From Alphaproteobacteria bacterium (GTDB lineage Bacteria > Pseudomonadota > Alphaproteobacteria > UBA8366 > Aestuariispiraceae): a DNA stretch of 64,000 nucleotides. The stretch is taken from contig JAWPMN010000001.1 of assembly GCA_033344895.1 (NCBI GenBank), positions 1,116,001 to 1,180,000 on the forward strand, given 5' to 3'. Below are positions 1 through 64,000 of this stretch, in pieces; the first letter of the stretch is position 1, and each line of letters opens with the position of its first letter. The position numbers and the translations under genes are program-made. The notes under the pieces are model-generated. The model worked only from the letters and a program-made list of their open reading frames with translations. It made no database searches and had not been told where the DNA came from.

Positions 1-829
1 CGCGCACCGTTTCATCGGGCAGACCGAACAGGACCAGCGGCACGTTGCCCCGCGTGTCCCAGTTCGCTTCCATCGCCGCGACCTTGGCGGGCTGATGTTC
101 CAACGTATTCAGACCATGCAGATCGCCGGCGAGGATCTGGACCGGGATCAGCACCGCGGCAATTCCGATCCCGGTCTTCAGGGCGGCGCGGTTGCCCGCC
201 CCGGTGTCGCCGCGCAGATGCCTGTAAGCCGACAGACCGGCGATCAGGAACGCCGCCGTCAGGCCCGAGGCCAGCAGCATATGCGCCAGGCGATACGGCA
301 TGGATGGGTTGAAGACAATGGCCAGCCAGTCGGTTGCGTGGGCCACACCGTCCCGCATCTCGAACCCGGTCGGTGTGTGCATCCAGGAATTCAGAACCAG
401 AATCCAGAAGGCGGAAACGGTCGTCCCGAAGGCGACGAGGAATGTGGCGAGCGTGTGGACGCGCCCGGAGACCCGCCGAAACCCGAACAGCATGATGCCC
501 AGGAACACCGCCTCCAGGAAAAAGGCGGTCAGGATCTCATAGGCCAGGAGCGGCCCGGCGATATTGCCGACCACTTCCATGTATCCGGGCCAGTTGGTGC
601 CGAACTGGAAACTCATCGTGATGCCGGAGACCACCCCCATGGCGAAGGACAGGGCAAAGATCTTTACCCAGAAGAAATAGGCCTCCATCCACTTCTCGTC
701 GCCGGTTCGGGCATAGGACAGCTTGAAATAGAGCAGTATCCAGCCAAGCGCGATCGTGATCGTCGGGAACAGGATGTGGAAAGAAATGTTCGCGCCGAAC
801 TGAATACGGGCCAGCAGCAGGGCATCCAT
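1..829 (-). CDS. cioA: Cytochrome bd-type ubiquinol oxidase subunit I, CioA-like (partial)
   Basis: This is the N-terminal 276 residues of a membrane-bound quinol oxidase subunit; the rest lies beyond the left edge. The frame begins MDALLLARIQFG after a purine-rich GGAGACCGAG. It has the heme-ligand histidine in FHILFP (His18), the conserved stretch FQFGTNW near residue 70, and a later NPSMPYRLAHM segment with a second candidate ligand histidine. The start of the quinol-binding loop reads GDLHGLNTLEHQPAK. That form is typical of cyanide-insensitive (CIO) oxidases, not of E. coli CydA. Subunit II would be expected further left. The family is certain; the CIO assignment is likely. Confidence 0.93.
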   Translation of the reverse strand, partial: MDALLLARIQFGANISFHILFPTITIALGWILLYFKLSYARTGDEKWMEAYFFWVKIFALSFAMGVVSGITMSFQFGTNWPGYMEVVGNIAGPLLAYEILTAFFLEAVFLGIMLFGFRRVSGRVHTLATFLVAFGTTVSAFWILVLNSWMHTPTGFEMRDGVAHATDWLAIVFNPSMPYRLAHMLLASGLTAAFLIAGLSAYRHLRGDTGAGNRAALKTGIGIAAVLIPVQILAGDLHGLNTLEHQPAKVAAMEANWDTRGNVPLVLFGLPDETVR

Positions 830-1011
830 CTCGGTCTCCTGATGTCATCCTTGCGATGACCACAACATTAGCGCGTTCAACCGGAAAGACATCAGGTCAG
901 CCTGACGCGGGACATCCGGTCGCAGATAATCAATTCGCCTAACAGAATTTTAACCTGATTTCCGCTACCCTTTCCCGACCCGACTTGCAGGGGCTTTTGG
1001 AGTTAGGTGGA

Positions 1012-2388
1012 ATGTGCGCTAAAAAGTGCGGATCAATGACAGAGTTTCTGTCGATTGTTGGATCGGCCGGCGGTACCGACTCTCTGAATCTCGGACAGAT
1101 TGTCTGCCTCGGCACGGAAGACCTTCGCGACCGGTTGGGCGAGGAACGCTGGACGAAGGCGCAGGCCCATATCGGCGAAGTCATCGAAAAGTCGATCGCT
1201 GAACACTGCAATGCGCAGGATGCCTTCTTCAAATGCCGGGACGCCTCCTTCCTTATCGTATTTTCGACGCGCAGTGCCGATAAATCAGAACTGATCGCAG
1301 CCGCCATCGCCAATGCGGTGAACAAGATTCTGATGGGCACAGAGGATCTGCGCGCAGTCACGGTACGCGGCATCAGCCAGTCCGGCAGCCACCTGACGCT
1401 GACCGAGGCAAAGGATCCGCTGGGCATGCTGGACGCCTTGAAGAACAAGGCGCACAAGGTTTCCATCAGCGATGACGATGCCGCACCGGCCGCAGCGAAA
1501 CCGACCACGGTCGAAGCGCAAGCGAAAAATCCTGGCCAGACGCGCACCGGGACCGGCGGCAGCATGCCGTCCATCCCGAAGGGGAACCGGGCCGAACTGT
1601 TGGCCAAGTTGAGCATCGTCAAGGACGCACCGGTCGAGTTCCGGTTCCTTCCCATCTGGTTCAATGGTGAACGGAAGATCTGGACCTTCAATTGCGCACC
1701 GATGCGCCCCTCCACCATGGTCGGGGAGACGACCTGGAATTATGGCGTCCTTGGTGCCAAGCCGCAGATTTCCGAAGTCGTCGACCTGGACATCGCAGCG
1801 CTGGAGCACGGGCTGATCGAACTGACCGACCATCTGGTCGCCGGTCGACAGTGTCAGCTGGTGCCGAACATCCATTTCGAGACCCTGACGAACTATCGGG
1901 GTCGGAACGAGATTTCGGCGTTGCTGGGCGCGCTGCCGCAACGTCTGCGCCAGAGCATCCTGCCCAATATTATGTATGTTCCGCAGGGGGTTCCGGACGG
2001 GCGCCTGACCGACATCACCGGCCATCTGAAGCCTTTCTGCAAGGAAATCGGCGCGGTGCTGGTACCCAGCAAGCTGGAAGGCGATTTGTCCCGCACGCTG
2101 GCGCGGCTCAAGGGGTGTGGGTTCAAGGGCATCTTCGTTCGCGCCAACCAGACGATCACCCGCAATCACATGGACTGGATCCTTCACGTCGTCGACAAGA
2201 TTAACGCGATTGGCGGCATCTCCGGTGTCACAGCCATTCCGGATGACGATCATATGATTAAATTTGCGTACAGCCCGGCCAAGGTCTGTGCCGGTCAATC
2301 TCTCGGCGGGCCGTTTGAGACCATGCCGGCCCCGTATGAGTTTGATGCCAGGAAGCTGGAGACCAGCGAAATGGCGGAAATTGCGTAA
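1012..2388 (+). CDS. Degenerate GGDEF-EAL-like protein, copy 1
   Basis: This 458-residue soluble protein has no catalytic motif that I can recognise. Residues 1-110 read like a GGDEF domain in which the signature is replaced by CRDASF. A low-complexity linker around 150-195 leads to a region that aligns by eye with EAL domains: an entry strand FRFLPIW, a helix DLDIAALEHGLIEL, a 'NIHFETL' strand and a closing GQSLGGP, where active enzymes have GYLFSRP. The EAL and DDFG metal-binding motifs are absent. The start at 1012 is preceded by GGAG nine bases upstream and gives an N-terminus that matches the adjacent paralogue residue for residue in spacing. A non-catalytic c-di-GMP-type scaffold is an inference. 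Confidence 0.75.
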   Translation: MCAKKCGSMTEFLSIVGSAGGTDSLNLGQIVCLGTEDLRDRLGEERWTKAQAHIGEVIEKSIAEHCNAQDAFFKCRDASFLIVFSTRSADKSELIAAAIANAVNKILMGTEDLRAVTVRGISQSGSHLTLTEAKDPLGMLDALKNKAHKVSISDDDAAPAAAKPTTVEAQAKNPGQTRTGTGGSMPSIPKGNRAELLAKLSIVKDAPVEFRFLPIWFNGERKIWTFNCAPMRPSTMVGETTWNYGVLGAKPQISEVVDLDIAALEHGLIELTDHLVAGRQCQLVPNIHFETLTNYRGRNEISALLGALPQRLRQSILPNIMYVPQGVPDGRLTDITGHLKPFCKEIGAVLVPSKLEGDLSRTLARLKGCGFKGIFVRANQTITRNHMDWILHVVDKINAIGGISGVTAIPDDDHMIKFAYSPAKVCAGQSLGGPFETMPAPYEFDARKLETSEMAEIA

Positions 2389-2433
2389 GCGCGACCCCGA
2401 CACGTTGACACATTTCAGTTATTAGAAGGCGTT

Positions 2434-3768
2434 ATGGCACCCCGAAAACTGGACAGCATGGACAAGATTCTGGGCGCGGTCTCTTCGCGTTCGGGTGAGT
2501 CGGATTTCAATCTGGGACAGATCATCTGTATCGGCATCGAGGATCTGAAGGAGCGATTGGGCGAGGAGCGCTGGAACCATTCCCAGCAGCTGGTCTCTCA
2601 ACTGATCGAGAAGGCCATCCAACGCTACTGCGGCCCCAAGGACATGTACTGCCGGTGTCGCGATTCCTCCTTTTTGATCATTTTCGATACGGCGGAGGAA
2701 CTGGTCGCGCGAACCGCAGCCACGAATGTGGCCGGATTCGTCAATCGGTCGCTGTTCGGTTCCAGTGATACACTCGGGCTGAGCGTGAAGAGCGTCGTTC
2801 ATCCCTGTCGCGCCAAGACCGAGGCCGCCCCTTCAGTTGACGACACCCCGGCGGCGTTCCTGAACGCGCTGGAGGAGCGCGTGTCGGAAGCCAAGAAGGA
2901 GGCTCCCGAAGAGAAGCCGGCTCCGGTGCGCTCGACCAAAGGCGGGCAACAGGATTCCCAGAAATTCGAAAGCCGGCGCAACGAGCTACTGGACAAGCTG
3001 GATTCGGTTCAGGGGGGCGAGATCGAATTCTGCTTCGTGCCGCTTTGGCGAATCGGCGAGCCTACCGTCGGTTCCTTTGTCTGCCTGCCGAACCGCAGCG
3101 CCCCGCTGTCGGATCGACCTGACTGGGGGTACGCCGTGCTGGGATCGGATCCGGAGATTTCCCGGATCGTGGAACTGGATATCGCGACCCTGGAACGCGG
3201 ATTGCTGGAAATGACCGAGCATCTGTTGAGCGGCCGGGAATGCAGTTTCGCCGCCAGTTTCCACTTCGAAACCCTGGCCAACCGCAAGGGACAGGAAGAA
3301 ATCTTCGCCCTGCTGAAGGAACTGCCGCACCATATCCTGTCGCGGCTGCATGCCGTGGTGACCGACATACCGGAAGGCGTGCCGGATACCCGGCTGTCCC
3401 TGCTGACCGCACCGCTGCGCAATCATTGCCGTAAGCTGAGTGCGGTCCTGCCGATGACCGGCATCCGGGTACAGCCGCAGAACGTGATCGCCAAGCTGCG
3501 CAAGGCCGGGTTCTCAGGCATTTTTGTCAAGCTGACATCGGATTCGAAGCAGGACGTTGAAAGCGCGATCAAGTTCGGTGAGGCCGCCAGCAAGACCGGC
3601 GCCGAAGCCGGCGTCACCCATATCATGGACGAGGACATCCTGATCAAGCTTGCCTACAGCACCCTGCAATGGTGCTCCGGCACGGCCATCGGCGGTCCCT
3701 ATGCAGAAATGCCCGCCCCCTTCCGCTTCGATGCCAGCAACCTCGAGGCGCAGGCGACCGAAGGCTGA
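2434..3768 (+). CDS. Degenerate GGDEF-EAL-like protein, copy 2
   Basis: This 444-residue paralogue follows copy 1 after 45 bases, and the two probably share a transcript. Both carry the same block NLGQI-C-G-EDL--RLGEERW near the N-terminus. The GGDEF position reads CRDSSF, a charged linker follows at 130-180, and the C-terminal half is EAL-like, from IEFCFVPLW to the closing TAIGGPY. The catalytic EAL and DDFG residues are missing here too. Two divergent copies kept side by side suggest a heteromeric or sequentially specialised pair, but no function can be read from sequence. The start has AGAAGG a few bases upstream. Confidence 0.75.
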   Translation: MAPRKLDSMDKILGAVSSRSGESDFNLGQIICIGIEDLKERLGEERWNHSQQLVSQLIEKAIQRYCGPKDMYCRCRDSSFLIIFDTAEELVARTAATNVAGFVNRSLFGSSDTLGLSVKSVVHPCRAKTEAAPSVDDTPAAFLNALEERVSEAKKEAPEEKPAPVRSTKGGQQDSQKFESRRNELLDKLDSVQGGEIEFCFVPLWRIGEPTVGSFVCLPNRSAPLSDRPDWGYAVLGSDPEISRIVELDIATLERGLLEMTEHLLSGRECSFAASFHFETLANRKGQEEIFALLKELPHHILSRLHAVVTDIPEGVPDTRLSLLTAPLRNHCRKLSAVLPMTGIRVQPQNVIAKLRKAGFSGIFVKLTSDSKQDVESAIKFGEAASKTGAEAGVTHIMDEDILIKLAYSTLQWCSGTAIGGPYAEMPAPFRFDASNLEAQATEG

Positions 3769-3778
3769 ACGGCAGACC

Positions 3779-4477
3779 TCAGCCTTCCAGCAGATCGGCC
3801 AGCGCCTCCGGCTTGGCGATCATTGCATCGTGGCCGCAGGCGATTTCATGAATCGGCCAGCCCAGTTCCTTCGCCCGCTCCCGATGGGCGGCCAGGGAGG
3901 AATAAACCGGTGCGGCGGCCATAATGTAGCGCGCGTCCAGTCCGCCGCCCGGCTTGCCGTCGAATTCGATCGCCGTCTCATAGGTTCGAACCGGATGCGG
4001 GGTCAGATGCCGTTCGATGAAGTCGACCTGCTTCTGATCCGAAATGCCGAAGGCCGCGGCCGGCGGACAGGGCAGGCAGGGCACACCGACATGGTCGATC
4101 ACGCCGGCGCGGCGTTCGGCCCAGACCTTGGGGGGCACCGTTTCGCAGGGGGCCACGCCGCTCTGCGGGATCATCGCATCGAGATAGACCAGCCTGCCGA
4201 TCCGGTCGGGAATGCGGGCGGCCGCGCCGGTGATGATGTTGCCGCCGAAGGAATGGCCGACCAGAACGGTGTCGGACATGTCTTCGGCCTCCAGATGGGC
4301 GACGAGTTCGTCGACCCAGGTTTGCAGGGTGATCTCCGTCGACAGGAAATGGGCATTCTCACCCAGGCCGGACAGGACCGGCCGCGACACCCGATGCCCG
4401 CGATCGCGCAGGATCGGCGTGACAAAATCCCAGCACCAGGCGCCGTGCCAGGCGCCGTGCAACAATGTAAAATTCAT
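3779..4477 (-). CDS. Alpha/beta hydrolase, methylesterase-like
   Basis: This is a 232-residue cytoplasmic alpha/beta-hydrolase. It opens with the oxyanion-hole motif LLHGAWHGAWCW, has the nucleophile elbow GHSFGG (Ser76) and ends with the catalytic histidine in CGHDAM (His216). The size and the HGAWHGAW start match the plant methylesterase/hydroxynitrile-lyase-like branch often labelled salicylate esterase. The substrate cannot be predicted. It is convergent with the pseudo-GGDEF-EAL pair and stands alone. Confidence 0.85.
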   Translation of the reverse strand: MNFTLLHGAWHGAWCWDFVTPILRDRGHRVSRPVLSGLGENAHFLSTEITLQTWVDELVAHLEAEDMSDTVLVGHSFGGNIITGAAARIPDRIGRLVYLDAMIPQSGVAPCETVPPKVWAERRAGVIDHVGVPCLPCPPAAAFGISDQKQVDFIERHLTPHPVRTYETAIEFDGKPGGGLDARYIMAAAPVYSSLAAHRERAKELGWPIHEIACGHDAMIAKPEALADLLEG

Positions 4478-4660
4478 GCTGACCTAAACCTCCCGGACGT
4501 TCTTTTCTTATTGGCATAAAACCACGCGTGACCCCGTGTCCCGGCCGACCTTATGGCGATCGGTCCTGTGACATGGCGGTGACATAGTAACGACGATTCC
4601 GGGTGTTGCCAGTATTGCCGTGCCGGTGGTCGGTCGCCCGTATCGGGCGCAAGCGGCGGC

Positions 4661-6001
4661 TCAGTTCACGCGCACCATTTCCATTCGCGAGATGCAGGAA
4701 TTGCCGCTGGGCGCGGAAATGCTTCCCCGGCCGCTGCCATCCCCGACATTCAGGACGGTGCGGCGGCGCGGGTAATAGCCCCAACTGCCGATATAGGTTT
4801 CCACCGTCGCCGACCCGCCATCCGATATGCTGATCTTGAGGTCGGCCAGGCCGCCTTTCTCGGACCGCATGTCGCCTTTGAACCGACCGTTGCGGAAGAC
4901 GAGGTCCTGGGTTCCGGACTCACCGGCCCGGCACCAGTCAGAATGCGCGAAGCCGGACACGACCTCCCAGGTAAAGCGCCAGGTGCCGTCATAGGGATGG
5001 GACGGTGCGGCGGATGGTGCGGCACTCGGCGGCTGGGCGGCGGGCGCCTTTCCCAGGGCCGCAATCTTGGCCCTGGCCAGCGGCGCATAAAGCCCTTCCG
5101 GGAAGGCGTTCAGATAGCTTTCCAGCTGGATCTTGTCGTCACTATCGGCGACGGAGTTCCAGAAGGCGATCTCGGCGCTTTGATCCGGCGCGGACGCAAC
5201 CGCCGGGGCTGCCGCGACGGCGACGGACGGTTCCGGCGCAGGCTGCGGGAAAAAGTAGAAATCCCCGGTCAGGGAGGAGCTTTCCCACGGTACCTGTCGG
5301 TTGGCCGTGTGTTCCATGACCGCGATGCGGACCTGCTTGAAGACCTGTTCCACCGGCAGGCCGGGCGTCCGCATGAGCCGCGCCAACGCCGTCGTATAGG
5401 GGCTGTTCCGGCCGCTGCCGTCGGCCGCCACGTCGCCGGGCGCCGTCGAATAGGCCAACAGCGTGCCATAGGGTGCATCGATCTTGGCCAGTCCCCGGGT
5501 GCCGGCGCGGTTCATCGACGGGAAGGGATTGTTGCGGCAGGCATCCAGCACGACCATGTTCAACCGGTTGCCAGCCTTTTCCAGGCTGCGCATCACCGTA
5601 TCCATCTTGAGCGACTGGATTTCGAGATCCAGCGTGTCGCGGATATCCGCGTCGACCGGGATCAGGTAATTCTCGCCATTGGCCTGCACCGCGTGCCCGG
5701 CATAGTAGACCATGCCGACTGTGTCATCGCCTGACGCGCCGAGTTGTCGGGCAAACCGGATCACGGCCCTTTGCAGGTCGCGATAGCCCAGATCGGTATG
5801 GCGCGTGACCTCGAAGCCGGCCGTCTCCAGAGACTGTGTGATCAATGCGGCGTCGTTTGCCGGATTGGCCAGGGGGCCGACGGCATAACCGGCATTCCCG
5901 ATGACCAGCGCCAGTCGCCGCTCCGCCCGGGCCTCCCCCGTCCAGAACAGACCCGCCGCCAGGGGCATCATCACCGCCAGTATTGCAACGAATGTCCGCA
6001 C
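4661..6001 (-). CDS. Exported caspase-family (C14-like) protein
   Basis: This is a 446-residue secreted or periplasmic protein. The GTG start at 6001 follows GGGGGAAG and opens directly into a signal peptide ending near GEARA. A caspase p20-like domain follows, starting RRLALVIGNAGY, with the catalytic dyad His103 (YYAGHA) and Cys155 (LDACRNN). Residues around 260-345 are an Ala/Pro-rich linker with a short helical segment. The last 100 residues form a beta-rich domain starting at YDGTW. Both catalytic residues are present, so it may be active. The substrate is unknown. A longer upstream ATG exists but would place 42 unrelated residues before the signal peptide. Confidence 0.85.
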   Translation of the reverse strand: MRTFVAILAVMMPLAAGLFWTGEARAERRLALVIGNAGYAVGPLANPANDAALITQSLETAGFEVTRHTDLGYRDLQRAVIRFARQLGASGDDTVGMVYYAGHAVQANGENYLIPVDADIRDTLDLEIQSLKMDTVMRSLEKAGNRLNMVVLDACRNNPFPSMNRAGTRGLAKIDAPYGTLLAYSTAPGDVAADGSGRNSPYTTALARLMRTPGLPVEQVFKQVRIAVMEHTANRQVPWESSSLTGDFYFFPQPAPEPSVAVAAAPAVASAPDQSAEIAFWNSVADSDDKIQLESYLNAFPEGLYAPLARAKIAALGKAPAAQPPSAAPSAAPSHPYDGTWRFTWEVVSGFAHSDWCRAGESGTQDLVFRNGRFKGDMRSEKGGLADLKISISDGGSATVETYIGSWGYYPRRRTVLNVGDGSGRGSISAPSGNSCISRMEMVRVN

Positions 6002-6232
6002 CGCACTTCCCCCGCCGTTTCCGGACCGGGAAAGTCTATGGAAGAACCGGGGCGGCTTCAACCGGACCCCGGTTACCGACCACGGGACTGCCCGAATCCC
6101 ACCAGAAACAGTACGGCCTGAAGCCAAATCGGACGGCCATAGGTGGCGCCGCTCGAACGCCCATAGGGTGTTTTTTATTCATTACCATCGGAAATGTGGT
6201 ACTTTCCCTGTCTCTTGGGGGGAGGCAGTCCG

Positions 6233-7414
6233 ATGCAGATCGATTTCCATCACACCGCAACCTATGTCGTGGCACGCGCGGGCGGCCTGTCGCATGCGGA
6301 CGCCGCAACGGTCGCGCATGCCGCGCAATATGTCGACGACGCGACGACGGATGGGGAGATCTTCGGATCCGACGGCATCCAGCTCTATCGCCGGCTGGCC
6401 AGCGCGCACCGCATGCTGGATTACCGGAACCTTCTGGATCTGCGGAACCACCTGTGCTGGATTCCCTTTCATTTCCTGCCGGGAAACTGCGGTCACGGTC
6501 CGGAGGAGGCCTGCGCCGCGCCGATGGCGGACCGGCTGATCTGCTTGCCGAACAGCCCGGTCGCGCAGGACATGATGCGGGCCGCCCTTTCGGACAAGGA
6601 CAAGCCCTACGGGCCGCACCGGCTCGGCATCGCCGCCCATACCTTCATCGACACCTTCGCCCACCAGCAATTCGCCGGGATCGATCACGATGTGAACACG
6701 GTGAACGACCTGCGCTGGATCAACCCGGAGGGCAGCGCGGAAACGGACGACTATTTCTACCGGCGCCGCAAGGAAGTCTTCACCCATACCGGCGATTCCG
6801 CGATCCAGCGCATGGCCGTCGCCTGGCGCCGGAGCGAAGCCCCCTGGCCGGCCAGGCTGATGGAGATGGTTCAGCACATCATTCAGGGGAAGCTGCCGAC
6901 CCTGGGCCATGGGCAGGCGCTCAGCTATCCCGACCGGCCCTATGCCCGCTGGCAATATGTCAACGGCCGGGGCGAAACGGTCCGCCGCGACAATCCAACC
7001 GATTTCATCGATGCCTGCGACGCGCTCTGCCGCTGGTTCCAGCGCTGGTCTGCCGGCGATGCGGAGGCGGACGTCCCGGGCCTGCCGGCGAATATCCGGC
7101 GCAAGATCGAGGAAATGATCCGGGCGACCGACGATCCGGACGGGCACAACCGGCACCGGAACTGGCTCGACGCGATCCGCGGCGACTTCTTCGGATTCGG
7201 CCCTGAGGAGTTGACCTATGTCGGCAAGGGTCACGGATCGTGGAAACAGATCGCCGTCGGCAATATCGAGGACGTCGCCTCCGGCAAGGAAATCTACGAG
7301 TTCGGTGACGTGTTCCGGAACAGCGACTGGAAACGGTTCCACGACGCGGCAAAGGCGCATCGGCGGGAAATCCTCGACGACATTCTGCCGCGCCACGGGA
7401 TCATCGCGGCCTAG
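6233..7414 (+). CDS. DUF6765 family protein, histidine-rich
   Basis: This is a 393-residue protein whose opening, MQIDFHHTATYVVARAGG, and HAAQYVDDAT block match the DUF6765 family as I know it. Histidine/aspartate clusters (HTFIDTFAHQ, GIDHDVN) resemble the metal-site pattern of zinc-dependent phospholipase C-type folds, so a metal-dependent hydrolase is possible but unproven. It has no signal peptide. The start is set by GGGGGGAGG eight bases upstream; a second ATG at 6194 lacks a ribosome site. It is first in a tight unit with the small membrane protein and lipoprotein downstream. Confidence 0.8.
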   Translation: MQIDFHHTATYVVARAGGLSHADAATVAHAAQYVDDATTDGEIFGSDGIQLYRRLASAHRMLDYRNLLDLRNHLCWIPFHFLPGNCGHGPEEACAAPMADRLICLPNSPVAQDMMRAALSDKDKPYGPHRLGIAAHTFIDTFAHQQFAGIDHDVNTVNDLRWINPEGSAETDDYFYRRRKEVFTHTGDSAIQRMAVAWRRSEAPWPARLMEMVQHIIQGKLPTLGHGQALSYPDRPYARWQYVNGRGETVRRDNPTDFIDACDALCRWFQRWSAGDAEADVPGLPANIRRKIEEMIRATDDPDGHNRHRNWLDAIRGDFFGFGPEELTYVGKGHGSWKQIAVGNIEDVASGKEIYEFGDVFRNSDWKRFHDAAKAHRREILDDILPRHGIIAA

Positions 7415-7432
7415 GCGCCGAAGGAGGAAACA

Positions 7433-7654
7433 TTGGGTGATTTTCTGAAAAGCTTTCTGACCCTCAAGGGCGGGGTCGACGGCCTGATCGCGGCGGCACT
7501 CGCCTTCGGCATTCACTATTACATCGTCACCATGAACGGTCTGGAACTCTCGCCACTTGGCGCGGCCGGAATCGGCGCCGTGATCGCCTTCGGCATCCGG
7601 CTGGTGCGCTATGCCTTCTTCGAAGGCAAGAAAGATACGGAGGATGAGGAATGA
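7433..7654 (+). CDS. Small two-helix membrane protein
   Basis: This 73-residue protein starts at TTG, seven bases after a strong AAGGAGGAAA. Two hydrophobic segments (about residues 17-33 and 41-58) are followed by an acidic, charged tail, EGKKDTEDEE. No family is recognised; its size and topology recall holin-like or anchor proteins. The stop overlaps the start of the next gene (ATGA), so translation of the two is probably coupled. The context suggests it places the DUF6765 protein or the lipoprotein at the membrane, which is inference. Confidence 0.75.
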   Translation: MGDFLKSFLTLKGGVDGLIAAALAFGIHYYIVTMNGLELSPLGAAGIGAVIAFGIRLVRYAFFEGKKDTEDEE

Positions 7655-8700
7655 GTACCGTGCCCCGCCTCTCCGCCCTGTCGAGCCTGATGCTGGCCCT
7701 GCTGCTCGCCGCCGCCTGCACCCAAACCGGGACATCCGGGCCGAACAACCAGGCCGCCGCGCAGGTCGAACAGGTCCAGGCAGAGACCGCGGAGGCCGAA
7801 GCCGCCGTCGCCCAGGCCGAAACCGCTCTCGACAAGGGCGACTTCCAGACTGCGTTCGAGGCCGCCCAAAACGCGCTGGACAGCGTGCAGCGATCGGAGA
7901 TTCTGCTGGAATCCGCCGCCAACTCCCATGGCGAAGCCACGGTCGATTATGAAGCGAATGCCAGCCGTCTCCGGGCCGTCGAGAATCAGGCGCAATCCGT
8001 CGTCGAAACCCTGATGCCGCCCGTCGCAGCCGCCGCGCCGCCGCCCCCGCCTCCGATGTCACCTGACATACAAATGCTGGATCTCGGCGTACACCTGTAC
8101 GACACGGCGCGCGGACCGGGGCGGGACTACGGATACTACGCCTATGTCGCCTTCCCCAGCGGCGCGCAGTCGACCTGCGCCCAGCGCCGCTATGTTGTCC
8201 GGCACGCCCTGGACATCCTCAGCGACATCGCCAGCCTGCCGACAAAGCTGGACATCGAGGGCCAGAACCACCTGCTTGCCGCCCTGATGTTCCCGATCGA
8301 TCCGGCCTTCCGGGACAGCATTCCGTCCATCGTGGCCGACAAGGACGAAGACCTGCTGCTGAAGGCCTATAACTACCCCTATGCCCGTCAGTTCATCCGG
8401 GACCTTGGCCTGGACGACCAGGGTGTCTATCTGCTCGCCTATCCGGTTCCGTTCGAATATCTGGACGACGCCCCGAACCCGGACCATCTCGGCCTGATCG
8501 ACCTGACCGGTGCCAATGAGGAACGCGTCGCGAAGGCCATCAAATACCTGCGGGAACGCGCAACGATCAACACTTACAGCTTTCAGCAGAGCCCCGACCG
8601 CCTCGCCGTCGCGATGGTCGACCTGTTCGAATCCGTCGGCAGTTTCCTGGCCAGTTTCGGCGCTACCGAGGCCCAAGCCTCGGATGTGAGCTGCCCCTGA
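7651..8700 (+). CDS. Predicted lipoprotein with helical N-terminal half
   Basis: This is a 349-residue lipoprotein. The signal peptide ends in the lipobox LLAAAC (Cys23). Residues 33-100 are Ala/Glu/Gln-rich and likely coiled coil, with repeated AE-AVAQAE motifs. A proline run follows (PPPPPP, around residues 132-138), then a globular domain of about 200 residues with several tyrosines and no recognised motif. It is third in the DUF6765 unit and overlaps the membrane-protein stop by four bases. The function is unknown. Confidence 0.8.
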   Translation: MSTVPRLSALSSLMLALLLAAACTQTGTSGPNNQAAAQVEQVQAETAEAEAAVAQAETALDKGDFQTAFEAAQNALDSVQRSEILLESAANSHGEATVDYEANASRLRAVENQAQSVVETLMPPVAAAAPPPPPPMSPDIQMLDLGVHLYDTARGPGRDYGYYAYVAFPSGAQSTCAQRRYVVRHALDILSDIASLPTKLDIEGQNHLLAALMFPIDPAFRDSIPSIVADKDEDLLLKAYNYPYARQFIRDLGLDDQGVYLLAYPVPFEYLDDAPNPDHLGLIDLTGANEERVAKAIKYLRERATINTYSFQQSPDRLAVAMVDLFESVGSFLASFGATEAQASDVSCP

Positions 8701-8722
8701 CGCGCGCCGCGCCCATGACCAG

Positions 8723-8846
8723 CTGGAAGAAATCACCATCCTGGACGGCGATTTCCATGACGACGAATACACTTGCACCAATGGTCCCAACGCGCCATCG
8801 GCGCGGGGTCAGAGCACGGGTGTACGGTGCTGTTGGTGCATCGGGG
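8723..8846 (+). repeat. Dispersed repeat, copy A
   Basis: This stretch of about 125 bases begins 22 bases after the lipoprotein stop and recurs in diverged form at 10218-10352, so the two copies flank the Fic gene in the same orientation. The best-conserved parts are GACGACGAATACAC and TACGGTGCTGTT. Copy B has an extra ten-base insert, ATGCATAGCG. Many differences fall at third positions in one frame, so it may be a decayed piece of coding sequence. No terminal inverted repeats are visible. Confidence 0.75.
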
Positions 8847-8866
8847 GTGAAGGATAAACGAGTGCC

Positions 8867-10069
8867 CTAGAGCGGCTTTTCCGGGAACAGGCCGGGCATC
8901 CAGCGCGCCGCCAGCCGTGCCGGGAAGGCGAGACGCAACGGCGCCCGGCTGCTTTCCGACGTCAAGGTCCCCGATTCCAGCAGAACCGACGTGATCCGCC
9001 GGGCGTGCCGGTCGGTCATGTTGAGCAGCCCCGGCACCTCGCCGCGCGGCAACTGGCCACGATACAGCACCGCTTCCAGCACCGCGCCGGATTTCGGCGG
9101 CAGATTGCCCAGACGGATTTCCTCCTCCGCCCAAAGCAGGATGCGGGCGCGCAACCGGTCGGGCTGCATCAGCTCGCGCATGAAACGCACCTGATCCAGA
9201 CAGACCTCCAGGAAGAAATGGGTGAATTCCGCCAGTGCCTCCTCGCTCAGGCTGCCGCGCCCGTCGAGATCGTTGCGCCGGGGCAGGTCGCAGGCCGCGA
9301 GCAGCGCCTTGTACCGCCCCTCGTTCCGCGCCAAGCCGCGCGCCACCGACCAGATCGCGCCTGTGTCGAGACTGTCCAGCAGCATCGCATGGGACATCAG
9401 CCGCGCGACCCGGCCGTTGCCGTCCAGGAACGGGTGAATCCATAACAGCCGGTGATGCGCGGCAGCGGCGGCCAGGATCGACTCCGTCGGCCCCAGCCCG
9501 GTATAGCCCGCCTGAAACCGCTCCAGAAAGCGCGGGATCGCCCCGGGGCTGACCGGCACATGACGGCCGACCTGCACGTCCCGCTCCCGGTAGGCGCCGG
9601 GCACCAGCGGCAGGCGCGCCCCGCTCTCCGGGTCGTCGACCCGCAGCATCTCCGCCGGCAGATGATCGCAGAACCGACGATGGATTTCGCGCACCGCCTC
9701 GGCCTCCGCCGCCCGCCCGGCCAGCGCGCCGGTGTCGATCCAGCGCTGTACGGCGATATGCGACCGCGCTTCCACCTGCAGGTCCCGCTTGCGCGCATCG
9801 TCGCTATATTCCTCGGCCAGCGCGCGCTCGATATCGACCGGATGCGTGTTGTGGCCCTCGATGAGATTGCTGTAATAGCAATTCATCGCCCGCACCAGAT
9901 CGGCCAGCGCCGAGACCATCTCCCCCGGCACCCCGGCCCGCAGCGCCGCACTCTCCCGCGCCAGCACCAACGCCTGATCCACAAGCCCCGCCCGATGCCG
10001 CGCCCCTTCGGGCACGCGCAGGGGTTCCATCATGGCGATGGGCTCGTTACGGTCGCGTAGTGTTGTCAT
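8867..10069 (-). CDS. Class II-type Fic protein (self-inhibited AMP transferase family)
   Basis: This is a 400-residue Fic enzyme, a family that transfers AMP from ATP to protein hydroxyls. The N-terminal inhibitory helix carries SNLIEG (about residues 67-72), the glutamate motif that blocks ATP in class II Fic proteins. The catalytic motif is intact at about 212-223, HPFLDGNGRVAR. The C-terminal 100 residues look like a winged helix (RGEVPGLLNMTDRHARR). No antitoxin gene is adjacent, as expected when the inhibitor is in cis. Neither the ATG at 10069 nor the GTG at 10102 has a Shine-Dalgarno site, so the start is uncertain. It is bracketed by repeat copies A and B. Confidence 0.9.
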   Translation of the reverse strand: MTTLRDRNEPIAMMEPLRVPEGARHRAGLVDQALVLARESAALRAGVPGEMVSALADLVRAMNCYYSNLIEGHNTHPVDIERALAEEYSDDARKRDLQVEARSHIAVQRWIDTGALAGRAAEAEAVREIHRRFCDHLPAEMLRVDDPESGARLPLVPGAYRERDVQVGRHVPVSPGAIPRFLERFQAGYTGLGPTESILAAAAAHHRLLWIHPFLDGNGRVARLMSHAMLLDSLDTGAIWSVARGLARNEGRYKALLAACDLPRRNDLDGRGSLSEEALAEFTHFFLEVCLDQVRFMRELMQPDRLRARILLWAEEEIRLGNLPPKSGAVLEAVLYRGQLPRGEVPGLLNMTDRHARRITSVLLESGTLTSESSRAPLRLAFPARLAARWMPGLFPEKPL

Positions 10070-10086
10070 GTCCGGTTTTATGTCCG
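10068..10086. promoter_or_regulatory. Repeated box 1 at the Fic start
   Basis: The sequence ATGTCCGGTTTTATGTCCG holds two ATGTCCG heptamers spaced 12 bases apart (start to start) and covers the candidate Fic start codon. An almost identical copy lies 91 bases upstream. It could be an operator for autoregulation through the C-terminal winged helix. This is an inference; no protein is shown to bind it. Confidence 0.45.
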
Positions 10087-10158
10087 CACGTTCATCAAGC
10101 ACAACTTATTGAATATCATAAACTTGCCAAAAATACCAATTCGGTATAAAATGGCAAT

Positions 10159-10177
10159 ATGTCCGGTTATATGTCCG
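10159..10177. promoter_or_regulatory. Repeated box 2 upstream of Fic
   Basis: ATGTCCGGTTATATGTCCG is the second copy of the box and differs from box 1 at a single base. It lies in an AT-rich stretch (10103-10200) that also holds possible -10 elements for the Fic gene, such as TATACC read on the minus strand. Two paired heptamers 91 bases apart would suit a looping or cooperative repressor. Confidence 0.45.
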
Positions 10178-10217
10178 AAATAATCAGATATGCCGATGGC
10201 TTGCCATTCAGGATCGG

Positions 10218-10352
10218 CAGGAAGAAATCCAAGCCCCGGACGGCAATTTCCACGACGACGAATACACCTACACCAATGGCTCCGACGCGTCGTCGGCGCG
10301 ATGCATAGCGCGGGATCGGAGAACGGGGTACGGTGCTGTTAGTGTACTGGGG
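10218..10352 (+). repeat. Dispersed repeat, copy B
   Basis: This is the diverged second copy of the element at 8723-8846, in the same orientation, on the other side of the Fic gene. It includes a ten-base insertion relative to copy A. It occupies most of the space between the Fic promoter region and the next gene. No gene is evident in 10103-10392 apart from these repeats. Confidence 0.75.
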
Positions 10353-10392
10353 ATCAGGGAGCCTTACAGGACTCGGTTAGCTTAAGCTAGGG

Positions 10393-11874
10393 CTAATTGT
10401 CCTTGCCATCTTTGCCTGAAACTCCAGGCACAAATCTGCCCATCTGCCCAATTATGAACTTGTCCAGCACCCCAGCACGAGCTTGTTGCCGCGCTGCAAT
10501 TTCGGCAGCAGTTTGATCAAAAACTAGCTGCTCAAATGTTTTCAACAGAATTTCACGTTTCTCGACAGGCGTATCTTCAGCAACCACCAGTTCAGCAAAA
10601 TTTGCCGCAGACTCTGCAAGAGTTCGTTTATGAGTATATATTCTACGCTCTCCATCTAGGCGTCGATACAAAGTAAAAAGGAAACCAAAAAGAATTATCG
10701 CAGGCACCAACATCGCCAACTTAACAGCGAATACTTTTAGCGGACCCCAATCCCCCGCCATAAGTCGCTCATTATATGCCCGATAGTAAGCCTCATCAAC
10801 AAACGGGAGATCGTAACCAGAAAACATCATAATAAGAAGGAAAAAGGTCAAAACTGAAATGACCACCCCACCCAAAGCCCACTTGCTACGGGTGAGAAGC
10901 TCGGTTTCCACCTCGCGAAATTTTCCAGCCAGACTTGCGCCTTCAGCAAGACCCAGCGTGGCGCGGGATTTACTATCCAACTCGTCCAGTGTTTCTATAC
11001 GCGAAGAATAGGTACCTTCGATTGATTTTGCCTTTTCCTCCGCAGACTTCAGTTCATCACGCGCACTATCTAGTTGCGTTCGGAAAGTCTCAAAGGGTGC
11101 CTCGAAAGCATCAATCTCAGCCTTAAGACTAACTGTCTTTTCATGGAGATTGGTTGCTTCCTTATGAGCACTGCCTATAGCGTCAATTTGTGATTGTGCT
11201 TTCTTGGTTGCCGCAACAGCCTGATCTTGAACAGTAACAATCTCCTTACCGTTTTCTCTCGCCCCCTCAAGCAAACCCTGAACCTCTGTCGAGGCACGCT
11301 TGGTTACACGTCGTAATGAAAGGACGTCCTCCTTGATTGACGTGAGCTCGGTGCGAACTTGGGTTGTGGCAGATTGAAAGTCTTTTACCGATTTATCCTC
11401 AGGGACCATCACCGCACGGGACAAAATTTGTTCAACTTGTTGAACGATCTTGTCCCCAATTCCGATCAGATCGAATTCACTGCCGTTGCCAAATCTTATT
11501 TTACATCTTGGGCTAGCAGGATCATCCCCTCGGCCCGAGATGCCCCCTCGCTCATCCTTCAAATTGGAGATTGTATTTTCGATTTCCGAAATTGCGGCTA
11601 GCACACCATCAAGGTTGCTTTTTACGTTCGCCTGCCAAGACAATGGGAGTAAGTATTGATCCGCTGCTCCGACGGATACGAGCAATCGATGAAAAATCTG
11701 ACCAGATCTCTCTGCGAGATCCCTAATCGTTTGAGGAACTGGCTTCTCGCTAATTATTGCCTCCGGCTCGAACCCCTCCCCATTTGAGAGATCACCATTT
11801 TGAAGCTGGTCGAGAATGTTCTGTAGTCGGCCCTGGACTGTTCCAATGTTCTCCTGCAACTCTCGATTCGCCAT
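10393..11874 (-). CDS. Coiled-coil membrane protein of foreign composition
   Basis: This 493-residue protein has a long helical region (about residues 165-320, rich in E, K, Q, A, S), two transmembrane helices at about 333-352 and 384-403 with a short loop between, and a cytoplasmic C-terminal domain starting YTHKRTLAES. No enzyme motif is seen; a relationship to DUF6161-type membrane proteins is possible but not established. GGGAGGG precedes the ATG by eight bases. Base composition is clearly richer in A and T than all neighbours, which indicates recent acquisition. It sits beside the Fic gene in the same orientation. Confidence 0.75.
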   Translation of the reverse strand: MANRELQENIGTVQGRLQNILDQLQNGDLSNGEGFEPEAIISEKPVPQTIRDLAERSGQIFHRLLVSVGAADQYLLPLSWQANVKSNLDGVLAAISEIENTISNLKDERGGISGRGDDPASPRCKIRFGNGSEFDLIGIGDKIVQQVEQILSRAVMVPEDKSVKDFQSATTQVRTELTSIKEDVLSLRRVTKRASTEVQGLLEGARENGKEIVTVQDQAVAATKKAQSQIDAIGSAHKEATNLHEKTVSLKAEIDAFEAPFETFRTQLDSARDELKSAEEKAKSIEGTYSSRIETLDELDSKSRATLGLAEGASLAGKFREVETELLTRSKWALGGVVISVLTFFLLIMMFSGYDLPFVDEAYYRAYNERLMAGDWGPLKVFAVKLAMLVPAIILFGFLFTLYRRLDGERRIYTHKRTLAESAANFAELVVAEDTPVEKREILLKTFEQLVFDQTAAEIAARQQARAGVLDKFIIGQMGRFVPGVSGKDGKDN

Positions 11875-11927
11875 AGCATCGCCCTCCCTCTAAGAAGCAG
11901 TCTAGCATCTTTCGACGCACCAGCCTC

Positions 11928-14402
11928 TCACCCCCGCTCCACAAACCCCGCCACAACCGTCTTCGTGCCGGCCTTGTCGAATTCGATGGTCAGGCGGTCG
12001 CCGTTGATGTCCGTGATGGTGCCGGGGCCGAATTTTTGGTGGAAGACGCGTTCGCCTTCGCCGAAATCGTGGTCCTGGGCGCGGTCGGCGTCGATGATGG
12101 GGGGGCGGGTGGCGCTGAGGCCGCCGCCGGAGGCGCGGTTCTTGAGGCGCTGCCAGCCGGGGCCGCCGCCCTGGGAGGAATAGGCGGTGGCGGGGTTGCC
12201 GTAGGCGGCGCCGCCGGTGCCGCCATAGCCGTCTTTCGGGCCGCTGCCGCCCGCCCCTGAACCGTAGCCGCCGCCGGTGTTACCGCCCCCGTATGATCCC
12301 CCGCCATAGGCGTTGCCGCCGCCGTAGCCGCCGAAGGTGAAGGCGGCGCGGTCTTCGGCGCGGCCGCCGCCGATGCCGCCATAGACGCCGCGGTCGGCCT
12401 CCATCTGGATATGGTCGGCGGGCAGTTCGTCGATGAAGCGGCTGGGCAGGGCCGATTGCCAGGAGCCGTGGATGCGGCGGTTGGCGGCGAAGCTGATCTC
12501 GCAGCGTTTCTTGGCCCGTGTGATGCCGACATAGGCGAGGCGGCGTTCCTCCTCCAGCCCGGCGAGGCCGCTTTCATCCATCGCGCGCTGGTGCGGGAAC
12601 AGGCCTTCCTCCCAGCCGGGCAGGAAGACGGTGTCGAATTCCAGCCCCTTGGCGGCGTGCAGGGTCATGACCGAGACCATGGGAAGATCGGTATTCTGTT
12701 CGATCTCCATGACCAGGCTGACATGTTCCAGGAAGCCGGGCAGATCGTCGAACTCCTCCATCCCGGTCAGGAGTTCCTTGAGGTTTTCCAGCTTGCCCTG
12801 GGCCTCGGGCTTCTTCGACTGCTGCCAGAAATCGGTATAGCCGCTTTCCTCCAGCACGGTTTCGGTCAGTTCAACATGGTCGGACCCGGCGGCGAGATCG
12901 CGCCAGCGGTCGAACATATCCAGCGCCGCGCGCAACTTGCCCCGCGCCGCCGGTTTCAGCTCGTCCGTCTCGACCAGCCTCTGGGCCGCGATGGACAGCG
13001 GCAGGCCCTCCAGCCTTGCGGCGGCGTGGACCGATTGCAGCGTGGTCTTGCCGATGCCGCGGGCGGGCTTGTTGATGATGCGCTCAAAGGCCAGATCGTC
13101 CGCGGGCTGGTGGATCACACGCAGATAGGCGATGGCATCGCGGATTTCCTCGCGCTCATAGAAGCGCGGGCCGCCGACGACGCGGTAGGGGATGCCCAGC
13201 GTGATGAAGCGTTCCTCGAATTCGCGGGTCTGGAACCCGGCGCGGACCAGGATCGCGATCTCGTCCAGCGGATGCTTCTTCATCTGCAGGGCCTCGACCT
13301 CGGACGCGATCTCCCGCGCCTCCTCGTCGCCGTCCCACAGGCCGCGCACCACGACCTTGTCGCCGTCATCGCGGTCGGTCCACAGGGTCTTGCCCAGGCG
13401 GCCTTCGTTGCGTTCGATCAGGCCGGACGCCGCGCCCAGGATATGCGGGGTGGAGCGGTAATTGCGCTCCAGCCGGATCACCTTGGCGCCGGGGAAGTCC
13501 TTCTCGAAGCGCAGGATGTTGCCGACCTCCGCCCCGCGCCAGCCATAGATCGACTGATCATCGTCGCCGACGCAGCAGATATTGGTCCGGCCGTCCTCAT
13601 GCCCCTGGGCCAGCAGACGCAGCCAGAGATATTGCGAGACGTTGGTGTCCTGATACTCGTCGACCAGGAAATACTGGAACAGGCGGCGGTACTGTCGGAT
13701 GACGTCCTCGTGCCGGGTGAAGATCGTCAGATTGTGCAGCAGCAGATCGCCGAAATCGCAGGCGTTCAGGATTTTCAGGCGTTCCTGATACTGGCGGTAG
13801 ATCTCAACCGCGCGGCCATTGGCGATCTCGCCCGCTTCTGCCGAGGTCAGGCGGTCCGGGGTCTGGCCCTTGTCCTTCCAGCGCTGGATCACGTGGATCA
13901 GCATGCGCGCGGGCCAGCGCTTGTCGTCGATATGCTCCGCCTCCAGGATCTGCTTCAGAAGGCGGATCTGATCGTCCGTATCCAGAATGGTGAAGTTGGA
14001 TTTCAGGCCGACCAGTTCCGCATGGCGGCGCAGGATGCGCGTGCCCAGGGCGTGGAACGTGCCCAGCCACATGCCCTCCGTCGCCGGGCCGACCAGATCG
14101 GCGACCCGCTCCTTCATCTCGCGCGCGGCCTTGTTGGTGAAGGTGACGCAGAGGATCTGATAGGGCTTGGCCCGGCCCTCGTGCAGGATCTGGGCGAGGC
14201 GCGTGGTCAGAACGCGGGTCTTGCCCGTACCGGCGCCGGCCAGCACCAGAACCGGCCCGTCGATCGCCTCCACCGCCTCGCGCTGCGCATCGTTCAGCCG
14301 CTCCAGCCAGGGCGGCGGCGCGGCAGGACGGCCCGGATAGGCGGGCGCGGGGCCGCTGGGGGCCGGGAAGTCGATATCGTCGTAATCGAAGGGGTCTGAC
14401 AT
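11928..14402 (-). CDS. uvrD: UvrD/PcrA-type ATP-dependent DNA helicase
   Basis: This is an 824-residue superfamily 1A helicase for repair and replication restart. It carries Walker A AGAGTGKT (residues 55-62), motif II in DEYQDTN, motif III with DDQSIYGWRGAE, motif V-VI TLHAAKGLEFDTVF and YVGITRAKKR. A glycine-rich stretch of repeated GGGNAYGGG and GGGNTGGG units separates the helicase from a C-terminal Tudor-like domain (GERVFHQKFGPGTI), as in PcrA/UvrD tails that bind RNA polymerase. The start at 14402 gives MSDPFDYDD; another in-frame ATG lies at 14408. A TATAGT lies just upstream with no clear ribosome site, so the mRNA leader may be very short. Confidence 0.95.
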   Translation of the reverse strand: MSDPFDYDDIDFPAPSGPAPAYPGRPAAPPPWLERLNDAQREAVEAIDGPVLVLAGAGTGKTRVLTTRLAQILHEGRAKPYQILCVTFTNKAAREMKERVADLVGPATEGMWLGTFHALGTRILRRHAELVGLKSNFTILDTDDQIRLLKQILEAEHIDDKRWPARMLIHVIQRWKDKGQTPDRLTSAEAGEIANGRAVEIYRQYQERLKILNACDFGDLLLHNLTIFTRHEDVIRQYRRLFQYFLVDEYQDTNVSQYLWLRLLAQGHEDGRTNICCVGDDDQSIYGWRGAEVGNILRFEKDFPGAKVIRLERNYRSTPHILGAASGLIERNEGRLGKTLWTDRDDGDKVVVRGLWDGDEEAREIASEVEALQMKKHPLDEIAILVRAGFQTREFEERFITLGIPYRVVGGPRFYEREEIRDAIAYLRVIHQPADDLAFERIINKPARGIGKTTLQSVHAAARLEGLPLSIAAQRLVETDELKPAARGKLRAALDMFDRWRDLAAGSDHVELTETVLEESGYTDFWQQSKKPEAQGKLENLKELLTGMEEFDDLPGFLEHVSLVMEIEQNTDLPMVSVMTLHAAKGLEFDTVFLPGWEEGLFPHQRAMDESGLAGLEEERRLAYVGITRAKKRCEISFAANRRIHGSWQSALPSRFIDELPADHIQMEADRGVYGGIGGGRAEDRAAFTFGGYGGGNAYGGGSYGGGNTGGGYGSGAGGSGPKDGYGGTGGAAYGNPATAYSSQGGGPGWQRLKNRASGGGLSATRPPIIDADRAQDHDFGEGERVFHQKFGPGTITDINGDRLTIEFDKAGTKTVVAGFVERG

Positions 14403-14558
14403 GCCCATGACTATAGTGCCGCGTCGGGAAAGGGTCATCCCGTTCCCACGCGATTCGGAACGAAAGGGCCACAAAAAACGTGGCCGCTTTCCCGCCGGCC
14501 CCTCCCCCGACGCCGCGCCCGATGGCGGAAACGGGTCGGGGAAGGGGTGACGTAACCG

Positions 14559-14900
<342 letters not shown>

Positions 14901-14926
14901 TCAGTTCCTTTCGTGACGGCAGGCGG

Positions 14927-16225
14927 TCAGAAGTTGTAGTCGCGTTCTCCATGATGGGAGAGGTCGAGACCTTCGGCCATTTCGTCGTCGCTGGCGCGCA
15001 GCGGAACGAAGGCCTTTACCACCAGCACGATAGCGAGAGTCGCCACGGCGGACCAGATCACGGTGGCAACGACGCCGACCGCCTGGACGCCCAGCTGCTC
15101 GCCGATGCCGACACCCTCCGCCAGGCCGACACCGCCGAAGGCCGTCGCACCGAACACGGCGGCCAGCAGCGTTCCCAGGATCCCGCCGACGCCATGGACC
15201 GCGAAGACGTCCAGCGAATCGTCCAGTCCGCACCGCTCCTTGATCAGGGTCACCGCGTAATAGCAGACCAGACCGCCCGCGAGCCCGATGCAGAAACCGC
15301 CGACCGGGCCGACAAAGCCGGAGGCCGGGGTGATCGTCGCCAGACCGGCGACCATGCCGGTGACGATACCGACCAGGCTGGGCTTGCCGAACTTGATCCA
15401 TTCGATGGCAACCCAGACCAAAGAGGCCGTTGCGGCGGACAGATGCGTGACCAGCATCGCCATGCCGGCGCCCGATCCGGCGGACAGGGCGCTGCCGGCA
15501 TTGAAGCCGAACCAGCCGACCCACAGCATGGCCGCACCGATCATGGTGAGGCCCGGGCTGTGCGGCGGGCGCAATTGGGCCGGGTAGCCGGGCCGCGCGC
15601 CCAGCAGCTTGACGATCACCAGGGCCGAGGTCCCGGCGGTGGCGTGCACGACAAGGCCGCCGGCAAAGTCCATCACGCCCATCTGGCCGAGCCAGCCGCC
15701 GCCCCAGACCCAGTGACAGACCGGGCCGTAGACCACGACAAGCCAAAGGCCGCTGATCCACAGGACCGGCGCGAACCGGATGCGCTCGACATAGGCCCCG
15801 ACGATCAGCGCCGGGGTGATGATCGCGAAGGTCATCTGAAACATGACGAAGACGCTTTCCGGCAGGCCTGCTGCCGCCGCATCCCAATCCACGCCTGACA
15901 GGAAGACCCGATCGAGGCCGCCGATCCAGGCATTGAGCGCTCCGCCGTCGCTGAAGGCCAGACTATAGACACCAAGGAACCACAGAAGGGAGGCCATGCA
16001 AGCAATGGCGAAGCAGTGCATCAGGACCGACAGCACGTTCTTGGCCTGGACCAGCCCGCCATAAAAAAGGGCCAGCCCCGGCAGTGTCATGAACAGGACC
16101 AGCGCGGTCGCCGTCAGTATCCAGGCGGTGTCGGCCCCGCCGCCGCCCTGTGCAAAGGCCGGCGCCGCAGCCAGCATCGATCCGGCCGCGCCCAGCGCCG
16201 CCCGTCCCAAAACCGATTTCTTCAT
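14927..16225 (-). CDS. amtB: Ammonium transporter AmtB
   Basis: This is a 432-residue inner-membrane ammonium channel with a cleavable signal peptide ending near APAFA and eleven expected helices. The twin-histidine pore is represented by CHWVWGGG and FAVHGVGGILG. The cytoplasmic tail, which interacts with GlnK, ends GERDYNF. GGAGAG precedes the ATG. It is the first gene of amtB-glnK, and a sigma-54-type promoter lies about 190 bases upstream, consistent with NtrC control. Confidence 0.95.
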   Translation of the reverse strand: MKKSVLGRAALGAAGSMLAAAPAFAQGGGGADTAWILTATALVLFMTLPGLALFYGGLVQAKNVLSVLMHCFAIACMASLLWFLGVYSLAFSDGGALNAWIGGLDRVFLSGVDWDAAAAGLPESVFVMFQMTFAIITPALIVGAYVERIRFAPVLWISGLWLVVVYGPVCHWVWGGGWLGQMGVMDFAGGLVVHATAGTSALVIVKLLGARPGYPAQLRPPHSPGLTMIGAAMLWVGWFGFNAGSALSAGSGAGMAMLVTHLSAATASLVWVAIEWIKFGKPSLVGIVTGMVAGLATITPASGFVGPVGGFCIGLAGGLVCYYAVTLIKERCGLDDSLDVFAVHGVGGILGTLLAAVFGATAFGGVGLAEGVGIGEQLGVQAVGVVATVIWSAVATLAIVLVVKAFVPLRASDDEMAEGLDLSHHGERDYNF

Positions 16226-16302
16226 GGAAGGTCTCTCCGCTCTCCAAAGCGGTTTCGGGATCGGCGGCAGCCCTGCCGCGATCTTTCAACCGCACCCCGA
16301 CA

Positions 16303-16321
16303 ATTGGGTCCAGGACCCATT
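16303..16321. repeat. Inverted repeat in the amtB leader
   Basis: ATTGGGTCC and GGACCCATT flank a single A, with eight of nine pairs matching. A second inverted repeat, GCCCAA-ATA-TTGGGC, lies at 16357-16371. Both fall between the sigma-54 promoter and the amtB start, so they could be RNA structures in the leader or repressor sites. Neither is followed by a T-run in the amtB direction. Confidence 0.4.
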
Positions 16322-16416
16322 ATGCTGATATTTTGATCGGCAACCCTGCACGCAGAGCCCAAATATTGGGCAAATCCGTGCCGTTTCGCCGCTTATCAGC
16401 GCTTATGGGGGTGTTA

Positions 16417-16434
16417 TGGCAAGTATGGGGCCAA
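16417..16434 (-). promoter_or_regulatory. Sigma-54 promoter for amtB-glnK
   Basis: On the minus strand the sequence reads TTGGCCCCATACTTGCCA. The -24 GG and -12 GC are separated by exactly ten bases, and both the TGGC and TTGC cores are perfect. Transcription would start near 16405 and run into amtB. It lies just downstream of the EamA gene stop, so NtrC sites would be inside that gene. No activator site was identified. Confidence 0.65.
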
Positions 16435-16439
16435 CCGGA

Positions 16440-17372
16440 TCAGGATCGGCGGCGGCCTTCCCGCCACCAGATGAACAGACCGCTGCCGACGATGACCACA
16501 CCGCCCAGGGCCATGTTCCAGGCCGGAACATCGCCCCAGATCAGGAAGCCCATCAATGTCGCGAAGATCAGACTGACATAGCGGAACGGGGCGACAAGAT
16601 TGACGGGTGCAAAGCGGAAGCTCTCGATCTGGAAGAAATAGGCACCGAACATGAAGACTGCCGCCGCCAGCACCAGCACGATCTCGAACTCGCCCGGCAT
16701 GACCCAGTTTCCGCTCAGGCTGGTGGCATACCCCGCCGCGGCCACGCAGAGCACGGTATAGAACATGATCGCCAGCGAATCGTCGCCCGAGACCAGCCGT
16801 CGGGAGGAAACGTCGCGCACCGCGATCAGCAACGCCGTGACCAGCGGCAGCATCGCCGCCTGCCAGCCATAGGGCGCGGGCTCCCCGGACAGCAGGCCGC
16901 CCGGATTGAGGGCGATGAAGACCCCGACAAAGCCGGCCGCCATCGCCGCCCAGCGGCGCCAGCCGACCTTTTCCTTCAGGATTACAATAGCCAGAAGCGT
17001 CGCGAAGACCGGCGAGATGAAGGCGATGGCAAGCGCATCGGCGATCGGCATCAGACTGAGCGCGGTCAGAAATGTGAAAGTCGCCGCGGTGATCGAAATC
17101 GCCCGGACCGCCATGACCGGCTTGTTCTGAATCCTGAGCGCGGACAGGTTTCGCCGGACCGTCATGATGATCAGGATCGCGGCGACAATGACGGTGCCGC
17201 GCAGCCCCATGATCTCCCCCACCGGCCAGCCCTCGGACAGGTATTTTGCCACGCTGTCGTTCATGGTCAGCAGCAGCGAGCCGAACACCGCGAAAGCCAT
17301 GCCCCGTGCCGGCTTGTCGGACGTCGCAGGGCGCGGCGGGGCCGGAATGTTATGGGGGGCCGGGCCGGTCAA
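16440..17372 (-). CDS. EamA/DMT-family permease
   Basis: This is a permease of about 310 residues with ten hydrophobic segments, organised as two EamA repeats. The stretch PIADALAIAFISPVFATLLA is typical of the RhaT/YdcZ-like drug/metabolite branch. The chosen start is the TTG at 17372: it overlaps the ClC stop as TTGA and follows GGGAAGAAG, so translation is probably coupled. A GTG at 17405 and an ATG at 17300 are alternatives. The substrate is unknown. Confidence 0.88.
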   Translation of the reverse strand: MTGPAPHNIPAPPRPATSDKPARGMAFAVFGSLLLTMNDSVAKYLSEGWPVGEIMGLRGTVIVAAILIIMTVRRNLSALRIQNKPVMAVRAISITAATFTFLTALSLMPIADALAIAFISPVFATLLAIVILKEKVGWRRWAAMAAGFVGVFIALNPGGLLSGEPAPYGWQAAMLPLVTALLIAVRDVSSRRLVSGDDSLAIMFYTVLCVAAAGYATSLSGNWVMPGEFEIVLVLAAAVFMFGAYFFQIESFRFAPVNLVAPFRYVSLIFATLMGFLIWGDVPAWNMALGGVVIVGSGLFIWWREGRRRS

Positions 17373-19135
17373 ATCGCTTCTTCCCGCCGGGTTTCGATGA
17401 TGCACTGATGATAGCGCGCCATCACGTCGTGTTCGTGCAGAACCCCCATCAGGCGTTGATCCTCGGGGCCGGCGACGACGGCGATATGCTCCTCATTGCA
17501 GTCCTCCAGCAGGTTCATCGCTTCCTCCAGATCCATGTCCACCGTCGCGACGGGCGGGGAACGGCGGCAGACATCGATGGCACGCAGATCCTTGTCGCGC
17601 TCATGGCTGAAGGCGTGCTTGCCCAGATCGGCCAGCATAATGGTCCCCACAAGGCGCGCCTCCTCGTCGGTGACGAAGATCTCGCTGTAGCGGGTCTGGG
17701 TCAGCTTATCGCGCATTTCCGGCAGAAGGGCATTGGGCTGGATGGTGACATAGTCCTGCTCCATCACGGCCTGCACGCTGGTCTGGCGGATGATGCGGGA
17801 TTCGCGGCTGCCCATCAGATTGATCCCCCGTTCTGCCAACTGCCAGTGGAAGAAGGACCGCTGATAGAGCGCCGTGAAGATCTGCGTCGAGATCACGGTC
17901 GCGATCATCACCGCGATGGTCAGCGCCGGCTCCCGCGTCAATTCGTAGACGATGAAGAATGTAGAGATCGGCGCCCCCAGCGTCGCGCCGGCGACGGCCC
18001 CCATCCCGACCAGCGTATAGGCCCCGTGGCCGGAGGACATGTGAGGCAGGAACTCGGTGGCGATCAGGCCGAAAGCGCCGCCCAGCATCGCGCCAAGAAA
18101 CAGGGACGGGGAGAAAATCCCGCCACCGAACCCGGAGCCGAGCGTGATGGCCGTCGCCGCCGTCTTCATCACGATCAGCAGCACCAGCATGTAGAGCGGC
18201 AGCAATTCATTCAGCGCCTCGTCGGTCGCTTCGTACCCGACCCCCATTACCTGCGGGAAGAACACACCGATCGCACCGACCAGCAGACCACCCGCGGCCG
18301 GTCGCAGAATGGGGTGCAGCTTTATCAGATCGTGCGCCCGCCGGACGGTCTGTACCGACCAGACCAGCGCCATGGCGACCCCGGCGCTCAGACAGCCCAG
18401 GATGGCGAAGGCGGGGAACTCCCAGAAGGATGCGATCTCATGCTGCGGGATGATGAAGGCCGGGAAATCACCGAAATAGGAGCGACTGACGATGGTGCCG
18501 GTGACCGATGCAAAGACCACCGGCGCAAAGTTCGCCAGCGCATAGGACCCGATCACCACCTCGAGCGCGAAGAACACGCCGGCGATAGGGGCATTGAAGC
18601 TCGACGCCACCCCGGCCGCGACGGCACAGCCCAAAAGGATTCGCCGCAGTTCCGGATCCAGCTTGAACGCGCTCGAAACCAGGGTCGACAGGAAGGCGGC
18701 AAAATGCACGACCGGCCCTTCCCGACCGGCCGAGGCGCCCGAGCCGATGGTAATGGCGGAGACCACGAAGCCACCGATTCCCATGCGCCGGCTCATCCGG
18801 GCCCGGCGGAAGGCGGAGGCCTCCATGACATCGGCCACGCCCTGCGGCCGCCGGTCCGGCATAAGATAATGCACTATGGGCCCGACGATCAGACCGCCCG
18901 CGACCGGCGCCAGCAGAATGATCCAGAACGGGATGGATGCGGCGTTGGAATGAAACCGTTCGTCGGAGAAGCCGAAGAAAAGATACTGAATCAGACCGAT
19001 CGCCTCGCGGAAGGCAATTCCGGCCCCGCCGCCCAGACCGCCCACGAAAACGGCCAGACACGCGACACGTATCTGTTCGTTGCTGACAAACCGGCGCAGT
19101 CGCGCCGTGACGCCTTTCGGTTCGACCGTCGTCAC
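17369..19135 (-). CDS. ClC-family chloride channel or transporter with CBS pair
   Basis: This is a 588-residue ClC protein. The selectivity-filter motifs are present: GSGASAGREGP, which includes the gating glutamate, and GGGIFSPSLFLGAM. The gating glutamate marks proton-coupled antiporters, so an exchanger is more likely than a channel. The last 150 residues form a pair of CBS domains that would bind adenine nucleotides. The GTG start follows GGGGAGG. The downstream EamA gene overlaps its stop. Confidence 0.93.
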   Translation of the reverse strand: MTTVEPKGVTARLRRFVSNEQIRVACLAVFVGGLGGGAGIAFREAIGLIQYLFFGFSDERFHSNAASIPFWIILLAPVAGGLIVGPIVHYLMPDRRPQGVADVMEASAFRRARMSRRMGIGGFVVSAITIGSGASAGREGPVVHFAAFLSTLVSSAFKLDPELRRILLGCAVAAGVASSFNAPIAGVFFALEVVIGSYALANFAPVVFASVTGTIVSRSYFGDFPAFIIPQHEIASFWEFPAFAILGCLSAGVAMALVWSVQTVRRAHDLIKLHPILRPAAGGLLVGAIGVFFPQVMGVGYEATDEALNELLPLYMLVLLIVMKTAATAITLGSGFGGGIFSPSLFLGAMLGGAFGLIATEFLPHMSSGHGAYTLVGMGAVAGATLGAPISTFFIVYELTREPALTIAVMIATVISTQIFTALYQRSFFHWQLAERGINLMGSRESRIIRQTSVQAVMEQDYVTIQPNALLPEMRDKLTQTRYSEIFVTDEEARLVGTIMLADLGKHAFSHERDKDLRAIDVCRRSPPVATVDMDLEEAMNLLEDCNEEHIAVVAGPEDQRLMGVLHEHDVMARYHQCIIETRREEAI

Positions 19136-19249
19136 GGTCGACCTCCCCGGTTGGGCGGCAGCGCCGTCTCGGCGCGGGCCGCGATCCGCTTACGCGATGA
19201 AGGATTCAGACAACCAGACTCGCGCCGGGGCGACAAGGCCGCGGCGGGG

Positions 19250-20299
19250 TCAGCGTGCCTCGATGGTTTCCAGCTGGGTTTCCAGAACGGTCTGGTTGCG
19301 GCCGTTGCCCTTGGCGAAGTAAAGCCCCTCGTCCGAGCGATGGATCAGGTCGGACAGGGGCTCCCCGGGCCGGAACTGCGCCACACCGATCGACAGGGTG
19401 ATATTGCCCATTTCCTCGCCGGTCTGACGGTTGCGGATGCGCTTGGACGACACCGCATCGCGAATCTTGTCGCACAGCTTCCGCGCGTCGCTCATCTCCG
19501 TATTGGGCAGGATCAAGGCGAACTCCTCCCCGCCATACCGGGCCGCGAGATCGTTGCCCTTGACGTTCCCCTGCATGATCCGGGCGACAAGCTTCAGCAC
19601 CTGATCGCCGGTCTGGTGACCATAGGTATCGTTGAATTTCTTGAAGAAATCGATGTCGGTGAGGGCCAGGCACAACATCGACCCTTCTTCCATTGCTTCC
19701 ATTGCGCGCTTGCGCAGGGTCGCGTCGAACATCTTGCGATTGGCGATGCCGGTCAGTGCATCGGTCATGGCCTCGCGCTGAACATCCTCGAGATTCTGGC
19801 GCAGCGACGCGATCTCCTGGGAACTTTCCTTCAGCTTTTCCTGCAGCGCCGAATTCGACTGCTGCATTTTCTGCGTTTCCATTGCGAGGCTTTGAACCGC
19901 AGCCCGAATGCCGTCCAGGCCCTCCGTTTCCGCAATGGCGCCCAGGCTTTGTTTCAGCGACTGACCGAAATCCTCCACGCCGCCGGAAGCATCCCCGATC
20001 ATGGCCAGCACCCGACCGACCTGATCCTCGATCCGCTTCGAGGTCTCCTGAAGCGCCAGCCCTTCTTCATTATGGGTGAAGAACTTGTCGTAGATTTCGT
20101 CGTTCTTTTCCGGGGTGAAGTTCTGCTTGTTGGACCGCAGGACATCCAGGGTCTTCTTCAGATCCGGATACTTCTCGTTCACATAGGAGTACCAGACGGC
20201 AAAATTCCGCGGGGTCGCGGGAATCTGATGCTCACGCATCAGCTCCAGGGTCCGTTCCGCGTAAGACTGTGCCTGCTCCAACCCTTCGGAATATTCCAC
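19250..20299 (-). CDS. Diguanylate cyclase (GGDEF), soluble
   Basis: This is a 349-residue cytoplasmic protein. Its N-terminal 170 residues are helical, ending in a probable coiled coil that dimerises the C-terminal GGDEF domain. The active-site signature is intact, RYGGEEF (256-260), with TDIDFFKKFND as metal-binding strand. The inhibitory I-site position reads KGND instead of RxxD, so product inhibition may be weak. GTG is the start, preceded by GGGGAG at the right spacing. The N-terminal opening, MEYSEGLEQAQSYAERTL, is a common alphaproteobacterial cyclase form. It is the only GGDEF protein in the window that looks active. Confidence 0.9.
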   Translation of the reverse strand: MEYSEGLEQAQSYAERTLELMREHQIPATPRNFAVWYSYVNEKYPDLKKTLDVLRSNKQNFTPEKNDEIYDKFFTHNEEGLALQETSKRIEDQVGRVLAMIGDASGGVEDFGQSLKQSLGAIAETEGLDGIRAAVQSLAMETQKMQQSNSALQEKLKESSQEIASLRQNLEDVQREAMTDALTGIANRKMFDATLRKRAMEAMEEGSMLCLALTDIDFFKKFNDTYGHQTGDQVLKLVARIMQGNVKGNDLAARYGGEEFALILPNTEMSDARKLCDKIRDAVSSKRIRNRQTGEEMGNITLSIGVAQFRPGEPLSDLIHRSDEGLYFAKGNGRNQTVLETQLETIEAR

Positions 20300-20620
20300 C
20301 TACATTACTCCCCGGCACCTACCTCAAGTCCGACAAGGCACCACGCCTTCCGAATCGGGTGATCGCAAGCCAAAGCCGATTTACTGCCCTTCCGCACCAT
20401 GACCTTCATCGCCTTGCGGCCCTTACGAACGCGCGACCCACCAGCCTCGCAACGCCCGATCAATGAGAATGTCATGCAGTAGCGGCCCCCATTTCTTTGA
20501 CCAAAGGCGAACCAAGGTCTCGGACAAACGCCTTCACAACTCCGCATGCTACCAAATTGTTCTGTAGCCTCAACCGTTTTAGACAGGTTCCCGTCCTGGA
20601 TGCGGCGCACGCCGCCCCCA
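20300..20620. other. Intergenic stretch, one weak small ORF
   Basis: No confident gene is present in these 321 bases. On the minus strand a 56-codon frame (20305-20475, starting MTFSLIGRCEAGG and rich in K and R) ends exactly where the ribosome site of the diguanylate cyclase begins, a geometry that would allow coupled translation. Its third-position composition is less GC-biased than that of the neighbouring genes, and its own ribosome site (GGGGG ten bases upstream) is mediocre, so it is recorded only as a possibility. Confidence 0.3.
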
Positions 20621-21103
20621 TCACGCGGCGGCCTGTTTCAACCCGCCCCAACCATCCGGAATCGGCAGTCCGGAATGCCGTTCGGCGATATCCGCGAAGG
20701 CCCTGAAACCCGCCTCATCCAACGTGCTGACGGCCCCATTGTCCGGGTCGTAAGGGACATCCACGCGTTCCTCGATGGCGGCGAGATATCCCGTCTCCCC
20801 CGCATACAGCGCCTGCAGCAGATGCAACCCGTCCGGCCCCGCGGAAATCACCTGGCTGGTCAGGGTCAGGACCGTCCCGCCGGGAATTTCCTGGAGATAG
20901 TCGATTCGGCTCTTATGCGTGCGAAATGGAGGGGCGGGCGACGCGCCGGCTTCCGACCGAAAGGCCTGCGCGGCCATGTCAAAGGCGCGGGCGTAATAGG
21001 CGACATTGAAATGATCATTATAGTCGGTCCATTCCGGCACGACACGGGGGCGGCAGGGATTGGCGACTTCCGGCCCGTTGTATGGCTTGTCCGACGACGT
21101 CAT
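20621..21103 (-). CDS. Hotdog-fold acyl-CoA thioesterase
   Basis: This 160-residue 4-hydroxybenzoyl-CoA thioesterase-like protein carries the active-site block VPEWTDYNDHFNVAYY near residue 30 with the expected aspartate. The form resembles thioesterases linked to carnitine or betaine metabolism, but none of those genes is nearby, so the substrate is open. The ATG at 21103 is preceded by GGAGGAG at ideal spacing; longer in-frame starts are unlikely. Confidence 0.85.
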   Translation of the reverse strand: MTSSDKPYNGPEVANPCRPRVVPEWTDYNDHFNVAYYARAFDMAAQAFRSEAGASPAPPFRTHKSRIDYLQEIPGGTVLTLTSQVISAGPDGLHLLQALYAGETGYLAAIEERVDVPYDPDNGAVSTLDEAGFRAFADIAERHSGLPIPDGWGGLKQAAA

Positions 21104-21505
21104 GTCACTCCTCCGCAGTGTTTTCCCGGTGAGGAAGAATGCCGATTTGCACCGGAAGGTCAAAACACGGAATCCGCAGGCCGCACCCGCCCATTTGGCA
21201 AATTTGCAACAGTATTTCCACGAAATCCCAAACCGCCAGCAAGCGCTGTGGAACACCCCCGACGCCTATGCTACCTCACCATTTGAAATGGGGCAGTTAC
21301 GAGCCTCGACGCCTTCCGCCGGTTTCTGGTCAGGACAGACTTCTGGGGTACCGTCCCGGACCGGAAAACAAAGCAGAAGGACTGGATCGCGAAACAGGTC
21401 GTTCGGTCGGCCGGTTAACGGGATCGTAGGAATTGGGTGCGTACGGTTTGGATATCGCGGCGCTTCGCCATTCGGAGGCGTGCCGCTCGGGTTAGGGACA
21501 ATCGA

Positions 21506-22351
21506 ATGCCGGCTGGTCTTTTTTCGAGTATTTCCGTGAAACGCCTGTGCGCCGGCATCGTGGTGGCCTTCGCCGTTGCCGGCTGCGCCACGGCGCCGAC
21601 CGATCCCGTCGAGCGGGAAATCTACGATGAAGCAAACGACCCGGTCCAACCGCTAAACGAAGCAATCTTTGAATTCAACATGGCAATCGACCGCGCGGTT
21701 CTCCGCCCGGTTGCCCAGGCCTATGAATTCATCCTGCCCGACCTTGTCCGTGACGGTGTACGCAACTTCGTCCGGCATCTGAAGACGCCCGTGATCCTGG
21801 CGAACGACCTGATGCAGGGAGAGATCGATCGCGCCGGCGAAACGATGGGCCGGTTCATCTTCAATACCGTGGCCGGTTTCGGTGGGGTGTTCGACGTCGC
21901 CGGTGAGGCGGGCATCGAGTATCATCAGGAAGATTTCGGTCAGACCCTGGCCGTCTGGGGCGTCGACGAAGGCCCCTATCTGATGCTGCCCTTCATCGGA
22001 CCGTCCAGCGGCCGGGATGCGCTGGGTCTCATCGTAGATGCTGGGCTGGACCCGTTGCGCTGGTGGGGCTACAACTCCAACGAATTCGTGATTGAAAACA
22101 ACGGAATGATTCGCACGGCGGCCGAAGTTATCGACACCCGGTCCCGGAACTACAAGCAACTGGAAGACTTGGAGGAAACCTCCCTGGACTTCTACGCAAC
22201 GGTGCGAAGCCTCTATCGCCAGCAGCGTGAGAGCCTGATCCGGAACGGCGAGCCTGACGATGAGGCGCTTCCGAATATCGGCTTCGAAGGGTATGAGGGC
22301 ATCGGCACGGAGTCGGACGGGCAGGACACCCAGACCAGCCTTCTCAACTGA
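21506..22351 (+). CDS. mlaA: MlaA/VacJ outer-membrane lipoprotein
   Basis: This is a 281-residue lipoprotein with lipobox VAGC (Cys27). The conserved MlaA blocks NDPVQPLNEAIFEFN, GRFIFNTVAGFGG, FGQTLAVWGV and GPYLMLPFIGPSS are all present. MlaA extracts misplaced phospholipids from the outer leaflet of the outer membrane and hands them to MlaC. The next gene is mlaC, 11 bases away. The inner-membrane MlaFED genes are not in the window. The start at 21506 has TAGGGA eight bases upstream. Confidence 0.95.
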   Translation: MPAGLFSSISVKRLCAGIVVAFAVAGCATAPTDPVEREIYDEANDPVQPLNEAIFEFNMAIDRAVLRPVAQAYEFILPDLVRDGVRNFVRHLKTPVILANDLMQGEIDRAGETMGRFIFNTVAGFGGVFDVAGEAGIEYHQEDFGQTLAVWGVDEGPYLMLPFIGPSSGRDALGLIVDAGLDPLRWWGYNSNEFVIENNGMIRTAAEVIDTRSRNYKQLEDLEETSLDFYATVRSLYRQQRESLIRNGEPDDEALPNIGFEGYEGIGTESDGQDTQTSLLN

Positions 22352-22362
22352 GGCAATTGTTC

Positions 22363-22998
22363 ATGTCGCGGCGCGGTTTCATCGGCGTAATTCTCGCCGG
22401 CATTCTGGCATTCACCGGCTTTGTGGCGGTTCCCGACGCCCCCGCGGCGGAAGAGGATGCCGGCGCCTTTATCATGCGCATGGCCGACAAGGCCCTTGGG
22501 GCGCTGTCCAATCCCGATCTCAGCAATTACGACAGGGCGGAGCGATTCCGGTCCCTGTTGCGCGAAGGCATGGATATCTCCGATGTTGCGCGCAAGGCTT
22601 TGGGACCTTATGTGCGGCGCGCCACAGACGAGGAACTGAACGAGTTCGAGTCCCTACTGGAAGAGAACATCGTCCGCAAGTACGCCATCCTCTTCAAGGA
22701 CTACGCCGGACAGAGGATCGAACTGGTCGGCACCAAGGAAGGGCGGCGCGGGACCCAGAACGTCACGGTGCTGATCCACCCCCTCGACAACGCGCCGCCG
22801 ATCAATGTCCGCTGGGTCGTCCATGACGTCGACGGGATGATGAAGGTGATCGACATCATCATCGAACGCGTGTCCATGGTGACGACGCAAAAGGAAGAGT
22901 TCGTATCGGTGATCCGGCGTAACGGCGGTCAGATCGATGCGCTTCTGCAGGAACTGCGCGAACGCAACGCCGAAATGGCGGAAAACGTCAAAGGCTGA
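22363..22998 (+). CDS. mlaC: Periplasmic phospholipid-binding protein MlaC
   Basis: This is a 211-residue exported protein. Its N-terminus (SRRGFIGVILAGILAF) is a signal peptide cleaved near APAAE. The body is typical of the Ttg2D/MlaC family: a helical N-terminal half, then VTVLIHPLDNAPPINVRW and a final helix. It shuttles lipids between MlaA and the MlaFED complex. TGAGG nine bases upstream supports the ATG; a TTG six bases earlier is less likely. Confidence 0.93.
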   Translation: MSRRGFIGVILAGILAFTGFVAVPDAPAAEEDAGAFIMRMADKALGALSNPDLSNYDRAERFRSLLREGMDISDVARKALGPYVRRATDEELNEFESLLEENIVRKYAILFKDYAGQRIELVGTKEGRRGTQNVTVLIHPLDNAPPINVRWVVHDVDGMMKVIDIIIERVSMVTTQKEEFVSVIRRNGGQIDALLQELRERNAEMAENVKG

Positions 22999-23017
22999 CC
23001 CTGGCCGCGTAATCAGG

Positions 23018-23581
23018 TCAATCCGATTGTCCTGTGGTCGTCTCCGGGTCGTCCGTGTCCGGTACCGCGGCAGTAACCAGCGTTTCGAAGGCCTGTCGCG
23101 GAACATCCTGCGCTGCAATCCCCTTCAATCCCGCATACCGGATCAGGTTGCCGCGCACCAATCCGGCCCGGTCCGCCCGGCGCCCGTCTGTTCCCGGCAA
23201 ATGGTCCATGAGCGTAACCAGGTGATCCTGTTCGAGGAACTCGGCATCCAGTTCCGCAGACTTGATCTTCTCCCGTAGCCCCGCGGCTGTTTCCGCGCCG
23301 ATCCCACCGACAGAGGTCTTCAACCGGCGGCGCAGATCGCGCAAGGGTTCGATCGCTGTTTCCCGCCATGGGGCCACGGCCTGTTCCGCGCGACGCAGCG
23401 TATCCGTCGGCAGGCGCACGCCATGCCGCCCGACCCAACAGCAGAGCAACAACAGGTTCACATCCAGACCATGCGTATCCTGCAGGTCCAGACAGACCTG
23501 TTCGACCTGGGGCGTCTTGTAGACATTCAGGGAGAACTGGCGAAAGGCCGAGGCGGGGGTTGCTGCGTTTCCATCGCTCAT
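23018..23581 (-). CDS. TIGR02444/DUF2390 family protein
   Basis: This is a soluble 187-residue protein of the TIGR02444 type, recognisable by FSLNVYKTPQVEQVCLDLQD and NLLLLCCWVGRHG near the N-terminus. Its function is unknown in all species that I recall. It contains many charged helices and no signal peptide. The ATG at 23581 is chosen; a TTG nine bases earlier sits at better spacing after AAGGGGG and could be the true start. Confidence 0.8.
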   Translation of the reverse strand: MSDGNAATPASAFRQFSLNVYKTPQVEQVCLDLQDTHGLDVNLLLLCCWVGRHGVRLPTDTLRRAEQAVAPWRETAIEPLRDLRRRLKTSVGGIGAETAAGLREKIKSAELDAEFLEQDHLVTLMDHLPGTDGRRADRAGLVRGNLIRYAGLKGIAAQDVPRQAFETLVTAAVPDTDDPETTTGQSD

Positions 23582-23664
23582 ATGGGTCAAGGTGACGCCC
23601 CCTTCGCCCGGATGCAAGCAGGTGCTTCCGCCCGCCGCAGGTTTGATCTATAGTCCGCGCAATT

Positions 23665-23687
23665 GACCCGCCCTCGCTTGGCGGGTC
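23665..23687. other. Perfect hairpin upstream of the DUF465 gene
   Basis: GACCCGCC and GGCGGGTC pair perfectly around a seven-base loop. TGTTTT begins three bases after the stem on the plus strand. A TATAGT lies just upstream at 23650-23655, so the hairpin would be at the very 5' end of the DUF465 transcript and could act as a weak attenuator or stabilising structure. Confidence 0.45.
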
Positions 23688-23724
23688 CGCTGTTTTCAGT
23701 CGTTATCGGGAAACCCAGTCTAAG

Positions 23725-23931
23725 ATGGACGAGGAAGAAGAAGCCGAAATCCAGTCCGAGATCGCCGCCCTGACGGAGGAGCACCGCGACCTCGACCAGA
23801 TGATCGCCCGTGTTTCGGAGACGGCACCGTTCGACCAGCTTCAATTGCAGCGTATGAAGAAGCGGAAGCTGATGATCAAGGATCAGTTGTCGCGGCTGAA
23901 TGCCATGCTGGTACCGGACATCATCGCCTGA
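23725..23931 (+). CDS. YdcH/DUF465 family small coiled-coil protein
   Basis: This is a 68-residue acidic-then-basic helical protein. The pattern LTEEHRDLDQMIARV, then KKRKLMIKDQLSRL, is diagnostic of DUF465 (YdcH). Members are small cytoplasmic helical hairpins of unknown role, very common in Alphaproteobacteria. No strong ribosome site is visible. It is convergent with the following minus-strand gene. Confidence 0.88.
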   Translation: MDEEEEAEIQSEIAALTEEHRDLDQMIARVSETAPFDQLQLQRMKKRKLMIKDQLSRLNAMLVPDIIA

Positions 23932-23954
23932 TCCGCAGGAACGACCGTTCGAAT

Positions 23955-24725
23955 TCAGGCCTCGGCGTCGCGGTCCGCCCTGTCCAGTGCGTCCAGCGGG
24001 GATTCTCCCGCCTGCAGTTCCGTACGGCCGACGGACAGGCTTCCGGGTCGCAGCCCCATTGTTTCGACCGAACGGTCGATCGCCTGTGCCAGTTTCTGTG
24101 CCAGCGTCTCCGCACGGGCGCGTGCCGCATCACCGTGCAGACCGGTCAGCAGCACGGCAAATTCGCCATCCCGCAGCCGGCAGGCCGGTTCCGCCGGATC
24201 CGCGGCTTCCGCAAGTGTGCGCGCGAGGACCTGTTCGGCCCGGTAGGCGGCCGCCAATCCGGCGCTGTCTCGAAACGCCTCGAACCGGTCGACCTGCAGC
24301 ACCGCGACCTCACTCTTCACGCCCTCGCGCTGATCGAGAAGTTCCAGATGGCGGGTTTCGGAAAAGAACTCGTCACGGCGCAGCAACCCGGTATCGGGGT
24401 CGTGCCGGCGGGCCTCCTCGGCACGGGCCAGCCGTTCCTCCGCAGCTTCCAGGGCCTGATGCAGCCGCGCCAAGTCGACGGTGAATGTATCGATGACCCG
24501 TCGCGTCGCCTCGTCGCTGGTGTCCAGATCCAGATTGTGAACCCGCACGGGATCCGGCGGACGCCGCCCGGACTGCAGGCTGTCGCGCCACGCATCCAGC
24601 GCGTCGCGTTCACGTTCCGTCTCGTTCCGCGCGTGGGTAGGAACCGCACGCGTCGATGGGTCGATGCGCATCTGGCGCGGCACCTTGGCCGGATCGCGCG
24701 GCAGATTGGTCTCATCTGTCTTCAT
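23955..24725 (-). CDS. Degenerate GGDEF-domain protein
   Basis: This is a 256-residue cytoplasmic protein. The N-terminal 100 residues are charged and helical ([17 protein letters not shown]). The rest follows the GGDEF fold, from [14 protein letters not shown] to [12 protein letters not shown], where RDGEF replaces GGDEF, so cyclase activity is not expected. It may bind nucleotide or partner proteins. It is divergent from purE, with a shared intergenic region of 112 bases. Confidence 0.8.
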
Positions 24726-24837
24726 GACACACCATTATATAGGGATTCCATGTCTTGCGCGCACGGATCGCGCCCCTATACTCCCGGCCTTTCCGCCCGG
24801 CGGGCGATTTCCGGGCCGTTTTGACGAGGGGAAGGGC

Positions 24838-25329
24838 ATGACGCAGCCTGTGGTCGGTATCATTATGGGCAGCCAGTCCGACTGGCCGACGATGAAACAT
24901 GCGGCGGATACGCTGGAGCAGTTGGGCGTGCCCTTCGAGACGCGCATCGTCTCCGCTCACCGGACCCCGAAGCGCATGGCGGAATACGCCGAAAGCGCCC
25001 GTGAACGGGGCATCAAGGCCATCATCGCCGGTGCCGGCGGCGCAGCGCACCTGCCGGGCATGACGGCTGCGATGACCCCCCTGCCGGTATTCGGTGTGCC
25101 GATCGAATCAAAGAGCCTGAAGGGCCAGGACAGTCTTTTGTCCATTGTTCAGATGCCCGCCGGCGTGCCGGTCGGCACCCTGGCCATCGGGCGGGCGGGC
25201 GCGGTCAACGCGGCGCTTCTGTCCGCGTCGGTCATTGCGCTGATGGATGCCGATGTGGCGGCCGCGCTGGATGCGTTCCGCGCGAAACAGACCGCATCCG
25301 TCGCGGAGGTCCCGTCCGACGATGTCTGA
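24838..25329 (+). CDS. purE: N5-carboxyaminoimidazole ribonucleotide mutase PurE
   Basis: This is a 163-residue class I PurE enzyme, which converts N5-CAIR to CAIR in purine synthesis. Conserved blocks are [36 protein letters not shown] and [23 protein letters not shown] precedes the ATG. It overlaps purK by eight bases, so the two subunits of the pathway step are co-translated. Confidence 0.97.
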
Positions 25330-26407
25330 GATCGACGTCATCGCGCCCGGCGCGACCATCGGCATTCTGGGCGGCGGTCAGTTGGGCCGCATGCTGGCGG
25401 TCGCAGCGTCACGTCTGGGGTATCGCTGCCACATATTCGAGCCGCAGGCAGACTGCCCGGCCAGCCATGTCGCGGCACATACCGCAGCGGGCTATGAGGA
25501 CATGGCGGCCCTGGACGCCTTCGCCGCCGCAGTCGACGTGGTAACGCTGGAATTCGAGAATGTTCCGATCGCCGCCGTGGAGCGCCTGGCCGCCCAGGTG
25601 CCGGTCCGCCCGGGTGCCGCCGCCCTGGCCGTCGCGCAGGACCGCGCGGAGGAAAAGGCGTTCCTGAACAAGGCCGGTATCGAAACGGCGCCCTGGGCAC
25701 CGGTTCTGTCGCAGTCCGATCTGGAGAACGCCCTGTCCTTCACCGGCCGCCCCGCCGTGCTGAAGACCGCGCGGCTGGGCTATGATGGGAAGGGTCAGAC
25801 CGCCATCCGCCCGGAGACCGCGATCGACGGATTGTTCGACCGGATGGGCGGCGTCGCCTGCGTGCTGGAAGGGTTCGTCGAATTCGACCTAGAGGTTTCC
25901 GTTCTGGCGGCCCGAGGGCTCGACGGGCAGATCGCCTGCTTCGAGACGGTGGAGAACGTTCACCGCGACCATATCCTGCACCGCACGCTGGTGCCGGCGC
26001 GCGTCACACCGGAAATCGACGCCCGCGCCCAGGACATTGCCCGTCGCACCATCGAGGCCCTGGATTACATCGGCCTACTGGCCGTGGAGATGTTCGTCTG
26101 TGCCGATGGTCGCGTCATCGCCAATGAAATCGCGCCGCGTCCGCACAATTCCGGGCATTGGACGATTGATGGGGCGACCACCAGCCAGTTCGAGCAGGTG
26201 GTACGGGCGATCTGTGGGCTGCCGCTGGGCAAGACGCAGCGCGTCGCCGATTGCGAGATGCGCAATCTGATCGGGGATGAGGCTGATGAATGGGCGGATA
26301 TCCTGGCCGAACCGGGTGCGCGGTTGCATCTCTACGGCAAGGCCGAAAGCCGACCGGGCCGCAAGATGGGTCACGTAACGACCCTGTTTCCCAAGCCGCC
26401 GCGTTGA
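25322..26407 (+). CDS. purK: N5-carboxyaminoimidazole ribonucleotide synthase PurK
   Basis: This is a 361-residue ATP-grasp enzyme that carboxylates AIR with bicarbonate and ATP. It shows [11 protein letters not shown] at the N-terminus, [14 protein letters not shown] for ATP binding, and [14 protein letters not shown] near the C-terminus. The start lies within the last codons of purE. It is the last gene of this pair; a minus-strand membrane gene follows after 19 bases. Confidence 0.97.
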
Positions 26408-26426
26408 GCCACGGTTTCCGACGGTT

Positions 26427-26777
26427 CTAACGGACGACCCAATAGACCGCCGATCCGATGAAAACGAAGACCCAAAGAAACGGCGCCAGGGCCACCAGCA
26501 TGGCGCCGGTAAACAGGTCGCGGCTGTGCAGCAGGACCGACAGCGCGATGCAGACGATCCCCGTAATCGGATAGAAATACGCAGTATTGGCCATCAGGTC
26601 CGGCATGTTGTCGACGGAATCGTAGAGGATCATGACGGTCACGGCCAGAATGACCCCCAGCGGGCAGAATGCCGCCGCCGCCGCGATGATGGCATTGCGT
26701 GAGACCAGTTTCGCCTCTTCGCGCCAGCCCTTGGTCTCGGCGTCCTTCAGCTCTTCCTTCAAATGCTTCCAGAGCAT
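26427..26777 (-). CDS. Small three-helix membrane protein
   Basis: This 116-residue protein has an amphipathic charged N-terminus (KHLKEELKDAETKGWREEAK) and three hydrophobic segments at about residues 30-50, 63-82 and 88-112. No family is recognised. The start MLWKHLKEE lies 28 bases after the COQ9-family stop, so it is probably the last gene of the def-COQ9 transcript. The ribosome site is weak. Confidence 0.7.
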   Translation of the reverse strand: MLWKHLKEELKDAETKGWREEAKLVSRNAIIAAAAAFCPLGVILAVTVMILYDSVDNMPDLMANTAYFYPITGIVCIALSVLLHSRDLFTGAMLVALAPFLWVFVFIGSAVYWVVR

Positions 26778-26805
26778 CGGGCGCCCCCGGCCGACGGGTT
26801 GGAGA

Positions 26806-27492
26806 TCAGCCGGCGCCGCGCATGCCGCCGCGGAACGAGCGGAAGGCGCGCAGTCGGGCGGGAAGGAAATCGGCGACCTTCGCAACGCGGGCCTTCACCT
26901 TCGGCACCTGCATCACATTTTCGATGCGGCGTTCCAGGAACGCACGAGTCTCGGCGAATCCCTCCGACCGGTCATTCAACCAGCACAGCAATGTCGAAGA
27001 ATAGACGCCACTGAGCAGCATGCGTTTGGAATAGAAATTCCAGTCCGTCGACCGATCACCGGCGGCGAACCACATGTCGTCGACGGTGCGGTAAAGTAGC
27101 TGCAGCGCCAGCCCGGCATTCTGCGGCTTCGACAGGACGGTCAGTCCGCGGCGGATGGCCTCCCGGTCCTGCGCGTTCTGCTCCAGCCGGGTCATCACTG
27201 CCGTCGCAATGCGCTCTCGAATCTTCAGGGATTCAAGGTCGCACGCCTCCAGCGCCGCCATCATCCGGCGGTCGGCCAGTTTCGAATGCCATGCAATCAT
27301 GTCCCGCGCCGCGCCGGGGAAAAGCGCATCCGCGTCCTTGCGATCGATTCCCAGATCGTCAGCGGCGCGCATCAGCGCCGTGCGTGTCCATCCATCGAAC
27401 GGGACATGGGTCACGGCCGCCTCGATCAGGCGGTCGCGGATCTCGCGGGTATCCTCCGGCATGTCGCCGCTTTCGGTCTCAGCCTTCGTCAT
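26806..27492 (-). CDS. COQ9 family protein
   Basis: This is a 228-residue protein with a TetR-like N-terminal helical part (DRLIEAAVTHVPFDGWTRTA) and a COQ9 domain (TDWNFYSKRMLLSGVYSSTL). In mitochondria COQ9 binds lipid and assists ubiquinone hydroxylation by COQ7; the bacterial protein is assumed to act in the same pathway. It overlaps the peptide deformylase gene by 14 bases, with GAGGAG inside that gene as ribosome site. ubiG, another ubiquinone gene, lies 2.5 kb away on the same strand. Confidence 0.9.
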   Translation of the reverse strand: MTKAETESGDMPEDTREIRDRLIEAAVTHVPFDGWTRTALMRAADDLGIDRKDADALFPGAARDMIAWHSKLADRRMMAALEACDLESLKIRERIATAVMTRLEQNAQDREAIRRGLTVLSKPQNAGLALQLLYRTVDDMWFAAGDRSTDWNFYSKRMLLSGVYSSTLLCWLNDRSEGFAETRAFLERRIENVMQVPKVKARVAKVADFLPARLRAFRSFRGGMRGAG

Positions 27493-28081
27493 AATCCGGC
27501 TCCTCTTCGTCGTCCTCGGGTTCCGGCGGCAGCCCCATCAGGCGTCGGGCCTTCTCCGGCATGCCGTGTCGAAGCTCCTCTCTGAACAGCAGTAAGGATA
27601 GATCATCCATGCGTTGAGGGTACAGGACACCGTCCAAATGGTCGCATTCATGCTGAACCACCCGGGCGTGGAATCCGGAAATCTCCTGATCGATCCCTGT
27701 TCCGTCCGGCGTTTCAGCGCGCAGTCGGATCTTCGTCACCCGTGGCACCAGGCCCAGCATGCCGGGAACGGACAGGCAGCCCTCCCAGTCATAGGCGATT
27801 TCGTCCGTCAGTGGCTCAATTTCCGGATTGATCAGGGCCGTCAACGGAACATCCCCTCCCTCTTCATCGTCCTTCCGGCGCCCGGCGGAAACGAAATAGA
27901 CCACGGCCCGCAGCGGCACATGTACCTGCGGGGCCGCCAGTCCGGTGCCATCGGCATCGTCCATCGTATCGACCATGTCGTCCAGCAGGGCCAGGATGTC
28001 CGGCGAATCCGCATCCGGGATCGATTCCGCAACCTGCCGCAGAACAGGATGCCCCATCCTGGCGATTTTCAGAATTGCCAT
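27479..28081 (-). CDS. def: Peptide deformylase
   Basis: This 200-residue enzyme removes the formyl group from nascent proteins. All three motifs are intact: GTGLAAPQV, EGCLSVPG and QHECDHLDG, giving the metal ligands Cys, His and His. It has an acidic insertion (RRKDDEEGGD) and a very acidic C-terminal tail, which the usual 170-residue enzyme lacks. It is coupled to the COQ9-family gene. A second def elsewhere in the genome is possible. Confidence 0.93.
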   Translation of the reverse strand: MAILKIARMGHPVLRQVAESIPDADSPDILALLDDMVDTMDDADGTGLAAPQVHVPLRAVVYFVSAGRRKDDEEGGDVPLTALINPEIEPLTDEIAYDWEGCLSVPGMLGLVPRVTKIRLRAETPDGTGIDQEISGFHARVVQHECDHLDGVLYPQRMDDLSLLLFREELRHGMPEKARRLMGLPPEPEDDEEEPDYDEG

Positions 28082-28242
28082 CGAATGCTCCTTCGCAACG
28101 CCCGGAACTCCGGCGTCATTGGGGGTTCACAAATCTGGTCCCCGGTGGTATACGCCCGCATCCGGTCGGGGGACAGCCCCTGCCAACCGTATTTTATTGC
28201 GGTACTACCAACTTCAATCGCTTGAAAGGCGGGTGAAAGCAA

Positions 28243-28446
28243 GTGCAGGTCATCGTTCGCGATAACAACGTCGATCAGGCCCTTCGTGCGCTGAAGAAAA
28301 AGCTGCAGCGTGAAGGCGTCTTCCGGGAAATGAAACTCCGTCGGCATTTTGAAAAGCCGTCCGAGAAGAAGGCCCGGGAGAAGGCGGAAGCGCAGCGGCG
28401 CCACCGCAAACTTCTGCGGAAGCGCCTCGAGCGTGAAGGGTTCTAG
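28243..28446 (+). CDS. rpsU: 30S ribosomal protein S21
   Basis: This is a 67-residue basic protein with the S21 signature [18 protein letters not shown] and a C-terminal [15 protein letters not shown] is the start codon. It is transcribed alone, divergently from def, and ends in a strong intrinsic terminator 54 bases downstream. Confidence 0.95.
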
Positions 28447-28500
28447 TCTTCGGACCTGACTTCCGATCCGCCCCGGCGGACCGGACCGAGGTTTAGCGGA

Positions 28501-28535
28501 AACGCTCTCGATCTCTCGAGGGCGTTTTTGCTTTT
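28501..28535 (+). terminator. Intrinsic terminator of rpsU
   Basis: The arms AACGCTCTCGA and TCGAGGGCGTT form an 11-pair stem with one T-G wobble and a four-base loop, followed by TTTTTGCTTTT. It ends 17 bases before the convergent exporter gene stop. Confidence 0.9.
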
Positions 28536-28551
28536 CCGGACCTATTTCAGG

Positions 28552-29748
28552 TCAGGCGTGTTCCTCGATCGGGTCCGCACGCAGCACCACCAGGGCCGCA
28601 AGCAACGAAATCACGGACGCACCCAGCATCAGGATGAGCAGGCCCGGCGCGGCATTTTGCGGGGTCAGCAGAACACCGGCCAGGGTCGACAGAACCGCGC
28701 CGGTACCGACGGTCATCGCCCCGGACAGACCCGCCGCGCTTCCGGCCAGGCTGGGGTTGACCGACATGATACCGGCATTGCTGCTGGGGTTGGTGATGCC
28801 ATTGCCGATCCCGACGCAGATCGTTGCCGCGAAATACAGCAGCGGATCGACGATCCCGGCCAGAACCAGTGCCAGCCCGACGCCCAGCCCGGCACAGGCA
28901 ATCAGGCGGCCCGCCACCATCATTCCCGCCAGCGGAAAACGCGACGAAAACCGCCCGGACAGAAAGCTGCCGAACAGAAAGCCGCCAGTAATCGAACCCA
29001 TGCAGATCCCAAGGACCGAGGGCGACATGCCGAAATGCGCGACCGCGACCAGCGGGACGCCGGCCAGGAAGGTGAAGAAGGCACCGATGGAAAACGCCGA
29101 GCAGCAGGCAAAACCCCAGAATCGGCGCGACCCGAGGACCGTCGGATAGGTCCGGAACTGGCTGAGGAAGGAACGGGACCGATTGCGGTTGGTTTCCCGC
29201 ATATCCATCCAGCAGACGACCAGCAGGACCGCCCCCGCCCCGGCATAAAAAAGAAAGTTCGAGCGCCAGCCGAACGTCTCGTCCAGTACGCCGCCGATCA
29301 GCGGGCCGGTCATCGGCATGACGGCCATGGCCATGCTGATGAAGCCCAAGCGGCTGGCGGCGTCTCGCGGTCCGAACGTGTCACGCACCACAGACAGGGA
29401 GATACCCCACCCTGCGACGATCACCCCCTGCAGCATTCGGAAGGCCAGAAACGTCTCGACATCATCCGTGGTCGCGCAAATCAGCGACGCGGCCAGAAAT
29501 ATCGCAAGTGCCGCCAGAATCACCGGCCGCCGCCCGAACCTGTCCGACAAAGGCCCGATCACCAGTTGCAGCCCCGCGGTCACCGCCAGATAGCCGGAAA
29601 TGGCAAAACTGATCGCCGCGTAATCCACGTTGAAATGCCGGGCCATGCCGGCAAGCGACGGCAGGAACATGTTCAGCGACAGGGTCGACAGCGCCGTCAA
29701 GGCGACCAGCGTTGCGAAACGGGGCGGGTTTGTGGCGGCATGCGGCAT
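28552..29748 (-). CDS. Bcr/CflA-type multidrug MFS exporter
   Basis: This is a 398-residue twelve-helix transporter of the DHA1 family. The loop 2-3 motif GPLSDRFGRRPV and the stretch MPMTGPLIGGVLDETFGWR identify the Bcr/CflA drug-export group. The ATG at 29748 is preceded by GGAAA. Its 5' leader contains a short ORF with a good ribosome site and an intrinsic terminator, which suggests that expression depends on read-through. Confidence 0.92.
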   Translation of the reverse strand: MPHAATNPPRFATLVALTALSTLSLNMFLPSLAGMARHFNVDYAAISFAISGYLAVTAGLQLVIGPLSDRFGRRPVILAALAIFLAASLICATTDDVETFLAFRMLQGVIVAGWGISLSVVRDTFGPRDAASRLGFISMAMAVMPMTGPLIGGVLDETFGWRSNFLFYAGAGAVLLVVCWMDMRETNRNRSRSFLSQFRTYPTVLGSRRFWGFACCSAFSIGAFFTFLAGVPLVAVAHFGMSPSVLGICMGSITGGFLFGSFLSGRFSSRFPLAGMMVAGRLIACAGLGVGLALVLAGIVDPLLYFAATICVGIGNGITNPSSNAGIMSVNPSLAGSAAGLSGAMTVGTGAVLSTLAGVLLTPQNAAPGLLILMLGASVISLLAALVVLRADPIEEHA

Positions 29749-29781
29749 TGGATTTCCAATTGGCGGGGCAGACGAAAGGCG

Positions 29782-29808
29782 AAAAAAAACCTCCGACAGG
29801 ATCGGAGG
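29782..29808 (-). terminator. Intrinsic terminator in the exporter leader (candidate attenuator)
   Basis: On the minus strand CCTCCGA and TCGGAGG form a perfect seven-pair stem around a five-base loop, followed by eight T residues. It lies 33 bases before the exporter start and 24 bases after the leader ORF stop. It could also end the ubiG transcript, which stops about 155 bases upstream. Confidence 0.85.
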
Positions 29809-29832
29809 CGCAGACCGGACAGGCAGGGCCCG

Positions 29833-29880
29833 TTATCGGTCCATGCGCCTGCTTCCCACGAGTACGACACCAGTATTCAT
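29833..29880 (-). CDS. Leader peptide ORF upstream of the exporter
   Basis: This 15-codon ORF encodes MNTGVVLVGSRRMDR. AAAGGGG lies eight bases before the ATG. It fits between the ubiG stop and the terminator that precedes the exporter. The arrangement (short translated ORF, intrinsic terminator, drug-efflux gene) is that of known antibiotic-responsive attenuators, in which ribosome stalling on the leader prevents termination. No explicit anti-terminator pairing was found by eye, so the mechanism is inferred. Confidence 0.5.
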   Translation of the reverse strand: MNTGVVLVGSRRMDR

Positions 29881-29964
29881 GGACAAAACCCCTTTCTGCA
29901 TCGGGCAGCGCCGATCAGCGGCATCAACGCTATCACGGCTGGTGGTGGCGGGGAACGGAAAGTC

Positions 29965-30717
29965 CTATCGGGGTTTGACCGCAAACGCGAGATAGTTCAC
30001 GGCGACGTCGCGCGGGGCGAGGTGGAATTCGTCCCTTACCGGGCTGTAAGCCATGCCGCACAGGTCGGAAATCTCCATGCCTGTGGGACGCAATCCGGCC
30101 GCCAGTTCGGACGGCTTGACGAATTTCCGCCAGTTATGGGTGCCCCTCGGCAGCCAGCGCAGAATGTATTCCGCTCCGACGATCCCCATCGCAAAGGACT
30201 TTGCCGTCCGATTGAAGGTCGAAAGAGCCATCGCGCCGCCCGGCCGGACCAGCGCCGCGGCATCGGCCAGGAAGCCATGCAGGTCTGCGACATGCTCGAC
30301 CACTTCCATGTTGATCACGGCGTCGAACTGCGCCCCTTCCTCCACCAGCTCGTCCGCGGTGGCGTGGCGGTAGCGGATGTCGAGGCCCATCCGCTCCGCA
30401 TGGTTCAGAGCGATGTCGATCGATCGACCGGTGGCATCGACACCGGTGACATCCGCCCCCAAACGGGACAGCGGCTCGCAGATCAGGCCGCCACCGCAAC
30501 CGATATCGCAGACCTTCAGACCGGCCAGCGGCTTTGGCTTCAGCGGATCGCGACCGAACCGCGCGCATAACCGGTCGCGGATATAGCCGATGCGGACCGG
30601 ATTCAGCATGTGCAGCGGCTTGAATTCGCCCTCGGCGTCCCACCACTGGTCGGCAATGGCGGCGAATTTCTCGATTTCGTCCGGATCGACGGTCGCTGTG
30701 GCTGTTTTCGCTGTCAT
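29965..30717 (-). CDS. ubiG: Ubiquinone biosynthesis O-methyltransferase UbiG
   Basis: This 250-residue SAM-dependent enzyme catalyses both O-methylations in ubiquinone synthesis. It has the SAM motif VCDIGCGGGLICEPL and the UbiG-specific stretches ADQWWDAEGEFKPLHMLNP and GTHNWRKFVKPSEL. It diverges from lysC, with 150 bases between the starts. Confidence 0.96.
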   Translation of the reverse strand: MTAKTATATVDPDEIEKFAAIADQWWDAEGEFKPLHMLNPVRIGYIRDRLCARFGRDPLKPKPLAGLKVCDIGCGGGLICEPLSRLGADVTGVDATGRSIDIALNHAERMGLDIRYRHATADELVEEGAQFDAVINMEVVEHVADLHGFLADAAALVRPGGAMALSTFNRTAKSFAMGIVGAEYILRWLPRGTHNWRKFVKPSELAAGLRPTGMEISDLCGMAYSPVRDEFHLAPRDVAVNYLAFAVKPR

Positions 30718-30867
30718 GGCGCGGATAATCCCGGTTTTTGCTGACGCTTGCCCTTGCCTAGGCTACGGCATCCGAGTATGGATACGCCGCCCGCGCCGGG
30801 CAAGCGGCAGTCCGCCGCAGCGAGGCCGGAACCCTGGTCATCCTTCGAAGAAAGCGATCCCGAAAAG

Positions 30868-32088
30868 ATGGCGCGTATCGTTATGAAATTCGGCGGAACG
30901 TCCGTTGCCGATATCGGCCGGATCGAAAACGCCGCCCGCCGCGTGCTGCGCGAAGTCGAGGCCGGCAATGAAGTCGCCGTCGTCGTCTCCGCCATGGCCG
31001 GCGTAACCAATCAGCTGGTCGGTTACGTTCAGGAAACATCGAAGATTTACGATGCCCGCGAATACGACGCCATCGTCGCGTCGGGTGAGCAGGTGACGGC
31101 CGGCTTGATGGCGCTGCGCCTGCAGGAATTGGGCGTGTCGGCACGGTCCTGGCTGGGTTGGCAGATCCCGATCCGCACCAATGAAGTCCACGGCAAGGCG
31201 CGGATCGAAGATATCGACGGGACGGAAATCGTCCGCCGCTTCGGTGAAGGTCAGGTTGCCGTTATTGCCGGATTCCAGGGGGTTTCGCCGAACAACCGCA
31301 TCGCGACGCTTGGGCGTGGCGGCTCGGACACGTCCGCGGTCGCGGTCGCGGCGGCCCTGAAGGCCGACCGATGTGATATCTATACCGATGTCGACGGCGT
31401 TTACACGACAGATCCCCGGATCGTCCCGAAAGCGCGTAAGATCGAGAAGATCAGTCACGAGGAAATGCTGGAGATGGCGTCGCTGGGGGCGAAGGTCCTG
31501 CAGACGCGCTCCGTCGAGATTGCCATGAACCATGGCGTGCGGCTGCAAGTTCTGTCCTCCTTCGAGGACAAGCCGGGCACGCTGGTCGTAGACGAGGAAG
31601 AGATCGTGGAACAGCAAGTCGTTAGCGGTATCGCCTACAGCCGGGACGAAGCCAAGATCACCCTGGTCAAAGTCGCCGACAAACCGGGCGTGGCCGCCAA
31701 TATCTTCGGCCCGCTGACGGATGCGTCGATCAATGTCGACATGATCGTCCAGTCGGTCTCGCCGGATGGCGAGCGCACCGACATGACCTTCACCGTCGCG
31801 CGCACCGATCTGGACCGCGCGGTGGAAGTCCTGAAGTCGAATCATGACAAGATCGGCTACGAAAGCCTTCTGTCGGATGGCGATGTCGTAAAAATTTCGG
31901 TCATCGGCGTTGGCATGCGCAGCCACGCCGGTGTCGCCCAGACCATGTTCCGCACCCTTGCGGAGAAGGGCATCAATATCCAAGTCATCTCTACCAGCGA
32001 GATCAAGATCTCGACGCTGGTAGCCGAGGAATATGCCGAATTGGCGATGCGCGCGCTGCACACGGCCTACGGGCTGGACGCCGCGTAA
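30868..32088 (+). CDS. lysC: Aspartate kinase LysC
   Basis: This 406-residue enzyme phosphorylates aspartate at the head of lysine, threonine and methionine synthesis. It opens MARIVMKFGGTSVADI, has the substrate block GRGGSDTSAVAVAAAL and two C-terminal ACT regions (ITLVKVADKPGVAANIF and ISVIGVGMRSHAGV) for feedback inhibition. The start is the usual one for the family; longer frames exist but add unrelated residues. The ribosome site is weak (GAAGAAAG). Confidence 0.96.
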   Translation: MARIVMKFGGTSVADIGRIENAARRVLREVEAGNEVAVVVSAMAGVTNQLVGYVQETSKIYDAREYDAIVASGEQVTAGLMALRLQELGVSARSWLGWQIPIRTNEVHGKARIEDIDGTEIVRRFGEGQVAVIAGFQGVSPNNRIATLGRGGSDTSAVAVAAALKADRCDIYTDVDGVYTTDPRIVPKARKIEKISHEEMLEMASLGAKVLQTRSVEIAMNHGVRLQVLSSFEDKPGTLVVDEEEIVEQQVVSGIAYSRDEAKITLVKVADKPGVAANIFGPLTDASINVDMIVQSVSPDGERTDMTFTVARTDLDRAVEVLKSNHDKIGYESLLSDGDVVKISVIGVGMRSHAGVAQTMFRTLAEKGINIQVISTSEIKISTLVAEEYAELAMRALHTAYGLDAA

Positions 32089-32222
32089 GACGTCGCGGGG
32101 GAACGACGGGCATTCAAGAAACCGTCGCAGCAAATGACAACAAGCGGGTCGGGGGTCGGACTGCCGGACGTTTTGTCCGGCGGCGACGTACGACCTGATT
32201 TGACACTGGACGGGACGGCCCG

Positions 32223-34502
32223 ATGGACGGGGACAGCGTGACCGCGACGGCAAACTGGGCAGGACCGCGCAAGCTCTTGCGGCGGCTGCGCGACGTCATG
32301 GCCGGGCCCGGCGATGCCCAGGAACGGCTGGACAAGATCGCCAAGCTGATTGCCGCCGATCTGGTTGCGGAGGTCTGCTCGATCTATGTGCGCCGTGCCG
32401 GCGACGTGCTGGAACTCTTCGCAACCCAGGGCCTGAAACCTGAAGCGGTGCACAATACCCGCCTGCGGGTCGGGGAAGGCATTGTCGGCGCCGTGGCCGC
32501 GGACAGCCGCCCGATCGCCCTGGCGGAAGCCAACAAGCATCCGAACTTCGCCTACCGCCCCGAAACGGGTGAGGAGATCTATACCTCCATGATGGGGGTA
32601 CCGATCCTGCGCGGGGGCCGCATGCTGGGCGTTCTCGCCGTGCAGAACCGCACCAAGCGGCACTATACCGATGAAGAGGTGGAGACGCTGGAAACCGTCT
32701 CCATGGTCGTTGCCGAAATGGTTGTCGGCGGCGAACTGATCGGGGCGGCGGAACAGAACCCGGCGGACGGAATCGGCCTGAAGCCGTTGCGACTGGAAGG
32801 CATCCGCCTCAATGGCGGGCTGGCACTGGGGCGGGCGGTTCTGCATCGTCCCGAAATCCCGGTCGGCCGCACCGTCGCGGAGGATGCCGAGGAAGAGAAG
32901 CATCGTCTGGAAACCGCACTGGACAGCATGCATCGCCGTCTCGACGACATGCTGGCGGCGGCGGATGCCGACGGGCCCGGCGATCACATCGATATCCTGA
33001 AGACCTATCGCATGTTCGCGAAGGACAAGGGGTGGATCCGGCGCATCGTCGAGAATATCGACAACGGCCTGACCGCGGAAGGCGCGGTGGTGCGTGTACA
33101 GGACGATACCCGGGCCCGGATGAAGAAGGTCGATGACGCCTATCTGCGCGAACGCCTTCTGGACCTTGAAGATCTGGCCTTCAGGCTGCTGCAGCACCTG
33201 TCCGGTGAGACCGGGGCGAACAAGAACCTGCCCGAAGACACGATTCTGATTGCGCGAAATCTAGGACCGGCGGACCTGCTGGATTACGACCGGGCGCATC
33301 TGCGGGCGCTGATCCTGGAGGAAGGATCCAGCACGTCGCATGTGGCAATCGTCGCCAAGGCGCTGCAGATCCCGGTGGTCGGCCGGGTCAAGAACATCCT
33401 GGACCGGGTCGAGCCGATGGACACCATCCTGGTCGATGGCGGCAATGCGCTGTGCTACATCCGGCCCGGCGACGAGGTTTTGTCGGCGTTCCAGTACTCG
33501 ATGCGGATGTTCGAGGAAAAGCGCGCGGCCTATCTGGCGGCGAAGGACCTTCCCTCGATCACGCGCGACGGCGTCGAAATCTCTCTCATGATGAATGCCG
33601 GGCTGCTGATCGACATGGTGCATCTGCATGCGACCGGCGCCAAGGGCATCGGCCTGTACCGGACCGAAGTGCCGTTCATGGTGCGCTCCGACTTTCCCGA
33701 CACGGCGACCCAGGCGGATCTGTACAGCAAGATCATGGACCAGGCAGAGGGCAAGCCGATCACCTTCCGCACGCTGGATATCGGTGGCGACAAGGTGCTG
33801 CCCTATTTCCAGGAGGCGGAGGAGGAAAACCCGGCCATGGGATGGCGCGCCATCCGGATCGCCATCGACCGGCCCGGCCTGTTGCGCGGCCAGTTGCGCG
33901 CCCTGATCCAGGCCAGCGCCGGGCGGCCCTTGCGCGTCATGTTCCCGATGATCGCAAATACCGATGAATTCGTTCAGGCACGCGCCATGCTGGACAAGGA
34001 ACTGGGCCGTGCGGCGCAGCGCGGCATGACGCTGCCCGAACGCATCGAGATCGGCGCGATGCTGGAAGTCCCGTCGCTGATCTACCAGCTGGACACGCTG
34101 GGGCCGAAAGCCGATTTTGTTTCGGTCGGAAGCAATGACCTGTTGCAGTTCCTGTTCGCTAGTGATCGGGGCAATCCACGGCTGGACGGCCGTTACGACA
34201 GTCTGTCCGCCCCGGTTCTGAACGTGATGCGGGATATCGTTCGCCGATCCGACGCGGCCGGGCTGGAACTTTCCGTGTGCGGAGAGATGGCAGGCAACCC
34301 ATTGGATGCTCTGGCGCTGATCGGGTTGGGGATCCGGAGGCTGTCCATGTCTCCCGGTAACATTGGCCCGGTGCGTGATGCGGTGCGCGGCGCGGATTCC
34401 CAGCGGCTCGCCGACTTTACCGACACCCTGACCCGCCGCACCGACCGGTCCCTGCGTCAGGCCATGGCCGATTTCGCCCGCGACCACGGAATCCCGGTAT
34501 AG
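32223..34502 (+). CDS. ptsP: PtsP, enzyme I of the nitrogen PTS
   Basis: This is a 759-residue cytoplasmic phosphotransferase. Residues 1-165 form a GAF domain (ICS/YVRR region to ENMV-type helices). The enzyme I part follows, with phosphorylated His373 in SSTSHVAIVAKAL and the PEP-binding C-terminal motif VSVGSNDLLQFLFASDRGN. It passes phosphate from PEP to NPr and EIIA-Ntr and links nitrogen status to potassium and stress control. It lies 134 bases after lysC, possibly with its own promoter. glnK and amtB in the same window belong to the same physiological theme. Confidence 0.95.
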   Translation: MDGDSVTATANWAGPRKLLRRLRDVMAGPGDAQERLDKIAKLIAADLVAEVCSIYVRRAGDVLELFATQGLKPEAVHNTRLRVGEGIVGAVAADSRPIALAEANKHPNFAYRPETGEEIYTSMMGVPILRGGRMLGVLAVQNRTKRHYTDEEVETLETVSMVVAEMVVGGELIGAAEQNPADGIGLKPLRLEGIRLNGGLALGRAVLHRPEIPVGRTVAEDAEEEKHRLETALDSMHRRLDDMLAAADADGPGDHIDILKTYRMFAKDKGWIRRIVENIDNGLTAEGAVVRVQDDTRARMKKVDDAYLRERLLDLEDLAFRLLQHLSGETGANKNLPEDTILIARNLGPADLLDYDRAHLRALILEEGSSTSHVAIVAKALQIPVVGRVKNILDRVEPMDTILVDGGNALCYIRPGDEVLSAFQYSMRMFEEKRAAYLAAKDLPSITRDGVEISLMMNAGLLIDMVHLHATGAKGIGLYRTEVPFMVRSDFPDTATQADLYSKIMDQAEGKPITFRTLDIGGDKVLPYFQEAEEENPAMGWRAIRIAIDRPGLLRGQLRALIQASAGRPLRVMFPMIANTDEFVQARAMLDKELGRAAQRGMTLPERIEIGAMLEVPSLIYQLDTLGPKADFVSVGSNDLLQFLFASDRGNPRLDGRYDSLSAPVLNVMRDIVRRSDAAGLELSVCGEMAGNPLDALALIGLGIRRLSMSPGNIGPVRDAVRGADSQRLADFTDTLTRRTDRSLRQAMADFARDHGIPV

Positions 34503-34648
34503 GGTAGAATTTATCCCGACAAAAAGTACGGGAAGTGGCTTTGCAATACGAAGCGAACCACGCCATACTGCCGACAAATCTGGGATTTCCGCGCCGCTGT
34601 GGATGTTGAACGGATGCCGTAGCCGGTGCATTACCAAGGTCGAGGCAC

Positions 34649-36157
34649 ATGAGAGCGTCTGCTCAGCAGCAGCATCCACGGCTTGTATCCGATTCCGAAC
34701 GGCCCGGCGCCGGTGTCGGCGCCATCCTGCGGGGTGCACGTCTGGCGCGCGACGAGGAATTGCGCGAGGTCGCTTCGGCCCTTCGCATTCGCCTGCCTTA
34801 TCTGGAGGCAATTGAGGAAGGTCGGATCGAGGACCTTCCTGGCGTCACATATGGGATCGGCTTTGTCCGCGGCTATGCCGAATATCTGGGGCTCGACGCA
34901 GCGGATATCGTCTCGCGGTTCAAGCTCGAAGCGCGCGGCATCGACAAGCGCACACAGCTGCACTTCCCGGAGCCTCTTCCCGGCAATCGCGTTCCGGGCG
35001 CGGCGCTGCTTCTGCTGGTCCTGATCCTTGCCGGAGGCGTTTATGGCGGCTGGCTCTACACGACCTCCCAGAACATGACCTTCACGGAGGCGGTCGAAGC
35101 GCTTCCGCAGCGGTTCCAGGAAATGCTGGCCGGGGAAGACGCAGCCGAAACCGCGGCCCGTCCGTCCGTCGAAGAAGCCGCGCCCGTGACACCTCCCGCC
35201 GTGCCGAAGCCGGAAGCGGCGGAGGCGCCCGCACCGGCAGCGACCCCGGAAACCGAGACGGAACAATCGGCAACGACGGGGGAAGACACCCCACCGCCCA
35301 CGACGGAAGTTGATGTCTCCGCCCCGGTTCAGGAATCCGTTTCGGCGGCCACGGCGGATGCCGCGGCGGAACGTTCGGAACAACCATCACAGAGCGCGAC
35401 AGCCGCGAACGAACCGGCAGCCTCGCAATCGCCAGCACCGGAACCGGCCGCGACCGAAACGGCTGGATCGGAAACACCGGCCGTCGCCCAGCAGAACGTG
35501 ACGGTTGCGAATACAGCGGATACGGATACGGCGGCCACCGATACGGCAGCAAGACCGGCCGATCCGACCGGTGGGGCCGCTGCCGACACGACGATCCCGG
35601 CCCCGGAACCGGAAACGACCGCAAGCACGGCATCGATCACCGCCCCTGAAGCAGAACCGGCCCCGTCTGCAACCGAGACCGCGGCTGCGGAGGCGGGCTC
35701 AAACCAGGAGGCCGCGCCGGAAGCGCAGCCTGCCCAAACTGCGGCCGTTGCGCCGGAGTCCGAACCGTCGGCCGAATCCGCGATCGTCACCGAGGAGCTT
35801 TCCGCCCCGCCGCCGCTGCCGGAAGACACCGCACCGGCAAGCGCCGCAACAGCAGGCACGGAAACAGCAGCAACCGGAAACACGGCCCCTTCCGCCGGCT
35901 CCGGCGCCCGCATCATCATCCAGGCCACCAACGAGTCCTGGATTCAGGTTGTGGATGCGGGCGGCGACGTTCTGGTCGAAAAGCTGATGCTGATGGGTGA
36001 GATCTACCGCGTACCGGATCGTAAGGGGCTGAAGCTGAACACCGGTAATGCCGGGGCACTGAAGCTGATCGTAAACGGAACCCTGGCACCGCCGCTGAGC
36101 ACCGAGCCGGAGGTCATGCGCAACATCGATCTCTCACCGCAGGCGCTGACACAATAG
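34649..36157 (+). CDS. RodZ-like membrane protein with HTH and DUF4115
   Basis: This is a 502-residue bitopic protein. A RodZ-type helix-turn-helix occupies residues 20-95 (GAILRGARLARDEELREVAS, then GIGFVRGYAEYLGLD), followed by a transmembrane segment at about 115-135. A very long Ala/Pro/Thr/Glu linker of repeated AETA and PAT motifs runs to about residue 415. The C-terminal DUF4115 domain (IIIQATNESWIQVVDAGGD) is periplasmic. RodZ links MreB to the envelope in rod-shape control. The linker is much longer than in E. coli. Confidence 0.88.
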   Translation: MRASAQQQHPRLVSDSERPGAGVGAILRGARLARDEELREVASALRIRLPYLEAIEEGRIEDLPGVTYGIGFVRGYAEYLGLDAADIVSRFKLEARGIDKRTQLHFPEPLPGNRVPGAALLLLVLILAGGVYGGWLYTTSQNMTFTEAVEALPQRFQEMLAGEDAAETAARPSVEEAAPVTPPAVPKPEAAEAPAPAATPETETEQSATTGEDTPPPTTEVDVSAPVQESVSAATADAAAERSEQPSQSATAANEPAASQSPAPEPAATETAGSETPAVAQQNVTVANTADTDTAATDTAARPADPTGGAAADTTIPAPEPETTASTASITAPEAEPAPSATETAAAEAGSNQEAAPEAQPAQTAAVAPESEPSAESAIVTEELSAPPPLPEDTAPASAATAGTETAATGNTAPSAGSGARIIIQATNESWIQVVDAGGDVLVEKLMLMGEIYRVPDRKGLKLNTGNAGALKLIVNGTLAPPLSTEPEVMRNIDLSPQALTQ

Positions 36158-36282
36158 TTCCCCCGGCCGAAAATCAGGGTTCATCGCGGTCGGGCTGAGC
36201 CAAGACGCCGCGCGGCCCTTGATAATTCCGGCCCATGCGCGCATTTTCTGGCCATCGAAACCGGACGGACGAGACTGCCGAA

Positions 36283-37413
36283 ATGAGCGTCAGGCCCTAT
36301 CGCGAGATTCACCGCCGCCAGGCGAAGAAGATCATGGTCGGCGACGTGGCCGTTGGCGGGGATGCACCCATCACCGTCCAGACCATGACCAATACCCTGA
36401 CCGCGGATGTCGATGCGACCATCGCCCAGATCCGGCGCTGCGAAGTGGCCGGCGCCGATATCGTGCGCGTGTCCTGCCCCGATGAGGCGTCGACGGCGGC
36501 ATTGGCCAAGATCATTCCGGAAGTCACGGTCCCGATCGTCGCGGACATTCATTTTCATTACAAACGCGCCATCGAGGCCGCGCAGGCCGGCGCGGCCTGT
36601 CTGCGCATCAACCCGGGCAATATCGGGTCGGCCGCGCGGGTCAAGGAAGTGGTCCAGGCGGCGAAGGATCATGGCTGCTCCATGCGGATCGGCGTCAATG
36701 CCGGGTCGCTGGAGAAACATCTGCTGGAACGCTATGGCGAACCGTGCCCGGAAGCCATGGTCGAAAGCGCCCTGGAACATGCGCGCATCCTGGAAGACAA
36801 CGACTTCACCGAATTCAAGATCAGCGTGAAGGCATCCGACGTCTTCCTGGCCGTCGCCGCCTATCACGGCCTGGCCGAAGCCTGCGACTACCCGCTGCAT
36901 CTGGGCATCACCGAAGCGGGCGGCCTGCGATCCGGGACGATCAAGTCCTCCATCGGTATGGGCCAGTTGTTGTGGGCCGGGATCGGCGACACGATCCGCG
37001 TCAGCCTGTCCGCCGAACCTGAGGAAGAGGTCAAGGTCGGCTTCGACATGCTGAAGGCGCTGAATCTGCGCCATCGCGGCGTCAACGTCATTTCCTGTCC
37101 GTCCTGCGCGCGGCAACAGTTCGACGTGATCGAAACCGTGAAGGTCCTGGAAGAACGCCTGGCCCATATCACCACGCCGATGACGGTCAGCGTGATCGGC
37201 TGTGTCGTCAACGGCCCGGGCGAGGCGCGCGAGACCGATATCGGCTTCACCGGCGGCGGCAAGGGGACCCATCAGGTCTATATCGCCGGACAGCCGCACC
37301 ATCGCCTGAAGGACCAGTCCATCGTCGACCATCTGGTCGGACTGGTCGAACAGAAGGCAGCCGAGATCGAGGCGGAGAAAACCGCCGACAACCCGGCTGC
37401 CGCCGCAGAGTAG
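36283..37413 (+). CDS. ispG: 4-hydroxy-3-methylbut-2-enyl diphosphate synthase IspG
   Basis: This is a 376-residue iron-sulfur enzyme of the MEP isoprenoid pathway. It has [18 protein letters not shown] at the N-terminus, the TIM-barrel substrate block [15 protein letters not shown], and the [4Fe-4S] cysteines in [10 protein letters not shown] and [10 protein letters not shown]. The chosen ATG gives MSVRPYREI; an ATG 48 bases earlier is possible. It lies between the RodZ-like gene and hisS in the same orientation, as in many proteobacteria. Confidence 0.96.
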
Positions 37414-37459
37414 CGTCCCGACAATTCGATATTAACACCACGCCGAGGAGCCCCTTCTC

Positions 37460-38704
37460 ATGGCAGAGCTTCAGCCTGTTCGCGGTACCCACGACCTTCT
37501 GCCGGAAGATATGCGCGCCCATCGCCATGTCAGCGACCGGGCCCGTGACGTGGCCGCGACCCATGGCTTCGACGAGGTGGCGACCCCGATCTTCGAATTC
37601 ACCAATGTCTTCGCGCGCACCCTGGGCGATACGTCCGACGTGGTGACGAAGGAGATGTACACGTTCGAGGACAAGGGCGGCGATATGCTGACCCTGCGTC
37701 CGGAGAACACGGCCGGCGTTTGCCGCGCCTTCATTTCCAACGGTCTCGCTCAGCATGCGCCGGTCAAGTATTTCTACAGCGGCCCGATGTTCCGCCACGA
37801 ACGCCCGCAGAAGGGTCGTCTGCGCCAGTTCCACCAGATCGGGGTCGAACTGATCGGCGCGCCACAGCCGCTGGCCGATGTTGAGGTCATCGCCTGCGGA
37901 CGTGCGATTCTGGAAGCGCTGGGCATCGCCGAAAACACGGTCCTAGAACTGAACACGCTGGGCGATGTCGCCAGCCGTCAGGCCTATCGGGCGGCGCTGG
38001 TCGAATATTTCTCCGCTCACGTCGACAAGCTGTCCCAGGACTCCAAGGATCGGCTGGAACGCAATCCGTTGCGCATTCTTGATTCCAAGGACGATGGCGA
38101 CCGGAAACTGGTCGCCGACGCACCGGTCTTTTCCGACTATCTGAATCCGGAAAGTGTCGATTTCTTCGAAACGGTGAAGGAAGGGCTGGATGCGCTGGGC
38201 ATCGCCTATCGTCTGAACACGCGGTTGGTCCGGGGGCTGGACTATTACTGCCACACTGCCTTCGAATTCACGACGGAAATGCTGGGCGCCCAGGGGACCG
38301 TGATGGCCGGTGGGCGTTACGATGGATTGATCGAACAGCTGGGCGGTCCGTCCACTCCGGGCGTGGGCTGGGCGGCCGGCATAGAACGGCTGTCCATGCT
38401 GGTCGGCAACCAGGCGCCTGCGGCCGACCGTCCGGTGGTATTGGTCCCGATGGGCGATGCCGCCGAACGCCAGGCACTGGCCAGCGCGAAAGTGTTGCGC
38501 GACGCCGGCATCCGCGCCGAATACGCGTTCTCCGGCAACATGAAGAAGCGCATGAAGCACGCCAACAAGGTCAACGCCTGGGCCGCCCTGATCCTGGGCG
38601 ACGACGAACTGGCCCGCGGCGTGGCTCAGTTGAAGACCCTGGACGACGGCGAGCAGCGCGAAGTTCCGCTGGGCGACCTCACCACGGCCTGTCGTAGGGG
38701 GTGA
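37460..38704 (+). CDS. hisS: Histidine-tRNA ligase
   Basis: This is a 414-residue class II synthetase. Motif 1 lies near residue 45, motif 2 is [16 protein letters not shown], the histidine-specific loop is [14 protein letters not shown], and motif 3 is [17 protein letters not shown] precedes the ATG. hemA follows after three bases, its ribosome site overlapping the hisS stop. Confidence 0.97.
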
Positions 38705-38707
38705 TGA

Positions 38708-40012
38708 TTGCGGGAGGACGCCGCCCATAGCGCTGCCGCGCCTCCCGATCGACCCTATGCGGTCGGTGTCAGCTTCCGCACGGCCGATTCCCGGATTCGC
38801 GATCGCCTTTTCATCGAACCGAAGGCCCTGCCCGATCTGTTGGGCCGGGCCCGCGGTTCCGGGCAATCGGCACTGCTGGCCCTGTCAACCTGTGATCGGG
38901 TGGAAATCGTCGGCGCCGCCCCGGACCCGGAAACGGCCTGCCGCGCGGCGGAGGCGATCCTGCGCGAGCGGCTGGATGGCACCGCCCCGCCTGGAATCTT
39001 TTATCGTCACTACGATATCGATGCGGTCCGACATGTCTTTCGCATTGCCTGCGCGCTGGACAGCCAGATGGTCGGCGAGTCCCAGATTCTGGGACAGTTC
39101 AAGGACTCGGTTCAGGCCGCGTCCGACGCCGGGGTTCTGACCGGCGAACTCGACCGCCTGTCGCAGTCGGCGCTGGCACTGGCGAAACGGGTGCGCAGCA
39201 CGACGCGGATCGGCGAAGGCGCGGTATCCGCCGCCGCCGCTGCGGTGAAGGTTGCTCAAGACCTGCATGGCGACATCCCGCATTGTCGGGCCCTGCTGAT
39301 CGGCCTGGGAGAGACGGGCTGGCTGATTGCGGAGCAGTTTCAGCGCGCCGGCATCGGTGTCCTGAACCTGACGGGCCCGTCGCGCCGGACGGAACGGGAG
39401 GCCGCGAGACGGCATCTGCCCTTCCGCCCCTTCGACGAACTGGCGGAAGCCCTGTCGGTGTCGGACATCGTCATCACCGCCGCGGGACAGGGACGTTATC
39501 TGGTGGATCGTGCGGATGTTGCCCAGGCGCTGGAGTTGCGGCGGTCCAAGCCGATCCTGATCGTCGATGCCGGCATACCGTCGGACATCGACCCGGCCGT
39601 CGACACTCTTTCCGATGCCTTTCTGTACACCCTGCAGGACATTGAGCGTCTGGCCGAAAAGGGACAGCTGGACCGCAAGGCCGAAGCCCGTGAAGCGGAA
39701 GCCATGGTCGAAGCCGCCTTGTCCGACTGGCGCCGGGCCCAGGCGGAGCGCGAGGGCGTGCCGGGTGTGGTTGCGCTGCGCGATCACTTCGACCGGCTGC
39801 GGGATGAGATCCTGTCCCGCCATCCCAATGCAGGGGCGGAGGAGGCGACGCGCCTGCTGGTCAATCGCCTGCTGCACGAGCCGAGCGAAAGACTGCGCGT
39901 CATCGCCGGCGAGGGCGGCGCGGCGGACCTGCGCGATACGATTACCGTGAACCGCGTTCTGGAGCGGTTGTTCGATCTGAAAATTCAGGAAGATGACAAG
40001 GTACAGAAATGA
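38708..40012 (+). CDS. hemA: Glutamyl-tRNA reductase (divergent)
   Basis: This 434-residue enzyme would reduce glutamyl-tRNA to glutamate-1-semialdehyde for heme. The catalytic cysteine is kept in LSTCDRVEI (Cys62; most relatives have CNR), as are [11 protein letters not shown] and [16 protein letters not shown]. The NADPH site is GLGETG and the DPAVPRDI-like block reads [10 protein letters not shown], both unusual. The TTG start follows AGGGGG. Overlap with prfA (ATGA) makes hemA-prfA-prmC one coupled unit, the E. coli order. Alphaproteobacteria normally make ALA with ALA synthase, so this gene is noteworthy. Confidence 0.9.
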
Positions 40013-41091
40013 GCTGGACCGACAATATTGACCGGGTCATGCACCGGCATCAGGAACTGTCCGACCGTATGGCCGGGGGCAACATGGAGGCATCCGAGTT
40101 CCAGGCTGTGTCCATGGAGTATGCCGAACTGTCGCCGATCGTGGAAAAGGCACAGGCCTTCCGCGATGCCCTGGCCGAGCGGGACGACCTGGCCGCGATG
40201 ATCGAAGATCCGGACAGCGACAAGGAAATGCGGGACCTCGCCCGCGACGAACTGGACACGCTGGACGAGAGGCTGCCGGAACTGGAGCAGGAACTGAAAC
40301 TGCTGCTGCTGCCCAAGGACGAAGCGGACCGGCGCAGTTGCATCGTCGAGATCCGCGCCGGGACCGGTGGCGACGAGGCGGCTTTGTTCGCCGGCGATCT
40401 GTTGCGGATGTATCAACGGTATTGCGGGCTACGCGGCTGGCAGATCGAAGTCCTGGAAGCATCGGAAACCGAGATCGGCGGGTTCAGCCAGGTCACCGCA
40501 TCCGTCACCGGTGCCGGCGCCTATGGACGGCTGAAATTCGAGTCCGGCACCCATCGGGTTCAGCGCGTGCCGGAAACGGAAAGCGGCGGACGCATTCACA
40601 CCTCTGCCGCGACCGTCGCGGTTCTGCCGGAGGCCGAAGAGGTTGATGTCGAGATCAACGAGTCGGACCTGCGCGTTGACACCTACCGCTCCCAGGGGGC
40701 GGGCGGGCAGCACGTCAACACGACGGACAGCGCCATCCGCATCACCCATATCCCGACCAACACCGTCGTGACCTGCCAGGACGAGAAGTCCCAGCACAAG
40801 AACCGCGCGAAGGCGATGAAGGTCCTGATGGCGAAGCTCTATGACATGGAGCGTGAACGGGTAGACAGCGAACGCGCCGCAGACCGCAAATCCATGGTCG
40901 GCACCGGCGACCGGTCGGGCCGCATCCGCACCTACAACTTCCCGCAAGGCCGGGTGACGGATCATCGCATCAACCTGACCCTCTACAAGCTGGACCGGAT
41001 GATGGCGGGGGAAGCCGTCGACGAAATCCTCGACGCGCTGATCCTCGAAGACCAGACCGCGCAACTGGCAGAGTTGGGAGAGGCCGGGTGA
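40009..41091 (+). CDS. prfA: Peptide chain release factor 1
   Basis: This is a 360-residue release factor for UAA and UAG. The catalytic GGQ is at residues 232-234 in [16 protein letters not shown], the target of PrmC methylation. The N-terminal helical domain and the tail [16 protein letters not shown] are standard. It overlaps both hemA and prmC by four bases (ATGA and GTGA). Confidence 0.97.
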
Positions 41092-41933
41092 CCGAAACGG
41101 TCGGGGCCGCCCTGCGGGCCGCCGCGCGACGGCTTGAAGAGTCGGGCATTCCGGGTGCGGCCTGGGAGGCGCGGCATCTGCTGAGCGACCTGACCGGACT
41201 GACACCCACCCAGATGATCACCGATCCGGATCAGCCGCTGGCGCAGGCCGCCGCATATCATGACTGGATCACACGCCGTGCAGCCGGCGAGCCGGCAAGC
41301 CGTATCACCGGATTTCGCACATTTCGCGATCTGACATTCCGTGTGACCGGGGACACCCTGGATCCCCGGATCGACAGCGAGGTTCTGGTCGACGCGGTTC
41401 TGGACCGGACCGATCAGACGACGACCCGGATCGCCGATCTGGGGACCGGCACGGGATGCCTGCTGCTCTCTCTTCTTTCGGAGCGTCCGGCCTGGAGCGG
41501 GATCGGTGTCGACCTATCCCACGGCGCCGTACAGGTGGCCCGGGAGAACGCGGTGCGGCTCGGTCTGGCGGATCGGACGCACCTGGTTCGGGGAAACTGG
41601 TCGGAGCCCCTGGCGACCGGGTCGCTGGATATCCTGATTTCGAACCCGCCCTATATCGTCCATGGCGTGCTGCGCGATCTGGACCCGGCCGTGCGCGATC
41701 ACGATCCGGCCCTGGCGCTCGATGGCGGCGCAGACGGCCTCGACGCCTATCGCGCCATCGCCAAGGATGCCGTCCGGGTGCTGAAACCCGGAGCCTTGCT
41801 GAGCCTGGAGATCGGCTGGGATCAGGGTGAAACGGTCCCGGCACTCTTCGCCGCTGTCGGCTTTACATCGATGCGCGTCATCCGCGACTCCGGGGACCGC
41901 GACCGGGTCGTGACCGCGCGGGCGCCAGGCTAG
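41088..41933 (+). CDS. prmC: Release factor glutamine methyltransferase PrmC
   Basis: This is a 281-residue SAM-dependent enzyme that methylates the GGQ glutamine of release factors. The SAM motif is [15 protein letters not shown] and the catalytic NPPY is at residues 186-189. The usual PRPETE signature reads PRIDSEVL, a local divergence. GTG is the start and overlaps the prfA stop, so enzyme and substrate are co-translated. Confidence 0.95.
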
Positions 41934-41939
41934 ATCCGT

Positions 41940-42461
41940 TCAGTCCCGACTTTCCGGAACCGCCATGACGATGATGCCGGTCACGCCGTCCTTGTCCGTT
42001 CCGAAGGGCGCGTCGGCGCGGCGCCAGCGCGGCGTCTTGAGGCCATCCCCCGCCAGATGCACCTGGCCGACATAGAGCCGGGGGTGAACGATCATTCCCA
42101 GGTAATGTTCCAGAAACACTTCGCGGTGGGGCGGCATGTGATCGGAAACCCAGCGCCCCTGCATGTCCAGATTGGCGGCCTCCGCGACCCGGCTGCCGTA
42201 AATCCGGTATTGGAAGTCACTGCCGTCACGACCGAGAACAAGTTTGTGGATATAGCCGAATTCGACGGCCATCTCATCGATGGGTATGTTGGCCGGCAGC
42301 AGCCCGCCGACACCGGCATTGCGCCCATACCATTCCGAAAAGGCACATTGCCTTTTCGACCAGTGACGCGGATTTGGTGTTTCCACGATACGGATGCCGT
42401 GGCTGACGGCGGCATCCGGCAAGACTTCCCGGACGGTCCCGTCGAGATAGTGACTGACCAA
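41940..42461 (-). CDS. PAS-domain protein (PAS_5 type)
   Basis: This is a 173-residue cytoplasmic protein made of a single PAS fold, recognised from GSDFQYRIYGSRVAEAANLD and GRWVSDHMPP. Single-domain proteins of this type are frequent in Rhodospirillales and have no assigned role. The TTG start follows GGAGAGGG. It is divergent from dnaK and shares its 280-base upstream region. Confidence 0.75.
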   Translation of the reverse strand: MVSHYLDGTVREVLPDAAVSHGIRIVETPNPRHWSKRQCAFSEWYGRNAGVGGLLPANIPIDEMAVEFGYIHKLVLGRDGSDFQYRIYGSRVAEAANLDMQGRWVSDHMPPHREVFLEHYLGMIVHPRLYVGQVHLAGDGLKTPRWRRADAPFGTDKDGVTGIIVMAVPESRD

Positions 42462-42584
42462 CCTGCCCTCTCCACTCCTACATCGATACCGTAGTTACCA
42501 TTGTTTGAATGCGTTGCAAACGACCCAGAGTGGTCCTGTGGCAAAAAATCCGGGCAAATCGGGGCCAAACGGGACAGCGGGGCG

Positions 42585-42616
42585 GTTGCAGGGACAGGGC
42601 CATGTGCCTATATACG
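42585..42616 (+). promoter_or_regulatory. Heat-shock promoter of dnaK
   Basis: GTTG, 18 bases, then CCTATATACG matches the alphaproteobacterial RpoH pattern CTTG-N17/18-CYTATNTNNG, with one mismatch in the -35 element. The same bases also fit a sigma-70 promoter (TTGCAG, 17 bases, TATATA). It lies about 125 bases before the dnaK start. No CIRCE element is present. Confidence 0.7.
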
Positions 42617-42741
42617 CTGCGGAAACTCCCGCCCGGCCCGACACATGCGGCCCCGGCGGCCATCCCGACCCGAAAGGGGCATCCGGCATGGCGCTGAATC
42701 TCAGGCTTCGCGATGCCCGCTTATGAATGGAGGAAGTGCAT

Positions 42742-44667
<1,926 letters not shown>

Positions 44668-44682
44668 CCGATAAACGAGGAC

Positions 44683-44716
44683 CGGCCCCGCCTTCCCATG
44701 AGGAGTGGCGGGGCCG
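44683..44716 (+). other. Hairpin between dnaK and dnaJ
   Basis: CGGCCCCGCC and GGCGGGGCCG form a ten-pair stem around a 14-base loop, with no T-run after it. The dnaJ ribosome site begins just downstream. It probably sets the unequal dosage of DnaK and DnaJ, either by protecting processed dnaK mRNA or by partial termination. Confidence 0.7.
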
Positions 44717-44737
44717 AACCTTCGACGGGAGGGGATT

Positions 44738-45892
44738 ATGTCCAAACGCGACTACTACGAAACGCTGGGCCTTCAGAAGGGCGCGTCCGCGGACGAGCTG
44801 AAAAAGGCCTACCGCAAGCTGGCCATGCAGTATCACCCGGACCGCAATCCGGGCGATGCCGAGGCCGAAGCCAAGTTCAAGGAAGTCGGCGAAGCCTATG
44901 AAGTCCTGAAGGACGAGCAGAAGCGCGCCGCCTATGACCGGTTCGGTCATGACGCCTTTGAACAAGGTGGCATGGGTGGCGGCGGGTTCCGCAATGCCGG
45001 CGGCGGTGCCGGATTCGGCGGATTCACCGATATCTTCGAAGAGATGTTCGGCGATTTCATGGGTGGCGGCGGTGGCCGTGGCCGGGGTGGACAACGTGCG
45101 TCCCGCGGCGCGGACCAGCGCTATAACCTGGAAATCGGGCTGGAAGACGCGTTCAACGGCCGTCAGGTCGAAATCAAGGTACCGACCGCGGTCACCTGCG
45201 ATTCCTGCGACGGCAGCGGCGCGGAAGACGGCGCGCAACCGGTCAATTGCGGCACCTGCGGCGGCGACGGCAAGGTCCGCGCCAGCCAGGGCTTCTTCAC
45301 CATCGAACGGACCTGCCCGTCCTGTCTGGGCCAGGGCCAGGTGATCGACAAGCCCTGCCGCAAATGCTCCGGATCCGGCCGGATGCACAAGGACAAGACC
45401 TTGCAGGTCAACATCCCGAAAGGGGTGGAGGAAGGCACCCGTATCCGTCTTTCCGGCGAGGGCGAGGCGGGTCTGCGCGGCGCACCGCCGGGCGATCTCT
45501 ATATCTTCCTGTCGATCCGCCCGCACCGCCTGTTCGAACGCGAGGGCGAGAACCTGTTCTGCCGCGTGCCGATCTCCATGGCCGACGCGGCCCTGGGCGG
45601 CGAGATCGAGGTCCCGACCATCGACGGCGGCCGTGCCAAGGTGAAGGTGCCCGACGGCACCCAGACCGGCCAGCGTTTCCGCCTGCGCGGCAAGGGCATG
45701 CCCGTCCTGCGCAGCGAATCCCGCGGCGACATGTATATCGAACTGGCCGTCGAAACCCCGGTCAACCTGACCAAGCGCCAGAAAGAGCTGCTCAAGGAAT
45801 TCCGAGACGAGGGCAAGGGCAAGAATACCAGCCCCGAAACCGACGGCTTCTTCGCCAAGGTCAAGGAATTCTGGGATGACCTGACCGAATAG
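44738..45892 (+). CDS. dnaJ: Co-chaperone DnaJ
   Basis: This is a 384-residue type I Hsp40. The J domain carries HPD in QYHPDRNPG, followed by a Gly/Phe-rich region ([19 protein letters not shown]) and four zinc repeats: [24 protein letters not shown] and [16 protein letters not shown] precedes the ATG. It stimulates DnaK ATPase and is transcribed with dnaK. Confidence 0.98.
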
Positions 45893-45898
45893 GAAAAT

Positions 45899-45925
45899 CG
45901 GGCGGCGCGACTATTCCGCCGCCCG
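45899..45925. terminator. Bidirectional hairpin terminator, dnaJ and PfpI
   Basis: CGGGCGGCG and CGCCGCCCG pair perfectly around a nine-base loop, seven bases after the dnaJ stop. The PfpI gene on the other strand ends within it, and ATTTTCC follows the stem on that strand. The plus side lacks a T-run, so it may work less well there. Confidence 0.65.
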
Positions 45926-46531
45926 AACTCCTGTCGAGACAAAGGGTTCCACCGTCCCGATCGCGCGGGCGACATACTCGTCTTTCTGGCCGACCGGGGC
46001 GACATAGTGGATCGCGCTTTCGGCCTCTTCTCTGGACGCGCCCGCCATCAATACCCAGGTTGCGAGATACTGCGACGCAAGACAGCCCCCCGCCGTCGCG
46101 ATATTGCCATCCGCGTGGAATGGCTGATTCAACACATCCACGCCGGCTTCGATCACCCAGGGTTTGGTCGTCAGATCGGTGCAGGCCGGACGGCCGCCCA
46201 GCAAGCCGAGCTTCGCCAGCAACAGCGTCCCCGAACATTGCGCGCCGATCAGTTGCCGCGCCGGGTCCAGCCTGATCCGGTCCAGAATCGCAGGCGTCTG
46301 CGCGACGTCTCGCGTCTTCATGCCGCTGCCGAACAGGACCGCGTCGGCTTCGCCGGCGAATTCCAGCGGCTTTTCGGCCCGAACCGTCACCCCATTCATG
46401 GATGTCACTTCGGCTTCGGGACAGGTGATATGGGCCTTCCAGCCCTTTCCGCGCATCCGGTTTAGGATGCCGGAGGCGATGAAGGAATCCAGTTCATTGA
46501 ACCCGTCAAAGGTCAGGATGGCGATCTGCAT
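45911..46531 (-). CDS. DJ-1/PfpI family protein
   Basis: This is a 206-residue cytoplasmic protein of the class I glutaminase-like fold. The nucleophile-elbow cysteine is in GAQCSGTLLLAKLG, near residue 99, and the N-terminal AILTFDGFNELDSF is typical of ThiJ/PfpI proteins. Members include isonitrile hydratases, glyoxalases and chaperones; the exact activity is open. It is convergent with dnaJ. Confidence 0.87.
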   Translation of the reverse strand: MQIAILTFDGFNELDSFIASGILNRMRGKGWKAHITCPEAEVTSMNGVTVRAEKPLEFAGEADAVLFGSGMKTRDVAQTPAILDRIRLDPARQLIGAQCSGTLLLAKLGLLGGRPACTDLTTKPWVIEAGVDVLNQPFHADGNIATAGGCLASQYLATWVLMAGASREEAESAIHYVAPVGQKDEYVARAIGTVEPFVSTGVRAAE

Positions 46532-46768
46532 GGATACTCCGCTGGCGATTTAGAACGGCGCGGATACGGAACAATCCAACCAAAGGCGTCCTGTTGCAAC
46601 GCCTGAATTGTGTGCGGACAACCCAGCCCCAAGCCGATACATCCTGCGCTGCCTGCTCCAGCCTCCGCAGCGATGATCGGGCAGCATATATGTTGAACTT
46701 ACCGTGCAGAAACTCGGGGCGAACTCGTTAAGTTTAGCACTTACAATGCCCTAAGTGGCGCACGCTGC

Positions 46769-47188
46769 TTATTCTGGACGGACCGGAAAGCCGCGCCAGT
46801 CATGATAGTAATGCAACACACTTGGCTGGATTTCAGTCCGCCAGTTCCCCGGGTTTTGCCAGACAATCTTTTTGTCCCGCGCAAACACTTTGCACGGACT
46901 CGACGTGCGTTCCTCACAATGTTTCAAAAGTTCTATCGCGTCTGGGTCTGCACATTGGAACGATGATGCGGACGTGCAGTAGGAGTAGAACCCGCGCGTT
47001 CCGTCTTCAGTTATTACAAAATCCAACCCTTGGCGGTGTCGAAAGTAGTATTCGTAGCTTTTTAGAGCCGAGGACGTCAGCCTAATTGCCCCTGCCCCGG
47101 TAAAATTGACCGAACCATCGTCCTTTGATGGAACGCCGCATGCCGCCAGCAACAGAACCGCAATATGTATGCAAACGAGTCTCGTCAT
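46769..47188 (-). CDS. Small lipoprotein of unknown function
   Basis: This is a 139-residue lipoprotein with a short signal peptide and lipobox LLAAC (Cys17). Four later cysteines could form two disulfides; the block LKHCEERTSSPCKVFARDKKIVW resembles a motif seen in other alphaproteobacterial exported proteins. The base composition is more AT-rich than neighbours, as is the 237-base region downstream (46532-46768), where I see no gene. It starts nine bases after the AraC-type gene. Confidence 0.7.
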   Translation of the reverse strand: MTRLVCIHIAVLLLAACGVPSKDDGSVNFTGAGAIRLTSSALKSYEYYFRHRQGLDFVITEDGTRGFYSYCTSASSFQCADPDAIELLKHCEERTSSPCKVFARDKKIVWQNPGNWRTEIQPSVLHYYHDWRGFPVRPE

Positions 47189-47197
47189 CTAACCGGC

Positions 47198-48079
47198 TTA
47201 AGGTTTCTTGCTTGCCAAGTAGTTTAACCGCTCCCGCCACGCGCCCGGCGTCATGCCGAAGGCGTTCTTGAAGTGGCGGGTCATGTGGGCCTGGTCGGCG
47301 AAACTGGCCTCGGCGGCGGCGGAGGAGAGGGTGGCGCCGGTCTGCAGCGCAGCGCGGGCGCGGTCGAGGCGGCGCATGACCAGCCAGCGATGCGGGCTGA
47401 TGCCGCTGACGGCGCGGAAATGGCGGGCCAGGGCGAAACGGGACTGGCCGGTGATGCTTTCCAGATCCCCCATCGCGAGATCCTGGTCCAGCGAGTTCAG
47501 CATCGCCTGTTTCGCCCGGCGCACAGCCTCGACATCCGCAGGCCCGACACGGCGCGGCGCCGTCGCGGGATCGAGCCGCGCCAGTGCCTGGGCGATATCG
47601 GCGATGTCCGATGCCCATTCCAGTCCCGTCTTCGTCTGGTCGATATCCTGCAGGGCCGTGGTGGCGGCGGCGCGAAGCGCCGGATCCCGGGAAATGCATT
47701 CCCCGACGAATGGCAGGCTGCGGTCCGCATCGGGCAGGGCCTCCCGAACTGCGTCGGGGTCAATATAGAGCATGCGGTACCGGAAACCGCCCTCCGCGCC
47801 GGATCGGCCGTCATGCAGTTCGTCCGGATGCAGCACAATGGTATTTCCGGCCAGACTGTTCCGCTCCACACCGCGATAGGTGAAGGACTGAACCCCGTTC
47901 AGGGTCACGCCGATCGCATAGGTGTCGTGGCGGTGCGGCGCATAGGCCTGACCGCCGAAGCACGCCTCAATCCGTTCCGGGCCACCGGGCCCGTCGCCGG
48001 GCGCGATGCGCACCCAGTCCTGTCCCTCCGGCCCGCACGAACGTTCAAGACCCGAGAAATCGTGCTGCGTAGACTCCAT
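47198..48079 (-). CDS. AraC-family transcriptional regulator with cupin sensor
   Basis: This is a 293-residue activator or repressor. The N-terminal arm is a cupin (PHRHDTYAIGVTLNGVQSF, VLHPDELHDG), and the C-terminal part has two helix-turn-helix units (LARHFRAVSGISPHRWL and MTRHFKNAFGMTPGAWR). It is divergent from the cupin-DUF2000 pair, the likely regulated target. The effector is unknown. Confidence 0.9.
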   Translation of the reverse strand: MESTQHDFSGLERSCGPEGQDWVRIAPGDGPGGPERIEACFGGQAYAPHRHDTYAIGVTLNGVQSFTYRGVERNSLAGNTIVLHPDELHDGRSGAEGGFRYRMLYIDPDAVREALPDADRSLPFVGECISRDPALRAAATTALQDIDQTKTGLEWASDIADIAQALARLDPATAPRRVGPADVEAVRRAKQAMLNSLDQDLAMGDLESITGQSRFALARHFRAVSGISPHRWLVMRRLDRARAALQTGATLSSAAAEASFADQAHMTRHFKNAFGMTPGAWRERLNYLASKKP

Positions 48080-48137
48080 CCCGCAACGCTAGCAGAGACC
48101 GCGCCGCCCGGCGACCGGCCATTCGGGAAAGGATGCC

Positions 48138-48524
48138 ATGAACCCCGTTCTCACACTCGATCAGGAGTTCGCTCAGATCACGGAATATTATTCGCCGCGC
48201 GTCGTGGCGCTGGCCAATGGGCAATATGTCAAACTGGCCAAGTTGAAGGGCGGGTTCGTGCGTCATAATCACGAGAAGGAAGACGAATTCTTCTTTGTCC
48301 TGAAAGGGACGTTCTGCCTGCGATACGACGACGGCAGCGAGGCGGTGATGACCGCCGGGCAATGCCATGTCACCCCGCGCGGCGTCTGGCATCACCCCTA
48401 TGCGCCGGAAGAGGCTTGGGCGATGTTCGTCGAACCGGCCGGGACCCTGCATACCGGCACGGTGGACAGCCCCTTGTCGAAATTCGTCGAAAGTCAGATC
48501 GCCACCCTTGTTCAGGAAGGCTGA
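48138..48524 (+). CDS. Cupin-domain protein
   Basis: This is a 128-residue single-cupin protein with the metal motif VRHNHEKEDEFFFVLKG and the second motif CHVTPRGVWHHP, keeping all expected histidines and the glutamate. It could be a small dioxygenase, isomerase or sensor. AAAGG precedes the ATG. The DUF2000 gene follows after four bases. Confidence 0.88.
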   Translation: MNPVLTLDQEFAQITEYYSPRVVALANGQYVKLAKLKGGFVRHNHEKEDEFFFVLKGTFCLRYDDGSEAVMTAGQCHVTPRGVWHHPYAPEEAWAMFVEPAGTLHTGTVDSPLSKFVESQIATLVQEG

Positions 48525-48528
48525 GCCG

Positions 48529-48939
48529 ATGCATTTCGACACCAAATTGGCCATCGTCATCCGGGACGATCTGCTGCCCTGGCAGGGGTTGAACGTCACT
48601 GCCTTCCTGGCCGGCGGTTTGGCCGGGCGCGACCCAAACATCCTCGGCGCGGCCTATGCCGATGCCGACGGGACGGACTACGCCCCCCTGATCCGCGAAC
48701 CGATCTTCGTGCTGGCAGGAACGGCGGAGACCCTGCAACGCACCCGCCGCCGCGCCGTCGACCGGGGCCTGACGCCCGCGATCTATACCGTGGAGATGTT
48801 CTCGACCGATCATGATGATGCCAACCGTGCCGCCGTCGCCGCCGTGGCGGCGGACGCGCTGGACCTCGTGGGGGTTGCGATCCACGGCCCGCGCAAGGCA
48901 GTCGACAAGGTGATCAATGGTCTGAAGCGCCACCCCTGA
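48529..48939 (+). CDS. DUF2000 family protein
   Basis: This is a 136-residue cytoplasmic protein matching DUF2000, a fold related to peptidyl-tRNA hydrolase II. Recognisable blocks are KLAIVIRDDLLPWQGLNVTAF and PIFVLAGTAETL. It is four bases after the cupin gene, so the two form a small operon under the divergent AraC-type regulator. No substrate is known. Confidence 0.85.
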   Translation: MHFDTKLAIVIRDDLLPWQGLNVTAFLAGGLAGRDPNILGAAYADADGTDYAPLIREPIFVLAGTAETLQRTRRRAVDRGLTPAIYTVEMFSTDHDDANRAAVAAVAADALDLVGVAIHGPRKAVDKVINGLKRHP

Positions 48940-49012
48940 GGCATTCTGGCCCGGGACCTTCCGCGTCACTTCGGATACCCTACATTTCAGGCGCAAGCAT
49001 GAGGCAGCCGTG

Positions 49013-49426
49013 ATGCATCAGACGAATTCGATCCTTCTGTTCGACAGCGATTGCGTCCTCTGTTCGCGCTGGGTCCGGTTCATTTTGAGATGGGAACGGG
49101 CCCCTGAAATCCGCTTCGTCGCGGCGCAGAGCGATGCAGGGCAGGCACTTCTGGCGGAACTGGGACTGCCCCTGACCGATTGGGACACGAACTTCCTGCT
49201 GGAGACCGGTCCCAATGGCCAGGTCCTGCATGTCAGGTCCGACGCTGCCCTGGCGGTGCTGGCCCGGATGCGGGCGCCGGTCCGCTGGCTGTCGTTTCTG
49301 CGGATCGTGCCGCGGACGATGCGGGACTGGATCTATGATCGGGTGGCGCGCAACCGCTATGCCTGGTTCGGGCGGCGGGATTCCTGCCTTGTGCCGCCAC
49401 CGGAGTTGCGCACCCGCTTCCTGTAG
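49013..49426 (+). CDS. DCC-family thiol-disulfide oxidoreductase-like protein (DUF393)
   Basis: This is a 137-residue protein with the DUF393 signature FDSDCVLCSRWVRF, a CxxC within a DxxCxxC context, near the N-terminus, and IRFVAAQSDAGQ after it. Members are predicted to have a thioredoxin-like fold. GAGG lies before the ATG at 49013. It probably stands alone, 84 bases before the dehydrogenase gene. Confidence 0.87.
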   Translation: MHQTNSILLFDSDCVLCSRWVRFILRWERAPEIRFVAAQSDAGQALLAELGLPLTDWDTNFLLETGPNGQVLHVRSDAALAVLARMRAPVRWLSFLRIVPRTMRDWIYDRVARNRYAWFGRRDSCLVPPPELRTRFL

Positions 49427-49510
49427 CCCGCACCGCATTGCCAGATCGGTCCCGGTGCCGCTACCCTCCCCGGCAAGATAAAGAACAGACCTTTCCAGGG
49501 AGACGCCGAC

Positions 49511-50815
49511 ATGGCCCTGTCACCGTATTTCATGCCCACCGAAACGGGCGACACCGCATTCACCGTCGAGGCGCCCAAGATCAAGTTCGGCAGTGGCAGC
49601 CTGAAGGAAGTCGGCCAGGACGCGCTCGGCCTCGGCATGACCAAGGTTGCGGTCTATACTGACAAATGGGTCAAGGACCTGCCGGCGATGCGGGATGTCG
49701 TGGAGTCCCTGCGCGCCGCCGGGCTGGCTTTCGATGTCTATACGGAAACCGAGGTCGAACCGACGGATCAATCCTTCAAGGCCGGGACACAATTCGCGGT
49801 CGACGGCGGGTTCGACGGGTTCATTTCTGTCGGTGGCGGGTCGGTCATTGATACGGCGAAGGCCGCCAATCTCTACAGCACCTATCCCGACGATTTTCTG
49901 GCCTATGTGAATGCACCGGTGGGTCAGGCGAAGCCTGTTCCAGGGCCGCTGAAGCCGCATATCGCCTGCCCGACGACCTTCGGCACGGCGTCGGAATGTA
50001 CCGGCATCGCCGTTTTCGACTTTCTGGAAATGGAGGCAAAGACCGGCATTGCCAGTCCGCGCCTGCGTCCGTCGCTGGGGGTGCTGGATCCGGCCAATCT
50101 TGCCAGCCTGCCGAAGCTCGTTCTGGCCGCAAACGGGTTCGACGTCTTCACCCATGCCTTCGAGAGCCTGACGGCCCGCCCGTTCACGCATCGTGCAAAA
50201 CCCGCCGATCCGAGCAAGCGGCCGCTGAGCCAGGGCGCCAACCCCTATTCCGACATTGCCTGCCAGGAGGCGATCCGGCTGGTCGGCGGGCATCTGGTCG
50301 GCGCCGTGAACGACCCGTCGGACGAGGATTACGAGGCCCTGATGTTCGCCGGGATGCTGGCCGGGATCGGTTTCGGCAATGCCGGCTGTCACGTGCCGCA
50401 TGCCATGTCCTATGCCGTGGCCGGGTTGGTCCGGGACTATCAGGCTGAAGGCTGGCCGTCGAACCATCCGCTGGTGCCGCACGGGATCAGTGTCATCGTC
50501 AATGCCCCTGCCGTGTTCCGCATGACCGGCCCGGCCTGCCCGGAACGCCACCGCATGGGGGCCGAAGCCATGGGAGCGACCGCCGAGGAACTGGGTGACC
50601 TGCCGCCCGGCGACGCCCTGGCCGACCGGATCGAAATCATGATGCGCGCAACAGGGGTTCCCAACGGATTGAGCGGTGTCGGCTATACCGACGACGACCT
50701 GGACAATCTGGTCGCAAAGGCCGCCCCGCAACGCCGATTGCTGGACAACGCCCCTCTGCCGGTGGCGGAAGCCGAATTGCGCGGCCTGTTTCGGGATGCG
50801 CTGCGCTACTGGTAA
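49511..50815 (+). CDS. Iron-containing hydroxyacid-oxoacid transhydrogenase-type dehydrogenase
   Basis: This is a 434-residue group III iron-dependent alcohol dehydrogenase. Substantial agreement with the ADHFE1/HOT branch is seen in GKI-type FGSGSLKEVG, GGGSVIDTAKAANLY, CPTTFGTASECTGIAVFD, and HPLVPHGISVIVNAPAVF. HOT enzymes couple oxidation of 4-hydroxybutyrate to reduction of 2-oxoglutarate, without net NAD. The metal site histidines (NAGCHVPHAMSY) are present. GGGAGA precedes the ATG. Confidence 0.9.
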   Translation: MALSPYFMPTETGDTAFTVEAPKIKFGSGSLKEVGQDALGLGMTKVAVYTDKWVKDLPAMRDVVESLRAAGLAFDVYTETEVEPTDQSFKAGTQFAVDGGFDGFISVGGGSVIDTAKAANLYSTYPDDFLAYVNAPVGQAKPVPGPLKPHIACPTTFGTASECTGIAVFDFLEMEAKTGIASPRLRPSLGVLDPANLASLPKLVLAANGFDVFTHAFESLTARPFTHRAKPADPSKRPLSQGANPYSDIACQEAIRLVGGHLVGAVNDPSDEDYEALMFAGMLAGIGFGNAGCHVPHAMSYAVAGLVRDYQAEGWPSNHPLVPHGISVIVNAPAVFRMTGPACPERHRMGAEAMGATAEELGDLPPGDALADRIEIMMRATGVPNGLSGVGYTDDDLDNLVAKAAPQRRLLDNAPLPVAEAELRGLFRDALRYW

Positions 50816-50833
50816 CGATTGCAGCAGATCGTT

Positions 50834-50897
50834 TCGATTTCGGCACGTCGTGCGAGCTCGACAGTAAGGCCACACATGCGAAATCCGCCGAAATCGA
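50834..50897. repeat. Inverted repeat after the dehydrogenase gene
   Basis: TCGATTTCGGC (50834-50844) and GCCGAAATCGA (50887-50897) are perfect complements 42 bases apart. The element lies 19 bases after the dehydrogenase stop and has no T-run. The 289 bases 50816-51104 hold this repeat and a TATATA box (51057-51062) that may be the -10 of the zinc-ribbon gene; no other gene is seen. Confidence 0.55.
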
Positions 50898-51104
50898 GAC
50901 AATCCGCCGCACTTTGGTGCACGATTGCAGCCGGATTTCTGTTTCCCGCTTGGATTCCAGGGGGTTGCGCAAGTTGCACGGCTGAATCCGCGAGCTATGC
51001 ATTAAATTTCTGTCTGAATTGTGAATGTGACAGTGGTTTTTCAAACAGGCCTGAGCTATATAAGCGGCCGGTGATTGACGCTAACAGATCACATGGATGG
51101 AAAT

Positions 51105-51275
51105 ATGAGCGATTCTAGCAAGAATAAAAAACCGGAATCTGACCGGAAATACGAAGCGAAAACGCGCAAGTGCCTGATGTGCCGGACCGAGTTCAAGAGC
51201 TCCTGGCCGGGTGAACGCGTCTGCTCGAACTGCAAGCAGACCAGCGCGTGGAACGAGCCTTCCATCGCGGCGTAA
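51105..51275 (+). CDS. Small zinc-ribbon protein
   Basis: This is a 56-residue protein with a Lys/Asp-rich N-terminus and two CxxC pairs, CLMC and CSNC, 15 residues apart. The spacing matches a treble-clef or zinc ribbon. Similar tiny proteins are common in Alphaproteobacteria with no known role; RNA or DNA binding is plausible. GATGGAAAT precedes the ATG. It has its own terminator. Confidence 0.82.
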   Translation: MSDSSKNKKPESDRKYEAKTRKCLMCRTEFKSSWPGERVCSNCKQTSAWNEPSIAA

Positions 51276-51283
51276 AAAGGTAT

Positions 51284-51339
51284 CCCGGCGTCTGACGCCG
51301 GGCATCGCGACCGCCCGATTTCGGGCGGTTTCGCTTTTT
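51284..51339 (+). terminator. Double-hairpin terminator of the zinc-ribbon gene
   Basis: A first stem CCCGGCGT/ACGCCGGG (51284-51302, three-base loop) is followed by a second, ACCGCCCG/CGGGCGGT (51310-51329, loop ATTT), then TTCGCTTTTT. The second stem and T-run form a classical intrinsic terminator. Confidence 0.88.
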
Positions 51340-51380
51340 GGACTACGGCCCGCGCCAATCCGGCAGCGGGACGAAACACG

Positions 51381-51432
51381 AAAAACGCATCCGTTCGACA
51401 CCGCACACCGCGGAATGGACGGATGCGTTTTT
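51381..51432. terminator. Long inverted repeat, bidirectional terminator
   Basis: AAAAACGCATCCGT and ACGGATGCGTTTTT are perfect 14-base complements around a 24-base loop. Flanking GAAAC and GTTTC extend the stem with a two-base bulge. The T-runs on both strands suit termination of the minus-strand SAM hydrolase gene and back-up termination for the zinc-ribbon gene. Confidence 0.8.
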
Positions 51433-51442
51433 CGTTTCGGGA

Positions 51443-52183
51443 TCAGATCTCGATCGTGTCGCCGACACGCAGACCGTATTTTTCCGCCGCACTGCCGCCA
51501 TTCACGGCGATCTCGACCAGTCCCAGACTGTTTTCATACCAGAAACCGAACCGCTCCGGCACGTCCGAGAAGGTGCGCGCCCGCGGCGGTGACGTCCCGT
51601 CCGGCAGGGTGACCCGCACCGGGTCTTTAAGGGCCAATGCTCGCAGCCCCGTCATCGCATTGCCGTATCCGTCGATGTAGAGAATCTGGGCCAGATCATC
51701 GGGCCAGTCCGCACCGGGACGGGATGGCGGATTGGGCATGGCCGGCACACAGGCGGGTTTGCGCCCCATCGCCCATCGCGCGGCCGCGGGCGCGAACAGG
51801 TCGCGGCCGTGGAAACTGGCCGACAGGCGTTCCGGTCGCCATTGCAGGGTAAACCGCGCGACACGGGACGCCCGGCGCAGGGCGATCTCGAACAACCCGT
51901 TATCCGGACCGATCAGGCAGCGGTCATCCGCCTCGACCAGCAGGGCCTCGCGGGCGCTGCCGACACCCGGATCAACCACGGCCACGACCATGGCGTCCGC
52001 CGGCAAGTCTTCCAAGACCGCGGCCAGCAGATAGGAGGACGCCATTGGGTCCATGGCCGGCGCATCGTGCATCAGATCGACGATCCGCGCCTCCGGCCAG
52101 GTGGCGTAGATTGCGCCGTGCATCTGGCCGACATAGGGACCGTCGGTTCGGAAATCGGTAAACAGAAAGATCGGTGCCGTCAT
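51443..52183 (-). CDS. SAM hydroxide adenosyltransferase (DUF62, SAM hydrolase)
   Basis: This is a 246-residue member of the DUF62 family, which splits S-adenosylmethionine to adenosine and methionine. Conserved blocks are FLFTDFRTDGPYVGQMHG, VVDPGVGS, DNGLF and FHGRDLFAPAAA. The physiological purpose is unclear for the whole family. speD, which consumes SAM, lies 4.7 kb away and is not linked. It is 13 bases after the FMN-reductase gene. Confidence 0.92.
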   Translation of the reverse strand: MTAPIFLFTDFRTDGPYVGQMHGAIYATWPEARIVDLMHDAPAMDPMASSYLLAAVLEDLPADAMVVAVVDPGVGSAREALLVEADDRCLIGPDNGLFEIALRRASRVARFTLQWRPERLSASFHGRDLFAPAAARWAMGRKPACVPAMPNPPSRPGADWPDDLAQILYIDGYGNAMTGLRALALKDPVRVTLPDGTSPPRARTFSDVPERFGFWYENSLGLVEIAVNGGSAAEKYGLRVGDTIEI

Positions 52184-52196
52184 GCGGCGCAGTCTA

Positions 52197-52775
52197 TCAG
52201 GCGATCAGCTTCCCCGTCACCTCCGCCAAGGTCGCCCCGACGGCTTTAACCTGCTTTTCCCGGTCCGGGTCGGTAATCGATCCGTCTTCCGCCAGAATTT
52301 TCTTGGCCCCGCTGACCGCGACCTGGTTCGGAATGACGGTCATGCCGATATTGCCCAGGATCGCCCGGACGTGGACCAGCCCCCGCAGGCCGCCCAGCGC
52401 CCCGGCCGATGCGGAGATCAACCCTGCCGTCTTGCCGCGCAGATACTGACTGCCAGGGCCGTTCGGTCCCGGGCGCGATACCCAGTCGATTGTGTTCTTC
52501 AACAAGGGCGTGATCGAACTGTTGTATTCGGGGCAGGCCAGCAGCAGACCGTGATGCGCACCGAACAAGGCCTGCAGTTTCGCACCGTTCTCCGGCAGGC
52601 CTTCCGCGGCCTCCAGGTCCTCGTCCACCAGCGGCATGGGATAGTCCCGAAGGTCGATCACGGTTACTTCCGCCCCCGCCTCACGAGCACCGGCAACCGC
52701 GGTCTTCAGAACCTTCTTGTTCATCGAGTCGCGTCGGGCGCTGCCGGCGAAGGCAAGCAGTTTCACGGTCGGCAT
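52197..52775 (-). CDS. NADPH-dependent FMN reductase family protein
   Basis: This is a 192-residue flavodoxin-like oxidoreductase. The FMN phosphate loop is GSARRDSMNKK, and the flavin-edge block is CPEYNSSITPLLKNTIDW. Relatives include ChrR/YieF quinone reductases that lower oxidative stress. It precedes the SAM-hydrolase gene in the same orientation, 13 bases apart. Confidence 0.92.
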   Translation of the reverse strand: MPTVKLLAFAGSARRDSMNKKVLKTAVAGAREAGAEVTVIDLRDYPMPLVDEDLEAAEGLPENGAKLQALFGAHHGLLLACPEYNSSITPLLKNTIDWVSRPGPNGPGSQYLRGKTAGLISASAGALGGLRGLVHVRAILGNIGMTVIPNQVAVSGAKKILAEDGSITDPDREKQVKAVGATLAEVTGKLIA

Positions 52776-52958
52776 ATGGTCGATTCCCCTGTCCGTTCGA
52801 GTTCATGTGCGTTTGGTGACCCTCACCTAGTTAGGAAGGACAGGAATTCCGGCAAGTCCCGGAGCGGCACCGATGGCCCCACGCGGCTGGACGGATCGTC
52901 CGCAAAGGTCTAAAAGCCGCGCAACGCACACATCGTAGACAATCTTGGGATCCTCGCG

Positions 52959-53687
52959 ATGCGCCTCGGCATTCTTGAAGCCGGACGTCCACCCGCGCCG
53001 CTGGACGAAACCCATGGCCGTTATCCGGCCATGTTCGCTGACCTGCTTCGCCCGCACCTGCCGGCGGAGACGGAAATCGTCACCTATGCAGTGATCGACA
53101 GCGAATTCCCGGATTCCGCCGTAGACTGCGACGCCTGGCTGATCACGGGCAGCGCCTATGGCGTTTATGATCCGGATCCCTGGATCGCAACACTGAAGGA
53201 TTTCGCCCGTGCGGTCGCCGATGCCGGGGTGCCGATGGTCGGTATATGCTTCGGCCATCAGCTGATTTCGGAAGTGCTCGGCGGAAAGGCGGTCAAGTCC
53301 GACAAGGGCTGGGGCGTTGGCGCACATCGCTATGCGCTGAAGAACCGGCCGGAATGGTTGCCCGAAGGTGGCGATATCGAATTCGACACCTATGTATCCC
53401 ATCAGGATCAGGTGACGGAACCGCCCCCCGGCGCCCAGGTGCTGGCCGGCAGCGACTTCTGCCCGAACGCCATGCTGGCAATCGGTGACCGGATCCTGAC
53501 CCTGCAAAGCCACCCGGAAATGCCCAGCGGCTATGTCGGGGACCTTTACACCCTGCGCCGCGAACGCATTGGTGCGGAACGCATCGACGCAGCGATGCAG
53601 ACAATCGTTGATACGCCGCGCGCGCCCGACGCCGACCGCGTCGCCGCCTGGATCGGCGCCTTTCTGACACACACGCTCAAAGCCTGA
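52959..53687 (+). CDS. Class I glutamine amidotransferase-like protein
   Basis: This is a 242-residue stand-alone amidotransferase domain. The nucleophile elbow is GICFGHQLI, with the Cys-His-Glu triad completed by SHPEMPSG. The N-terminal GILEAGRPP and the ITGSAYGVYD loop fit the GuaA-like or YfeJ-type group, not a biosynthetic subunit. The amine acceptor partner is unknown. typA follows after 20 bases. Confidence 0.88.
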   Translation: MRLGILEAGRPPAPLDETHGRYPAMFADLLRPHLPAETEIVTYAVIDSEFPDSAVDCDAWLITGSAYGVYDPDPWIATLKDFARAVADAGVPMVGICFGHQLISEVLGGKAVKSDKGWGVGAHRYALKNRPEWLPEGGDIEFDTYVSHQDQVTEPPPGAQVLAGSDFCPNAMLAIGDRILTLQSHPEMPSGYVGDLYTLRRERIGAERIDAAMQTIVDTPRAPDADRVAAWIGAFLTHTLKA

Positions 53688-53707
53688 GCCTTCTCAAGGA
53701 CCGCCCA

Positions 53708-55534
53708 ATGGACCTTCGCAACATTGCCATTATTGCCCATGTCGACCACGGCAAGACCACCATGGTCGACAAGCTTCTGACCCAGTCCGGCGCGGTGCAG
53801 TCGCATCAGCAGATCGCCGAACGGGCGATGGATTCCAACGATCTGGAGAAGGAACGCGGGATCACGATCCTGGCGAAATGCACCTCCGTCGAATGGAAGG
53901 GCACCCGCATCAACATCGTCGACACCCCCGGTCACGCCGATTTCGGGGGCGAAGTGGAACGCATCCTGTCCATGGTCGACGGGGTGGTGCTGCTGGTCGA
54001 CGCGGCCGAAGGCCCGATGCCGCAAACCAAGTTCGTCACCATCAAGGCGCTGGAGCTGGGCCTGAAGCCGATCGTTGTCATCAACAAGGTCGACAAGCCG
54101 GACGCCCGCCCCGACTGGGTGATCGATCAGGTGTTCGATCTGTTTGTCGCCCTGGACGCGAATGAAGATCAGCTCGACTTCCCGGTGCTCTACGCTTCCG
54201 CCAAACAGGGCTGGGCTGCGCGCGGCCTGGAGGACGATCGCACCGATCTGACGCCGCTGTTCGAAACCGTGCTGGACAAGGTATCGGCCCCGGTCGCCGA
54301 TGCGGACGGTCCTTTCCGCATGCTGGTGACGACGCTCGAAAGCGACCCCTATCTGGGTCGTATCCTGACGGGGCGCATCGAATCCGGCTCCATCGCCGTG
54401 AATCGCACGGTCAAGGGTCTGGGTCGCAACGGCAAGACGCTGGAAACCGGACGCCTGACAAAACTGCTGGCCTTCCGTGGCCTGAAACGGGAGCCGGTGG
54501 AGCACGCCAGCGCCGGCGATATCGTCGCAATCGCCGGCATGACCGTCGCCACCGTGGCCGATACGATCTGCGACCCGTCCGTCACCGAACCGGTGCCGGG
54601 CCGTCCGATTGCGCCGCCCACCATGGCCATGACCGTATCGGTCAATGACAGCCCGCTGGCCGGTCGCGAGGGCGACAAGTTGACCGGACGCATGATCGGC
54701 GACCGCCTGATGCGCGAGGCGGAAAGCAATGTCGCGATCCGCGTCACCGAAAGCGCCGAGAAGGACGCCTATGAGGTCGCCGGGCGCGGCGAGTTGCAGC
54801 TGGGCGTGCTGCTGGAAACGCTGCGCCGCGAAGGCTTCGAACTGACCGTGGGCCCGCCGCGTGTCCTGTTCCGGGAAGATGAGAACGGCAACCGCATTGA
54901 GCCGATTGAGGAAGCGCAGATCGACGTTGACGAGGAATTCGCCGGCGTCGTCGTCGAAAAGCTGGGCCTGCGCAAGGGCGAGATGCAGGAGATGCACCCG
55001 TCCGGCGGCGGCAAGACCCGCATCGTTTTCGAGATCCCGTCGCGCGGCCTGATCGGATATCAGGGCGAATTCCTGGCCGACACGCGCGGCACCGGCATCC
55101 TGTCGCGGATGTTCAAGGGCTTCGCCCCTTACAAGGGTCCGATTCCGGGTCGCCGTGCCGGTGTGTTGATTTCCGCCGAACAGGGTACGGCCGTCCCCTA
55201 TGCACTGTACAATCTGGAGGAACGCGGGCCACTGTTCGTCGATCCGGGCGACCCGGTCTATTCCGGCATGATCCTAGGAGAACACAACAAGGGCCAGGAC
55301 CTGGAAGTGAACCCGCTGAAGGCCAAGCAACTGACCAACTTCCGCGCGTCGGGCAAGGATGATGCGATCAAGCTGACCCCGCCGATCCGCCGGACGCTGG
55401 AGGAGGCCCTAGCCTATATTCAGGACGATGAGCGCGTCGAGGTCACGCCGCAGTCGATCCGCCTGCGCAAGGCATTGCTGGACCCGCATGAGCGCAAACG
55501 CGACAAGCGCCGGCGCGAAGCGGAAATGGTCTGA
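53708..55534 (+). CDS. typA: Ribosome-associated GTPase TypA/BipA
   Basis: This is a 608-residue translational GTPase for stress and cold growth, and ribosome assembly. G1 is HVDHGKTT, switch I is [11 protein letters not shown]3 is DTPGHADF and G4 is NKVDKPDA. Domains II-V and the BipA-specific C-terminus ([20 protein letters not shown]) follow. AAGGA precedes the ATG. Confidence 0.97.
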
Positions 55535-55545
55535 TTGGAGGGGCC

Positions 55546-56199
55546 ATGGCGCCCAGGATCGCCTTCCTGCACACAGCATCGGTTCATGAGCCGACTTTCC
55601 GCGACCTGATCGCCGAATTGGCGCCGGATGCGGAACAGGTCCATGCCATTCATCCGGAATGGCTGGACCGGGCACGGCAGGACGGCCTGGGCCCCGGCCT
55701 GCATGCCACCGTCACCGATCGCCTCACCGCCCTATCGGCACAGGCAGACGCAGTCCTGTGTACCTGCTCCACCCTGGGGCCGGTGGCCGACGCCCTGTCG
55801 CAAACCGACCGGCGAATCCTGCGCATCGACCGCCCGCTCATGGCCAAGGCCGCGGCGACCCCCGGTACCGCCGTCGTCGCCCTGTGCCTCGACAGCACGC
55901 GGGAAACGACGCTGGCGCTGCTGGACGACGCCTTTGCAGCGGCCGGGCGGGATCGCGACCGGGTCCTGTGTCTTTGCGCCGAGGCCTGGCAACATTTCGA
56001 GGCAGGGGACCGGAACGGTTTTGCCGAGGCCATCGCGGACCGGGTCAGAAGCACGGTCGCCGACACGCCCTCCGCCGGCTGCATCGTCCTGGCGCAGGCG
56101 TCCATGGCTGTTGCCGGCCCGTTGCTCTCGGATCTCGGCCTGCCGGTCTACGCGTCTCCCCGTCTCGGCGTGGAGGCCGCATTGGCGCTCGCAAAATGA
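55546..56199 (+). CDS. Asp/Glu racemase-like protein lacking one catalytic cysteine
   Basis: This is a 217-residue protein of the Asp/Glu/hydantoin racemase superfamily, with a first cysteine block VLCTCSTLGPV and a C-terminal CIVLAQASMAVAG. In two-cysteine racemases the latter position usually carries a Cys; here it is Ala-Ser, so it may be a one-base enzyme such as a decarboxylase or isomerase. TTGGAGGGG is its ribosome site, 11 bases after typA. It overlaps the GNAT gene by four bases. Confidence 0.75.
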   Translation: MAPRIAFLHTASVHEPTFRDLIAELAPDAEQVHAIHPEWLDRARQDGLGPGLHATVTDRLTALSAQADAVLCTCSTLGPVADALSQTDRRILRIDRPLMAKAAATPGTAVVALCLDSTRETTLALLDDAFAAAGRDRDRVLCLCAEAWQHFEAGDRNGFAEAIADRVRSTVADTPSAGCIVLAQASMAVAGPLLSDLGLPVYASPRLGVEAALALAK

Positions 56200-56711
56200 G
56201 AGAGACTGTCGCGACAACCGAACGATTGATCCTGCGCCCCTGGACCCTTGCAGATCAGCCCCGACTGTCGACCCTTCTGACCGACCCCATCACCATGAAA
56301 CACTGGCCCGAGCCATTCGACGCGGACGATGTCCGCCACTGGCTGGAACGGGCCCTGCAATGCTGGCAAGAGGATCGGTTGGGGCGCTGGGCGGTCGAAC
56401 GTCGGGCCGACGGGCTCGTTCTGGGGGATTGCGGACTGGTTCCGACAGAACTGGACGGCGAAGCGGTCACCGACCTTGGATACATTCTTCAGGCCCCGCA
56501 TCACGGTCAGGGCTATGGAAAGGAAGCAGCCGCCGCGGCCCTGCATTATGGCACCGAGATACTGGGACTGAACAATATCGTCTGCCATATGGCGGAAGAT
56601 AACATCCCGTCCCGACGTACTGCCGAAGCCCTGGGAATGGCGGAAACACGGCGCTTCACCCACACCGGAAACCGCAACAAAACCCACATCATCTATCGCC
56701 TTCCCAACTAA
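56196..56711 (+). CDS. GNAT N-acetyltransferase, RimJ/RimL type
   Basis: This is a 171-residue acetyltransferase with the N-terminal TERLILRPW and the acetyl-CoA loop HHGQGYGKEAAAAAL of the RimJ/RimL branch. NRNKTHIIYRL ends it. Relatives acetylate protein N-termini or small amines. The start overlaps the upstream stop as ATGA, so it is co-translated with the racemase-like protein. Confidence 0.9.
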   Translation: MRETVATTERLILRPWTLADQPRLSTLLTDPITMKHWPEPFDADDVRHWLERALQCWQEDRLGRWAVERRADGLVLGDCGLVPTELDGEAVTDLGYILQAPHHGQGYGKEAAAAALHYGTEILGLNNIVCHMAEDNIPSRRTAEALGMAETRRFTHTGNRNKTHIIYRLPN

Positions 56712-56928
56712 AAACCGGATTTCCAACCCTCACAAAACACCAATGCGTTTTGTGCATGGCTGCATTGGCATGAGGTCATGAGCGCCCGTTCAAATTTCCC
56801 TATGCAGTGAAATCAATTCGAGGCATAACCCGGCCAATCCCGATCACGACGGCCGCATGAAGCGGTCGCAAGAGGGTCGTTCCCTGGAACGGGTCGGGGC
56901 GGAACATCTACTGGTAGGAGAGACGCCG

Positions 56929-57426
56929 ATGCCGCGTGACGACATCGCTCTTTCCCGACTGGGGACGGCCGCGGACAAGTTCCAAAGCGACTCCCATGAG
57001 GACAAGGGCGCAGTAAACGAAGCCACCGTAATCCCCTTCCCTTCGCAGGACGGGCGATTGGACCATTTCATCAAACGCGATGGCATGGTCTATGCGGGAA
57101 CCCATCTTCTGATCGACGTCTGGAACGGTCAGAATCTGGACGATATCGACCATATCGAAGAGACGCTGAAGGAATGCGTGGAAGTGGCCGGGGCAACCCT
57201 GCTGCATTGCCATCTGCATCGCTTCAACCCGGAAGGCGTGTCCGGTGTTCTGGTGCTGGCCGAGAGCCATATCTCGATCCACACCTGGCCGGAAATGGGC
57301 TACGCCGCCCTGGATGTCTTCATGTGCGGCGACAGTGAACCGCATAAGGCGATCGACGTGCTGAAACGCGGTTTCTGCACCGAGAATGTCCAGGTCGACG
57401 ACGTGCGCCGGGGTCGCGTTTCCTAA
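56929..57426 (+). CDS. speD: S-adenosylmethionine decarboxylase proenzyme
   Basis: This 165-residue proenzyme would self-cleave before Ser113 in LAESHISIHTWPE to form the pyruvoyl cofactor. The core starts at about residue 46 (HFIKRDGMVYAGTHLLIDVW). The 45 residues before it, NDIALS-type and polar, are an extension not found in the short bacterial class. TAGGAG precedes the ATG at 56929; an ATG 72 bases earlier lacks a site. It provides aminopropyl donor for speE, its neighbour. Confidence 0.95.
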   Translation: MPRDDIALSRLGTAADKFQSDSHEDKGAVNEATVIPFPSQDGRLDHFIKRDGMVYAGTHLLIDVWNGQNLDDIDHIEETLKECVEVAGATLLHCHLHRFNPEGVSGVLVLAESHISIHTWPEMGYAALDVFMCGDSEPHKAIDVLKRGFCTENVQVDDVRRGRVS

Positions 57427-57450
57427 GCGACACAGTTTCATGGTATCGAA

Positions 57451-57492
57451 CGGTCGGGCATGGCGGTAGCATTGCCCGGACCGCTTCTTTTT
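57451..57492 (+). terminator. Terminator-like hairpin between speD and speE
   Basis: CGGTCGGGCA and TGCCCGGACCG pair with a single bulged C around a 12-base loop, followed by CTTCTTTTT. It begins 24 bases after the speD stop and ends 34 bases before speE, so it may limit speE expression or divide the two into separate units. Confidence 0.7.
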
Positions 57493-57526
57493 GTACCGCT
57501 TCGTTTTGCAGATACGGGAGTAGACG

Positions 57527-58372
57527 ATGACCGAATGGTTTGAAGAAACCCTTCATCCTGAATTCCGGCAGGGCCTGTCGATGGACAAGGTTCTGTATCG
57601 CGACAAGTCGGACCTTCAGGATCTCATCATCTTCGAGAACGCCCGTTTCGGTCGCGTCATGTGCCTGGATGGTGTGGTCCAGACCACGGAAGGCGACGAG
57701 TTCGTCTATCACGAAATGCTGGCCCATGTACCGATGCTGGCCCATGGCGATGCCCGCAAGGTACTGATCATTGGCGGCGGTGACGGCGGCATGGCGCGCG
57801 AAGCCCTGAAGCATCCGGACGCAGCGGTTACCATGGTCGAGATCGATCGGGCGGTCGTCGATTTCTGCGCTGAGCATCTGCCGAACCATTCGGCCGGCGC
57901 CTTCGACAATCCGCGCCTGAATCTGGTCATTACCGACGGTGCGCAGTTTGTGAAGGACACGGACGACCGGTTCGACGTCATCATCGTTGACTCCACCGAC
58001 CCGATCGGTCCGGGGGCGGTCCTGTTTACCGCCGAATTCTACGCCGACTGCAAACGCTGCCTGACCGACGGCGGCATTCTGGTGACCCAGAACGGCGTGC
58101 CCTTCGTGCAGCCGGAGGAAGTTACGAATTCCTACAGCCGCCTGAAGAAAAGCTTCAACGACGTTCACTTCTATCGTGCCGCGGTGCCGACCTATCAGGG
58201 CGGCGACATGACTTTCGGCTGGGCTACGGATAACGGCATGCTGCGGCAGTTGCCGGTCGACGAACTGGCGCGGCGCTACAAGAATGCCGGGATCGAGACG
58301 CGCTATGTCACGCCGGAACTGCATGCCGGCAGTTTCGCGCTGCCGAAGACCGTTCTCGATCTGATGAAGTGA
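57527..58372 (+). CDS. speE: Spermidine synthase (polyamine aminopropyltransferase)
   Basis: This is a 281-residue enzyme that transfers an aminopropyl group to putrescine. It has the core LIIGGGDGGMAREALKH and the substrate block DVIIVDSTDPIGPG, plus the N-terminal beta-stranded YHEMLAHVPM. GGGAG precedes the ATG. It stops directly against the convergent gmhA stop, with no spacer. Confidence 0.96.
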   Translation: MTEWFEETLHPEFRQGLSMDKVLYRDKSDLQDLIIFENARFGRVMCLDGVVQTTEGDEFVYHEMLAHVPMLAHGDARKVLIIGGGDGGMAREALKHPDAAVTMVEIDRAVVDFCAEHLPNHSAGAFDNPRLNLVITDGAQFVKDTDDRFDVIIVDSTDPIGPGAVLFTAEFYADCKRCLTDGGILVTQNGVPFVQPEEVTNSYSRLKKSFNDVHFYRAAVPTYQGGDMTFGWATDNGMLRQLPVDELARRYKNAGIETRYVTPELHAGSFALPKTVLDLMK

Positions 58373-58960
58373 TCAGGCGGAAACGAGACCGAGTTCGATC
58401 TCCAGCGCGCCGCACAGGATCTGACCGATCAGAATGTGCATTTCCTGAATCCGGGCGGTCGTTTCCGACGGCACAATGATCAGCGGATCCGCAAGGCCGA
58501 CTAGGTCCCCGCCGTCCCGACCGGCAAAGGCGGCGGCGGTCAGCCCCTTGTCGCGGGCGACTTCCAGTGCCTTGGTGACGTTCGGGCTCTTGCCGGAGGT
58601 CGATATTCCGACGGCGACATCGCCGGCCCGACCGATGGCCGCCACCTGACGGGCGAAGATGTTTTCGAAGCCCAGATCATTGCCCGCCGCCGTCAGGGTC
58701 GACGTATCGACGGTCAGCGCCAGCGACGCGATCGGAGCACGGTCCTTCTTGTAGCGAACGGACAGTTCCGTTGCCAGGTGCTGGGCATCCCCCGCACTGC
58801 CGCCATTGCCGAAGAACAGGATCTTGCCGCCACGCCGGACGCACCCGGCCCAGACCGACAGCATCTTCTGCATCTCCGCGCGGCAGGCCTCATGCGTCCG
58901 GGCCAGGACGGAAGCATGTTCCGCGAATTCGTCGTCGAAAAAGGTCTCGCTGATCGTCAT
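58373..58960 (-). CDS. gmhA: SIS-domain phosphoheptose isomerase (GmhA-type)
   Basis: This is a 195-residue sugar isomerase that makes D-glycero-D-manno-heptose 7-phosphate for LPS. It has KILFFGNGGSAGDAQHLATEL and VGISTSGKSPNV for phosphate and zinc binding. A DiaA-like role in DNA replication is the main alternative. It begins 10 bases after the LonH-type gene stop on the same strand. Confidence 0.9.
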   Translation of the reverse strand: MTISETFFDDEFAEHASVLARTHEACRAEMQKMLSVWAGCVRRGGKILFFGNGGSAGDAQHLATELSVRYKKDRAPIASLALTVDTSTLTAAGNDLGFENIFARQVAAIGRAGDVAVGISTSGKSPNVTKALEVARDKGLTAAAFAGRDGGDLVGLADPLIIVPSETTARIQEMHILIGQILCGALEIELGLVSA

Positions 58961-58970
58961 GGCGCGGACG

Positions 58971-61340
58971 TTACTCCGCCTCCCCCGCCCGGACAAGCGC
59001 GGCTTCGCGCCGGAACAGGGCATCGTCGAAGGCATGGAGCTGACGCTGGACCCATCCGTAGAAGCTGCCTTCCGGATAAACGCCCGAGGCATTGGGTTTG
59101 CCGGCCTTCAGGCCGCTGAACAGCGCCAGAGCGTCATCGACATGGCGGATCGTATAGAGGTGGAACATGCCGTCACGGATGGCGGCGGCGGTTTCGTCGT
59201 CGACCACAAGACTGTCCGCATTGGCCAACGGCACCAGGACACCCTGCTTCCCGGTCAGCTTGCGTCGGCGGCAGGCCTTGAAGAAACCCTCGACCTTGTG
59301 ATGCACGCCCCCGACGGCCTGTGATTCGCCGCGCTGATTGACCGATCCGGTAATCGCCAGATCCTGCCGTAACGGAATACCCGCCAAATCGGAAAGAACG
59401 GCAATCAACTCCGCAAGGGAGGCGCTGTCGCCCTCTACCCCGCCGTAATTCTGTTCGAAAGTGATGGAACAGTTGAAGGACAGCGGCGCGGAACGGGCGA
59501 ACAGACCGGACAGATAGCCCTGAAGAACCATGGCGCCCTTCTGCTGGATCGGGCCGCCCATCTCCACCTGACGTTCGATGTTCAGGACGCCGTGCCGCCC
59601 GACACTGGCCCGCGCCGTCACGCGCGACGGGCCGCCATAGGCATGATCCCCCATATCACGCACGGTCAGGGCGTTGATCTGGCCGACCACAGCGCCATCC
59701 GTCGCAATCATGACGGTGCCGCGTTCGATCATGTCCTGACTATGGCCTTCGATCCGGTCGTTACGGCGCAGCTGGGCCGCATGGGCTGCGACCAGATCGG
59801 CCTCGACGATCTTCTTCTTGTCCGGATTCCGGGCCGCCGCTTCGATCACGATATCGTCCAGCCGCTCGATCTGCGCGCTCAGCCGGGTCCGGTCGCCGTT
59901 CCACCGCGTGGCCATGCCCAGCAAATAACTGATCGCGCCGTCGTCGACACTGCGTCCGGTACAGCCCTTCACCCTGTCGCGCAGGACGGTGCCGTAGACG
60001 GCCAGATTGGCCGCGCTGGCCGGCATGTCCTGGGCGATGTCGGCCTTTACCTTGAACAGGGTCTGGAAGTCCGGCGACCGGGAATAGCCGCCATAGTAGA
60101 TCGCAGGCGTGCCGACGATCACCACCTTCAGATTCAAATCGATCGCCTTTGGCGACGGCGCGCCAATCACAGGCAGAGCCGCCTGGCGGTGCGGTTCCTC
60201 GATCCGCACCTGACCGTCACGCAAGGCGCCGATCAGGGCGGGCCAGGCCATCGGATCCGCCGCCAGGGCATCCGCACGAAGCACCAGCACACCGCCATTG
60301 GCGCGATGCAGGGCACCGGCGCGGATCAGCGTGAAGTCGGTTTCCAGATGGCTCTGGCCCGGCCGGTATTCGATGCGTCCGAACAGGTGCCCGTAGCTCG
60401 GAGTCGATTCCAGCACGATGGGCGGATGCGTCAGATCTCCATTGTCGACCAGCAAATTGACCGCGTAACGCCGTTCCGGCGGTTCCGCCAGATTGGGGCG
60501 GCCCTTCATGTCCTGCGCCGGTCCGAAGGCCCGCAGATTCTCGAGAATGTCCTGTTCCAATGCGACGAACCAGCGGTTCAGACCATGTCCGCCAAAGCTG
60601 TCGACCAGAGGCTGCAGCAAGGTCTTGCAGGTGTCGCGCGCCGCGTCCCGGGTGATTTCCGCCACACGCTCGACCAGGGCCGCGCGCTCCTTCGCCGCCT
60701 GGGCATTGATCGCGTTCAGCCGTTCGGCGATGGCCTGCGCGGCCCGGGTCTTGGCATCACGCTCCTCCGCCGGGATCGCCTCGAAGGCGACCGGGCTGCC
60801 ATTCGGATCAGCGGGCGCAATGATCGGGCCATGCTCACCCTGAAAGATGCCCAGCCCCGCATCCGCCGCATCGGCGCGCAAGGCCGCCATCGCACCCTCC
60901 GCTTCGGCTGCGGCCCGCTGATGCACGGATTTCACATCGGCCTGATAGCTGTCGCCCTCAAAGGTCTGTTTCAGCGCCGCTCGCAGGCCCGCGACGAACC
61001 CTTCCATCGCATCGCGCAGGCGGCGGCCGGTTCCCGCGGGCAGTCGATAGGGTTTCGGCCGGTGGGTACGTTTGAAGTTGTTCAGATAGACCCAGTCCGG
61101 TGCGGGTGGCCGGTGGCTCAGCGTCTGCCGGATGTAATCCAGCGTCTCGGTCATGCGACCGGCACGATCAGGGCCCAGAACGAATATGTTGAAACCCTGA
61201 TCGGCGGTATTGAGCCCGAACTCAAGGGCATCGCGGGCCCGTTCGTGACTGGACAGATCGAAAATCTGGGCCTGTTTGCGGGCCTTCCACTTGAAGCGCG
61301 GAATTCCGACCTTGTCGGCTTTCACCTCCCGTGCGGACAT
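58971..61340 (-). CDS. LonH/YcbZ-type ATP-dependent protease
   Basis: This is a 789-residue Lon-related protease. The N-terminal AAA part has a degenerate P-loop (LGPDRAGRM), followed by a long coiled-coil insertion at about 120-260 and the AAA core with NGGVLVLRADAL. The C-terminal Lon catalytic domain has the serine in GGVEGDSASLAEL and the lysine in VGGVHHKVEGFFKAC. It differs from LonA by lacking the substrate-binding N-domain. The transcript may also include gmhA. Confidence 0.93.
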   Translation of the reverse strand: MSAREVKADKVGIPRFKWKARKQAQIFDLSSHERARDALEFGLNTADQGFNIFVLGPDRAGRMTETLDYIRQTLSHRPPAPDWVYLNNFKRTHRPKPYRLPAGTGRRLRDAMEGFVAGLRAALKQTFEGDSYQADVKSVHQRAAAEAEGAMAALRADAADAGLGIFQGEHGPIIAPADPNGSPVAFEAIPAEERDAKTRAAQAIAERLNAINAQAAKERAALVERVAEITRDAARDTCKTLLQPLVDSFGGHGLNRWFVALEQDILENLRAFGPAQDMKGRPNLAEPPERRYAVNLLVDNGDLTHPPIVLESTPSYGHLFGRIEYRPGQSHLETDFTLIRAGALHRANGGVLVLRADALAADPMAWPALIGALRDGQVRIEEPHRQAALPVIGAPSPKAIDLNLKVVIVGTPAIYYGGYSRSPDFQTLFKVKADIAQDMPASAANLAVYGTVLRDRVKGCTGRSVDDGAISYLLGMATRWNGDRTRLSAQIERLDDIVIEAAARNPDKKKIVEADLVAAHAAQLRRNDRIEGHSQDMIERGTVMIATDGAVVGQINALTVRDMGDHAYGGPSRVTARASVGRHGVLNIERQVEMGGPIQQKGAMVLQGYLSGLFARSAPLSFNCSITFEQNYGGVEGDSASLAELIAVLSDLAGIPLRQDLAITGSVNQRGESQAVGGVHHKVEGFFKACRRRKLTGKQGVLVPLANADSLVVDDETAAAIRDGMFHLYTIRHVDDALALFSGLKAGKPNASGVYPEGSFYGWVQRQLHAFDDALFRREAALVRAGEAE

Positions 61341-61493
61341 CCTGTTTCCCTTCGATCCGGACGGGTCGATACAGCCCGTCTTCCCGTATGTTTGCTTTCC
61401 ATCCTATGAATCGATGTGGGGGCGCGAAAGCCCCGTATCCAGTACGCCGATCCGGACTTGCCAGCCGGACGACTTCCGATACTCTTCCGCGCC

Positions 61494-62255
61494 ATGACGA
61501 TGACGCTGACAGACATTTTTCGCTACCCGGTGAAGGGTATGGGGCCGGATCGACTGGAATCGGTCTCGCTGACCATGGGGCTCGGCCTTCCGTTCGACCG
61601 GAACTGGGCCATCGTTCATGATTCCAGCACGGTCGATGCCGCGGCACCGGTTTGGGCGAAAAAGGCGAATTTCCTGTGTCTGGCGCGTGACGAGAAACTG
61701 GCGCAACTGGAAACCTCCTTCGAGGAAGAGACGCGTACCCTAACGATCTTCCGAAAGGGCAAGCAGATCAGCCGCGGCCGCCTGGACGACCCGACCGGAC
61801 GGACCCTGTTGCAGACCTTTCTGAACAGCTTCATGCCCAGCGGTCCGCGCGGCAATCCGAAGATTGTCGAAGCCCCGCATGAGGTACAGTTCACCGATAT
61901 GGAGGAGGCGAAGGTTTCCATCATCAACCGGGCCAGCGTCAGTGATATCGAACGGGTAACGCGTGAACCTGTCGACCTGATGCGATTCCGGGGCAATCTC
62001 TATGTCGACGGGCTGAAACCGTGGCAGGAATTCGACTGGGTCGGCAAGCGCATCAGGGTCGGCGAATGCGTCCTGGAAATCCTGATGCGGATCGACCGCT
62101 GCGCCGCGACCAACGTCAACCCGACGACCGGCGACGTCGACATGAACATCCCACTGAGCCTGCGCAAGGGTTTCGGTCATATCGACTGCGGCGTTCATGC
62201 CAAGGTGATCATGGGGGGAACGATCCGGCCCGGCGATCCGATTGAACTCGTCTGA
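61494..62255 (+). CDS. MOSC-domain protein
   Basis: This is a 253-residue protein with an N-terminal beta-barrel (DIFRYPVKGMGPDRLESVSL) and a MOSC domain. The conserved cysteine is in RIDRCAATNVNPTTGDVD. MOSC proteins carry sulfur for molybdenum cofactor enzymes or reduce N-hydroxylated bases (YiiM, mARC-like). No molybdenum gene is nearby. No ribosome site is seen before either possible ATG (61494 or 61500). Confidence 0.88.
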   Translation: MTMTLTDIFRYPVKGMGPDRLESVSLTMGLGLPFDRNWAIVHDSSTVDAAAPVWAKKANFLCLARDEKLAQLETSFEEETRTLTIFRKGKQISRGRLDDPTGRTLLQTFLNSFMPSGPRGNPKIVEAPHEVQFTDMEEAKVSIINRASVSDIERVTREPVDLMRFRGNLYVDGLKPWQEFDWVGKRIRVGECVLEILMRIDRCAATNVNPTTGDVDMNIPLSLRKGFGHIDCGVHAKVIMGGTIRPGDPIELV

Positions 62256-62283
62256 GCGTCTGTCCGACGGATTTTCCTGAACC

Positions 62284-62322
62284 AAAAAAAAACGGCGGCG
62301 ACGGATCATTTCCGTCGCCGCC
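62284..62322 (-). terminator. Strong intrinsic terminator, minus-strand orientation
   Basis: TCCGTCGCCGCC and GGCGGCGACGGA form a perfect 12-pair stem around a five-base loop, followed on the minus strand by nine T residues (62292-62284, after a C-G base pair position). On the plus strand no T-run follows the stem. It therefore terminates a minus-strand transcript, and the only minus-strand ORF that reaches it is the small one at 62323-62469. Confidence 0.85.
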
Positions 62323-62469
62323 TTACCCCGATAGACCCGAGCCGGATGGGAGGGGCAGGATTTTGGCCCAGGTCTTCCGGAACTCCTCGACCGCGTCGCC
62401 TTTTGGCTTCGCCGTCGTCACATCCTCAATGTAAGACGGCTTCCCGGAATCTGATGTGACGGCAATCAC
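62323..62469 (-). CDS. Candidate small protein, 48 residues
   Basis: This frame starts at GTG and reads VIAVTSDSGKPSYIEDVTTA, then continues to a TAA that directly abuts the terminator. Its sequence is polar, with a final segment EEFRKTWAKILPLPSG that could be amphipathic. A strong one-directional terminator at the exact end is the main evidence that it is transcribed. AGGGG lies only two bases before the GTG, too close to be ideal. No family is recognised. Confidence 0.4.
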   Translation of the reverse strand: MIAVTSDSGKPSYIEDVTTAKPKGDAVEEFRKTWAKILPLPSGSGLSG

Positions 62470-62496
62470 AGCCCCTGAAAAAAATTCTCACATCAG
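62451..62496. repeat. Inverted repeat upstream of recX
   Basis: CTGATGTGA (62451-62459) and TCACATCAG (62488-62496) are perfect complements 28 bases apart. They lie between the small ORF start and recX, which begins 27 bases further on. They could be an operator shared by the two divergent transcripts. Confidence 0.5.
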
Positions 62497-62522
62497 GCCG
62501 ATTTTTCTGATAACCTATTGAA

Positions 62523-63110
62523 ATGACAGAAGAAAATAATTCAAAAAAGAAACCTCCCAAGCGCGGCCCGAGGCCCGCGACGCCGGAGCGGCTGGAAAAG
62601 GCCGCTTTGCACTATCTCGAACGCTATGCCAGCAGCGCGGAGAACCTGCGCCGGGTACTGATGCGGCGGGTCTATCGCTCGGCCGAACTGCACGACACCG
62701 ACCCGGCGGCTGGCGAAAAGTCGGTATCGGACCTGATCGACCGGTACCGGCGGGCCGGATTGCTGGACGACAAGGCCTACTCGACAGCCAGGGCCGCCAG
62801 CCTGCACCGACAAGGCAAATCCTCACGCGCCATCCGTCAGGCCCTGTCCCTGAAAGGGGTCGACGAAGACACGGTCAGCGCTGCCCTGGACGCGTTGCGA
62901 GACGAAGTTGGATCGCAGACCGATCTGCGGGCCGCCGTGAACTATGCCCGCCGACGGCGGATCGGCCCCTGGCGCTCGATGGAGAATCGCGAGTCCAATC
63001 GGGAACGGGATCTGGCCGCATTGGGACGCCAGGGCTTTTCATATGACATCGCCCGTAAGGTCATCGAAGCCAACGAACCGGACGATGTGCTGCAGGAGGA
63101 CGAATTTTGA
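62523..63110 (+). CDS. recX: Regulatory protein RecX
   Basis: This is a 195-residue RecX family protein, which modulates RecA filaments. It has a basic N-terminus (KKKPPKRGPRP), then helical repeats with LEKAALHYLERYASSAENLRRVLMR split over the first domain, and RRAGLLDDKAYSTARAAS. No recA or ribosome site is adjacent, and AT-rich sequence lies directly before the ATG. It is followed by the fusion gene, which overlaps its stop. Confidence 0.9.
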   Translation: MTEENNSKKKPPKRGPRPATPERLEKAALHYLERYASSAENLRRVLMRRVYRSAELHDTDPAAGEKSVSDLIDRYRRAGLLDDKAYSTARAASLHRQGKSSRAIRQALSLKGVDEDTVSAALDALRDEVGSQTDLRAAVNYARRRRIGPWRSMENRESNRERDLAALGRQGFSYDIARKVIEANEPDDVLQEDEF

Positions 63111-64000
63111 CCGTGACATGCCGGGGCGGGCATCGCCTGAAGTTGCCATCGGGCGGCAGGACCGCCCTGCTGGTCATCGACATGCAGCGCGATTTCATCG
63201 ATCCACAGGGGATGTGCGCCGTCCTGGGCGACGACCCCGCCTTCGCCCGCGCCATCGTGCCCCGGGTGGAGCGTCTGACGGAATGGGCGCGGGTGCAGGG
63301 ACATGCGGTTTTTCACACCCGCGAAGGCTATGCCCCGGACCTGTCGGACATGCACGCCGCCAAGCGCGCACGGCGCGGCCCGGTCAGCGAGGGACCATTG
63401 GGCCGATTCCTGATCCGCGGAGAAGTCGGTCACGACTTCATCGACCGACTGCGCCCCCAACCGGGTGAGCCCGTAATCGACAAGCCTGGCTTTGGCGCCT
63501 TCCACGCGACCGACCTCGACACCCGCCTGCGGCAGCGCGGCATCACCCATCTGATCCTGTGCGGGGTCACGACCTCCTGCTGCGTCCACACCACCCTGCG
63601 CGAGGCGGTCGACCGGGGTTACACCTGCCTGACGGTCGCCGATTGTTGCGCGGCACTGGAACTGGATGATCACGATCGGGCCCTGGACCTGATTGCCAGC
63701 GAAGGCGATCTGTTCGGCTGGGTCTGCGACCTGAACGCCCTGGCCGTCGAAGGACCGCCGCGCCGGCACGACTGCACCATCCGGGCAATGACGTCGGATG
63801 ACGCCGATGCGGTGATGGCGATCTATGCGGAAGGCATCGAAACCGGGCATGCGACCTTCCAGACCGATCCCGGAGATTGGGACGGGTTTTCGTCCGGAAA
63901 ACTGGCGGCGCCCCGCCTGATCGCCGAGGCCCCCGACGGATCGCTCCTGGGCTTCGCGGTGCTGTCCCAGGTATCCGCCCGGCCGGTCTATCGCGGCATC
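63107..64000 (+). CDS. Isochorismatase-like cysteine hydrolase fused to a PAT-type GNAT domain (partial)
   Basis: The frame is open from TTG 63107, which overlaps the recX stop (TTGA) and follows AGGAGG, to the right edge. Residues 15-210 are a cysteine hydrolase with Asp in LLVIDMQRDFID, Lys in VIDKPGFGAF and the nucleophile in GVTTSCCVHTT. From about residue 223 a second domain starts: CTIRAMTSDDADAVMAIYAE, then GHATFQTDP and LLGFAVLSQVSARPVYRGI, the pattern of phosphinothricin-type acetyltransferases. No stop or frameshift lies between them. The C-terminus is beyond the window. Confidence 0.88.
   Translation, partial: MTVTCRGGHRLKLPSGGRTALLVIDMQRDFIDPQGMCAVLGDDPAFARAIVPRVERLTEWARVQGHAVFHTREGYAPDLSDMHAAKRARRGPVSEGPLGRFLIRGEVGHDFIDRLRPQPGEPVIDKPGFGAFHATDLDTRLRQRGITHLILCGVTTSCCVHTTLREAVDRGYTCLTVADCCAALELDDHDRALDLIASEGDLFGWVCDLNALAVEGPPRRHDCTIRAMTSDDADAVMAIYAEGIETGHATFQTDPGDWDGFSSGKLAAPRLIAEAPDGSLLGFAVLSQVSARPVYRGI

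Follow-up and report, generated by a model that had tools for sequence, protein, structure and literature searches.

Leader peptides through which drugs induce resistance genes are known from bmrB, lmo0919, cmlA and erm, and in Escherichia coli the leader of ilvBN, ivbL, is rich in valine. The ilvBN/ilvIH attenuator of Caulobacter crescentus is outlined as a leader with tandem isoleucine and valine codons and a terminator before the acetolactate synthase genes (Tarleton et al. 1994, cited in PMC4117421), and this terminator is said, in the same outline, to open at low tRNA charging (PMC4117421). In Sinorhizobium meliloti, as summarized in PMC7298713 and PMC10117765, peTrpL and rnTrpL act in trans on multidrug-resistance genes.

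Here we describe a leader that precedes a Bcr/CflA-type transporter gene in a 64,000-nucleotide stretch of alphaproteobacterial DNA (the window). With a probability of roughly 0.84, the leader controls the transporter by ribosome-mediated transcription attenuation, with the charging of valyl-tRNA as its signal and that of the isoleucine and leucine tRNAs as a lesser one. Judged from sequence comparison, the pump is probably controlled by the supply of valine and not by antibiotics. A literature search, lying mostly outside subscription papers, returned no account of such a leader on this transporter.

The leader and transporter in the window

The 216 bases between the end of ubiG (29965) and the start of the transporter gene (29748), all on the minus strand, contain a 15-codon open reading frame (ORF) with a ribosome binding site and then a terminator with eight T, as the initial annotation correctly described (Table 1). 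The codons of the ORF are ATG AAT ACT GGT GTC GTA CTC GTG GGA AGC AGG CGC ATG GAC CGA TAA. The terminator is formed by CCTCCGA-tcctg-TCGGAGG (29808-29790), with seven perfect pairs and a G-T, followed by the T run at 29789-29782. Only 33 nt separate the last T from the transporter ATG, and a promoter between terminator and exporter, for which the initial annotation had allowed, does not fit in this space. A perfect small hairpin, ATTGG-AAAT-CCAAT (29747-29760), overlies the start of the transporter gene together with its ribosome site and is absent from the sister genome G004.

Table 1. Features of the ubiG-transporter region, in window positions
Feature	Position	Strand	Basis
ubiG, upstream neighbour	29965..30717	-	NCBIfam TIGR01983, 275.1 bits (cut-off 102.95)
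Candidate leader promoter, TTCCCC (29955-29950), 17 nt, TAGCGT (29932-29927)	29927..29955	-	candidate by motif; weak
Ribosome binding site of leader ORF, AGAAAGGGG, 8 nt spacer to ATG	29889..29897	-	sequence
Leader ORF, 15 codons, MNTGVVLVGSRRMDR, stop included	29833..29880	-	similar ORFs before orthologs
Control codons GTC GTA CTC GTG (Val Val Leu Val), codons -11 to -8	29857..29868	-	valine share in leader sets
Pairing strand A, AGGCGCATGGACCG, within the RRMDR codons	29837..29850	-	folds with B; conserved complementarity
Pairing strand B, CGGTCTGCGCCT, overlapping the first bases of the terminator stem	29806..29817	-	folds with A; conserved complementarity
Intrinsic terminator with eight T	29782..29809	-	pattern search; stem 95.0% paired over 34 leaders
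Bcr/CflA-type MFS transporter, 398 aa	28552..29748	-	TIGR00710; Pfam MFS_1

The transporter scores 208.7 bits against TIGR00710 (cut-off 200.9) and also matches Pfam MFS_1; two orthologs that were checked, L122 and L125, narrowly miss the TIGR00710 cut-off. Its relatives in NCBIfam include an importer (FslD) and the nucleoside transporter PunC. The direction of the family is probably export, a reading based on the motif GPxxGG, which we take to be of the antiporter type.

The window alone does not set these elements apart from chance. Terminator-like patterns between 29000 and 31500 numbered 2, compared with 2.5 in shuffled sequences, and the stretch between ubiG and the transporter folded no better than its shuffles (z -0.41), so it is conservation that allows the leader ORF and terminator to be counted as real. 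At the gathering score, no Rfam family matched the window or any of 16 leader loci. The best sub-threshold Rfam match, Atu_C8 (E 0.21), was discarded: it had no match in the window genome, and 3 of 58 genomes gave weak matches, none of them over the cut-off.

Of 48 transporter leaders, 32 are preceded within 110 nt by a promoter-like site scoring at least 8 of 12, a score reached in 25% of mono-shuffled sequences; these sites often take the form TTGAC-N17-TAGC.T. The corresponding site in the window, TTCCCC-N17-TAGCGT, scores 6 of 12 and falls within a block that is also kept in the sister genome G004; a stricter promoter setting found none at the window leader. We consider this site a candidate leader promoter.

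Conservation of the leader before transporter orthologs

Among 59 genomes, the window's included, all of the six closest orthologs of the transporter (89 to 54% identity) except L005 carry a similar leader. The leader peptide, compared across orthologs as the initial annotation had suggested, is conserved in kind. A scan of the genome collection recovered 80 transporter orthologs, mostly from Alphaproteobacteria, and a first screen by eye and pattern identified leaders at 34 of them. The covariance model R1 was built from transporter leaders only, namely 32 of these 34, the window leader and L007. It matches 35 of the 80 orthologs with E below 1e-7; 32 of the 35 are training sequences, and the other three (L085, L091 and L111) are new with respect to the first screen. 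With two gammaproteobacterial leaders recognized by eye, L038 and L041, the total is 37 of 80, and by R1 and eye the remaining 43 orthologs have no recognized leader.

L038 and L041 differ in sequence from the other leaders but follow the same logic. Their peptides are rich in valine, with longer valine runs (CVIAVVVVSVVVRVRLSP and FVVVVTVVESLMLSP, respectively), and the pairing strand that reaches the 5' arm of the terminator is another one, located around the stop codon. Because their pairing strands differ, both were excluded from the alignment and the counts; the counts also predate the discovery of L085, L091 and L111 and do not include these. A further leader before a transporter, L213 (MTFKFVSDVASKRRMVR by eye), has a broken valine run and was excluded from the composition counts.

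On a quick tree of 81 transporters, presence of the leader needs 15 changes, compared with 27 to 29 in three shuffles. The leader has been gained or lost repeatedly among these transporters. A search of the phylum matched 13 of 299 genomes, all in the class of the window, and says little about range because the number of the 299 outside that class is not listed. A strict pattern search (RMDR, stop and partner strand) proved too narrow, returning only the window among 385 genomes.

The 14 largest clusters of neighbouring genes include no recurrent neighbour of leader-bearing transporters, and neighbour genes were accordingly dropped as a hint to the substrate. Two clusters that do contain leader-bearing loci lie, by position, opposite the transporter itself (shadow frames), and the other 12 contain only loci labelled as lacking a leader, by labels that predate L085, L091 and L111. 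A cluster of 13 loci concerns the leaderless ortholog L090 and similar Shimia/Roseobacter loci (by eye, for example L053, L061, L064, L071 and L077), where the transporter directly follows a conserved gene and may therefore be co-transcribed with it. At L090, the frame of that gene, which by eye resembles AsmA, ends 12 nt before the transporter. The record of one ortholog, L032 (CP051228.1), carries the name Mesoflavibacter (Bacteroidota). This name is probably wrong: the transporter shares 88% identity with that of the window, and the genome looks like G004, which belongs to the genus of the window.

Taken from the window only, the terminator could be an ordinary one belonging to ubiG, with a chance ORF in front of it and a transporter that has its own start signals. 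The unremarkable fold and a terminator pattern no commoner than in shuffles suit that account, but conservation contradicts it: the whole unit recurs before transporter orthologs whose other neighbours do not recur, and in the aligned leaders only 20-75 nt lie between the T run and the start of the transporter match, which is too little for a promoter in most of them. We therefore give this account hardly any credence.

The same leader precedes ilvI

A search with R1 of 385 genomes of the class gave matches in 26 genomes at E 0.01 or better, 15 of them below 1e-7. Of these 15 matches, 11 precede transporter orthologs and four precede ilvI, the gene for the large subunit of acetolactate synthase. 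Four of the 11 transporter sites, including that of the window, are training sequences of R1, and none of the four ilvI sites is. The weaker matches (14 places, E 6.8e-4 to 0.0093) and the loci L230 and L231 showed no such leader ORF by eye and were left unused.

The leader is far more frequent in the order of genome G064 (probably Rhodobacterales, although this is a guess), where R1 matches 178 of 195 genomes with 188 matches in total. Downstream of the 92 matches inspected, we found ilvI in 82 cases, the transporter in eight and plain terminators in two. Apart from the four ilvI sites already counted in the class search, the 29 best loci comprise 28 ilvI and one transporter site, a further 13 from genomes with two hits comprise ten ilvI and three transporter sites, four second matches all precede transporters, and 40 sites taken from the listed matches all precede ilvI. 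Two weak second matches in this order (E 7.3e-5) are not leaders.

Combining the 15 sites of the class search with 86 further distinct sites of the G064 order gives 101 checked sites, with ilvI downstream of 82 and the transporter downstream of 19. Four ilvI genes were called by NCBIfam and the others by the motif G[YF]PGG or by eye; transporter calls were confirmed by tblastn with the window protein. In eight genomes (G610, G549, G599, G601, G447, G537, G585 and G525), the leader occurs before both ilvI and the transporter. The window genome has one strong R1 site, the leader described here, and its next match has E 0.008. Upstream of ilvI in the window genome and 29 relatives (L147-L176), no valine leader was found in the approximately 240 nt screened. 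The region upstream of ilvI is long in these genomes and often has a promoter-like TTGACC...TATTGT.

Control codons point to valine

In 48 transporter leaders, valine occupies 126 of the 192 positions at codons -11 to -8 and 22 of the 288 at codons -6 to -1; in 42 ilvI leaders, the corresponding figures are 117 of 168 and 1 of 252. The ilvI leaders also have leucine at codon -12 in 29 cases and isoleucine at codon -9 in 26, so that the run is mostly Leu-Val-Val-Ile-Val. These counts suggest that the ilvI leader reads leucine, valine and isoleucine, the full set of pathway products, and that the transporter leader reads mostly valine, the amino acid encoded by most of its control codons. No single residue of the valine run is strictly kept, and 4 of the 48 transporter leaders have only one valine in codons -12 to -7. 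All four valine codons are used in the transporter set (GTC 64, GTA 34, GTG 31 and GTT 4), which indicates that the amino acid is what is kept.

Rare control codons fit attenuators that read codons, and GTA is rare in these genes, where it makes up 4 to 5% of valine codons. It accounts for 20 of 94 valine codons in 32 transporter leaders and 39 of 856 in the transporter genes that these leaders precede (Fisher 1.4e-7), and for 42 of 98 in ilvI leaders and 43 of 1075 in ilvI genes (n=32; Fisher 1.3e-26), in tests that take related leaders as independent. Without codon -8, and with all 48 transporter and 42 ilvI leaders set against those genes, the values are 4.6e-6 and 1.4e-16. At codon -8 itself (29859-29857 in the window), valine is encoded by GTA or GTG in 30 of 33 transporter leaders and 35 of 38 ilvI leaders. 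GTC, common at other valine positions, is found there in only 2 of 33 transporter leaders, and this position may thus be under an RNA constraint.

The initial annotation proposed that drugs aimed at the ribosome arrest it while it makes the leader peptide, so that termination fails and the exporter is switched on. This was the reading we weighed first, and it was dropped once R1 matched ilvI. The layout and the exporter family are suited to it, and valine and isoleucine are found in hydrophobic stretches of known drug-stall peptides. Some translation inhibitors might even raise read-through as a side effect, because slowed translation before strand A would leave that strand free. The leader is, however, not confined to resistance or efflux genes: at 82 of the 101 checked sites it precedes a biosynthesis gene not known for drug resistance. 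Enrichment of a rare valine codon in a run without any strictly kept residue points to the codons rather than the peptide. Nor does the suggested stall sequence, SRRMDR, behave as one, since codons -5 to -2 vary in amino acid (for example RRMD, RCMV, RRLG, GSVV and RRRA) with A:B pairing mostly kept, as expected of an RNA pairing strand. Codon -2 encodes glycine in 40 of 42 ilvI leaders, and aspartate (19), valine (12) or glycine (9) in the 48 transporter leaders. Conservation thus supports leader-peptide attenuation of the transporter, whereas the leader family shared with ilvI (in eight genomes alongside the transporter), the conserved valine run and the GTA enrichment leave the antibiotic signal unsupported, and we consider it improbable.

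RNA pairing and the proposed mechanism

Strand A, which spans codons -5 to -2, pairs with strand B, located just before the terminator stem and overlapping it. No long-range helix other than A:B persists in the majority of 87 leaders. A set of 90 leaders has 92.2% of its A:B cells paired, more than any of 2000 shuffles (maximum 92.1%), and nine cells are changed on both sides, compared with a shuffle mean of 1.6; strand B was placed in this test by a script rule that by eye is wrong in at least one row (L075). The 34-leader alignment gave a less clear result: between 23 and 134 of 500 shuffles equalled the A:B measures of the real leaders, while sliding the partner strand lowered pairing from 88.7% to at most 58.2%. 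RNAalifold on the same 34 leaders returned only the terminator. A hairpin around the stop codon, AUGG:CCAU, was no better than shuffles, although it was above its slid versions.

Equilibrium folding, tried as proof of antitermination, speaks mostly against it. With strand A free, A:B captures the terminator base in 2 of 33 leaders, that of the window being one (0.75), and the complete terminator is favoured in the other 31. Averaged over the 33 leaders, A:B wins 0.17 and the terminator core still forms (0.96); the average is low because A:B and the terminator have only three bases in common. While a ribosome waits on the leader, the nascent RNA of L038 and L041 is predicted to fold so that much of the 5' arm of the terminator is occupied, a larger overlap than these three bases, although the complete RNA again folds into the terminator. 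Antitermination would therefore require kinetic folding, that is, a dependence on the order of events during transcription.

We propose that transcription starts upstream of the leader and that the outcome depends on where the leader ribosome stands. If codon -9 occupies the A site, a ribosome with a footprint of the generally known size would shield the transcript to roughly the last base ahead of strand A; standing at the stop codon, it would shield A itself. When charged valyl-tRNA is plentiful, the ribosome would reach the stop codon and cover A (the RRMDR codons), B would remain free, the terminator would be completed and transcription would stop before the transporter. When charged valyl-tRNA is short, the ribosome would wait in the valine run with its leading edge ending about at the start of A, and A would pair with B. 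This pairing would take apart the foot of the terminator stem, where it adjoins the T run, and allow RNA polymerase to read into the transporter gene, so that the transporter would be made when valine is short.

The same attenuator could also release a leader peptide or small RNA that acts in trans. The action of peTrpL/rnTrpL in the alphaproteobacterium Sinorhizobium meliloti, as outlined in PMC7298713 and PMC10117765, is a precedent, but action in cis already explains the conserved features, and we consider an additional role in trans very unlikely. A valine-reading attenuator acting on the transporter, of the kind described for Caulobacter ilvBN, is the best reading.

It is the leader that suggests a link between the transporter and valine metabolism. 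The transporter could bring in valine, or expel something that causes a shortage of valine. We lean, with some reserve, towards the broader view that this clade, annotated as multidrug exporters, is part of the regulon for branched-chain amino acids, connected to it by an RNA attenuator that reads valine and was either copied from ilvI or is shared with it. The natural substrate of these transporters would then have to do with valine: valine itself, a keto acid, a dipeptide containing valine, or some metabolite or toxin that leaves the cell short of valine. In that case, RNA attenuators could serve to assign substrates to orphan families of drug exporters.

Comparison with known systems

The leaders of bmrB, lmo0919, cmlA and erm resemble that of the window in placing a leader ORF before an exporter or resistance gene. 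In those systems the signal is a drug on the ribosome, whereas the window leader is common to a gene of amino-acid biosynthesis. A leader ORF and terminator before an exporter therefore need not mean antibiotic sensing, and it was comparison with the same leader elsewhere that changed the reading of the signal from drug to valine.

In E. coli, emrD, a relative of the window transporter, is the nearest large gene on the other side of ivbL-ilvBN (L275, MG1655 3849000-3857000). Unlike the window transporter it is divergent, with istR, tisB and ysdE between it and ivbL, and we know of no attenuation of emrD. Its position near ivbL-ilvBN may be chance.

The closest counterpart of the transporter leader is the ilvI leader in the order of G064. 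By R1, the two are alike in codon layout, strands A and B, terminator and spacing, and they differ in the run, mostly Leu-Val-Val-Ile-Val compared with mostly valine, and in the glycine usual at codon -2 of the ilvI leader. Set against the Caulobacter ilvBN/ilvIH attenuator, which we compare by its description in PMC4117421 and not by its sequence, the target here is a transporter, and its leaders are nearly confined to valine. The proposed switch is of a known kind on an unexpected kind of gene, and what is new is the probable link of a putative drug exporter to valine status. Control of such a pump by an amino-acid sensor offers a lead on the natural role of these exporters.
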